A DNA stretch of 36,721 nucleotides, taken from the IMG/VR virus record IMGVR_UViG_3300024265_000139, positions 1 to 36,721 of that record, one strand, 5' to 3'. Made by a program: the position numbers and the translations under genes. This stretch comes from a virus. Each line of letters opens with the position of its first letter. Within the stretch, counting starts at the first letter, position 1. The notes under the pieces are model-generated. The model searched no databases. It was not told where the DNA came from and was given only the letters and a program-made list of their open reading frames with translations. This document shows positions 1-36,721 of this stretch, one piece after another.

Positions 1-477
1 CGTATATTTTAGCCTTGAAGCTGTTCCGTTTTCCTGTATCGATAGTGTTGCTCCCCAATCTATCTTCAACCCAGATATAGTCGCCAAATACACGTATGCT
101 GCTATTTGAAAATCCCATTGAGGATAACTATGCGAAGATGTTTTGAAGTCAATTATGCCGAGTCCTTTCTTGCCATTTATAGTCCCTATAAAATCTGGTT
201 TTCCAGTAAGCCCTAACTTTTTATCTGCAAACCTTTCCTCAGCAACTAGGGGGAGCGGATCGCATACTTCACTCCATTTTATAAAGCTCTGATAAAAACT
301 TTTGTATGGGACATTGTCGTTACAATATTTTTTAGTAGCATCTTGTAGCGTTATGTTTTTAGTTACAAGTAGATTGCAAAAATCATGCACGCTATTTCCC
401 CTAACCCTCGATTCCTCTGTGTACCATCTTGTGTCTGTGAAAAAACCTAGGACTTGTGTTACTGATAAGTAGTCCAT
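1..477 (-). CDS. PD-(D/E)XK (RecB/Cas4-like) nuclease, N-terminal 159 residues; gene continues across the map junction
   Basis: This is the N-terminal 159 codons of a nuclease; the frame stays open to base 1 and continues at 36625, giving 190 residues on the closed circle. Visible motifs are RGNSVH (about residues 26-31), acidic residues near 80, D95 in KPDF, the D110-F-K112 of IIDFKTS, and Q124 with Y128. This is the order of the RecB/Cas4/lambda-exonuclease type PD-(D/E)XK core: His/Glu helix, Asp, DxK, QxxxY. Such enzymes resect DNA ends. The same operon encodes a RecT-like annealing protein, so a two-component recombination pair is likely. The start ATG lies one base past the stop of the upstream gene, implying coupled translation. 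The family call is firm; the exact activity (5'-3' exonuclease or other) is inferred. Confidence 0.85.
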   Translation of the reverse strand, partial: MDYLSVTQVLGFFTDTRWYTEESRVRGNSVHDFCNLLVTKNITLQDATKKYCNDNVPYKSFYQSFIKWSEVCDPLPLVAEERFADKKLGLTGKPDFIGTINGKKGLGIIDFKTSSHSYPQWDFQIAAYVYLATISGLKIDWGATLSIQENGTASRLKYT

Positions 478-478
478 T

Positions 479-724
479 TCAGGCTATCTCCTCTGGCTTT
501 TCTCTTAGAAGGGCATTTCTTGCTATTTTGCGATATTGTCTTCTTAGTTCCAAGTCTTCTTCTAGCTTACTCAACTTGGCTATGTAGTATTTTTCTTTCT
601 TTTTTATGTCCTTCTGTCTTTCTTTAATGCGGATTATGTTCTCTTCCACAATAGTTTCTTCATTCTTTCTGCGTTGTATGTAAGCTGCATCTTCGTCCGA
701 TAGCTTTCCAACGTATTCGTTCAT
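479..724 (-). CDS. small charged coiled-coil protein, function unknown
   Basis: The 81-residue product is mostly Lys, Arg and Glu with leucine/isoleucine heptad spacing from about residue 15 to 65, so a helical coiled coil is expected. There is no signal peptide, membrane segment or catalytic motif. It sits in the early operon immediately before the nuclease gene, with one base between its TGA and the nuclease ATG. An SD-like AGGAGAC lies upstream of its ATG (722-724). That position suggests a role in DNA metabolism or host takeover, but no family was recognised. Confidence 0.75.
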   Translation of the reverse strand: MNEYVGKLSDEDAAYIQRRKNEETIVEENIIRIKERQKDIKKKEKYYIAKLSKLEEDLELRRQYRKIARNALLREKPEEIA

Positions 725-743
725 TTCTTTGTCTCCTAGTTAG

Positions 744-1130
744 TTAGACCGACTCCTTGTTAATTCTATCTATTTCTGAATCCACAGGGTTGATAACTTC
801 GGCTTCGGCTAGAGAAACCAACATCCCTTGGCTATCGGAAAGAGTATAGCCCGCTATAACCGATCTATAATCGAGGTCTTCATCCGTATCTAATCCGAAC
901 CTGAGAGGTGCCGGGAAATCTCTGTGTGCGTAATCAAAAACTGATACGTTGAATAAATTAATGGCTTCTCCTTTAGTGAGAGCTGTTCTTAGTTTTTTCA
1001 TCCCTATTCCAATTTTGTCTATATCAGGAGTTGATGTCGGGACTCCTGTAGTATAATCTCCTGAGATTGTGCGTTTGCTTTTCATTAAGATCTCTATTTT
1101 AATTTTAACACTAACAGTCCCGCTGTTCAT
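744..1130 (-). CDS. divergent member of the small paralogous beta-rich (LSm-like?) family
   Basis: The 128-residue product begins with a strand-like IKIEILMKSKRTISGDY. This aligns with the more obvious VELFMKNGLFIMGEY in the gene at 1521-1979: hydrophobic, ExxMK, then a glycine followed by Asp/Glu-Tyr. The middle contains FNVSVFDYA and the C-terminus VSLAEAEVINPV, which occupies the place of the ATSEI motif of its siblings. The match is weaker than for the genes at 1521, 1979 and 6331, so membership is inferred from motif order and from its place in a tandem row of four. An SD (GGAGGC) precedes the ATG. Function unknown; an Sm/LSm-like fold is only one possibility. Confidence 0.6.
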   Translation of the reverse strand: MNSGTVSVKIKIEILMKSKRTISGDYTTGVPTSTPDIDKIGIGMKKLRTALTKGEAINLFNVSVFDYAHRDFPAPLRFGLDTDEDLDYRSVIAGYTLSDSQGMLVSLAEAEVINPVDSEIDRINKESV

Positions 1131-1176
1131 TCTTTGCCTCCTAGTTAGTAAGCATTAGCCTCTTTAATTTAATCTG

Positions 1177-1500
1177 TTAAGCACGATGTACTCTAATTGC
1201 TTCTGGGATTACAGTTATCACTTCATTTAAATCTACATAAACTTTGGGGGCTTTGTAAATCTTGTCGTTTTTGCGTAACATAGCGGTATAAATAGATACT
1301 ATCTTTTTTGCTTCATAAGCATTAAAAAACATTGTCAAGGCAACCTCCTCGTTCCTCCATCCAGTTTGTTTTATATCATAAATTGTTCCTTTAAATATTC
1401 CTTCAATAACTAAGGCTGTGTTAAAGAATAGTGTTACTTTTACAAAACAATACTTTCCGTTAAAGTTCTCTCCTAATGATGGCGTAACGGTTGGTCTCAT
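1177..1500 (-). CDS. divergent member of the small paralogous beta-rich (LSm-like?) family
   Basis: The 107-residue product has alternating hydrophobic strands: VKVTLFFNTALVIEGIFKG near residues 20-38, a central MFFNAYEAKKIVSIY, and a C-terminal VYVDLNEVITVIPEAI. The first block matches the family pattern hydrophobic-x-hydrophobic-x6-hydrophobic-x-Gly, and the last replaces VATSEI with VDLNEV. It lies third in a row of four related genes of the leftward early operon. No enzyme motif or membrane segment is visible. The pattern resembles the two-part motif of Sm/LSm RNA-binding folds, but that is inference from strand spacing alone. Confidence 0.6.
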   Translation of the reverse strand: MRPTVTPSLGENFNGKYCFVKVTLFFNTALVIEGIFKGTIYDIKQTGWRNEEVALTMFFNAYEAKKIVSIYTAMLRKNDKIYKAPKVYVDLNEVITVIPEAIRVHRA

Positions 1501-1520
1501 TATATAATCCTCATATTGGT

Positions 1521-1979
1521 TTATGCCCAGTCTTTTGGTGGACGCACTCTAGTAACTTCCTTTAGTTTGTTTATTCCTTCAACCCACTTATTAGTCTTAT
1601 TCTCTTTCTTTTTCTCCAACAACACTGGCTCTTCCGTATCTGCGAAAGAAGCCCAAGCAGCAGTAATTTCAGATGTTGCAATATGTAGGTGGTCATAAGT
1701 CTTCCCAAAAACATCGCCACCTTTGTCTAAGGCTTCGAATCTCCATACAGAAACCATGCGAAGTTCTAGAATATGCATTTTGGCTGTGTTTAGGTTCTCA
1801 ATAAATAGTTTATGAGCTGTTCCTGAAGCCATTTTTTTAGGGTCATCTACCCTAGCTTTAAAGAATGTTCTATCTACTGTAACATTCTTTCCTAGTGTGT
1901 ATTCCCCCATTATAAATAAACCGTTTTTCATGAACAATTCTACACGGCTGCCCGCAAATCTCCTGTCTGTTTGGTCCAT
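1521..1979 (-). CDS. small paralogous beta-rich (LSm-like?) protein with a basic C-terminal extension
   Basis: The 152-residue protein carries the clearest copy of the family's two motifs: RVELFMKNGLFIMGEY near residues 12-27 and LHIATSEITAAW near residues 98-109. The first is almost the same as RVELYMKTGLFIEGMY of the gene at 6331, on the other strand 4.4 kb away. Between them is a strand pair, HKLFIENLNTAKMHI. The last 35 residues are Lys/Glu-rich and absent from the siblings. Its ATG overlaps the stop of the upstream paralog (1979), so the two are translationally coupled. Function not recognised; the layout suits a small oligomeric nucleic-acid or protein-binding barrel. Confidence 0.75.
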   Translation of the reverse strand: MDQTDRRFAGSRVELFMKNGLFIMGEYTLGKNVTVDRTFFKARVDDPKKMASGTAHKLFIENLNTAKMHILELRMVSVWRFEALDKGGDVFGKTYDHLHIATSEITAAWASFADTEEPVLLEKKKENKTNKWVEGINKLKEVTRVRPPKDWA

Positions 1980-2329
1980 TAAATTTCTCCTTTTTGTACT
2001 GAATCTGTTGCATATGTCTTCCAGTTAACTGCTACTATTTCAGAGGTTGCTACAAGAAGGTTATCGAAAATCTTTTCTACTGTGCCGTTTATTTTTCGCT
2101 CCATTCCTCCATCGTATATAAAGGATTTTACATTTTCTCCTTCTACTACAGCTATGGTAGCTATATGTAATTCAACATACGAGTTTCTTTTAGGATCTAT
2201 TGCGTTTTTGAATTCTTTTTCAGATATATGCTTAGAGGTTTCATTAGCTACAGGAAAAAAGGTCCCTTTTACTAAATATCTACTTTGTATGAAAAGTGAT
2301 GCTCCAATAGAGTAAATTTTATGATCCAT
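1979..2329 (-). CDS. small paralogous beta-rich (LSm-like?) protein, first of four in tandem
   Basis: The 116-residue product has the family pattern: GASLFIQSRYLVKGTF (about residues 9-24), a central VELHIATIAVVEGENV, and a C-terminal LLVATSEIVAVNW. The VATSEI block is shared nearly identically with the genes at 1521 and 6331. It is the first of four tandem relatives, directly behind the HTH gene of the early operon, so it should be among the first phage proteins made. There is no signal peptide. Function is unknown. Confidence 0.75.
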   Translation of the reverse strand: MDHKIYSIGASLFIQSRYLVKGTFFPVANETSKHISEKEFKNAIDPKRNSYVELHIATIAVVEGENVKSFIYDGGMERKINGTVEKIFDNLLVATSEIVAVNWKTYATDSVQKGEI

Positions 2330-2357
2330 ATGCCCCTACCTTTTTTGTTTCTTTAAC

Positions 2358-2546
2358 TTATATTAAAGTCCATTTAGTAGTTTTCGCTTCTATTATCGAA
2401 TTTATCTCGGCTACAGAATACCTGATGCATCTGCCTAGCTTTACATAGTTAGGGCGTGTTCCTCCGCTACGCCATCTTCTAAGCGTAGACAGTGAAACGT
2501 TTAGCATAGCTGCTGCTTCTTTTTCATTCACCAAATATCTTTGCAT
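2358..2546 (-). CDS. AlpA/excisionase-like helix-turn-helix DNA-binding protein
   Basis: The 62-residue protein is the size of AlpA/Xis-type winged HTH proteins. It has the MerR-like helix pair EAAAMLNVSLSTLRRWRSGG (about residues 10-29), followed by a wing with the usual KLGRCIRYSVAEI. In lambda-like phages such proteins direct excision; in others they are early regulators. No integrase gene was found in the window, so a regulatory role, or a role at the neighbouring repeat-rich control region, is more likely than excision. It is the first gene of the leftward operon, 70 bp downstream of a consensus promoter. Confidence 0.85.
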   Translation of the reverse strand: MQRYLVNEKEAAAMLNVSLSTLRRWRSGGTRPNYVKLGRCIRYSVAEINSIIEAKTTKWTLI

Positions 2547-2615
2547 GATTTCTGCCTTTAAATATAGTATGTTATGAGATGCTTAGGTATGTCTTTCGCT
2601 TTCTCAGTTATGCAC

Positions 2616-2644
2616 ACAGTACCATCAGCATCATTAGCTGTCAA
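2616..2644 (-). promoter_or_regulatory. sigma70-like promoter of the leftward early operon
   Basis: On the minus strand a perfect TTGACA (2639-2644) is followed after 17 bp by TACTGT (2616-2621), four of six matches to TATAAT. It points toward the HTH gene starting at 2546. Small CAGC/GCTG dyad arms lie within the spacer region and could be a regulator site, but they are short. Confidence 0.7.
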
Positions 2645-2823
2645 GCATTTTTTACAAAAGTTATTATAAAAATTACATATAAGTGAAGATTTTTGTTGCA
2701 TACGTGATATGTTTGTTCTATAGCTATCTTGATTTAAAGTTATTCGTGTTAGATAGAGTTAGACTAGTTTAGACAGGTTTTTATGCGTTTGGTTTGTATT
2801 GGTTAGGAGCAGCACGTTAGAAG

Positions 2824-2861
2824 AAATCCCATGGAGTAAAAGGCTAGACTCTGTGGGATTT
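2824..2861 (+). terminator. terminator-like stem-loop in a gene-free region
   Basis: Arms 2824-2837 and 2848-2861 pair over 14 positions (12 Watson-Crick, two G-U) around a 10-nt loop, followed by TTCTATTTAT. No coding gene lies upstream on the plus strand, so the transcript it ends, if any, would be a small RNA from roughly 2700-2860. The stem could also stop transcripts on the other strand. Confidence 0.6.
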
Positions 2862-2890
2862 TCTATTTATAGGATACAGACAACCAAGCT

Positions 2891-3135
2891 AGTACCGTAA
2901 GTCACCCGTAAGTTACCCATAAGTTCCACACTTGTTGCCCACTTGTTGCACACTTGTTACCCACTAAGCACCCGTAAGTTATCTATTAAGTATCTATTAA
3001 GCACCCATAAGTTACCCGTAAGTAACACACTTCTTACCCACTTCCTGCATACTTCCAGCACACTTATTGCACACAAAGTACCTTATGAGTACCTATGAGC
3101 ATCCACAACAAGCCCTAAGAGCATCCTTAAAGTAT
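2891..3135. repeat. array of about 22 degenerate 11-bp repeats (iteron-like)
   Basis: This stretch reads as consecutive units of 10-13 bp, mostly 11, variants of AGTTACCCGTA, AGCACCCATA, TTGCACACTTG and AGTACCTATG. The period equals about one helical turn, so the conserved parts face the same side of the DNA. A unit of 11 is not a multiple of three, and stops occur in the frames, so this is not coding repeat. Iterons for an initiator protein, a bending site or a packaging/control element all fit. Unit boundaries were set by eye. Confidence 0.75.
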
Positions 3136-3186
3136 GGAAAAACAAAGGTGCTACTTGCTCCCTCCTAATGTTAAAAATATCTACAC

Positions 3187-3270
3187 CTAGATCTTAAGGT
3201 CTATAAGATCTTAAGATCTAGACCTTAAGACCTAGACCTTAAGAACAGACCTAAGAACAGACCTAAAAAA
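3187..3270. repeat. nested palindromes built from AGATCTTAAG / AGGTCTTAAG units
   Basis: CTAGATCTTAAG at 3187-3198 is matched by its exact reverse complement at 3210-3221 (12-bp arms, 11-nt loop). CTTAAGGTCTA at 3193-3203 also pairs with TAGACCTTAAG at 3219-3229. Further GACCTTAAG and ACAGACCTAAGA direct copies continue to about 3270, then A-rich sequence. Several alternative cruciforms can form. Together with the adjacent 11-bp array this resembles a replication origin or a repressor-binding cluster. Confidence 0.75.
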
Positions 3271-3271
3271 A

Positions 3272-3540
3272 ACTAACGCAAAAAAAAGGTCCTAAAAGCA
3301 CTGCGGCCTACCGGCCTTGTATATATATAGGGGATGAAACCTTCTAACTGCGGGTTAAAGAACCAAAGGGAGTAATGCTATGTAAAACCGGGATTTGTTT
3401 TTGCCTTAAAGATGCTTTTATCTGATTGGCAGGGGTAGAGTTCGGAGAGTTTAAAGCTAAAAAAAGCAAAACCCCAAAAGCTGTGCGGGCAGGCAGGGGT
3501 TTCGCTTGACAAAAAGGCTTACCGATCTTCAAAATGTACG
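3272..3540. other. non-coding A-rich and hairpin-rich segment
   Basis: This segment contains runs of A, a GGCC-tacc-GGCC hairpin near 3305-3316, and a TATATATATA stretch near 3320-3330, which could be an unwinding element. An AAACCCC/GGGGTTT stem (3469-3475 with 3496-3502) and two copies of GGCAGGGGT (3428 and 3493) follow. A weak promoter-like TTGACA (3506-3511) with CAAAAT 18 bp on (3530-3535) points right. A 62-codon frame on the minus strand here lacks a ribosome site and looks accidental. Confidence 0.45.
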
Positions 3541-3612
3541 TGGAGTGTAATACTTTATTAATAAGATTTCAAGCACTTTTCTAATTTTATTATTACTTTA
3601 CAACAGTTAACC

Positions 3613-3647
3613 CGTTTTAGAATCAGGTGTTGGGTGAAGCTAAAACG
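3613..3647 (+). terminator. stem-loop, possible terminator or structured RNA
   Basis: CGTTTTAG (3613-3620) pairs perfectly with CTAAAACG (3640-3647) across a 19-nt loop, with AGTTTTCTG downstream. It would end any rightward transcript from the 3300-3600 region before the accessory operon promoter at 3769. Further short stems (CCTC/GAGG near 3669, GAGTA/TACTC near 3699) follow and may belong to the same RNA. Not recognisable as a tRNA. Confidence 0.4.
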
Positions 3648-3768
3648 AGTTTTCTGTCGGGCATATGACCTCTCGGCCATCGAGGAACTCTAATAGACGA
3701 GTACGCTACTCTAATCCTTGTCTGGTGTCAATATAAATGGTTGTTTTGTTTAGTTTTGTAATTTTTTG

Positions 3769-3797
3769 TTGACAAGCTTTGCATAATTAGTTAGTAT
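3769..3797 (+). promoter_or_regulatory. sigma70-like promoter of the accessory operon
   Basis: TTGACA (3769-3774) is followed after 17 bp by TAGTAT (3792-3797), four of six to the -10 consensus. Transcription would begin near 3804, about 30 bp before the GTG start of the first accessory gene. Confidence 0.7.
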
Positions 3798-3835
3798 TTA
3801 AGTGAAATTAACAATAACCTTTATTTGGAGGTATA

Positions 3836-4459
3836 GTGAAGTCAATAATATTTGTATCATTAGGCGTAGTTTGGCTTGTAGCGATAGCGCTTATATTTTC
3901 AGCAGTAAGCTCCGAGGGGAGCACAAAACCCGGAGTAGGCCAAGTCGCAGGAGATGGTTTATCTGCAATAGTAGAAAACTGTTGCATAACTTCATCAAAA
4001 ACGTGTTGCATAAATCCAGTTCCTCTATCAGCAGCCGATAATAAAGATCCTAGGACACTAGACGGTAGTACAGATACACAGACAGATGGTTATCTTGGTA
4101 CTAAAGATCTTGGCTACATTAAAAATCCCAATCTAGTTTATTCAGGGGTTGATGTTCCAACTCTAGTTCGTTCAGGCTTTGATGCTTTTGGCGCTCCTCC
4201 GCTGCAGCCGAAGCCTATTATAGTAGACGCTGGAGGCGCTCTTTTTGTAAGTGCTTCTGACCCTATTGCAGGGCTTGCGACTAACAGAATATATGACAAT
4301 AAGCAGGAGTTTGTTAGAAAGATAGAAGAAGAAAAAGAACGACGAGCTAATTACGACATCGGTATGGAACCGTGGGAAGTTGCGCGAGAAGATACAACTT
4401 TTCAGGATTTGCTTGACCCCGGCATCTCAGGGCATAGGACGTCAAGATGGTGGCTATAG
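3836..4459 (+). CDS. membrane-anchored or exported protein of unknown function
   Basis: The 207-residue product starts at GTG 3836 behind a strong SD (GGAGG, about 6 bp upstream). Residues 2-22 form one hydrophobic segment (IIFVSLGVVWLVAIALIFSA), a signal anchor or uncleaved signal. The rest is soluble, Pro/Asp-rich, with two adjacent Cys pairs (ENCC and KTCC) near residues 43-56 and a charged helical stretch near 160-175. Apart from the anchor no family is recognised. It opens a rightward block whose next genes also encode envelope proteins, suggesting host-surface modification or lysis accessory roles rather than virion structure. Both are inference. Confidence 0.7.
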   Translation: MKSIIFVSLGVVWLVAIALIFSAVSSEGSTKPGVGQVAGDGLSAIVENCCITSSKTCCINPVPLSAADNKDPRTLDGSTDTQTDGYLGTKDLGYIKNPNLVYSGVDVPTLVRSGFDAFGAPPLQPKPIIVDAGGALFVSASDPIAGLATNRIYDNKQEFVRKIEEEKERRANYDIGMEPWEVAREDTTFQDLLDPGISGHRTSRWWL

Positions 4460-4519
4460 CGCCAGCCTAAAGATGGGACTTCTGTCTATTGGAATTTTTA
4501 AACGCAAAGGAGTATAGAT

Positions 4520-4747
4520 ATGAAAAAGTTATTTATGTTCCAGTTCTTACTTTTCTTAGGTTTCTTTTGGATCGTTTGGCAACCGTCTGTTTCTTATTCG
4601 TATACTCATCAGTGTGGCCATAGCAGACCAACGTATGATGAGCTTAAAGCACAAAAGGAAGCAAGAGATAAGGCAGAAATAGCCAAACGTCTAGCCGAAC
4701 TTCAAGCGGAGATAGAAAATGGGCATGTTCAGACTGCCATATTATAA
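4520..4747 (+). CDS. small secreted or anchored helical protein
   Basis: The 75-residue product has an N-terminal MKK followed by about 20 hydrophobic residues and a SYSYT region that could be a signal-peptidase site near residue 27. After that come one Cys (QCGH) and a charged helix, roughly residues 40-68, with KAxxEAR-type repeats. An SD (AAAGGAG) precedes the ATG. The shape, membrane segment plus periplasmic coiled coil, is reminiscent of Rz-type spanins, but there is no supporting lysis cassette, so the function is left open. Confidence 0.65.
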   Translation: MKKLFMFQFLLFLGFFWIVWQPSVSYSYTHQCGHSRPTYDELKAQKEARDKAEIAKRLAELQAEIENGHVQTAIL

Positions 4748-4772
4748 CGAGTAAGAGGTTGAGGATTAAGAG

Positions 4773-5741
4773 ATGCAAACTAATATCAAAGTAACAGATT
4801 ACCTTTTGGTTGCCATTACTCCATTATGCTGGGCTACTGATGTAGTTCTAGCTCGTGGAGTTGTAGGAATAATCCCTCCGTTTAGTTTGGCTTTTTGGAG
4901 ATGGTTTGTAGCCTTTCTAGTTTTATTACCTTTTGCTTTTTCTCATATTAGAAGAGATTTAGATGAGATAAAACGAACGTGGAAGCTTCTGTTTTTACTT
5001 TCTATTTTAGGTATTTCAGTATTTATTTCGTTGATTTATACAGCTGTGCAAACAACTACGGCTATTAACGTTGCGTTGATTCAGACGGCTATGCCTGTTG
5101 CGATAGCTATAAGCTGCTATATTCTTTACAAAGAAAAGACTTCTGTATTGCAAGGATCATGTCTAGCTGTTTGTTGTCTAGGAGTTTGTTTTGTTGTTTT
5201 ACAAGGAAAGTTATCTAATATTTTTGGAGTTACTTTTGTGCTTGGCGATCTTTTGATGCTTATAGCCACATTGATGTTTGGAATGTACTCAGCTCTTCTT
5301 CAAAAAAAGGCTCCTAAGCTTTCTCCATTGAGTATGCTTAGCGTGTTATCAGGGCTTGGAGCTTTAGTATTGCTACCTGCTCATGCCTTTGAAGTTTTTG
5401 TTGGAGGAGGATTTGATGTAACTCTTAACGTTGTTTCTAGAATTATGTATGCAGCAATCTTCCCCGCTATAGTGGCGTACTTTTGTTGGATGAGGGGGGT
5501 TTCTACAATCGGAGCTAAGAGGACAGGGATATTTATTAATTTATTACCAGTGTTTGCTTCTATCTTAGCCATTGTGTTTTTAGGAGAAGTCTTTAGATGG
5601 TTCCATTTAGTTGGGATGTGCTTGATAGTTTCTGGGATGCTTGCGTTTAATAAGTTCGAGGTTGATGTTGTTGATGTTGAGGAAAAGGCTATACAGCCTA
5701 CCGGTGATCGTAAGGATTACTGTTCATTTGGTGGTGAATAA
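4773..5741 (+). CDS. EamA / drug-metabolite transporter (DMT) family permease
   Basis: The 322-residue protein has about ten hydrophobic segments in two five-helix halves, the standard EamA duplicate layout. It has the FWRW motif in helix 2, a TAVQTTTAINVALIQTAMPV helix 4, and the matching FINLLPVFASILAIVFLGE in the second half. Family members export or exchange amino acids, nucleotide derivatives or S-adenosylmethionine across the inner membrane. Carriage on a phage genome is uncommon and suggests a host-derived auxiliary gene. The C-terminal tail of about 30 residues is acidic and cytosolic. The family call is strong; the substrate cannot be read from sequence. Confidence 0.93.
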   Translation: MQTNIKVTDYLLVAITPLCWATDVVLARGVVGIIPPFSLAFWRWFVAFLVLLPFAFSHIRRDLDEIKRTWKLLFLLSILGISVFISLIYTAVQTTTAINVALIQTAMPVAIAISCYILYKEKTSVLQGSCLAVCCLGVCFVVLQGKLSNIFGVTFVLGDLLMLIATLMFGMYSALLQKKAPKLSPLSMLSVLSGLGALVLLPAHAFEVFVGGGFDVTLNVVSRIMYAAIFPAIVAYFCWMRGVSTIGAKRTGIFINLLPVFASILAIVFLGEVFRWFHLVGMCLIVSGMLAFNKFEVDVVDVEEKAIQPTGDRKDYCSFGGE

Positions 5742-6305
5742 TAGGAGAATAAACAATTCTAAGGAGTCAGCATGCCGACAATACGGGAAGACATCTATGA
5801 AACCCTTGAGATTCACATCAAATGGTACTTTGACGATAACAATAAGTTTTTAGTTATAACACGTCCAGAACTTTTAGAAGAAGTAAAGGAAGCCGTAGCT
5901 TTCTGGCAGAATAAAACCAGCCTAGAAGGAGTGAAGATCCATCCAACCTTTATACCTTATTGGAGCATCCCTTCATACTCTAAAGAATATACAGATCATA
6001 GCGTTGCTCTTTGTTATGACGCTCCTGAAATAGACATGGCGAAGTCTTTTGACAGGGCTCACTATCTGTTCCCAACAGATCCAGACGAACGGCTTGCACA
6101 TCAGCTGATAGAAGGGCCGAAAGAACTCTACACAGCTATGCACGCAATCAGGCCTGTGTATGGAGGTAAAACAGTAGCGGTTGTCGGTCCATATTGGCCC
6201 ATCGAGTTTCAAGAAGAACCTCAATTTGGAGGTCCGATAGACGACGAAAGGGGTTGGGTAAGATGGATGTTTGGTTATCCAGACAACGGTGGAGAATAAT
6301 AGGAG
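5730..6305. repeat. 18-bp gene-junction repeat flanking the 175-residue gene
   Basis: GGTGGTGAATAATAGGAG at 5730-5747 and GGTGGAGAATAATAGGAG at 6288-6305 match at 17 of 18 positions. Each copy holds the last codons (Gly-Gly-Glu), the stop and an SD sequence, and the two bracket exactly one gene. This is what recombination between repeats or cassette insertion would leave. Confidence 0.6.
5772..6299 (+). CDS. unknown 175-residue protein
   Basis: A soluble acidic protein rich in Pro, Trp and Tyr, without signal peptide, membrane segment or an obvious catalytic signature. The N-terminal 60 residues (MPTIREDIYETLEIHIKWYF and following) look alpha/beta; the C-terminal part has PYWPIEF and a Trp-rich end. 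An SD (AAGGAG) lies upstream of the ATG. Its stop region, GGTGGAGAATAATAGGAG, is a near copy of the stop region of the transporter gene before it. That suggests the gene arrived or was duplicated as a cassette. No family recognised. Confidence 0.7.
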   Translation: MPTIREDIYETLEIHIKWYFDDNNKFLVITRPELLEEVKEAVAFWQNKTSLEGVKIHPTFIPYWSIPSYSKEYTDHSVALCYDAPEIDMAKSFDRAHYLFPTDPDERLAHQLIEGPKELYTAMHAIRPVYGGKTVAVVGPYWPIEFQEEPQFGGPIDDERGWVRWMFGYPDNGGE

Positions 6306-6330
6306 CAAGTGATAGAAGAGGAGGCGGAGG

Positions 6331-6630
6331 ATGCACATGGGAGAAAAAAAGGTTCGGGTAGAGCTTTATATGAAAACTGGGTTGTTTATAGAAGGAATGT
6401 ACTTAGTTATTCGTAAGTCTTTTATAGAGAGAGTTTGTTCATCAGAGGATGCGTTCTTAGAGCTTATCGAGGCTTATGTTTATGACCACTCTATGTTGGA
6501 ACAAGCTACAGAGGCATACCAAAACTCTGACTACGATAAAGAATGGAATGGGTATGGAGGCAGATGGCATAGCTCTCTGTTTGTTAGAGCCTCTGAGATA
6601 GAATCCTTTTGGGTAGCAGCCGCAAATTAG
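6331..6630 (+). CDS. fifth member of the small paralogous beta-rich (LSm-like?) family
   Basis: The 99-residue product has RVELYMKTGLFIEGMY near the N-terminus and LFVRASEIESFW at the C-terminus. They match the gene at 1521-1979 (RVELFMKNGLFIMGEY, LHIATSEITAAW) at most positions. A central FLELIEAYVYD corresponds to that gene's middle strands. Two in-frame ATGs exist, at 6331 and 6337; the GCGGAGG just before 6331 is better spaced for 6337, so the product may be two residues shorter. It ends the rightward accessory block and its stop overlaps the stop of the convergent SSB gene. Function unknown. Confidence 0.75.
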   Translation: MHMGEKKVRVELYMKTGLFIEGMYLVIRKSFIERVCSSEDAFLELIEAYVYDHSMLEQATEAYQNSDYDKEWNGYGGRWHSSLFVRASEIESFWVAAAN

Positions 6631-7016
6631 AAAGGTGTATCTGTGGAATAAGATGACCCAAGATCTCCAGATAATGGTAGCGATTGTTTTTTAGTTGTAA
6701 GTTTTTGGATACTTGAAGCTATGATTTCTGTTATATATTTAGTGGTTCCGTCTTGTTCCCATGAACGAGTTCTAATTTTACCTTCTAAATAGACTTGGTC
6801 TCCTTTGTTTAGATAGTTGGAGCAGTAACTGGCTAAGTTGTTCCATGTAACTATTAGGTGCCAATCAGTTTGTTCTTTCTTTTCGTTATGCTTGTCGGTC
6901 CATTTTTCGCTAGTTGCTATTGTGAAACGTGCTACAGAGGATTCGTTTGATATGGTTTTTATTTCAGGGTCTTTACCAAGTCTGCCTATTAACGTAACTT
7001 TGTTTAAACTTGCCAC
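6627..7016 (-). CDS. ssb: single-stranded DNA-binding protein (OB fold)
   Basis: The 129-residue protein shows the SSB signature: LNKVTLIGRLGKDPEI at the N-terminus, VARFTIATSEKWTD, DWHLIVTWNNLASYCSNYL, and KGDQVYLEGKIRTRSWE. It ends in DTPF, a reduced version of the acidic DDxPF tail that recruits replication partners. The linker is short compared with host SSBs. Translation starts at GTG 7014-7016 behind AGGTG. It is the only minus-strand gene inside the rightward half, away from the rest of the replication operon, and probably has its own promoter in the 7017-7140 gap. Confidence 0.95.
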   Translation of the reverse strand: MASLNKVTLIGRLGKDPEIKTISNESSVARFTIATSEKWTDKHNEKKEQTDWHLIVTWNNLASYCSNYLNKGDQVYLEGKIRTRSWEQDGTTKYITEIIASSIQKLTTKKQSLPLSGDLGSSYSTDTPF

Positions 7017-7045
7017 TGTGCACCTGTTATTTACGTGTGTTGGTT

Positions 7046-7110
7046 AGGGCATCTAGCTATGTACTTCTGGCTTTGGGCTTAATTCATTAGTTAAAATAGC
7101 TAAATGCCCT
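7046..7110. repeat. 15-bp inverted repeat between divergent ssb and the late operon
   Basis: AGGGCATCTAGCTAT (7046-7060) and ATAGCTAAATGCCCT (7096-7110) are reverse complements at 14 of 15 positions, separated by 35 bp. The arms sit upstream of ssb and upstream of the late promoter. They could bind one looping regulator or fold in the ssb leader. No T-run follows, so a terminator is unlikely. Confidence 0.65.
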
Positions 7111-7140
7111 AGGGATTAATCAATGTGAGGCGACGTTAGT

Positions 7141-7174
7141 ATTAGTTGACAATGATGTCAAGTAATTTTACATA
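7141..7174 (+). promoter_or_regulatory. late-operon promoter overlapped by an operator-like dyad
   Basis: TTGACA (7146-7151) is followed after 17 bp by TACATA (7169-7174). The -35 is one arm of an exact dyad TTGACA-atga-TGTCAA (7146-7161). This extends with one mismatch to ATTA...TAAT over 7141-7166, a 26-bp symmetric site. A repressor on this site would cover the -35, giving repression of the structural genes. The XRE-type protein encoded at 8462 is a candidate binder, by inference. Confidence 0.65.
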
Positions 7175-7293
7175 GAAGCAAGTTGTTAAGTATTATGTCT
7201 ACTTGAATTGGCGTGGCATCTGCAGAGTTCGCTGTGGGATGTGTGCTATTTATCGTTAAAAATCAATTTTTTATGGGGATTTGGGACTTTTCT

Positions 7294-7872
7294 ATGCCGT
7301 TTAGTAAATACACAAAAACTCAATGCCATGTCTGCAGGCACAAAGACAGGAGAGCTATAGATAATGCTATCTTAGAAGGAAGACCGTTTAGAGGAATCTC
7401 TAAGGTTACTGGAATTTCTGTAGGAGCAATATCTAGGCATAAGTTAAATCATCTTGCTCAAGAGGTTGCAAAGTCTTTGGGGGAGATTAGCTTTGAGTCG
7501 ATGCCAGATGTTGAGAACTCGCCAGTTCTACATGCATCAGTCCCGCCTATAGAGGACATAGCTGCACAGATTAAGTATTTGTACTTACGTGTAGTTAACA
7601 TTATGGCTTCGTGCGAGAAAGAGAAGAAGTACCATACTGCTATTGTTGCAAACAGACAGGCTTTACGGTGCTTAGATCTTTTTTTTAAAGCGTCAGAAGA
7701 GCTGGTGGATTATCAGAATAGAACATCTAAAAAGGACGATGTTGGAATACTTAGAAGGGAGATCCTTAAAGCCCTTTCGCCATATAAGGAAGCTAAGATA
7801 GAAGTGGCAAAAGCAATGTTGAAAATTACACAGAATGACAAGGAGAGTGCATATGAAAAAAGAAGAGCGTAG
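7294..7872 (+). CDS. HTH protein, probable terminase small subunit
   Basis: From the ATG at 7294 the product has about 192 residues; the frame is open further upstream to 7213 and contains an ATG at 7273, but these lack good ribosome sites. It begins with a C-x2-C pair (QCHVCRHKDRRAID) and a helix-turn-helix, GISKVTGISVGAISRHKLNH, a pattern common in proteins encoded just before phage terminases. The following region is helical and charged (EKEKKYHTAIVANRQALR), as expected for oligomerisation in TerS. It is the first gene of the late operon. The TerS role is inferred from position and architecture. Confidence 0.65.
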   Translation: MPFSKYTKTQCHVCRHKDRRAIDNAILEGRPFRGISKVTGISVGAISRHKLNHLAQEVAKSLGEISFESMPDVENSPVLHASVPPIEDIAAQIKYLYLRVVNIMASCEKEKKYHTAIVANRQALRCLDLFFKASEELVDYQNRTSKKDDVGILRREILKALSPYKEAKIEVAKAMLKITQNDKESAYEKRRA

Positions 7873-8446
7873 AGTTGTTAAGAGTAGAGAGACAGGGCAG
7901 CCTAGTATCGTTTATGATATGCATAAACAATATGATATGCATAAACTAGAACAAGATAATAGCAGAACTATAAAGTACGAGTTAGCTCCAGAAAAGGCAA
8001 TTACTAGCGAGGCCCATATTAAGAGTAAGTGGGCAACTGGCAGGGGTGATGTTGCAGACATTGCTTCACTTCCGCCTCGTGTAAGTTCTTCTTTTGTAGG
8101 AACTGAACATGCTTTAATTACTGCTTATGCAAGTGAGGCACATCCTGTTAATGGAATATATTGGATCATTCCCTCTGTTATTGGAATAAGTTATGTTGAA
8201 ATAGCTAGTGGGTATGACTTTTGCATAAGAGCGATTGTTGCAGATGTCTTATGTTGCCGTATTAATGAAAAGAACCTTTCGGCTCATCTGCCTTTAAATT
8301 TGGTTTTTGCTAAAACGGATATTGAGGTAGGCATGGACATTAAGAAGAAGGAATTTTATTGGCAAGGAAGCGCTTGTTATAGAGGGTTCGACACTGCTTG
8401 GAGGTGGAGATGTGCAGAAGGACGAGGAGCTATCATTAAGTTTTAA
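7853..8446 (+). CDS. unknown protein in the packaging module
   Basis: The start is placed at ATG 7853, preceded by AAGGAG, rather than the in-frame ATG at 7835; it overlaps the previous gene by 20 bp. The 197-residue product has a basic N-terminus (MKKEERRVVKSRE) with a short duplication, YDMHKQYDMHK, near residue 22. A mixed alpha/beta part follows, ending in two Cys- and Trp-rich stretches (GSACYRGFDTAWRWRCAEG). No family is recognised. Lying between the TerS candidate and the HTH gene before TerL, it may be a packaging or head-gene regulator. Confidence 0.65.
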   Translation: MKKEERRVVKSRETGQPSIVYDMHKQYDMHKLEQDNSRTIKYELAPEKAITSEAHIKSKWATGRGDVADIASLPPRVSSSFVGTEHALITAYASEAHPVNGIYWIIPSVIGISYVEIASGYDFCIRAIVADVLCCRINEKNLSAHLPLNLVFAKTDIEVGMDIKKKEFYWQGSACYRGFDTAWRWRCAEGRGAIIKF

Positions 8447-8461
8447 TGAGGAATAAACAGT

Positions 8462-8863
8462 ATGCATTTTGGAGATAGACTAAAACTACTAAGAGAACGA
8501 AAAGGCGTATCGCTCAGGACAGCAGGTAAAGCAACTGATATGAGCTGCCAGTACCTGTGGTCATTGGAGCATTCATCAAACAAAAGAATTCCTGTGCCTG
8601 AAAAACTTAGAAAACTTTCTAGATATTATTCAGTCCCTGTGGAAGACTTATTAGTTTCTGCAGGGTATTTGCAAGATCCTATGGATCCTGCTGAAGGCAG
8701 AATGTTTTCGTACGATAAAAGAGTTTCTATGGCTTTCGAGCATGTGATTAATGATCCACGATTCCCTCGAGGAGAAGATCTTAGCTCTGAGACTACTCCG
8801 TTTGAAGCAAAGGTTTATATTATAGAGTTGTATCAAAGAGTTACAGGACAAAAGTTGTTATGA
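8462..8863 (+). CDS. XRE/Cro-type helix-turn-helix protein coupled to the terminase gene
   Basis: The first 65 residues form a lambda-repressor-like HTH: GDRLKLLRERKGVSLRTAGK, then AGKATDMSCQYLWSLEHSSN and a third helix ending VPVEDLLVSAGYL. The C-terminal 65 residues are acidic and helical and may dimerise. Its stop overlaps the terminase start as ATGA (8860-8863), so it is made together with the packaging motor. It could be an autoregulator of the late operon acting at the dyad at 7141-7166, or a DNA-recognition subunit of the terminase. The HTH call is firm, the role inferred. Confidence 0.85.
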   Translation: MHFGDRLKLLRERKGVSLRTAGKATDMSCQYLWSLEHSSNKRIPVPEKLRKLSRYYSVPVEDLLVSAGYLQDPMDPAEGRMFSYDKRVSMAFEHVINDPRFPRGEDLSSETTPFEAKVYIIELYQRVTGQKLL

Positions 8864-9621
8864 ACCCTGCAAATGCTAGGGACGGAATGAGCTTGGCTTT
8901 AGATCCAGCTCTATTTATGGAGAAAGTATTTGGAATAGAACCAGATGATTGGCAAAAGAAGTTATTAAGAGATGCCCCTAGCAAGGTTCTATTGCTGTGT
9001 TCACGACAAGCTGGAAAGTCTACTGTAAGTGCTGTTCTAGCGTTGTATTATGCTGTGTTCTATCCGGACTCGTTGATATTGATTATCTCTAGATCTTTTA
9101 GGCAATCAGAGGAGCTTTTCAGGAAAGTTAAAGGTGGGATTTCTTACGTTACCAATAACGGTTTGGTTGGGATGGAGCATGAGACGCAGAGAAGCTTGAA
9201 CTTGAGTAACGGTAGTCGTATTTTATCTTTACCCGGCAGACAGGAAACAGTTAGGGCGTATTCTAAAGTATCTTATTTGATTATAGATGAGGCTTCTCAA
9301 GTTCCAGATGATTTATATAGCGCTGTCCGGCCCATGCTTGCAGTGTCAAAGGGGAATATCATCGCCATGACTACGCCTTATGGCAAAAGGGGTTGGTTTT
9401 ACAACTCGTGGAAAGGGACTAGCGATTGGTATAGAGTCAAGATTACTGCTTACCAATGCCCTAGAATAAGTGATGAGTTTATAAGGAATGAGGTTGAAGA
9501 AGTTGGGGATTGGTGGGTTAAGCAAGAATATTTCTGTGAGTTTGTCGATGCTGAGAACCAACTCTTTTCATATGATTCTTTAGTCGACGCTGTAGATAGT
9601 AAGCTGTTTTGCTGGGCATAA
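8860..9621 (+). CDS. terminase large subunit, ATPase domain only (split terminase)
   Basis: The 253-residue protein is the N-terminal motor half of TerL. It shows an adenine-binding DDWQ (residues 29-32), Walker A SRQAGKST (48-55), Walker B LIIDE (140-144) and the coupling motif MTTPYGKRGWF. It closes with EYFCEFVDAENQLFSYDSL, the segment that normally leads into the nuclease domain, then stops. Ordinary TerL proteins continue for another 200 residues; here the nuclease half is encoded separately at 9911-10534. All motor motifs are intact, so it is probably active and assembles with the nuclease protein in trans. Confidence 0.92.
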   Translation: MNPANARDGMSLALDPALFMEKVFGIEPDDWQKKLLRDAPSKVLLLCSRQAGKSTVSAVLALYYAVFYPDSLILIISRSFRQSEELFRKVKGGISYVTNNGLVGMEHETQRSLNLSNGSRILSLPGRQETVRAYSKVSYLIIDEASQVPDDLYSAVRPMLAVSKGNIIAMTTPYGKRGWFYNSWKGTSDWYRVKITAYQCPRISDEFIRNEVEEVGDWWVKQEYFCEFVDAENQLFSYDSLVDAVDSKLFCWA

Positions 9622-9680
9622 TTGTTTCTTGTTTACGACAAGTTGCAAAAAAATAGTATTTGATATAAAGTGAGGAAGTT

Positions 9681-9914
9681 GTGGACGCATATCATATGAG
9701 GATCGTCAATTTGGCTTTTGAGTATGCTTGTACTGATCGTAGCTTTTACTATGGGATAAACTTAAAAAGGAAATTGAACGGAAGCTTTGGAGACTTTGAG
9801 AAGAAGATTAAAGCTCTCAGTTATTACGAGAGGGTAAAAGGGGTTAACCTTTTGTCTCATGACAGTCTGTTTGAGGCTAGGAAAAAGGCAGCATCTGTCT
9901 CTGTCTCCTTATGA
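9681..9914 (+). CDS. small unknown protein between the two terminase halves
   Basis: This 77-residue product starts at GTG 9681 behind a GAGGAAG ribosome site. It is helical and basic (NLKRKLNGSFGDFEKKIKAL) with several aromatic residues and no homing-endonuclease motif (no HNH, LAGLIDADG or GIY-YIG signature). Its stop overlaps the start of the nuclease gene as ATGA (9911-9914), so the two are coupled. It may be a linker or assembly factor holding the split terminase together, or a remnant of the insertion that split the gene. Confidence 0.65.
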   Translation: MDAYHMRIVNLAFEYACTDRSFYYGINLKRKLNGSFGDFEKKIKALSYYERVKGVNLLSHDSLFEARKKAASVSVSL

Positions 9915-10534
9915 GTCTTTCTCGTCCAAGTCAAGTTAGGTACATACTGGGGCTTGATTTGGGGCAGCAAAATGACTACTCAGTATTGAGCGTGTTCAAT
10001 GTTAAGTTCAATAGTAGCAACAGGCCAATTTATGAGATGCCTTACTTGGCAAGGTTTAATTTAAAAACAAGTTACGTTGATATTGTGGATGAAGTTATTG
10101 ACATTATTAGCAAGTATAACTTATCTTTGAACTATACTTTAATCGTTGATTACACTGGCGTTGGACGGCCAGTTGTTGATTTATTTAGACAGAAACATTT
10201 GAACCCTGTTGCCCTTAGCATTACCGGAGGGGCTAAGACAAACTGGGTTACTAAAACAGAGGTAAATGTTCCCAAAAAAGATATAGTCACTTATTTACAA
10301 CTTGTATTGCAAAATAAGCGGATAGCAATAGCACATGATTTACCTTTGCTGAGAACATTGACACAAGAATTTTTGAGCTTCCAATTAAAAATTAGGAATA
10401 ATTCTATGTCAGTTTCTAGTACATATGGTGGTGCCTATGGTGTAAATGACGATATAGTTATGTCAATGGGAATAGCGATTTGGTTGGTAGAATACCACAG
10501 CAGGCGTAGATTGTTTGCGGTAGGTGGCAGATAA
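9911..10534 (+). CDS. terminase large subunit, RNase H-like nuclease domain (split terminase)
   Basis: The 207-residue protein matches the C-terminal half of TerL: ILGLDLGQQNDYSVLSV with the first catalytic Asp near residue 16, a second acidic motif in LIVDYTGVGRPVVDLF, and the third in GVNDDIVMSMGIAIW. These are the three metal-binding acids of the terminase RNase H-fold nuclease that cuts concatemers. The N-terminus begins right where the domain boundary falls in a fused TerL. The TAA overlaps the portal ATG by one base (10534). Confidence 0.9.
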   Translation: MSLSRPSQVRYILGLDLGQQNDYSVLSVFNVKFNSSNRPIYEMPYLARFNLKTSYVDIVDEVIDIISKYNLSLNYTLIVDYTGVGRPVVDLFRQKHLNPVALSITGGAKTNWVTKTEVNVPKKDIVTYLQLVLQNKRIAIAHDLPLLRTLTQEFLSFQLKIRNNSMSVSSTYGGAYGVNDDIVMSMGIAIWLVEYHSRRRLFAVGGR

Positions 10535-11859
10535 TGGACAAAACAAACGATAAAGAATTAATTAGTATAGTAGCGCAAGCGTCAGATTTGATGAGCCAAT
10601 TGCGTAGCAGGTCTGCTTATTGGGAAGGTACTGGCTTTGAGTCAATAGAAAAGGCATTATCTTACCCAGTCACTGATTCAATATACTACCGTGACTACCT
10701 AGCTAGGTATGAAAGGCAGGATATAGCTAACAGAGTTATTAAGTCGCCTGTCGGCTTAACATGGAAAGATGATCCTAAAATTTTCTCTCTAGAAGATGAT
10801 TCCTTTGAAGAAACTTGGTCTAATCTTGTTTCAACTGTTGATTTATACTCTAACTGTTCAAGGTTAGATTTATTAGCTAGACTAGGAAGATATTCTACAT
10901 TATTTTTAGGGTTTAACGATACTACCGAGTTACAAAATGAAGTTCGTCAAGGTAGTGAGCTCATGTACGTTACTCCTCTCGCAGAACCTCAAGCTACTAT
11001 CTTAACTTGGGAGAAAAACTCATCTAAAAAAACTTATGGAACTCCTCTTACTTATAGAGTGACTCTGAATATAGAAGAGGGTGAAGCTGCAACTCGTATT
11101 GTCAACGCTAGTCGCATTCTACATGTAGCTGAAAATATAGTAGAAAGTAGGTATTATGGGATACCTGCACTTCAACCTATATATAACAGACTTTTAGGGC
11201 TTGAAAAATTAGCTGGCGGATCACCTGAAATGTATTGGCGTGGCGCAAGGCCTGGCTATGCTGCAAGCAGTAGTGGAAATGTGCTAGCTACACAGGAACA
11301 AATAGACCAATTCAAAGAAGCAGTATCAGGATTTGTTAATAATCTAAATAGATGGCTGTATGCAGAAGATTTGAAAATACAGTCTTTAGCTCCACAAGTC
11401 GTATCACCAAAAGAGCATGTGGATGTACAGATTCAGCTTATAAGTTCTGCTACTAGGATTCCAGTTCGTATCTTAATTGGTTCTGAGCGAGGACAATTAG
11501 CATCTGACCAAGATGAACGAGCATGGTTATCTTTTATAGAAGAACGGAGAGATGAGGTAGCTAAGAAGTTAATACTAACTCCATTGATTGATAGATTAAT
11601 AACTTATGGCGCATTGCCAGATCCTGGAGATTATACAATACTATGGGATCCTTTAATTATTGTTTCAGAAAAAGACAAAGCAGATGTTGCTAGAACATAT
11701 TCTGCTGCTATTAAACTGTACGATGATGCAGTAATGATAAAGGATGTAATACCGCCCGAAGTGTTCTTGAAGTACATTCTCAAATTGGACGAACAAGCCC
11801 TTAATGAAGCCAAAAGTATAACAGAAGGTTCTTTGGCAGAAGAGGGGATAGATGAGTAA
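10534..11859 (+). CDS. portal protein (DUF1073-type)
   Basis: The 441-residue product has the size and position of a portal, directly after TerL. It has the family pattern: an N-terminal YYRDYLARYERQDIANRVI segment, a central stretch ending in ASRILHVAENIVESRYYGIP, and a C-terminal GQLASDQDERAWLSFIEERR helix that matches the DUF1073 portal clip/stem region. It forms the dodecameric DNA gate at the head vertex. The end overlaps the following gene by 8 bp. Start fixed by TAATG coupling to the nuclease gene. Confidence 0.88.
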   Translation: MDKTNDKELISIVAQASDLMSQLRSRSAYWEGTGFESIEKALSYPVTDSIYYRDYLARYERQDIANRVIKSPVGLTWKDDPKIFSLEDDSFEETWSNLVSTVDLYSNCSRLDLLARLGRYSTLFLGFNDTTELQNEVRQGSELMYVTPLAEPQATILTWEKNSSKKTYGTPLTYRVTLNIEEGEAATRIVNASRILHVAENIVESRYYGIPALQPIYNRLLGLEKLAGGSPEMYWRGARPGYAASSSGNVLATQEQIDQFKEAVSGFVNNLNRWLYAEDLKIQSLAPQVVSPKEHVDVQIQLISSATRIPVRILIGSERGQLASDQDERAWLSFIEERRDEVAKKLILTPLIDRLITYGALPDPGDYTILWDPLIIVSEKDKADVARTYSAAIKLYDDAVMIKDVIPPEVFLKYILKLDEQALNEAKSITEGSLAEEGIDE

Positions 11860-12919
11860 CGATAGTAAAGACCCAACGAGTACCATAACGCTTAGAGCTG
11901 CATATGTTACTCAGTTTAGAAAGAGATTTTTTTATATAAGAAGCCTAATACGGCAGAGTATAGTTGTTAATGATTGTTTTGGGTTACGCTCTGCGCCTAA
12001 CGTTTTTGTTGCACAGGATTTCGATATTCCGACTAGTTGGAAGAATGGTCTAAGTCCAATAGGCAGGCAAGCTTTTAGGTTTAACACTAATGATGAGAAA
12101 ATGTCCCGCTTTATGGCTTGGTTAAACAAGGTGGAAGAACAAGCACTCTTCCAAATAGTCGGGGGGCCAATAGGAGATTTAGGGCAACCTCCTTTGTGGC
12201 AGAATTTGTACATACAAGCTGCGTACAGAAAAGGAATAGCGTGGGCACGTCGAAACATTGTACGAGATAGCGAAGTCCTTGATTCTATAGGCAAAACTAG
12301 AAGAGACATTGACGCTTCTATGGATGCTGTAGATGAGAAAATGACGAGTCCTGTTAGCTTAGACAGAGTAAAGACTGTGTACAGTAGAGCTTATACAGAT
12401 TTAAAAGGTATAACAGCAGCTATGGATGCTGAGATTAGTCGTGCTTTGGCAGACGGGCTTATTCTTGGTGAACATCCATCGATTATTGCCAAGAACATAA
12501 ACAATAGAGTCACAAAAATAGGTCTGCATAGATCTATCTTGTTAGCTAGGTCAGAGGTGATAAGGGCGCATCATTTAGCTTCTATTCAGGAATATAGGGA
12601 TTATGGCATAGAAGGTGTAAAAGTTATGGCCGAGTGGACTACCGCTAGAGATAGTAGAGTGTGCCAGAGCTGCAGAGACTTAGACTTTAATAGAACTGGT
12701 AAATTATGGGAGCTTGATGAGATAGAGCCACTTATTCCATTGCATCCGCAGTGTAGGTGTGCTGCTCTTCCAGCTATAAAACCATCTGGTATAGATATTA
12801 AAGCGATTCTGGCTGGTGAAGTGTCGTCTGTAGACAAAAAGAGAATAGAATTATCTGTAGGTAGAGAAATAGCAAAACAAGGCAAGGATACTGTATGGAA
12901 AGGCCTCGGGCAGTTATGA
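11852..12919 (+). CDS. head morphogenesis protein, Mu F / SPP1 gp7 family
   Basis: The 355-residue protein carries the minor-head domain in its C-terminal half: LARSEVIRAHHLASIQEY, EWTTARDSRVCQSC (a Cys pair) and LIPLHPQCRCAALPAI (the conserved HPxCRC). These features define the Phage_Mu_F family, whose members bind the portal and are packed in a few copies per head, sometimes ejected with the DNA. The N-terminal half is helical. It sits between portal and protease, as usual. A SD lies inside the portal gene. Confidence 0.92.
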   Translation: MSNDSKDPTSTITLRAAYVTQFRKRFFYIRSLIRQSIVVNDCFGLRSAPNVFVAQDFDIPTSWKNGLSPIGRQAFRFNTNDEKMSRFMAWLNKVEEQALFQIVGGPIGDLGQPPLWQNLYIQAAYRKGIAWARRNIVRDSEVLDSIGKTRRDIDASMDAVDEKMTSPVSLDRVKTVYSRAYTDLKGITAAMDAEISRALADGLILGEHPSIIAKNINNRVTKIGLHRSILLARSEVIRAHHLASIQEYRDYGIEGVKVMAEWTTARDSRVCQSCRDLDFNRTGKLWELDEIEPLIPLHPQCRCAALPAIKPSGIDIKAILAGEVSSVDKKRIELSVGREIAKQGKDTVWKGLGQL

Positions 12920-13326
12920 GTATCGGCGATAGCTATAATGATAAGTTTTCTTTTAGGGTAAACACGAAGTTTCCATCGATGAACGAGATAATAGCTTGTG
13001 CTAAAAAAGGTGGAAATGGCATGGCTTATGCTAGATTAAAAAAAAGATATACTAGAGAGGTAATAGACGTATTAGAACAAACGAGAATTCCCTTTGATTG
13101 CTATAAGATATACGCAGTGTTCACTTGGTGTGTGGCTAACAGAAGACGTGATCCTGACAATATAGCAGTTGCTGTTAAGTTTGTATTCGATGCTTTTGTT
13201 TATGCTGGACTTATAAAAAATGATGGCCAAAGAACTATAGATGGATGGTACAATAACTTTAAAAAAGTATCTGAGCCAGACTATGTTGATGTTGATGTTT
13301 ATTGTCAAACTACGAAGGAAGGTTAG
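12916..13326 (+). CDS. RusA-like Holliday-junction resolvase
   Basis: The product (136 residues from ATG 12916, overlapping the previous stop as ATGA; 143 from 12895) has the RusA core. It shows the signature NRRRDPDNIAVAVKFVFDAF, with both catalytic Asp residues and the downstream Lys, and the following AGLIKNDGQRTIDG with the third Asp. RusA dimers cut four-way junctions symmetrically. Here it is not in the replication operon but inside the head genes, where it could trim branched concatemers for packaging. The N-terminal 20 residues are unusual but NxxPSMNE (FPSMNEII) is retained. Confidence 0.88.
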   Translation: MSIGDSYNDKFSFRVNTKFPSMNEIIACAKKGGNGMAYARLKKRYTREVIDVLEQTRIPFDCYKIYAVFTWCVANRRRDPDNIAVAVKFVFDAFVYAGLIKNDGQRTIDGWYNNFKKVSEPDYVDVDVYCQTTKEG

Positions 13327-13363
13327 CATTTGCTAAAATAGAATTAGCAATGAAGGAATAGGC

Positions 13364-14539
13364 ATGGAATACGGCAAAATAACATTTAAGTGCGATTTTT
13401 ATGATGATATAGGCACAAAGATTCGTACTAGAGAATTGTTAGGTACTGACTTTTTTGTACTTCCTGCTGTTATGATGGTAGAAGGTGCTTATTACCCATC
13501 TATTCAGAGTCGCGATGATAGAGTCGCTTTATACTTTTCTTCTGATGAATTAGAGAAAAGCATAAACTCTTGGAATGGAAGAGGTATTTCGTTAATGCAT
13601 CCAGACGAGAACAGTAGTTTTAATGTGCCCGATGTGTTTAACAATCATTGGCTTGGATATGTTTTTAACACTAAGTTTGAGCCAGATAAAAAGCGATTAG
13701 TAGCTGACCTTTGGATATCTAGCGAACGTGGAAATGAGTTAGTTTCTAAAGTTAAGGCTTATGAACAAGTAGACCTTAGCATAGGCGCTTGTGGTGAGCT
13801 TATAGCAAGTGATGGAGTTTCAAACGGAGTGAAGTATACAAAACAATTTATTAATATAGTTGGTGACCATTTGGCTGTTTTGCCAGATGTAAAAGGTGCA
13901 TGCAGCTGGAATGATGGATGTGGTATAAGAGCTAATGAATATGGGTTGCCAAAAGAAGTTGATAAAGGAGCAAGTATGCCAAAGAAAGTCGTTAAATCAA
14001 TTCCTGATAGCGCTAAAGAGTCTGCTATAAATATGGCTAAAGGTTCATTAGCGTCAGAATTTGAAACAAGTACCTCAACCGCTGCATGTGACAAGTCAGT
14101 GCATGTAGTAGTCTCTGATAAAGGAGAGAATATGGATAAAGTAAAAGATGTAATTAATTCTAGTAAAGCAGAAAGCTCTTTGGAGTCTTTTGTTAGAAGT
14201 GCACCTGAGGAATATAGAAGTTTTCTAATGGACGCAGTTCTTTCAACTAATGCTAGAAGAAACGAAATGACTAAAGAGATTCTTGACTTCAAAGAAGTAA
14301 CTTTTTGTTCTAAATTCTTAGAAGGAACGAGTTCTTCTGATCTTGAAGCTATAGTCGCGACGACTAGAGTAGCTGATAAGTATAGAGTAAAGGCAGACGA
14401 AATGCTCTCTGCTAATGCTAAGAATGAAGATGTAGCTAAAAAGAATGATGGCGTTGTTGATTTTAGTGTAAACGGTTTTTCTGAATCAGTAGCAAAAGAA
14501 AGATATATGCCAATTAGAAAGATTAACTTTGCCGAATAA
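13364..14539 (+). CDS. DUF2213-type prohead protease with C-terminal scaffold domain
   Basis: In this 391-residue protein the first ~200 residues look like the DUF2213 family: GISLMHPDENSSFNVPD, QVDLSIGACGEL and VGDHLAVLPDVKGACSW followed by a GCG turn. They occupy the place of the prohead protease in this phage lineage. The remainder is low-complexity, Ser/Lys/Glu-rich and helical, like capsid scaffolds. At least two in-frame ATG codons inside the second half carry strong SD sequences (see separate entries), so scaffold-only products are likely. Next to decoration and capsid genes. The enzyme role is inferred; catalytic residues are not certain. Confidence 0.75.
   Translation: MEYGKITFKCDFYDDIGTKIRTRELLGTDFFVLPAVMMVEGAYYPSIQSRDDRVALYFSSDELEKSINSWNGRGISLMHPDENSSFNVPDVFNNHWLGYVFNTKFEPDKKRLVADLWISSERGNELVSKVKAYEQVDLSIGACGELIASDGVSNGVKYTKQFINIVGDHLAVLPDVKGACSWNDGCGIRANEYGLPKEVDKGASMPKKVVKSIPDSAKESAINMAKGSLASEFETSTSTAACDKSVHVVVSDKGENMDKVKDVINSSKAESSLESFVRSAPEEYRSFLMDAVLSTNARRNEMTKEILDFKEVTFCSKFLEGTSSSDLEAIVATTRVADKYRVKADEMLSANAKNEDVAKKNDGVVDFSVNGFSESVAKERYMPIRKINFAE
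13976..14539 (+). CDS. nested in-frame product: putative head scaffold (187 residues)
   Basis: ATG 13976 is in the same frame as the protease gene (codon 205) and is preceded by AAAGGAG at a 5-nt spacing, a stronger ribosome site than most gene starts here. The product would contain just the low-complexity helical half, as with lambda Nu3 inside gene C. Seen: the SD and ATG. Inferred: that it is used. Confidence 0.6.
   Translation: MPKKVVKSIPDSAKESAINMAKGSLASEFETSTSTAACDKSVHVVVSDKGENMDKVKDVINSSKAESSLESFVRSAPEEYRSFLMDAVLSTNARRNEMTKEILDFKEVTFCSKFLEGTSSSDLEAIVATTRVADKYRVKADEMLSANAKNEDVAKKNDGVVDFSVNGFSESVAKERYMPIRKINFAE
14132..14539 (+). CDS. second nested in-frame start: shorter scaffold form (135 residues)
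   Basis: ATG 14132 (codon 257 of the protease frame) is preceded by AAAGGAG with 5 nt between, the same arrangement as at 13976. The segment before it, VVSDKGEN, is a natural domain joint. Two such sites in one gene are hard to put down to chance, but expression is not shown. Confidence 0.5.
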   Translation: MDKVKDVINSSKAESSLESFVRSAPEEYRSFLMDAVLSTNARRNEMTKEILDFKEVTFCSKFLEGTSSSDLEAIVATTRVADKYRVKADEMLSANAKNEDVAKKNDGVVDFSVNGFSESVAKERYMPIRKINFAE

Positions 14540-14559
14540 GGAGTTAAGGAGAAATAATA

Positions 14560-15021
14560 ATGAGTAATACTGTTAAAATAGCTGTATGTGGGAGTCCTGC
14601 TATTGAGTTAGAGTCAATTGTGGCAACCGCTGAGATTATACCTGGTAACCTTTTGCTCCGTAACGCTGCAACGACTGTAGTTTCTCATGATGTAGCTGGC
14701 GGGTCAACTGGCACGCTGTTTGCTGTTGAGGATAAAATGACAGGTGGAGCTTCACTAACTGGCTCTTTTGTTGAAGCAGTAAATGTGCCTTATGCTGTAG
14801 GAGCTAAGGTGTACATGATATATGCTAGGCCCGGCGATGTTGTTTGGGCATGGCTTAACATTGGCGAAAACGTAGCTGTTGGTGAATTTCTTGTTAGCGC
14901 AGGCAATGGCAATCTTGAAGCATATGCTGGCCCGCTAACAGTTCCGTCAGCAATAGTAGGCGTAGCGCTAGAGGCAGTAAACGCAGTGGCTACTGCTAGA
15001 ATTAAGATAGAAATACGATAA
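14560..15021 (+). CDS. capsid decoration protein candidate
   Basis: The 153-residue product is Ala/Gly/Val-rich and all-beta by appearance, with IIPGNLLLRN near the N-terminus, a central KMTGGASLTGSF and a SAGNGNLEAYAG turn. This pattern (initial tower, then an Ala/Val-rich barrel) is that of DUF2190-like or related capsid decoration proteins, which are encoded right before the major capsid gene as here. No enzymatic motif. The positional argument is strong; the family match is approximate. Confidence 0.65.
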   Translation: MSNTVKIAVCGSPAIELESIVATAEIIPGNLLLRNAATTVVSHDVAGGSTGTLFAVEDKMTGGASLTGSFVEAVNVPYAVGAKVYMIYARPGDVVWAWLNIGENVAVGEFLVSAGNGNLEAYAGPLTVPSAIVGVALEAVNAVATARIKIEIR

Positions 15022-15034
15022 AGAGGAGAGTTAA

Positions 15035-16024
15035 ATGAGTAACGGTGCAAGAATAACTCCTGATAGCACTGGGACAGAGGTAATCTCTGCTATGGCACAA
15101 GGAATTAACCTAGCAGAATACAGAACTTTTGAGTCTTTACCCAGATCAGCTTGGGAATATATAGATGATATGACAATTCGTATCGCTAAAAGTGAACTTG
15201 TAGGAACAGCGGATTTAAAAGCTACTCCAGGTGTTAGTATACCTTTTAATGGACTTGGAGCTTCCGTGTTTACGATGTATGCAACTTCTGGAATGACAGA
15301 TGCTACAATGGCTATGACTCCAGATAACAGAGGTGTATCTGATACTATTGATTTTAAACCAATCAGCGTGCCTTTGCCAGTAACTGTAAAAGACTTTCCA
15401 GTTAACACAAAGCAAGTAGCGATGGCTCTTAGAGATGGTATTCCTCTGCAAGGTATTTTGTCAGAAGAAGCGCTTTACAGGCTGATGTACAAAATAGAGG
15501 ACCATTTATTTAATGGCTCTTACACAGCTGGCGGATATACTTCTTATGGGTACACTACCCATCCTAATAGAATCGAGCATACAATTCCTATTACTTGGAC
15601 GACACAAGAACCAGACTTGATCTTTAAAGATGTAAACGAAATGTGTCAGGACAGTAGGGATATAAATCATTTCGGACCGTGGGTTCTCTACATACCTTCG
15701 CAGTATGCAGTAGCCTTAGAAAAAGATTACACTGTTGGCTCTAATGATTATCCTGTCAATGGCTCTGTCCGCACACGTCTTATGCAGATCCCTGAACTTA
15801 GGGACATAAAGATTTCTAAAAACTTAGCTAATGACAATGTAGTGCTTGTTGAGATGAATCCTACTACTGTTAAATTAATTGAAGGAATTGAACCAACTGT
15901 AGTAGACTGGACGTCGCCAGCAGCACCAACGTGGACTCATAACTTTAAAGCTATGGCTATGCAAGTTCCGCTGTTCATGTCAGATTATGACGATCAGTTA
16001 GCTATTGTACACGGACACTTATAA
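15035..16024 (+). CDS. major capsid protein, HK97/encapsulin-like (DUF2184 type)
   Basis: The 329-residue protein lies after protease/scaffold and decoration genes. It shows the encapsulin-like pattern: an N-terminal arm ending LPRSAWEYIDDMTIRI, a VPLPVTVKDFPVN strand, the KIEDHLFNGSYTAGGYTSYG helix-loop, and a C-terminal YDDQLAIVHGHL. It would build the icosahedral shell. A strong SD (AGAGGAG) precedes the ATG. Confidence comes from size, position and fold-like motifs, not from one diagnostic residue. Confidence 0.85.
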   Translation: MSNGARITPDSTGTEVISAMAQGINLAEYRTFESLPRSAWEYIDDMTIRIAKSELVGTADLKATPGVSIPFNGLGASVFTMYATSGMTDATMAMTPDNRGVSDTIDFKPISVPLPVTVKDFPVNTKQVAMALRDGIPLQGILSEEALYRLMYKIEDHLFNGSYTAGGYTSYGYTTHPNRIEHTIPITWTTQEPDLIFKDVNEMCQDSRDINHFGPWVLYIPSQYAVALEKDYTVGSNDYPVNGSVRTRLMQIPELRDIKISKNLANDNVVLVEMNPTTVKLIEGIEPTVVDWTSPAAPTWTHNFKAMAMQVPLFMSDYDDQLAIVHGHL

Positions 16025-16034
16025 TAGGTAAAAT

Positions 16035-16415
16035 ATGGCTGATGTAAGCACTACCCAAGTTAAAAATATTATTGACACAGAGCTTAGTGACTCTCAAATA
16101 GAAGGAGCAATTTCTACAGCTGTAACAGTAGTCGCAAACTATTTAACAACTGCTGTTTTAGCTGCTGAGATTAGAGTTGAGATAACTATGTATCTTGCTG
16201 CACATTTTATAGCTTTGCGTGATAAAACAGTAATGATAAAATCTGAGAAGATTGGTGATGCTTCCGTTACATATGAGGTCGGTAGCCCCCAAGAGTCTTT
16301 TGCTTCCTTTACATCGACTAAGTGGGGCGCTACTGCTGTAGCGTTAGACGTTTCTAATACTCTTGGACAACTTGGACAAAAACAACCTAGACTATTTTCG
16401 TTGGATCCAGTTTAA
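16035..16415 (+). CDS. head-tail connector protein (gp6-like / DUF4054-like)
   Basis: The 126-residue product starts with a helical segment (VSTTQVKNIIDTELSDSQI) and a second helix, EITMYLAAHFIALRDK, followed by a beta-hairpin and a Gln/Pro-rich tail. This is the helical adaptor layout of connectors that sit below the portal. Its stop overlaps the next ATG by one base (16415). The family assignment rests on position and fold pattern. Confidence 0.65.
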   Translation: MADVSTTQVKNIIDTELSDSQIEGAISTAVTVVANYLTTAVLAAEIRVEITMYLAAHFIALRDKTVMIKSEKIGDASVTYEVGSPQESFASFTSTKWGATAVALDVSNTLGQLGQKQPRLFSLDPV

Positions 16416-16813
16416 TGAGTTGGATTGATAGGCAGTTAAAACAAAAGTCGTTGTATTGGAATCCGCCAGAACGAGACGGATACGGTGCTTATGTGTGGGG
16501 ATTCCCAACGGAAATCGATACACGGTGGAGACATAGTGGTAGAGCTATTCGTTATGACAAAGCTGGTGCAGAGATTGTATCAGAAGTCGTAGTATGGACC
16601 AACTATCAATATGTAGTTGCTGGAGGTTATATTATGAAAGGTACGTTATATGACTTAGGAGATCTAGCTTCTCCGCCTGTAGCTGTGCCTATTATAGTTG
16701 ATTCTCTTGGCTTTAACCACTCAGCAGAATACGCTCGTCAGATACTGGATGTTGCGTCAATAGAGTCTCTTGTAAACAGTTCTGAACCGTTTGTGAAATT
16801 ATGGCTAAAGTAG
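16415..16813 (+). CDS. neck protein, probable head-closure protein
   Basis: The 132-residue beta-rich protein (SLYWNPPERDGYGAYVWG near the N-terminus; IRYDKAGAEIVSEVVVWTNY; AGGYIMKGTLYDLGDL) fits the small beta-barrel head-completion proteins that plug the connector in siphoviruses. It is encoded between the connector and the gp10-like protein and overlaps the latter by 13 bp. No diagnostic motif; assigned by order and strand content. Confidence 0.6.
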   Translation: MSWIDRQLKQKSLYWNPPERDGYGAYVWGFPTEIDTRWRHSGRAIRYDKAGAEIVSEVVVWTNYQYVVAGGYIMKGTLYDLGDLASPPVAVPIIVDSLGFNHSAEYARQILDVASIESLVNSSEPFVKLWLK

Positions 16814-17181
16814 TTATTAAAGGAATAGACAGGCTGATCAGAAAGATGCAAAAGCTGACTGATACTGATTTAGTCAAAGCTTATGATGCGTCTATGGCTG
16901 TAACATTGTTGAATGTAAGAAATGAGTCTATGGCTAATACTCCAGTAGATACAGGAAACTTGAGAGCTTCACATCATACAAAGAAGACTAAAGCCACCCC
17001 AGATGGAGTTAGTGGTGAAGTTTGGAATAGCGCTAATTATGCTACATATGTCCATGAAAAGACATGGGTTAAGCATCCTACTGGCAGAGCAAAGTTCTTG
17101 GAGTATGCTATTCAATCATCAAAAGCTAAAACAAAGAGAAATGTTGCTACTATTTTACGTAAAACATTAAGGAATATCTAA
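16801..17181 (+). CDS. HK97 gp10-like tail completion/neck protein
   Basis: The 126-residue protein has the family hallmark TPVDTGNLRASHHTKK followed by ANYATYVHEKT and PTGRAKFLEYAI. This is the PVDTG-LR / YA-yvE-G pattern of HK97 gp10-like proteins, which join tail to head. A coiled or helical N-terminus precedes it. The one-base gap to the next ATG indicates tight coupling. Confidence 0.9.
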   Translation: MAKVVIKGIDRLIRKMQKLTDTDLVKAYDASMAVTLLNVRNESMANTPVDTGNLRASHHTKKTKATPDGVSGEVWNSANYATYVHEKTWVKHPTGRAKFLEYAIQSSKAKTKRNVATILRKTLRNI

Positions 17182-17182
17182 G

Positions 17183-17728
17183 ATGGTGATGGTGAATGCA
17201 GCTAGGGATCTAGCTATTATTCTTGAACGTGGAAATGTAGGTACTATTGGTACTAACATTTTTGCGACTCCGGATATTCCTCCGAAACCTGATGAGATTA
17301 TATATTTAACTGTAACTGGTTCGGATGAAGCGTCGTCTGTAAATCTTGATTATTCATATCCTAAAGTTCAAGTTATAGTAAGGGGTGAGGCAGGCGGGTT
17401 ACTCTCTGTATGGGACAGGGTAGCGCAAGTGCATAATGTTTTGCATGGAAAAGTAGGAGTTGTTGTTGAGACTAGGAGATATGTTTTAATAGACAATGCA
17501 AATGGTCCGGAGGATCTTGGTTTCGACGATACTATGAGAGTAATGGCCGGTGAAACCTTCAAGACTATGATGACTACATATTCTCAGCATCCTGTGTTTT
17601 CAGCTAGGATAATAGGTAGAGTAAGCCAGACTTCTAGCGCTAGTTCAGTTTTAACAGAGACTAAAAACAGTTTGAATGGAGGATGTGTTTCAACAACCTC
17701 CTCTTTTGGAATAATTACAACGATATAA
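17183..17728 (+). CDS. tail terminator-like minor structural protein
   Basis: The 181-residue product has a core of about 140 residues with YPKVQVIVRGEAGG and SVWDRVAQVHNVLHG, a pattern of the phage tail-terminator fold that caps the tail tube. The last 40 residues are Ser/Thr-rich and probably flexible. It stands in the terminator slot between the gp10-like protein and the tube protein. Function by position and motif. Confidence 0.7.
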   Translation: MVMVNAARDLAIILERGNVGTIGTNIFATPDIPPKPDEIIYLTVTGSDEASSVNLDYSYPKVQVIVRGEAGGLLSVWDRVAQVHNVLHGKVGVVVETRRYVLIDNANGPEDLGFDDTMRVMAGETFKTMMTTYSQHPVFSARIIGRVSQTSSASSVLTETKNSLNGGCVSTTSSFGIITTI

Positions 17729-17743
17729 CTATAGAGGGTTATC

Positions 17744-18154
17744 ATGAGCAATGCAATTGCTGTAAAGACAACTACAGTGTCGTATGATGGCGGGGCTGGA
17801 TTTGTGGATTTTGCTGAATTGACCGATGTCGCTGGTCTTATGGATGGATGGGATCTTGAGGATGTTACTAGCTATGGCGCTAGTCTTGGCCACGAGAGAG
17901 CAGCTGTACTAAAGTCGGTTACAGATCTTACGTTAGATGTAATTTATATTGAGCTTGAGTTTAGTAATCTTTGGGCTCTAAAAGACGCAAGATCATTAGT
18001 CTATTTTGAAGTGGCTTTGCCTTCGAGTGGGTCGTTTACCTTTGGGGCATTAATTTCTAATATAGAAATGAATTTAGAAATAACTAATGTTTTACGAGCA
18101 ACTATGACTTTGGCGATTAACGAAGATGGCGTAACTTTTGTAGGTGCCCCATAA
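17744..18154 (+). CDS. major tail (tube) protein
   Basis: The 136-residue protein, all beta by appearance, has a central IYIELEFSNLWALKDARSLV and a final NVLRATMTLAINEDG strand pattern, as in lambda gpV-like tube proteins. It precedes the frameshifted chaperone pair and the tape measure, the invariable place of the tube gene. Expected as hexameric rings stacked to the tail length. Confidence 0.8.
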   Translation: MSNAIAVKTTTVSYDGGAGFVDFAELTDVAGLMDGWDLEDVTSYGASLGHERAAVLKSVTDLTLDVIYIELEFSNLWALKDARSLVYFEVALPSSGSFTFGALISNIEMNLEITNVLRATMTLAINEDGVTFVGAP

Positions 18155-18174
18155 ATATTATGAGGAAATAGAAA

Positions 18175-18546
18175 GTGATTTTATCCAAGAAGGATATCCT
18201 TAATATTAACGACCGTGAATATGTTGATATGGAAGTGCCTGAATGGGGAGGAAGTCTCCGTATATATGTGATGTCATTAAGAGAACGTATGTCTCTTGAA
18301 GGGGTTGTTGGCACTAAGGGCAAAGGGCCAAAATCTAAAGTTGATGATATTGTGGTTCAGCAAGAAAAGATTATGTTTTTATTACGTATCTGCCTTAAAG
18401 ACTCTACAGGCAAAGACATGTTTGATAAGGATGACATTTCAACGCTTTTAGATAAAGACTCAAAAGTAGTTTATAGAATTTTTGAAAAATGTATAGAAGT
18501 CAATAACTTAGGTAAGGCTGATGTAGGAACTGCATCGGTAAACTGA
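18175..18546 (+). CDS. tail assembly chaperone, G-type (shorter product)
   Basis: The 123-residue product starts at GTG 18175 behind GAGG. It is acidic and helical in the middle (LRERMSLEGVVGTKGKG, then QEKIMFLLRICLKD), like gpG-type chaperones that coat the tape measure during assembly. Its TGA at 18544-18546 overlaps an open -1 frame that continues as the T-type domain, so a fraction of ribosomes is expected to make a fused G-T protein. Confidence 0.85.
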   Translation: MILSKKDILNINDREYVDMEVPEWGGSLRIYVMSLRERMSLEGVVGTKGKGPKSKVDDIVVQQEKIMFLLRICLKDSTGKDMFDKDDISTLLDKDSKVVYRIFEKCIEVNNLGKADVGTASVN

Positions 18547-18902
18547 GACAAGATCCGTTCAGGTTATTCTTATTTAGACTTGCACTTGCTTTAGGCTGTA
18601 CAGTAAGTGAGCTTTCTGATCGGGTCAGTTCCAGTGAGATAGTAGAGTGGTTGGCTTATTATAATATTGAGCCGTGGGGCAGCACGATAGAAGGCCTTAG
18701 GCATGCGTGCACTGCTTCAACTGTAGCGAATATAGGATTGCTGCAAGTCAATCCTAAAGCAGCTCGCGGAGACAAATATGGAATTTCTAAGTTTACTATT
18801 GGCGTAGATGTGCCCAAGCATAATGAAACGTTATCGTCAGATGAACGTGCAAAGAAAATAAAAGATTTCTTTATGAGGATAGCGACGAAAAAAAAGGGGT
18901 AA
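18540..18902 (+). CDS. tail assembly chaperone, T-type domain, reached by -1 frameshift
   Basis: From the end of the G-type gene a -1 frame is open from 18522 to the TAA near 18902. It reads LRQDPFRLFLFRLALALG, then TVSELSDRVSSSEIVEWLAY and a further 80 residues, the typical gpT-like sequence. No ATG or SD precedes this frame; the first start-like codon is a TTG deep inside the domain (18651). Candidate slip site is G GTA AAC at 18537-18543 just before the G stop TGA. The frame relation and conserved gene order make programmed frameshifting the best reading. Confidence 0.8.
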   Translation, partial: KLRQDPFRLFLFRLALALGCTVSELSDRVSSSEIVEWLAYYNIEPWGSTIEGLRHACTASTVANIGLLQVNPKAARGDKYGISKFTIGVDVPKHNETLSSDERAKKIKDFFMRIATKKKG

Positions 18903-18925
18903 ATGTTTCGGAAAGGCTATTATAA

Positions 18926-21187
18926 ATGATAATCGATAGACTTACTGCTGTATTTAACATTGATGCCAAAGGGTTTCATTCTGGGATGAATCGTGTCCAA
19001 GATAGTCTTAAGTCAACTCAGAGAAGGTTTAGCCAGACATCTAGGAGCATGGCTTCTAGCTTTGGAAATGTAGTTAAGTCTGCTGCAAAAGTTTCTGCAT
19101 CTATAGCAGGCATCTCAGCTGCTGGCTCATGGGCTACTTTATCACTAGCCAAGATGGTAGCCGAAGTTGACTCATTACGTCGTGGTCTTGATTTTGCTAC
19201 TGGGTCTGCTGAAAAAGGCGCACAAGCATTTGCTTTTTTAGTTGAAGAAACTGATAGGTTAGGAATATCGACTTCTGTAGCCATTGAGCAGTTTAAAAAT
19301 ATGTCTGCTGCTGCCAAAGGGACTACATTAGAAGGAGAAGGAGTAAGGAATTTATTTATTGCTATAGCAGAGGCATCTGCTGTTTTAGGTTTAAGCACTG
19401 AAAGAACTAGTCTTGTTTTCCAAGCGTTACAACAAATGATAGCAAAAGGGCGTATTACCGCAGAGGAACTTAGACAGCAACTTGGAGAATCTCTTCCAAT
19501 GGCTATGCAGGCTATGGCCGATGCTGTTGGTGTAGGAACCGGCGAGCTAAACAAGATGATGGAGGCTGGCGGTCTTCTTAGCACTAAAGTTCTGCCTAAA
19601 TTCGCTGCTCAAATACGGTCAGATTTAGCTCCTAGCGTAATAGGTGCAACTACATCAATGCGAGCTGAAATAGAACGACTTAGCAATGCTTGGTTCTTAA
19701 TGAAGGTAGAGTTTCAAGAAGCTAAGATTAGCGATGAATTAAAAGCAGGCATTAAGTGGCTAAGTTCTATGATAATGGCTTTGCCTAAGATTGTTATGCT
19801 TTTTGTTAGAAGCTTGTTTGTCGTTAAGAAAGTGCTCACCGATACGATAGCGCTTTTCCTGCCATTTAAGGAGACAATGCAAGGGCTTGAAGTGTCAGGC
19901 AAGGCAATAGCTAATTCGTTTGTTTTGGTAGGCAAGCAGGTGTCAAAAGTCTTTGATATGCTCAAAAAGATGAGCGCAGCTACTAATGAAGCTACTAACT
20001 CATCACGTAGATATGTTGGGCTGTTAGGCGGGATGACAGGAACAATAACACGTCAAAAAACTATACCAGAGGTTATCAGTAACGCAGCTAAAGATGCGAC
20101 AATAGAAGTTAACACTCTGAAAACCAAACTTGACGAGATTGCATTAACACAAGCCCCCAAGATATTAGCTGCAGAACCTATTGATTTTACTATAAATACA
20201 GATGCTGCTCAGAAAGAAATGGAAGATCTGTTGAACGCTTTTGACGTTAAGTTTAAAACTCTTGACATCGAGCTTAAGACTGAGATTAACCGAGCCGAGA
20301 TTGAAGCAGGACTTATCTCTGTTAATGAACTTGTAGATAATATGACTCAAAAGAGGTTGTTGAGGTTAGAGGAATATTATCAATCTAACAAAAGATTGCT
20401 TATTGAGGCAAGTGAAGAAGAGATAGCTCTAACTGAAAAGTATTTAGCTTTAAAAGAAAAGATAGTATTGGCTGGAGATAATAAGCTTGAACAAGAACGA
20501 GCTAGTATACTTGAAGCTACTAGGGCGCAATTTGAAGAGAACTTCCAAGATAGATATGGAATGGTTATAGACACTGTTGCTGGGGCTACTAGAAAGGTTT
20601 CACAAGCAATAATGGACTTTTCTCAAGGAGCTAAGGTTAGCTTCTCTGATCTTTTTATGTCATTGATTGCAGATTTACAACGATTAGTCTTTGAAATAGC
20701 TGTTATAGAGCCTATTCTTGCAAAATTTGGAGATTTTTTAAGAAAAAGCTTTGCTACGTCACCTTCTTCTGGTGCAGCTGGGTTAACAGGCATTTTAGGT
20801 CCAATATTCTCAGGCGTTAAAAGTATTATGGGGTTTGCTAAAGGAGGAATTATCAATGAGCCAATAGCTGGTGTTGGCGTAGGCTCAGGGCAAGGATATT
20901 CTTTCGGAGAGAAAGGACCAGAAGTTATTACCCCTCTTGATAAATTTATTAAAAATATAAAGCCAGTTACTGTTAACGTAGAGAACAAACAAGAATCTTT
21001 CCGTAGAGACACTGGGGTTAGTGCTAGTGCTCAACCACAAAACGTTAATATTACTATAAATGCTGTTGATAGTAAGAGCGTTCTTGAACTTATGACTCAA
21101 AATCCACAGGCTGTAGTAACTCCTATAATTGAATCATTACAGCTTGGCGATAGAGGATTAACAGCAGCTTTGAGAGGAGCCTTTTAA
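18926..21187 (+). CDS. tail tape measure protein
   Basis: The 753-residue protein is helical with a coiled N-terminus (FNIDAKGFHSGMNRVQDSLK), a lambda-H-like RITAEELRQQLGESLPMAMQ block near residue 175, central hydrophobic segments (about 285-315) and a glycine-rich C-terminus, AKGGIINEPI and FGEKGPEVITPL. These are classic tape measure motifs. At about 0.15 nm per residue the tail would be near 110 nm, a moderate siphovirus tail. A further helical segment of high charge spans 440-540. It sits right after the chaperones. Confidence 0.93.
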   Translation: MIIDRLTAVFNIDAKGFHSGMNRVQDSLKSTQRRFSQTSRSMASSFGNVVKSAAKVSASIAGISAAGSWATLSLAKMVAEVDSLRRGLDFATGSAEKGAQAFAFLVEETDRLGISTSVAIEQFKNMSAAAKGTTLEGEGVRNLFIAIAEASAVLGLSTERTSLVFQALQQMIAKGRITAEELRQQLGESLPMAMQAMADAVGVGTGELNKMMEAGGLLSTKVLPKFAAQIRSDLAPSVIGATTSMRAEIERLSNAWFLMKVEFQEAKISDELKAGIKWLSSMIMALPKIVMLFVRSLFVVKKVLTDTIALFLPFKETMQGLEVSGKAIANSFVLVGKQVSKVFDMLKKMSAATNEATNSSRRYVGLLGGMTGTITRQKTIPEVISNAAKDATIEVNTLKTKLDEIALTQAPKILAAEPIDFTINTDAAQKEMEDLLNAFDVKFKTLDIELKTEINRAEIEAGLISVNELVDNMTQKRLLRLEEYYQSNKRLLIEASEEEIALTEKYLALKEKIVLAGDNKLEQERASILEATRAQFEENFQDRYGMVIDTVAGATRKVSQAIMDFSQGAKVSFSDLFMSLIADLQRLVFEIAVIEPILAKFGDFLRKSFATSPSSGAAGLTGILGPIFSGVKSIMGFAKGGIINEPIAGVGVGSGQGYSFGEKGPEVITPLDKFIKNIKPVTVNVENKQESFRRDTGVSASAQPQNVNITINAVDSKSVLELMTQNPQAVVTPIIESLQLGDRGLTAALRGAF

Positions 21188-21188
21188 T

Positions 21189-21779
21189 ATGGCTGCTTAT
21201 CCTGATGTACTAACAGATATTAAAGGTACTATACCTTTTAATTGGGAATCTAATCAGAGAATACTTAAGACTGAGTTTGAAAATGGTCAAGAAAGTAGAC
21301 GCTTAGTATGGCAAGATCCTAGACGTAATCTTTCTGTGCAGTATGCAGCTTTGTCTTTTGATGGATCTAGGCGGTTATATAATTTTTACAAAGATATGAA
21401 TGGTCCATTTTCAAGTTTTGTTTTCTTTTTTCCTCAGACAGTTACTTATGCTAAAGAGTTTTGCGGTGTATCTGATGGTGAAGAAGCAGGAATCAATCTT
21501 CCGTCCAAAGGCGCTCAGTCGTATACTTTATACGCTGGTGCTTCAGAGGTTAGCTCTGGATTATATACTTATTTTGTAAGTGGTGGGCCTGATGGAGAAG
21601 ATAGGCTTGTGTTTTCTGGCTACACTCCAACTGTTGGGGCAAGATTTTATTGGTCATTTACAGGGAGGCTGAAAACAATTATGCGGTTTTCTGAAACTGC
21701 CGTAAATTATTCTGAAATTAAAAATATTGCTGTAGCTATAAAGGTTAACCTTATAGGATTACAGGCAAAACTTACATGA
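21189..21779 (+). CDS. distal tail protein, DUF2460 family
   Basis: The 196-residue product has the DUF2460 features: an early NWESNQRILKTEFENGQESR, RRNLSVQYAALSFDGSRRLYNFYKDM split by the usual loop, and a C-terminal RFYWSFTGRLKTIMRFSE. Homologues form the ring that starts the tail tip in gene transfer agents and related phages. Encoded directly after the tape measure and overlapping the next gene by 4 bp (ATGA). Confidence 0.85.
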   Translation: MAAYPDVLTDIKGTIPFNWESNQRILKTEFENGQESRRLVWQDPRRNLSVQYAALSFDGSRRLYNFYKDMNGPFSSFVFFFPQTVTYAKEFCGVSDGEEAGINLPSKGAQSYTLYAGASEVSSGLYTYFVSGGPDGEDRLVFSGYTPTVGARFYWSFTGRLKTIMRFSETAVNYSEIKNIAVAIKVNLIGLQAKLT

Positions 21780-22414
21780 GAACAATAAGCATAGAGCTTT
21801 TGGATAAGCTTAAAAGTAGCGAGTATAGACTTGCTATTTTAGTTTCTCTGGAAGTAGTCGGAACTGTAAAAAGATTTACAACATGGTCAGATGACCTTTG
21901 GCTTAATAATGAACAATACTACCCTAGAGGAATGAGAGTAGGGGCTATTAGCTATGGGAGCGCAAATATAGTTAGTAGCGTTTCTTTAGAGTTCGATGAT
22001 GTCAACAGGGAGTTGCTTGTGTTATTAGGAGAAGTAGGCGTAGGCGATTACCCTATAACTATAACTATGGCAGCGCTTGATGAATATGGGAATATAATTA
22101 CTAACGGTAGCTCGGTTATATTCTCGGGCACTTTTAGCCAATGGACTTATCGTCCAAAAAGTCTTTCTATCAAGGCTGTATCTATTTTTTCTAAGTTTAA
22201 CAGAACTACAACTAGAGTTTTTTCTTCTAGCTGTACTATTAAAGTCTTTAAGGGATCTCAGTGCAATTATGGTGGGGCTGAAACTATATGTGATAGAACC
22301 TACAGCCAGTGTGATGCGTTTGGCAATATTGCTAATTTTCAAGGGTTTAGGTGGCTACCCGATTTGTTAAACAAGAGGTTAGATTTAAAAGGTGAAGAAA
22401 GAAAAGCTGAATGA
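21776..22414 (+). CDS. tail hub protein, BR0599 / DUF2163 family
   Basis: The 212-residue protein begins LLDKLKSSEYRLAILVSLEV, followed by the DUF2163 hub strands. It ends with the Cys cluster FKGSQCNYGGAETICDRTYS plus QCDAFGN, the BR0599-type motif with four cysteines that probably bind a metal or Fe-S cluster. In gene transfer agents this hub sits between distal tail and peptidase, the same order as here. Its C-terminus overlaps the next gene by 23 bp. Confidence 0.88.
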   Translation: MRTISIELLDKLKSSEYRLAILVSLEVVGTVKRFTTWSDDLWLNNEQYYPRGMRVGAISYGSANIVSSVSLEFDDVNRELLVLLGEVGVGDYPITITMAALDEYGNIITNGSSVIFSGTFSQWTYRPKSLSIKAVSIFSKFNRTTTRVFSSSCTIKVFKGSQCNYGGAETICDRTYSQCDAFGNIANFQGFRWLPDLLNKRLDLKGEERKAE

Positions 22415-22802
22415 TGTTGTTTCTTCTATTTTAGGGTTACCTTACAGATTGAATGGAGATATAGATAAGCCTAAAAAGGGGCTAGATTGCCTAGGGATAA
22501 TCCGTATCATTATGTTTAGGCTTCATGGAGTTATGATTGAAGAAGCTTCTCAAAAACAGTACGATTTGTATATGGATGCTCCTTTATTGGCGATGAGTAT
22601 TATATCGTTGTTTGTTCAGGATCACATGAGGCAAACGCTTTTTTCTAATATTGTAGCTGGAGACGTTATAGGAAAAGAAGAAACTGTTGGTGTATATACT
22701 GGCAATGGAAATTTTATATGTGCAGTAACAAATGATAAAGTTAGAATTTTGCCAGTTAAAAACTATTCTTTCGATAAGGCTTTTACATGGGCGGATCTGT
22801 AA
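22392..22802 (+). CDS. NlpC/P60-type tail peptidase domain, catalytic His apparently missing
   Basis: The 136-residue protein starts at GTG 22392. GLPYRLNGDIDKPKKGLDCL matches the NlpC/P60 N-terminal half with the catalytic Cys33. The second motif, which normally reads H-V-G-I-Y, is TVGVYTGNGNFICA with Thr98 at the His position, so hydrolysis of peptidoglycan stem peptides may be lost. The gene is in the standard slot between hub and J-like tip protein. It may now be structural. His45 and His78 exist but are in other positions. Confidence 0.8.
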   Translation: MKKEKLNDVVSSILGLPYRLNGDIDKPKKGLDCLGIIRIIMFRLHGVMIEEASQKQYDLYMDAPLLAMSIISLFVQDHMRQTLFSNIVAGDVIGKEETVGVYTGNGNFICAVTNDKVRILPVKNYSFDKAFTWADL

Positions 22803-25474
22803 AAAGTTTTTTAGGAGCATTGCTACCAGTTGCTGCTGCTTTATTAATTCCATTTTTACCAATTGCTGTTGCAGCTTTTGCCCCGCTTATTATTGGTGGA
22901 GCGGGTATAATAGGTGGCTTTTTAGCTAAGCAGGATTTGTCTGTTTCTGATTGGGATAGCCAGGCTACTGGCCCTGATAGAATGCAGGCTAATACTAAAA
23001 CTACACAAAGAACTATCCCAGTTGTTTATGGTCAAATGCGTGTTGGCTCTAATGATGTTTTTATGCAAATGGCTGGAACTGGTGCGGATAGAAGACTTTG
23101 GATTGTTAGCGCATTATGTGAAGGGGAGATAGAGGGGATTGCTCAGGAATCTGGAAAAGATCAAGTGTTTATAGATGGGCAATTAGTGTCGGATTTTAAT
23201 GAAGACCATTATGAAAGTGAAGGAACATTAGTTGAATACTGGTTTCATAGTGGGACTCCAACTCAAAGCGTTGATCCTAATATTTCTGCTGCAATCCCTA
23301 CCTATAATGACAATCTCCACGACATTGCTTATATGGTATATAAGATTAATCTGGTAGGAGGAATTTTTTCTGGAATTCCTAGACGTAAGGTTACTATTAA
23401 AGGACGTAAGGTTTTTGATTACAGAAATAGCACTACTTACTGGTCAGAAAACCCAGCTCTTTTGTTATATGACTTTATGGTAAATGATAGGTATGGAATG
23501 GCAATGGCTTCTTCTTCATTTGATATTCCTGCATGGCAACAAACAGCTAACTATTGTGAAGTCACAACTTATAAGTCTGCATGGCTTGTTGATTATGCAA
23601 TATCTAGCCAAATAAAAAGCCAGTCTGTAATCGACACGCTTTTAGCACATTTTAGAGGATCTATTACTTGGTTCGACGGTAAGATTGGATTACAATATTC
23701 TGACCTAAATGCTGAATCTATTGTAGCTCAGTTAGGCGATTCTGATATCGCGAGAGAAGAGAATGGAAGTGCGAGCCTATATGTTAGCCAGCCTGGTACA
23801 CACTCAACTCCAGATGGAGTTTTGGTTAAATATATTAACAAAGCAAGCTGGACTTTAGATGATGTTTATATAGGCGATACTACAGGGCAGATAAAACAGA
23901 TAGAGTTCCCCGGATTTACAGATAGGAAACTTGCCCTTGACATGGGCAATTACATGCTTGAACGTGAGCGATTAAACAGGTCTTTTAGTTTTAAAATGAG
24001 AGCTAACAATATAGCTCTTGAAGTAAACGATCTAATAGAAATTACATCGAGCGAAATTGGCCTGACGAGTAAACTCGCTAGGGTAATCCAGAGCGATATT
24101 CTAGGTGACGGACTGGTTCTTATTAATATTGTTTTGGAAGATGAAAAGCTTTACGATGGTGATTACAATCTTGATCCAGACTTAGTCTATTCTGTTGATA
24201 TAGCTGATCCGGCAGTGTCACCACCTCCGATCCAAGATTTTAGTGTTGAAGAACAAATTTATGTAAACAGAGGGCGTTCATTTGTGCGCCTTGTGACTAG
24301 TTTTGTCCCTCCGAGTGTCACGGCTTCTGGGAAAACATATCCGTGGTACTCTCATGTTGAAGTTTATGTTAGCTACGATGAAATAACTTGGAAGTTGTTG
24401 TTTACCGCTACAAATGGTTTTCAGATTGACCCTGTTGAAGAAGGGACTACTTATTATTTACGTATTTTTACAGTAACTATTTTTGGGCTTGTACAAAAAG
24501 ATCCACTAAAAGCTTTTACATACAACTATACGATTAAGGGCGTAGAAGCTATTGCTCCTCCTGCTCCTCTCGGGTTTAATGTTGTTGTAAATCCAGGATC
24601 TGTTGAGATTTATGGGACAGTTTCACAGTCACCTGATATAGACAGTTACGAATTTAGAATAGGAAATGCTTGGTTAAGTAATCTATGGCGTGATGCAGTT
24701 TTTCTAACTGCAAAATCAAAACCTACTGTTTCTTTTTCTGGAGTAAAGCCTGGATCATTTTCTTTCTGGTTTGATTCTAAGGGCAAGAACGATCTTTATA
24801 GTGGTTCTCCTCTACAGGTTGATGTGACTATGGAAGATCCACCGCCATTCCATTATGTGGAAACAGTTGAATCTGTTGACTATTCGACCGGAACTCACGA
24901 CAATACAGAAACAGTTGTAGAACAAAGTCTTTTGTCATTAAGATGTGCACATACTGGCGGAATTCTATCTGGTACGTATACTTCTCCAGTTATGGATACT
25001 AAACATTACCTATTCGATGTAGGCAGTATTGTCCCGTTGCTTATTGCTATCTTGCCAGTTGGTTTTGGTGTTAATGTGGCTGGATCTACATGGGAAGATT
25101 TTGCTCCTACTCCAACTGTTTGGAATGATATCGCTCCAAGTGGGGAGACTTGGGTAGATATAGTTGGTGATAGTTTTAGCTCTCCAAAGTTATCAATTTC
25201 TGCTGAATATAGCGATAGCCCAGCTGGCCCGTGGGGTAGTACAAAGGCAACTAAGCTAGAGCTTTTGACGGCGCTTATACCACAAAGGTATATTAAAGTA
25301 ATTTATTCTTTAGAAGACTCTACTAGCACTAGTAGACTTGTTGTTGCTCCTTCTACCTTAAAAACGTATATCCGTTACGATAAGTATATTTATATTGAGT
25401 CTGCCGTATGTCAACTTGCTAATGTATACGCTTTTTTAGATAGCATTGGAGGCACACAGGGAGATCAGCAATAA
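22787..25474 (+). CDS. tail tip protein, J-like (host specificity / central fibre)
   Basis: The 895-residue protein has a hydrophobic Gly/Ala-rich N-terminus (LLPVAAALLIPFLPIAVAAF), then the J-type start: TQRTIPVVYGQMRVG, WIVSALCEGEIEGI and DFMVNDRYGMA. Residues about 470-690 look like fibronectin-type-III or other beta domains (VEVYVSYDEITWK), and the C-terminus is another beta region. It forms the tip that contacts the cell and passes the tape measure. Overlaps the peptidase gene by 16 bp. Length is in the usual range for this family (smaller than lambda J, 1132). Confidence 0.88.
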   Translation: MGGSVKSFLGALLPVAAALLIPFLPIAVAAFAPLIIGGAGIIGGFLAKQDLSVSDWDSQATGPDRMQANTKTTQRTIPVVYGQMRVGSNDVFMQMAGTGADRRLWIVSALCEGEIEGIAQESGKDQVFIDGQLVSDFNEDHYESEGTLVEYWFHSGTPTQSVDPNISAAIPTYNDNLHDIAYMVYKINLVGGIFSGIPRRKVTIKGRKVFDYRNSTTYWSENPALLLYDFMVNDRYGMAMASSSFDIPAWQQTANYCEVTTYKSAWLVDYAISSQIKSQSVIDTLLAHFRGSITWFDGKIGLQYSDLNAESIVAQLGDSDIAREENGSASLYVSQPGTHSTPDGVLVKYINKASWTLDDVYIGDTTGQIKQIEFPGFTDRKLALDMGNYMLERERLNRSFSFKMRANNIALEVNDLIEITSSEIGLTSKLARVIQSDILGDGLVLINIVLEDEKLYDGDYNLDPDLVYSVDIADPAVSPPPIQDFSVEEQIYVNRGRSFVRLVTSFVPPSVTASGKTYPWYSHVEVYVSYDEITWKLLFTATNGFQIDPVEEGTTYYLRIFTVTIFGLVQKDPLKAFTYNYTIKGVEAIAPPAPLGFNVVVNPGSVEIYGTVSQSPDIDSYEFRIGNAWLSNLWRDAVFLTAKSKPTVSFSGVKPGSFSFWFDSKGKNDLYSGSPLQVDVTMEDPPPFHYVETVESVDYSTGTHDNTETVVEQSLLSLRCAHTGGILSGTYTSPVMDTKHYLFDVGSIVPLLIAILPVGFGVNVAGSTWEDFAPTPTVWNDIAPSGETWVDIVGDSFSSPKLSISAEYSDSPAGPWGSTKATKLELLTALIPQRYIKVIYSLEDSTSTSRLVVAPSTLKTYIRYDKYIYIESAVCQLANVYAFLDSIGGTQGDQQ

Positions 25475-25488
25475 CAGAAGAGGAATGT

Positions 25489-25785
25489 ATGGAATATTTT
25501 CCTGAGATATCCGTAAAGGGTATAAAATTAAATCGGTCGCTTATTTGGAATTTTTTCGATATTAAAAATCTAATTTCTAGAGTAACTGCGTTGTATGTAG
25601 CTAATTATACTTTACCTTATGACGATTATTTGTATGAGGGGGTGTGCCCTTTCTGTACAGCATTTGAAGGATCTCCTTTTTTTGTTAAGACTTTTAAAGT
25701 GTGTGTAGAAAAACAGTTATTTGCGTGCAATAGTTGTGGAATAACTGGTAATACTGAAACTTTTATGCGAATGTTAGGATATTAG
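25489..25785 (+). CDS. stand-alone DnaG-type (CHC2-like) zinc-finger protein
   Basis: In this 98-residue protein the C-terminal half matches the primase zinc-binding domain: LISRVTALYV, then EGVCPFC (C53, C56), a strand region (SPFFVKTFKV), and QLFACNSCGITGNTETF (C80, C83). DnaG has CxxH-x17-CxxC; here the second ligand is Cys and the loop is longer, giving CxxC-x23-CxxC. No TOPRIM or helicase part follows. It lies between the tail tip and a fibre gene, odd for a primase element. The zinc-ribbon call is good; what it does in the tail module is unknown. Confidence 0.75.
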   Translation: MEYFPEISVKGIKLNRSLIWNFFDIKNLISRVTALYVANYTLPYDDYLYEGVCPFCTAFEGSPFFVKTFKVCVEKQLFACNSCGITGNTETFMRMLGY

Positions 25786-25787
25786 GA

Positions 25788-26546
25788 ATGGCGCAAAATT
25801 ATAACGAAAATACTTATGACGCTAGTACCACAAATGTTCAAACTCTTCAATCTAGGATAGAAAACAATTTTGCAGCATTATTATCAAAGTTTTCTGGCCC
25901 ATCTGCTCCATCAGGCTCAGGGTTTCCTATTGGAGGATGTTGGTGGTTAGACACTGTTAATAGAAAGTTATTTCTACGTCATGACCAAAACACTAGTTGG
26001 CTTGAGTTATTTGATTTTGTTACTAGCCAAGTGCCTATAGCTAATGGCCAAATACAAAGTTCTAATATAAACGATTCTGCAAGAAAAGGATCTATAGTAC
26101 AAGACCAAGCTATATCGCCGACTTCATGTTCTATTAGAGCGACACAGATCCCTGTAATTTCTATTTTGCCATCTTCTACAGTAACAAGTAACGAGATAGT
26201 AAAGTCAACGTTAACAAGCTCTTGGACTACTTTTGACCAAACTAAAATCTATATATCAGACCCTGTTATTGAACTATACATGTTAGGAAGAATTAAGGTT
26301 TTTAACAGCATACACACAGTAAGCTGTAGGTTTATAGTAGGAGGTGTTGTTTCTACAGCGAGTGAAGAGGTTACAGGAACAACTTCATATACATGGACAT
26401 CTGTTGAATCGGGAGCTAATCTCTCTTCCCTTGTTAGTGGGAATTGGTACGATCTCGAAATTCAACTTAATAGAGTCGGTGGAACAAATGCCCAGGCAGG
26501 TATGCAAGGATTTAATTTTAGAATAGTTAATAGCGTAACGGCTTAG
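25788..26546 (+). CDS. tail fibre or tip-associated protein
   Basis: The 252-residue product starts with a helical MAQNYNENTYDAS segment and a phage fibre motif, GGCWWLDTVNRKLFLRHDQN, of the type found in many receptor-binding or fibre proteins (G-x-W-x-DT-x5-K-R). The rest is a Ser/Thr-rich beta domain (VSCRFIVGGVVSTASEEVTG). It is encoded two bases after the zinc-finger gene. Likely a side fibre or collar; the receptor is not visible. Confidence 0.7.
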   Translation: MAQNYNENTYDASTTNVQTLQSRIENNFAALLSKFSGPSAPSGSGFPIGGCWWLDTVNRKLFLRHDQNTSWLELFDFVTSQVPIANGQIQSSNINDSARKGSIVQDQAISPTSCSIRATQIPVISILPSSTVTSNEIVKSTLTSSWTTFDQTKIYISDPVIELYMLGRIKVFNSIHTVSCRFIVGGVVSTASEEVTGTTSYTWTSVESGANLSSLVSGNWYDLEIQLNRVGGTNAQAGMQGFNFRIVNSVTA

Positions 26547-26567
26547 TATTTTTTATGTTTTGTGACA

Positions 26568-26598
26568 TTGACATATTTGATGTTTTAATTTATATAAT
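26568..26598 (+). promoter_or_regulatory. promoter(s) for the repeat-fibre gene
   Basis: TTGACA (26568-26573) is followed by TATATA after 17 bp (26591-26596) or TATAAT after 19 bp (26593-26598). More TATAAT-like hexamers occur between 26610 and 26650. The 121-bp gap is very AT-rich and free of genes, so the large repeat protein probably has its own promoter. Confidence 0.6.
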
Positions 26599-26667
26599 AC
26601 AAGACACTGTTTTGATATAATATTGTTATAATACTTGCGATATTATACTGCTAAATAAGGGCTTAGT

Positions 26668-28889
26668 ATGTCAACTATATTTACTGATATTGAGGGTATA
26701 CTTTCTGGTGTAGTATTTATTACATCGTTAGAAGATAATGAAATAAGATTAAGCGGAACAGCTACGGCATTATCTGCTGCCGTGCAGTTACTCTACACAC
26801 TAGTTACGATCTCCCGCTGGCTCATTGCACTTCTCTTGCTTATACATTTAGTGCATATAAGATGCTTAGTAAGTTTGGGTCTTCTTCTGCCAATGCTCTT
26901 GGTAATGTTTTAGGCTCTGATCTTTCTCCTGAGCATATGTTGAGAGCAGATGCAGCTCAGCTAGCAGAAATGACGGATTCTGTACTTGACGCAAGAAGAG
27001 AATTCCACGCAACAGCCGATGCTCTTTCTGCTTCTAGTGTTGATCTTGACGCTACAATGTCTTTAAAATATGAAGCTATATCGCTTCCTTATGCCGAAGC
27101 TAATGTTACACACGGGTTTCCTCTAACAAGTAATGCTAAGGCTCTATCAAGTGTCGATGATACAGCGCTTGATACATATAAATATGTTACAAGTACAGCT
27201 TCAGCATTAAGCTTTTTTACAAGAGCGATTATTTCAGTCGAAGGAAGATTAACATCGACTGCTAATGAGTTGGCTAGCACTGCTGGGTCTTATCTTGGGA
27301 AACAAGTCTCACTAGATTCTGAAGCAAAATGTTTAGGTGTCGCTTTTGGGCATTTTGGGTATGGAGAGTTTATATCTGCTACTACTGCAACTCAACTGTC
27401 TTCATTATTTGGGAATATAACGGAAGCATTCGCACTAAAATGTTCAGCTAACGCTTTATCGGAATCCAGTTCTTTAAAGCTAACAGTATTCATTCCGCTT
27501 CCGGTTTTAGCATCACAGTTGTCGTCAGTTTCTGTTTTCCTAGACATTGAGCCGTTTATGCACGCTACTGCTAAGTGCTTGCCGAGCAGTTCTGCATCTG
27601 GAATTACAGCTATAACTAGACTTTCAGCTAACGCAGAGGGATTGCAATATACAGAAGGTCTTTTAGCTAGCTCTGCAGCTATGAGAAGCACTCAATCTAC
27701 TCAGTTAGCTTATACTTTTTCAAAGGCTACTATACAGCTTACAATTGACGGTTATTTAAATGAGTTAACATATGTTTTTGCAAGGATAAAGCCTAGGCAT
27801 CCATTAAAATCTGAGGCAGCACAGTTAGCAAAAGCAGTTGTTACACAGATAGCTTTTCAATCTAAATTATTATCTGAAGCCATATCTCTGACTTTTATCG
27901 AAACAGCTAGCCTTCTTCTTTATCGTCCTCTGACGTCTAACCCTACTTCTGAACCTAATACATATAGCTTCGCTACTGAGATTGATTTTATGCACGATTC
28001 TCAAGCAGCGCAGTTATCGGATGCAATCTCTAAGATAACTAGCTTTGTAAATCTTGGATCTGAGGGTATAGCGATAGCAGATGCTGTAAGCGATATAACT
28101 GTAAGCAGTAAACTTATATCAGATGCTGCCCAACTGGCTACTTCTGCTCCAGTGTTGACAGAAAGAATAAGATTCAGTGCAGATATAGTTGAGATTGCTA
28201 CAGTTGCTGGCACTTCTATTAAGCCAACAAAAAGACTTCCTGCTGCTGAGGTTACTCAGTTGGCCTATGCTTTTGCGGATATCCAAAATAATTGGACAGG
28301 ACTTGTAGCTAGGACAACAACTCAGCTTTCTGAATCGTCTGTTGTTAAAATAGCTACTCGAGGGATTCTTAGATCTACTGGCACTGCCCTTGCTACTGTT
28401 TTTGGCACAAGACTTATTCCTAATGTTACGTTAGATACTACTCTATCTCAGTTGGCATCATTAGCTGGAGATATGGGTGCTCATAGGGACTTCACTACAG
28501 AGATTGTACAACTCTCTTATGTGTCAAGCCTAGTTGACTTATTTAAAACTTTATCGTCTGACTTGACTGCATTGAGCGATGCTCAGTCAGCGTTATCAAT
28601 TTCAAGTAAGAGAATGGTTTCAGAAATTGTACAATTAGCTGACTCAACCGCAGGAGCTACGTGTATAAAGAAATTGTCATCAGAAGCTACTTCTCTAGGC
28701 GCTGTTTTTGGTCACTTATACCACGACGTAATACTTGTGGCAGATGTGACTCAGCTCGCTTTTGTTTCAGCAAAGCTACAAAGCCAGATGAAAGCGAGTG
28801 CGACGCAACTGTCTGTAACTCAGGGTAGGATAAGGGGTTCTACTTTTGGAAGGGTTTATAGACCTACTTTGGAATTGTATACTGGATAA
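26668..28889 (+). CDS. giant repeat fibre: about 34 degenerate ~21-residue repeats, interrupted by one frame change
   Basis: Starting at ATG 26668, the frame gives one repeat unit (IRLSGTATALSAAVQL). Between about 26800 and 26815 the same repeat pattern moves to the -1 frame (LPLAHCTSLAYTFSAYKM) and continues to 28889. Units are 18-23 residues with consensus L-x-S-x-A-x-Q/A-L-A/S followed by about 12 variable residues, e.g. RADAAQLAEM, TSTASALSFF, VADVTQLAFV. The downstream frame's first ATG (26862) has no SD. One-nucleotide indel, programmed shift or sequencing error are all possible. The pattern suggests a long beta-solenoid or helical stalk. No known family recognised. It sits among fibre genes. 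Confidence 0.75.
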
Positions 28890-28924
28890 GTATAAGTTAA
28901 CATTATTTAGAGAAAGGATTTATT

Positions 28925-29344
28925 ATGGATGGATATAGTGTATATCTTCAAGAAGAAGTACATAAGTATATTTTTGGCCAGTCACAAGCGACGATGCCAG
29001 CAACTTTTTATATAGCGTTGTCTACTTCACCTTTTAACCCAGATGACACTGGTATTGCTGAGCCTTCTGGTGGAGATTATGCAAGAAAAGATGCTCCAAA
29101 AGCTATTTTTGCAGCTCCTGGAACTTCTGGATATATAACAACTACGCAGAATACATCAGATATAACTTTTGCTGAATCAACAGCTCTTTGGGGTGAGATA
29201 CAAGCATTTGGTGCTTATAGCGCTGTTACTGGTGGTGATTTAATTTTTGGCGGAGGGTTAGACACTTTTAAAACTATAGAAACTGCTACTATCGCAGTAT
29301 TTTCTACTGGCGATCTAAAATTGTCTACAAAAAATACTCCTTAG
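28925..29344 (+). CDS. phage tail fibre-associated protein (ALSTxPF family)
   Basis: The 139-residue protein reads ATFYIALSTSPFNPDDTG, then AEPSGGDYARK, a central ITTTQNTSDITFAEST, WGEIQAFGAYSA and GGDLIFGGGL. This order (ALSTxP - AEPSGGxYAR - ITF - WG - GGxL) is a common small virion-associated protein of tail fibre regions. Fold is all-beta. Its SD (GAAAGGA) and a hairpin downstream mark it as its own translation unit. Confidence 0.75.
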   Translation: MDGYSVYLQEEVHKYIFGQSQATMPATFYIALSTSPFNPDDTGIAEPSGGDYARKDAPKAIFAAPGTSGYITTTQNTSDITFAESTALWGEIQAFGAYSAVTGGDLIFGGGLDTFKTIETATIAVFSTGDLKLSTKNTP

Positions 29345-29361
29345 TAAGAAGCATTGCGACG

Positions 29362-29390
29362 AGTGGGGGTTTTCTAGCATTGCCCCCACT
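29362..29390 (+). terminator. stem-loop after the tail fibre-associated gene
   Basis: AGTGGGGG (29362-29369) pairs with CCCCCACT (29383-29390) over a 13-nt loop. The tail downstream (TGTATTAAC) is only weakly T-rich, so it is a partial terminator or RNA-stability element separating the fibre cassette at 29418 from the upstream genes. Confidence 0.5.
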
Positions 29391-29417
29391 TGTATTAACA
29401 CTATAAAGTGAACAATT

Positions 29418-29756
29418 ATGAGTTTTCCAACTATTACTGTATATGGTAATTCTGAGAATGTTCAAAGCTTGAGGCTCCTAGACAAAGGCGAACCAGTAAA
29501 CTTGTCTAGTGTTACAAGGGTTCTTCTAGAGCTTGACGACCGAACAGAGGTTGACTCTGACATTTCTCCTAGTCTGTTCGATTGGATAAACCCTGGGACA
29601 TTAGGAGTAGTTTGGTTTTTTTTAGGTAGGAAATTTTGGAGTACCAAGATATATTATGCAAAAGTAATAGTATATGATGATCTAAATTATGAAGGTATTT
29701 TTTGGGGATACTTAAGGATAAGAGCTATTGAGAACACAGTTCCTGTCGGTCAATAA
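29418..29756 (+). CDS. small beta-rich fibre-region protein, function unknown
   Basis: The 112-residue protein (ITVYGNSENVQSLRLLDKGE, then VTRVLLELDD and KIYYAKVIVYDD) shows an alternating strand pattern reminiscent of the N-terminal attachment domains of baseplate/fibre proteins. No signal peptide. It opens the last structural cassette, before three fibre-like genes. Function inferred only from neighbours. Confidence 0.55.
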   Translation: MSFPTITVYGNSENVQSLRLLDKGEPVNLSSVTRVLLELDDRTEVDSDISPSLFDWINPGTLGVVWFFLGRKFWSTKIYYAKVIVYDDLNYEGIFWGYLRIRAIENTVPVGQ

Positions 29757-29768
29757 ATAGGATAGATT

Positions 29769-30809
29769 ATGGGCAAGACAATTAGACAATTAGAGCGTGT
29801 GCTAGAAGTTACAGCTGTACATATACTTGCCGTTAGTCGGGAAGATACTGACAAAGCATTCAAGGTTACTATCGACGCTTTGAAAGCATATATATTAGAT
29901 GCTGATGGATACTCCCCAGCATTTACAGATTTGACTGTTGATACATTAAATTCTGAAGGTTCTCCTATTGAGATATACGTAAATAATACTATTTTATCTG
30001 CACTTATAGATGAGAATAGGATAGGAGCAAATCGTTTTACTAGCAGCGACGTTATTACAACTTATATTGCACTAGGAAGTTCATTGGATTTAGTAGTAGG
30101 AGAGTTTGTTGTAGCTTCTTTTTCTGGTACCCAGCTACTGACTGATTCTCTTAAAAGTTTAACTACAAGTGTAACCCGTATTGATTTTGCTAGTTCTTTT
30201 ATTTTTCTGTATCCATCAACATATCCGGATCCAATTATTGGAATATCTGCAGACAATAGCACTTTGGACATAGATAGCGTAGGAGGAATTTCAGAGCCAT
30301 ATAAAATTGATCTTCTAAATACAGATATTACAGTTTACGCAGATACTAATGAAGCTATTATAATAAAAGACGACGGCCACGTTGAGCTTCCAGGCAGGCA
30401 TGTTATTGTTGCTTGCACTAACGATGTAAGTGTTCCACAAACATATCCTACTGTATACACTCCTCTTAAGCCAGATGTAGTAATAATTGATACAACTAAC
30501 ACGTATAACCCAGCAGATGGAACATTTACATGGCCTGTCGCTGGTGTAGAATTAGAATATTATGTTCAAGTGACTGCAGCCTTATCATCTTTTATAAATA
30601 GCACTTCCTGGATTTTTAAGCTATCTTTTCAAGGGGAAGGGGAATCAGAAACTCGCCGTCACAATGGATCGGCTGGTACATATCGCCGGACAGATTATAC
30701 GTGGGTTGGCTTCACATCGACAGATGACGTAGGAGCTTCTGTACAGTTTCGGCCATTCCTAGAGATCACTGCAGAATACATTTTTCTTATGATAAGAGCT
30801 GTATCATGA
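29769..30809 (+). CDS. tail fibre with C-terminal C1q-like domain (first paralog)
   Basis: The 346-residue product is closely laid out like its neighbour at 30876: an N-terminal TIRQLERVLEVTAVHILAVS, a KAFKVTIDALKAYIL helix, a long repetitive strand region, and a C-terminal beta domain beginning NPADGTFTWPVAGVELEYYV. This FxxPxAGxYxF-like pattern is typical of C1q/TNF-like jelly rolls, often the receptor-binding head. The two copies keep the N-terminal attachment domain and diverge in the middle. Likely a trimeric host-binding fibre. Confidence 0.75.
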   Translation: MGKTIRQLERVLEVTAVHILAVSREDTDKAFKVTIDALKAYILDADGYSPAFTDLTVDTLNSEGSPIEIYVNNTILSALIDENRIGANRFTSSDVITTYIALGSSLDLVVGEFVVASFSGTQLLTDSLKSLTTSVTRIDFASSFIFLYPSTYPDPIIGISADNSTLDIDSVGGISEPYKIDLLNTDITVYADTNEAIIIKDDGHVELPGRHVIVACTNDVSVPQTYPTVYTPLKPDVVIIDTTNTYNPADGTFTWPVAGVELEYYVQVTAALSSFINSTSWIFKLSFQGEGESETRRHNGSAGTYRRTDYTWVGFTSTDDVGASVQFRPFLEITAEYIFLMIRAVS

Positions 30810-30875
30810 CAAGACAATCGTTAATCAAAGAACGTAGTAACAGTTTATTAAATATATAGATAGTGGGGCAATAAT

Positions 30876-31904
30876 ATGTCACAAACAATAAGAGAGTTAG
30901 CATCTGTACCTTCAGTTGTACCTCAACATCTGTTTGTAGTTAGTAGTGAAAACACTGCTTTCGCATTCAAAACTAATATAAACAGTATTAAAGATTACAT
31001 CTTGACCAGTGGTGGCACTATAGCAGTGTTCTCGGAACTTAACACTCCCGCGATTAGGACTTCAAATTCTACTTTGCCAGTTTATGTAAATGCAAGCGTT
31101 ATTTCACTACATTTTATTGGTGGGGGTCTTTCTATTGATAGATTTCAAGGTAGAACAACAGACTCTACATCAATAGATCTTGGAAGCACAATAGATTTTA
31201 GCATATCGGATACACTTGTTGCCCGTATTGATAGCGGTAGTTTTTTATGTGATACGATTAGTGGGTACACATCATCATCGTCGTACATAGAACTGGGAAC
31301 TGATATTGTTTTTAATGTAGGTGGGGTTCCTGTTTTTTCGGTTACTTCTTCTGGTATTAAGGCTGACGTAATTGAAGGCACAACAGTCGATACAAATAAA
31401 ATTGATTTCAACGGGACAGACTCTAATCTTGAAATTATTTGCAACAACCTTGTGAGTATATATTGTAAGCCAACTGGAGAGGTTTTTTTCCCTTTGAGGC
31501 TTGTTGTTAGGGCACATACTAGTACAAATATCGGTTACATTGACACTTGGCAGCCACTACTTTTTGATACAGAAGATCTAGATACCCAAAACATATACAA
31601 TCCTGCAACTAGCGAGTTTACAATGCCACGTGCAGGAATGAACGTTTTGTTTTCACTACAGGTCAACTTTCTTGGACAGTCATTTACATCAGCCGATTAT
31701 GTAAGGATTAGCTATAGAGAGACCACAGGGATATATGGCCCAGCCAGGACTCAGATGTATATGCAAACAGCTACATACAGTCCAACTTTTCAGTTTACTG
31801 GAGTATTTGTATCTACACTTACTCCGGATATGTATTTCCAAATATTGGCAACAGTAAATTTTACCCTTATGTCTTCTTACATGACAATGAGTATTCTACC
31901 GTAA
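30876..31904 (+). CDS. tail fibre with C-terminal C1q-like domain (second paralog)
   Basis: The 342-residue product is paralogous to the preceding gene: TIRELASVPSVVPQHLFVVS, AFAFKTNINSIKDYIL, and a C-terminal domain starting YNPATSEFTMPRAGMNVLF. Middle regions differ considerably. Tandem fibre copies with a common base and variable tips suggest alternative receptor specificities. The order attachment domain, shaft, C1q-like head is inferred from the pattern. Confidence 0.75.
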   Translation: MSQTIRELASVPSVVPQHLFVVSSENTAFAFKTNINSIKDYILTSGGTIAVFSELNTPAIRTSNSTLPVYVNASVISLHFIGGGLSIDRFQGRTTDSTSIDLGSTIDFSISDTLVARIDSGSFLCDTISGYTSSSSYIELGTDIVFNVGGVPVFSVTSSGIKADVIEGTTVDTNKIDFNGTDSNLEIICNNLVSIYCKPTGEVFFPLRLVVRAHTSTNIGYIDTWQPLLFDTEDLDTQNIYNPATSEFTMPRAGMNVLFSLQVNFLGQSFTSADYVRISYRETTGIYGPARTQMYMQTATYSPTFQFTGVFVSTLTPDMYFQILATVNFTLMSSYMTMSILP

Positions 31905-31926
31905 CAATAACCAATAGGTAAAACAA

Positions 31927-32343
31927 ATGAGTTTTTGTAAAGTTAGCGTTTCTACAGATAAGTCAATACAAATTGATTCAGAGACTAAAATAGCTTTTGA
32001 TAATAAAATAAGCGATCCATTTTCTGAATTTGATACCATCACTAATAAATTTACTACAGTAACAGCAGGAGATTATTTAATTGTTTGTAGTGTTAATTGG
32101 CTTGTAGAATCAGGAAAGTATTGGAGTGAGAATCAATATGATAAAGTTATAATAAATCTTAATGGTAATGCTCTTGCTTTCGCATTAACTTGGCATACAA
32201 CAATGTTTTCAGCTACCACCACACAAGTAGTTACTCTTGTGAATATGTCCGTAGGTGATTATATAGAAGCATATGTTAGACACGATAATTCATTTCCGTT
32301 GTATGTTGGGACCTCAAGCTATATGTCTATTAAACAGTTGTAA
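31927..32343 (+). CDS. free C1q-like receptor-binding domain protein
   Basis: The 138-residue protein is a single C1q-like domain without shaft: DTITNKFTTVTAGDYLIVCS near residue 40, KVIINLNGNALAFAL, and VGDYIEAYVRH with a final YMSIKQL strand. These match the closing domains of the two preceding fibres. It could be a separate tip protein or a spare head for exchange. It is the last rightward gene, before the shared terminator. Confidence 0.7.
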   Translation: MSFCKVSVSTDKSIQIDSETKIAFDNKISDPFSEFDTITNKFTTVTAGDYLIVCSVNWLVESGKYWSENQYDKVIINLNGNALAFALTWHTTMFSATTTQVVTLVNMSVGDYIEAYVRHDNSFPLYVGTSSYMSIKQL

Positions 32344-32361
32344 ATTTAAACTGAAACAATC

Positions 32362-32390
32362 AAGGGGCTTATCGTTATGACAAACCCCTT
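32362..32390. terminator. bidirectional terminator between converging operons
   Basis: AAGGGG (32362-32367) pairs with CCCCTT (32385-32390) around 17 nt, with inner TT/AA pairs. A-rich and T-rich sequences flank both sides (TTTAAACTG... and ATTAAAAAG). It lies exactly between the stop of the last rightward gene and the stop of the last leftward gene. Confidence 0.7.
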
Positions 32391-32405
32391 ATTAAAAAGT
32401 TAAAT

Positions 32406-32591
32406 TTATATATCAGCCGGAACGCCAGTAGGTTGACCTTGAACAGATTGTAACATTTGCACAACAAGTTTTATTATTATCCTTGAGCCTTCTCCGTCAG
32501 TAATAAATAGAGACGCTAATATTCCTACCAGTGCTACAATTAACGCTACAAGTTTTTTGCTCCAAACAATCTTCTTCCAAACCAACTTCAT
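32406..32591 (-). CDS. small membrane protein, holin candidate
   Basis: The 61-residue product has a basic N-terminus (MKLVWKKIVWSKK), a single strong hydrophobic segment LVALIVALVGILASLF, and a C-terminal amphipathic part. Size and charge pattern fit small class III-type holins or membrane regulators. It is the last gene of the leftward operon, after the helicase loader, which is unusual for a lysis gene. A strong SD cannot be made out (GGAATTAAAATG context). No endolysin nearby, so holin is only a suggestion. Confidence 0.5.
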   Translation of the reverse strand: MKLVWKKIVWSKKLVALIVALVGILASLFITDGEGSRIIIKLVVQMLQSVQGQPTGVPADI

Positions 32592-32603
32592 TTTAATTCC
32601 TTT

Positions 32604-33347
32604 TCAATTCTTTTTGTTAGTATCTTTAAACATTATTTTCCTCACACTATCACCGTCAACCTTTAACGGTGTACATAGTTCTAGCAGTCTGTCAGTTATG
32701 GCTTGTGATAGAACATTATCTATTGTCCCCTTTGAAAATTCAAGCAGTCTTCCTTCTAGTTTTATAGGATTAAAATTACTTGTAAATGATGTGGGTAAAT
32801 TATTTTGCAATCTGTGATTTATAATTTCATAAATCTTTTCTATCGACCATTGATTAATAGTATGATTTCCTAAATCGTCTATTATTATCGGATGATACGC
32901 TAGTTTAAATTTATTAAATAAAGTTTTATCTTCAATAGCCATTTTAATCAATTCAGATGCAGTAGAGAATAATACTTGTGTTTCAAGATTCTTCATGATT
33001 CTATACGCAAGAATAATAGCTAAGTGTGTTTTGCCAGTACCTACACCTCCCCAGAGGTATGGTAACTTTTGTTTTTTAATTGATTTGAATTCTTTTATGA
33101 ATTTTAATGCTTTGTTTTGCCATGAGAAAGTATTTATTGTTTGCTTAGCACGTTCAATGCTGTAGTTCCCAATGCTAGAAATTGCTATCCTATTATTTAG
33201 CTCTTCTAGCTTTTTTGTTTTTTTTTCAAGTTTCTGTTCAATTTCAACACAACTGAAACAATACCTAGGAGTAACTAGCGCCATTAAGTATTTGTTTGTG
33301 CGAAGTTTAAAGTCGCTATTGCATTTTATGCATTTAAATGTTGTCAT
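32604..33347 (-). CDS. DnaC/IstB-like AAA+ helicase loader with N-terminal zinc ribbon
   Basis: The 247-residue protein has Cys pairs C6/C9 and C30/C33 (zinc ribbon), a coiled segment, Walker A GGVGTGKT (residues 100-107) and Walker B IIIDD (154-158), followed by a sensor region TSFTSNFNP. These are DnaC-type loader features; such proteins load the host DnaB helicase at the phage origin. No phage helicase was found, consistent with use of the host enzyme. The start overlaps the stop of the replication protein gene by 4 bp. Confidence 0.92.
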   Translation of the reverse strand: MTTFKCIKCNSDFKLRTNKYLMALVTPRYCFSCVEIEQKLEKKTKKLEELNNRIAISSIGNYSIERAKQTINTFSWQNKALKFIKEFKSIKKQKLPYLWGGVGTGKTHLAIILAYRIMKNLETQVLFSTASELIKMAIEDKTLFNKFKLAYHPIIIDDLGNHTINQWSIEKIYEIINHRLQNNLPTSFTSNFNPIKLEGRLLEFSKGTIDNVLSQAITDRLLELCTPLKVDGDSVRKIMFKDTNKKN

Positions 33348-34123
33348 AATTCATCTTCAATCATTGTTGTTATATTATCTTTTATAGTATTAGTTTCACC
33401 AATTTGATTAGACTCCCAGCCTCTAGCAGCTAGGAAGTTGCCTAACCCTTGAACAAACTTCCCTCCGTTTCGATTCCAAGATGAAGTTTTTTTTGTTTGT
33501 TCTATAAAATCAATAATTTGTATATGTTTTGTTTCCATAGCAGCTTTTATGTCTTTTGTATCTTTTAGTCCTTTTACAACTTCCGATAATATATATAATA
33601 ATTCTTGTTTTGCTCTTACTGGTTGTAAATCTGCACGGTCTTGAGGGTAATGTTCTTTTATCTCTGCCAGAAGCTTTGCTCTAGCCTTGTCGCTTATTTT
33701 TTTAGTTGGCTTAGGTTTATTTTTAATGATAGAAGGTTTGTTAACAATGTCTGCTATATCGAAATTATAAATTGGTCTTTCTTTCGCTATTGAGTAGATC
33801 TCTTTCCATAAAAAAAAATAGATATTAGGGATTCCTCTACCTGTTTTTCTTAATAAAAATCCTTTTGTTGTTAAAGATGTAGTCGCAAAATTGGCTGTTT
33901 TATGGTTTATAGATGCTTGTTTAGCTATTTCGATTGCTGTTGCACAACATAATCCTTTATCTGTAGTTAGAGCCAAGAGCGCAATTAGCGTTTTCTTTTC
34001 TGCTCTTGAAATTGTTTTATCCTGTATATTAAGCAGAACTTTTTCAAAGCTATTACCAAATATCTTTGCTGGATTGAATAATTCCCCATCTGTTATCTTA
34101 TCCATATCTGTTATCTTATCCAT
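33344..34123 (-). CDS. HTH replication initiator-like protein (lambda O / DnaD-type position)
   Basis: The 259-residue product has an N-terminal winged-HTH-like region, LLALTTDKGLCCATAIEIAK followed by ASINHKTANFATTSL and the wing KGFLLRKTGRG. It has a basic linker (KPTKKISDKARAKLL) and a C-terminal helical part with the DnaD/DnaB-like SSWNRNGGKFVQGLGNFL. It is directly before the DnaC loader, the O-P arrangement. Two candidate starts exist because of an 18-bp tandem duplication: ATG at 34123 and at 34105. The first overlaps the RecT stop, which favours coupling. Family identity is approximate. Confidence 0.7.
   Translation of the reverse strand: MDKITDMDKITDGELFNPAKIFGNSFEKVLLNIQDKTISRAEKKTLIALLALTTDKGLCCATAIEIAKQASINHKTANFATTSLTTKGFLLRKTGRGIPNIYFFLWKEIYSIAKERPIYNFDIADIVNKPSIIKNKPKPTKKISDKARAKLLAEIKEHYPQDRADLQPVRAKQELLYILSEVVKGLKDTKDIKAAMETKHIQIIDFIEQTKKTSSWNRNGGKFVQGLGNFLAARGWESNQIGETNTIKDNITTMIEDEL
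34088..34123. repeat. perfect 18-bp tandem duplication containing two start codons
   Basis: The 18 bases at 34088-34105 are repeated exactly at 34106-34123, encoding MDKITD twice. The upstream copy creates an ATG that overlaps the preceding stop (TAA at 34116-34118). It looks recent because both copies are identical. Confidence 0.85.
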
Positions 34124-35162
34124 CAGTTGTCACCGTATTTTGCTCTGATAGCCATCCATAGAAAGTTTTCCAAAATACTGAAAAATTTGCGCCAGCTCGT
34201 ACGTGGATAGTCCTTTTGTCCATTCCACCAGCTCTTTTGCAAAAATATTCAACATAATCATCATACTTATTGGCCAACGTACTAATTATCTGTTCAAAGC
34301 TTCCTCTGCCTTCTTCAAGATTTAACAGTTTAGCAATAGTTGACATAAAGTTTTCATCTGGGTACGAATCAACTAGTTTCCCTCTAATTAGACCGACAAC
34401 TCCTTTTCTTTCTACTTGTTCGTCTGTTTGAACAGCATTGCTACAAGCACATTGTCCGCCACATTCTTTCTCTTGAGTATCATCTTGTTTCTGCAAAGGC
34501 TGGCTACTTTCGTTGGGCAAACAGCTTTCAACATATCCAGATGATTCAATTTCGCTCATTATTGAGTGCTCGTCTTTTTTGTCGTAATTAACGGACTCTT
34601 CTACAGCTACCAGGCCTTTTAAGACATCTCCAAACATATCCCGTAATGCCCAAGACCTAGCTCTCATGCTCAGCATTCTTTTAGGATACTTTTTCCATAT
34701 ATCAGTTTTATTTATTAGTCCTGCCTTTTCAGCATCAGCTATACTAAATACTCTCTCCGCACCATCTGTTAGCCCATGTCTTTTTACAAAGCAATGTGCT
34801 GAATAGTTTTTGTCTGGGAATGTATTTTCAGTCCATTCTTTTATTGTTTTTAATTTTCCAGAAGCCAACACAAGGCCAACCATATAATCGCCCCAAACGG
34901 AAGCAGCTCCATTTACAAGCATAATCCCCTGTATAGCTTGCATTACAGTAAGTCCTATTTCTAGTCCTTGTTGTATGTTCACTGCTAGTTCTTCTATTGA
35001 GTATGCCGTTTTCCCTTTTGGAAGAAATTTTGGTGCAGCCTTAATGAGCTTGCTTATTTGAATAAGTTCGTCGAATGTGGTCGGGACAATACCTCTTTGT
35101 GCAGGGACAACCTCTTGAGATTTAACAGCTTGGCTACTTTTGTTATTGCCATCAACATTCAT
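34116..35162 (-). CDS. RecT-like single-strand annealing protein
   Basis: In this 348-residue protein, residues 20-185 match the RecT-type pattern in these phages: FDELIQISKLIKAAPKFLPK, the GLEIGLTVMQAIQGIMLVNG core, GDYMVGLVLASGKL, and KKYPKRMLSMRARSWALRDM. A variable, Cys- and Gln-rich linker (ECGGQCAC) and a 110-residue C-terminal domain follow. With the exonuclease of the same operon it would do recombination-dependent repair or replication. An SD (AAAGGAA) precedes the ATG. Family call moderate to good by pattern. Confidence 0.75.
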   Translation of the reverse strand: MNVDGNNKSSQAVKSQEVVPAQRGIVPTTFDELIQISKLIKAAPKFLPKGKTAYSIEELAVNIQQGLEIGLTVMQAIQGIMLVNGAASVWGDYMVGLVLASGKLKTIKEWTENTFPDKNYSAHCFVKRHGLTDGAERVFSIADAEKAGLINKTDIWKKYPKRMLSMRARSWALRDMFGDVLKGLVAVEESVNYDKKDEHSIMSEIESSGYVESCLPNESSQPLQKQDDTQEKECGGQCACSNAVQTDEQVERKGVVGLIRGKLVDSYPDENFMSTIAKLLNLEEGRGSFEQIISTLANKYDDYVEYFCKRAGGMDKRTIHVRAGANFSVFWKTFYGWLSEQNTVTTDG

Positions 35163-35180
35163 TGCGTTTCCTTTTTTGTA

Positions 35181-35222
35181 ATAGGTTGCGATAAATAAAC
35201 TATTTGGTTTACCGCAACCTAT
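35181..35222. repeat. 10-bp inverted repeat in front of the RecT-like gene
   Basis: ATAGGTTGCG (35181-35190) and CGCAACCTAT (35213-35222) are exact reverse complements, 22 bases apart, in the 67-bp gap upstream of the RecT-like ATG. No T-run follows on the minus strand. An mRNA processing or translation-control hairpin fits better than a terminator. Confidence 0.65.
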
Positions 35223-35229
35223 AGGTTAT

Positions 35230-35931
35230 TTATTTCTTTATTTGTCTTCTTCTTTGACCAGCATTAGCCATCATACCTGGTACAACGGTCCCTTTAAGTT
35301 TAGCTACTTTTTTACACACTTTGTCTTCTCTTTTTAGCGCGCATCTCAGTTTGCTTTTATACTCTGAACATGCGTTAGGGTTGTCTAGTGGGCATCCAGT
35401 GTATTCGTCTTTTTTACCTAACATAATGCTTTTTTCTCCATTTAAAATTGTTGAAATAACGTTCTCATCATCACTGTCTTCTTCTAACAAAGGCATAGCA
35501 AAAACAAGTTTATTTTTTTTAAAAACTGGAGTATTTGGAGGATTTGATATAGCTATCTCTATACCCTTTGGTAGTTGTGAATATGCTGAAAACTGTAGCG
35601 CAGTATTATCTCTAAATACACAAACTGCTTTAACTTCTCCCCAGTCATCTGATACTTCATTGAACGTAATTTGCTTTTTATTTGTAGCTGATATAACAAG
35701 GCATTTATCTATTTGTTTTAATTCTATTATCCAATCATCTCCATTAGTTTTTGCTCTTTTATAACTCTTAGCGGTTGGCTCATCGGATTGTGTTGTTATT
35801 ATTGAAACATCATTTCGTAATAGTCCTATGTAAAAGTTGTAATTTTCTGCGTCTTCTGGAGGGTTAAAAATTGCTGAATATGCAGAGCTTATTGTATAAA
35901 TACTTAATCCATGGTTTTGAAATACTTTCAT
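35230..35931 (-). CDS. unknown early protein with C-terminal Cys cluster
   Basis: The 233-residue protein begins with a beta-rich part (YNFYIGLLRNDVSIITTQSD, WIIELKQIDKCLVIS). It ends with TGCPLDNPNACSEYKSKLRC plus a nearby KVCKK, so four or five Cys residues within 35 residues could bind a metal. The last residues are very basic (GQRRRQIKK), suggesting nucleic-acid contact. An AGAGG SD lies upstream. It is between the Gp157-like and RecT-like genes, so a role in DNA metabolism is likely. No family recognised. Confidence 0.7.
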   Translation of the reverse strand: MKVFQNHGLSIYTISSAYSAIFNPPEDAENYNFYIGLLRNDVSIITTQSDEPTAKSYKRAKTNGDDWIIELKQIDKCLVISATNKKQITFNEVSDDWGEVKAVCVFRDNTALQFSAYSQLPKGIEIAISNPPNTPVFKKNKLVFAMPLLEEDSDDENVISTILNGEKSIMLGKKDEYTGCPLDNPNACSEYKSKLRCALKREDKVCKKVAKLKGTVVPGMMANAGQRRRQIKK

Positions 35932-35933
35932 CT

Positions 35934-36539
35934 TTACCTCTTTCTGTTTCTTTTAAGAGTTGCTTTAACCTTAAGCCTTTGTTTTATCTGTATTCCTTTG
36001 AAGTCGAATATTCCCATATCTAATTGTTTTCTAACCCACGGGTTTATTGCTTTTTTAAGTTCTAACTCATTGTTAATAAAGCATTCTTTAGACAGCCTAT
36101 GAGTCCCATCAAAATCCCAATCTATTTCATTTTTAGCCCCTATAGATATAGCATTATTACTGCACAGTTCAATCTTGCTAAAATCTGGCAGCTCGAATAA
36201 TTCAGATACTTCTTGCGACATGCTCTCAAGAGTAGCCTCTAAATGTTTTTTAGATTTCTTAATTTCTTCTCTAAGGTTATTAAGCTTTTCTTCTATAGCG
36301 CCTACTTTTGGTATGTCCTGCAGCTCTGCTATTTTAGCAGTATATTCTTTTTTTTCTTGTGTAGCGTAATCCAGTCTTATTTTAATGCTAGTGATTTTTT
36401 TTAGAAATTTATCTAGTTTTTCTTGTGCTCCATCATGCTCTGTAAGCATATATTTTTTTATTTCAGCTCTGTCTAGTTTTTCATCAAACCAACTTTTCCA
36501 TCCGCTGTTAGGTTTAGCTATAGCTTCCATTATGCCCAT
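35934..36539 (-). CDS. coiled-coil protein, Gp157 / nuclease-inhibitor-like
   Basis: The 201-residue product has a long coiled coil (about residues 35-115, e.g. VGAIEEKLNNLREEIKKSKK). A C-terminal part follows with KIELCSNNAISIG, ELKKAINPWVRKQLDMG and FDFKGIQIKQRLKVKATL. The order resembles the Gp157 / Gam-like host-nuclease inhibitors that sit beside phage recombinases: coiled coil, ISI strand, KKAI helix, final G-x-x-I-x6-L-x-V. It overlaps the end of the exonuclease gene by 10 bp. Resemblance is by eye. Confidence 0.6.
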   Translation of the reverse strand: MGIMEAIAKPNSGWKSWFDEKLDRAEIKKYMLTEHDGAQEKLDKFLKKITSIKIRLDYATQEKKEYTAKIAELQDIPKVGAIEEKLNNLREEIKKSKKHLEATLESMSQEVSELFELPDFSKIELCSNNAISIGAKNEIDWDFDGTHRLSKECFINNELELKKAINPWVRKQLDMGIFDFKGIQIKQRLKVKATLKRNRKR

Positions 36540-36625
36540 CCATTTGTTTTTGAAATATTAAGTAATGAAAAAAAGGTTCCTTGCAAAGCTGCTAAATACT
36601 TATTCTCAACTGAATTGAAAGCGAA
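36530..36625 (-). CDS. C-terminal 31 residues of the PD-(D/E)XK nuclease whose N-terminus is at 477..1
   Basis: These codons join directly, in frame, to the codon at bases 1-3 once the 77-bp end repeat is collapsed. The tail ends in TNGWA followed by TAA and overlaps the start of the next gene (ATG at 36537-36539) by about 10 bp, so the two are probably translated together. If the end is read linearly, the frame runs on through the repeat copy to a spurious ATG at 36718 inside the fold-back sequence; that start should be ignored. Confidence 0.85.
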   Translation of the reverse strand, partial: FAFNSVENKYLAALQGTFFSLLNISKTNGWA

Positions 36626-36702
36626 CGTATATTTTAGCCTTGAAGCTGTTCCGTTTTCCTGTATCGATAGTGTTGCTCCCCAATCTATCTTCAACCCAGA
36701 TA
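36626..36702. repeat. 77-bp direct terminal repeat of bases 1-77
   Basis: Bases 36626-36702 are identical to 1-77, and the reading frame of the nuclease gene passes through the join. This indicates a circular or circularly permuted molecule read once around, length about 36.6 kb. The repeat itself is probably just the assembly overlap. Confidence 0.9.
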
Positions 36703-36721
36703 GATTGGGGAGCAACACTAT
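36667..36721. repeat. perfect 23-bp inverted repeat at the window end (fold-back)
   Basis: Arms 36667-36689 and 36699-36721 are exact reverse complements around a 9-nt loop (TTCAACCCA). The second arm's last 19 bases are not found after the matching position at the start of the window, where the true sequence goes on TAGTCG. Snap-back copying is the simplest origin. Confidence 0.85.

Follow-up and report, generated by a model that had tools for sequence, protein, structure and literature searches.

Analysis of the window, a 36,721 nucleotide stretch of viral DNA (IMG/VR record IMGVR_UViG_3300024265_000139, positions 1 to 36,721), identified an array of degenerate tandem repeats encoded at 26814..28886 on the plus strand. 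Judged from its sequence, the array is real and old, and belongs, as a diverged form, to a common class of repeat proteins that lacks a name and whose members are paired with gp80-like fibrils. On balance, we think it probable that the array forms the rigid, beta-rich stalk of a host-binding fibre in an adhesion module like that of GP4 fibre I, where it would act together with the gp80-like fibril. The repeat gene would then encode a long stalk of some 34 units, each contributing about one structural turn or hairpin, which would work with the fibril subunit encoded directly downstream at 28925..29344, and stalk and fibril would keep a receptor-binding part, for which the C1q-like proteins encoded at 29769..32343 are perhaps candidates, away from the tail tip. 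We infer the virion location, the stalk role, the beta fold and the wiring of these parts, and the word fibre for the array protein comes from its gene neighbourhood.

The array was delineated by iterated position-specific segmentation, which found 33 units of 20–21 residues in frame 3, with a non-repeat tail (GSTFGRVYRPTLELYTG) at the end. One extra unit (RLSGTATALSAAV) lies in frame 1 at about 26746–26790, for a total of 34 units, the approximate number given in the first-pass annotation. The segmentation score was 605.9, compared to 232 ± 43 (maximum 291) for 40 shuffled sequences to which the identical procedure was applied, and residue autocorrelation peaked at lags of 20, 21, 41, 62, 82 and 103. 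The unit consensus is L-x-[SA]-[ETD]-A-x-[QA]-L-[AS]-x-V-[FS]-[GSA]-x-[IL]-5x, the last five residues being variable. Leu occupies position 8 in 30 of the 33 units and position 1 in 18; Ala is found at position 5 in 19 units, and either Ser or Ala at position 3 in 24. Small or hydrophobic residues fill the odd positions of the unit, and the even positions are mostly polar, with the exception of Leu-8.

Each unit had been proposed to form either a beta-solenoid turn or a helical hairpin; the alternating small/hydrophobic pattern supports a putative beta structure and suits the hairpin less well. The composition of the array protein (13.5% Ala, 12% Leu and 13.6% Ser) would be in keeping with a flexible or alpha-helical spacer, as would the AlphaFold2 (AF2) model of the full window protein, a single-sequence model that was mostly helical. 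However, that model was of low confidence (pLDDT 33), the conservation of Leu-8, Ala-5 and Gly/Ser-13 in 33 old units together with the alternating pattern points to a fixed fold, and Val, Thr and Gly are abundant in the related arrays described below, all of which make a spacer unlikely.

Structure prediction was also applied to a relative of the array. For six units of the array at locus L084, AF2 with a seven-row alignment returned an all-beta model, a beta-solenoid, with a pLDDT of 82 and a pTM of 0.68, the five models ranging from 60 to 82. This model superposed on single-chain parallel beta-helices (1rwr, Z 11.1, rmsd 2.4 Å over 116 residues). A Foldseek comparison of the model with the PDB found nothing at an E value below 1e-3, and its matches in BFVD were weak, including proteins of Bcep22 and CRP-5. 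AF2 has been reported to turn random 20-residue repeats into beta-solenoids in 36 of 50 models (Pratt et al., PMC11795689), and because of this bias the L084 solenoid is only weak evidence for the fold. The parallel beta-helices of FHA (1rwr) and of ice-binding proteins have turns of 20–21 residues, the length of the window unit, although neither is related to the window array in sequence and model confidence for such regular repeats is untrustworthy.

Many phage fibres are trimers, and the array could instead be a homotrimeric beta fibre shaft, either a triple-stranded beta-helix or a beta-spiral, to which each chain contributes one rung per unit. The poor monomer model of the full window protein is consistent with such an arrangement, and a threefold axis could accommodate the small residues at odd positions (L, S/G, A, A/Q, A/S, V, G, I/L). 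Set against this, the 20–21 residue unit has the turn length of a single-chain beta-solenoid, and it was on single-chain helices that the L084 model, itself subject to the AF2 bias, superposed. We regard a trimeric shaft as a doubtful, if plausible, alternative.

Comparison of codons between units indicated that the array has a long history. Where units have identical residues, the codon is also the same in 35.4% of 1,851 pairs, compared to the 33.4% expected from the codon usage of the gene, with slightly higher sharing between adjacent units (42.2% of 116 pairs), and no DNA-level tandem repeat was detectable within the array. Synonymous sites are near saturation while Leu-8 and other key residues have been kept, which shows that the array is old and that constraint acted on it in the past. 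This agrees with the initial proposal that it is old and kept by selection.

The interval 26668..28889 had been described as a single protein. Its tandem units are genuine, but it is not one ORF, as the start lies in frame 1 and the array in frame 3. The frame 1 ORF (26668..26913, plus strand, 81 aa) encodes the N-terminus and the first unit and has AAGGG 6 nt before its ATG; position 26668 is likely the true start of the repeat gene. The repeat profile matched this ORF weakly and without significance, at 7.8 bits. The frame 3 ORF (26862..28889 from ATG to stop, plus strand, 675 aa) is open from 26742, and its first usable ATG is at 26862. Three-frame translation placed the break from frame 1 to frame 3 at about 26771..26834, where the Leu-8 codons of the flanking units are separated by 65 nt, which is not a multiple of 3. 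This break matters because there is a plausible ribosome site at 26668 and none at the ATG at 26862. A slippery heptamer that would allow a programmed frameshift was sought in the overlap of the two frames and none was found, nor was a close relative found that could settle the matter. Possible causes of the break are an error of assembly, a genuine mutation, and a frameshift or other recoding event that escaped detection. The break may also imply that the protein is not translated as a single chain, which counts against the stalk explanation.

A more radical possibility is that the break ended the function of a decaying fibre gene and that the array is a relic. The separation of the start from the array and the lack of a slippery site fit this possibility. 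Nevertheless, we consider it highly improbable, as 675 codons are open and the consensus is intact to the end, such that any break would have to be very recent, and the break is accounted for equally well by a single-base error in the assembly of a metagenomic contig.

Searches of the array against PHROGs, Pfam, NCBIfam and PDB sequences identified no named family above cut-off, and a tblastn search of 50,697 phage records and a plasmid collection produced no match. Protein-pattern searches found no close relative of the array in genome contigs; in viral contigs they found none of the array, the J protein, the portal or the adjacent 252-aa protein. A consensus-unit query returned chance matches only, and three contigs that were matched by a back-translated unit pattern proved to be unrelated. 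The claim that this is a novel fibre repeat consequently stands with respect to named families, but a repeat profile search matched unnamed arrays in uncultured phages. Nor is the repeat unique, as had been implied, since a period-20 repeat protein adjoining a gp80-like gene is common.

These related arrays were identified in 80 viral contigs gathered with an alignment of gp80-like proteins. A profile built from six window units was searched against all ORFs of the 80 loci and matched the array of L084 with an E value of 5e-10 and, more weakly, that of L073 (0.0022), with L058 and L021 under threshold. The L084 units are very regular (LxGTSAALSSVSGVLKKxxx). Scores were compared with those for column permutations of the target repeats, which preserve both composition and period. 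The window-unit profile scored 58.3 bits on L084 and 19.2 bits on L058, with none of 289 and none of 183 permutations as high, respectively; on L073 it scored 21.7 bits (1 of 181 permutations as high) and on L021 35.4 bits (2 of 300). In the reverse direction, an independent profile made from 39 units of L084, L037, L021 and L043 scored 46.1 bits on the window array, a value reached by none of 295 permutations and none of 294 shuffles. All five of these bit scores were obtained with null2, the HMMER composition correction, turned off, an appropriate setting when the decoys match the target in composition; turning it on lowered the score of the independent profile on the window to 3.6 bits, which nevertheless exceeded 294 of the 295 permutations. 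At the level of sequence profiles, the window array was thereby shown to be related to the L084, L021, L058 and L073 arrays beyond what composition and periodicity would produce.

Direct profile tests of the window against the arrays of L043, L037, L088, L041 and L078 were not significant, and homology of the window array to those of L043, L088, L041, Phlyer and Slicko01 was unsupported. As the relation of the window profile to Slicko01, Phlyer, L043 and the L088/L041 type was not significant, only the period and the gene place are common to the window and these arrays. By contrast, the L084-type class has the 20-residue period of the window and the pattern L-x-G/S-x-A/S-x-A/Q-x-S/A-x-V-x-G-x-L/I in register with it. 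We assigned L084, L021, L058 and L073 to the period-20 class, with L037, L043, L088, L078 and others in a wider class; like the window array, these genes lie on the same strand as a gp80-like gene and adjoin it or are a few genes away. The window units are more diverged than those of their period-20 relatives, alternate between 20 and 21 residues and have Q-L at positions 7–8. The commonest downstream type has a TLEQLD segment at its N-terminus and a Trp-rich segment at its C-terminus, both of which are missing from the window array. In that type the N-terminal segment is conserved as TLEQLDxWGxxDALD, and L058, L073, L078, L045 and other loci have C-terminal Trp-rich tails composed of repeats of ~9–10 residues (WTxVxxGSEVWT).

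The gene directly downstream of the array, on the same strand, encodes a 139-aa gp80-like protein (28925..29344) of the GP4 fibre I family (PF23140, 90.3 bits against a Pfam cut-off of 27; phrog_240), and the gp80-like profile matches chain a of PDB 8jou at 1e-21. In GP4, the gp80-like fibril joins the adhesin to the tail collar (PMC13243795). The clear family match to the fibre I protein of this podophage (gp80, PDB 8JOU) belongs to the neighbour and not to the repeat protein, and no PDB chain was matched in a sequence search with the repeats. A second, weak gp80-like match was present at 35230–35931 on the minus strand (24.0 bits, cut-off 27), far from the tail genes.

The pairing of the two kinds of gene was assessed in the 80 contigs, with a strong period signal defined as z above 6 at lags of 18–22 (nearly always 20). 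Of the genes directly downstream of a gp80-like gene, 40 of 72 carried period-20 repeats; immediately upstream the figure was 2 of 77, and among the remaining genes it was 12 of 496. The downstream association had an odds ratio of 50 (p 6e-31), in contigs that are not independent, being related to each other and selected by their gp80-like gene. The 42 flanking repeat proteins formed 16 groups at 40% identity, so the association does not reflect one clone. The window array is upstream of its gp80-like gene, whereas most contigs have the repeat gene downstream, and this counts against the stalk explanation for the window. The same gene order as in the window was seen in the two contigs with an upstream repeat gene, L021 and L037, and in the mycobacteriophage Phlyer, in which the gene for gp33, a minor tail protein with a period-20 array (z 9.3), immediately precedes that for the gp80-like gp34. 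Phlyer gp33 and the window protein have the period in common but no profile similarity, and gp33 has a C-terminal Gly-rich domain.

A comparable arrangement is known from phage LSH1, for which a 2026 structural study described a three-gene module of adhesin gp34, GP4-fibril-like gp35 and Ig-fold gp36 (PMC13243795). A long, badly predicted stretch of gp34 was left unexplained, which the authors suggested is maybe repetitive, and they named Alishewanella phage Slicko01 (OQ508956) as a relative of the module (PMC13243795). The Slicko01 protein WGH49683 (1,844 aa) has period-20 repeats at about residues 1000–1700 (z 10.9–13.6), and its gene adjoins a 107-aa gene, beyond which lies a weak gp80-like gene (E 0.037). 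Based on its size and neighbours, we infer that WGH49683 is the gp34 homologue, and repeats of the period-20 kind may explain the poorly predicted stretch of gp34.

The LSH1/Slicko01 module and the window both encode a long protein with repeats close to a GP4-fibril-like gene, although the window profile scored 0.0 bits on the Slicko01 repeats, no better than shuffles. LSH1 gp34 has a lyase-like N-terminal adhesin domain, whereas about 27 residues separate the start codon at 26668 from the first of the window repeats; Pfam gave no match to a lyase-like domain in the window, and none would fit before or within the array. A 112-aa protein (29418..29756, plus strand) is comparable in size and place to the Ig-like partner in this module. 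Its identity as an Ig-like protein was unsupported, as hhalign comparisons with the Slicko01, SP-15 and DSL-LC06 proteins were not significant. In DSL-LC06 a degenerate repeat-like protein (best lag 18, z 3.9) is encoded directly downstream of the gp80-like gene, as is SP-15 gp235 (L098:4413-5435), which has a repeat-like N-terminal stretch (best lag 14, z 5.4). The C-terminal part of gp235 is non-repeat and looks Ig-like by eye.

Period-20 repeat genes lie beside over half of the gp80-like genes that were sampled, and the class members tested had no Pfam match above cut-off, matched no solved structure and had only weak PHROG matches without function. We tentatively suggest that the period-20 proteins and gp80-like fibrils could constitute an undescribed class of adhesion stalk with its own fold, occurring in siphoviruses, podoviruses and myoviruses, of which the window protein would be one diverged example and whose repeats would account for the LSH1 gp34 stretch. 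Recognition of a single class would allow many hypothetical marine phage proteins to be annotated as candidate adhesion stalks, and would offer an answer to the point left open in the structural study of LSH1 (PMC13243795).

The surrounding tail genes have a lambda-like order and are far from those of cultured phages. The block comprises genes for a tape measure (18926), a DUF2460-like protein (21189), a gp84-like hub (21776), an NlpC/P60 protein (22392) and an 895-aa tail tip J-like protein (22787..25474, plus strand; phrog_31 1.9e-41, Phage-tail_3). Amid the tail genes is one for a 98-aa CHC2 zinc-ribbon-like protein (25489–25785; 24.8 bits, cut-off 24.9). Between the tail tip gene and the array, an orphan protein of 252 aa (25788..26546, plus strand) had no significant family in PHROGs or Pfam and no tblastn match. 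Downstream of the gp80-like gene, three consecutive plus-strand ORFs at 29769..32343 have weak C1q-like (jelly-roll) domains, with Pfam C1q E values of 0.014, 0.062 and 0.02, all below the Pfam cut-off. These are perhaps candidate, possibly alternative, receptor-binding tips.

Other features of the window were also recorded. The large terminase is apparently split into ORFs at 8860–9621 and 9911–10534, about 290 bp apart, with the ATPase half in the first of these (Pfam) and the nuclease-like half beginning near YILGLDLGQQNDYSVL; no Rfam intron matched at the split, and Rfam and tRNA scans were empty. An EamA-family transporter gene (4773–5741, 144 bits) is present in this phage contig, and exact-peptide patterns found no relatives of it in genome contigs. 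Short DNA tandem repeats occupy 2912–3264, in the gap between divergent gene blocks.
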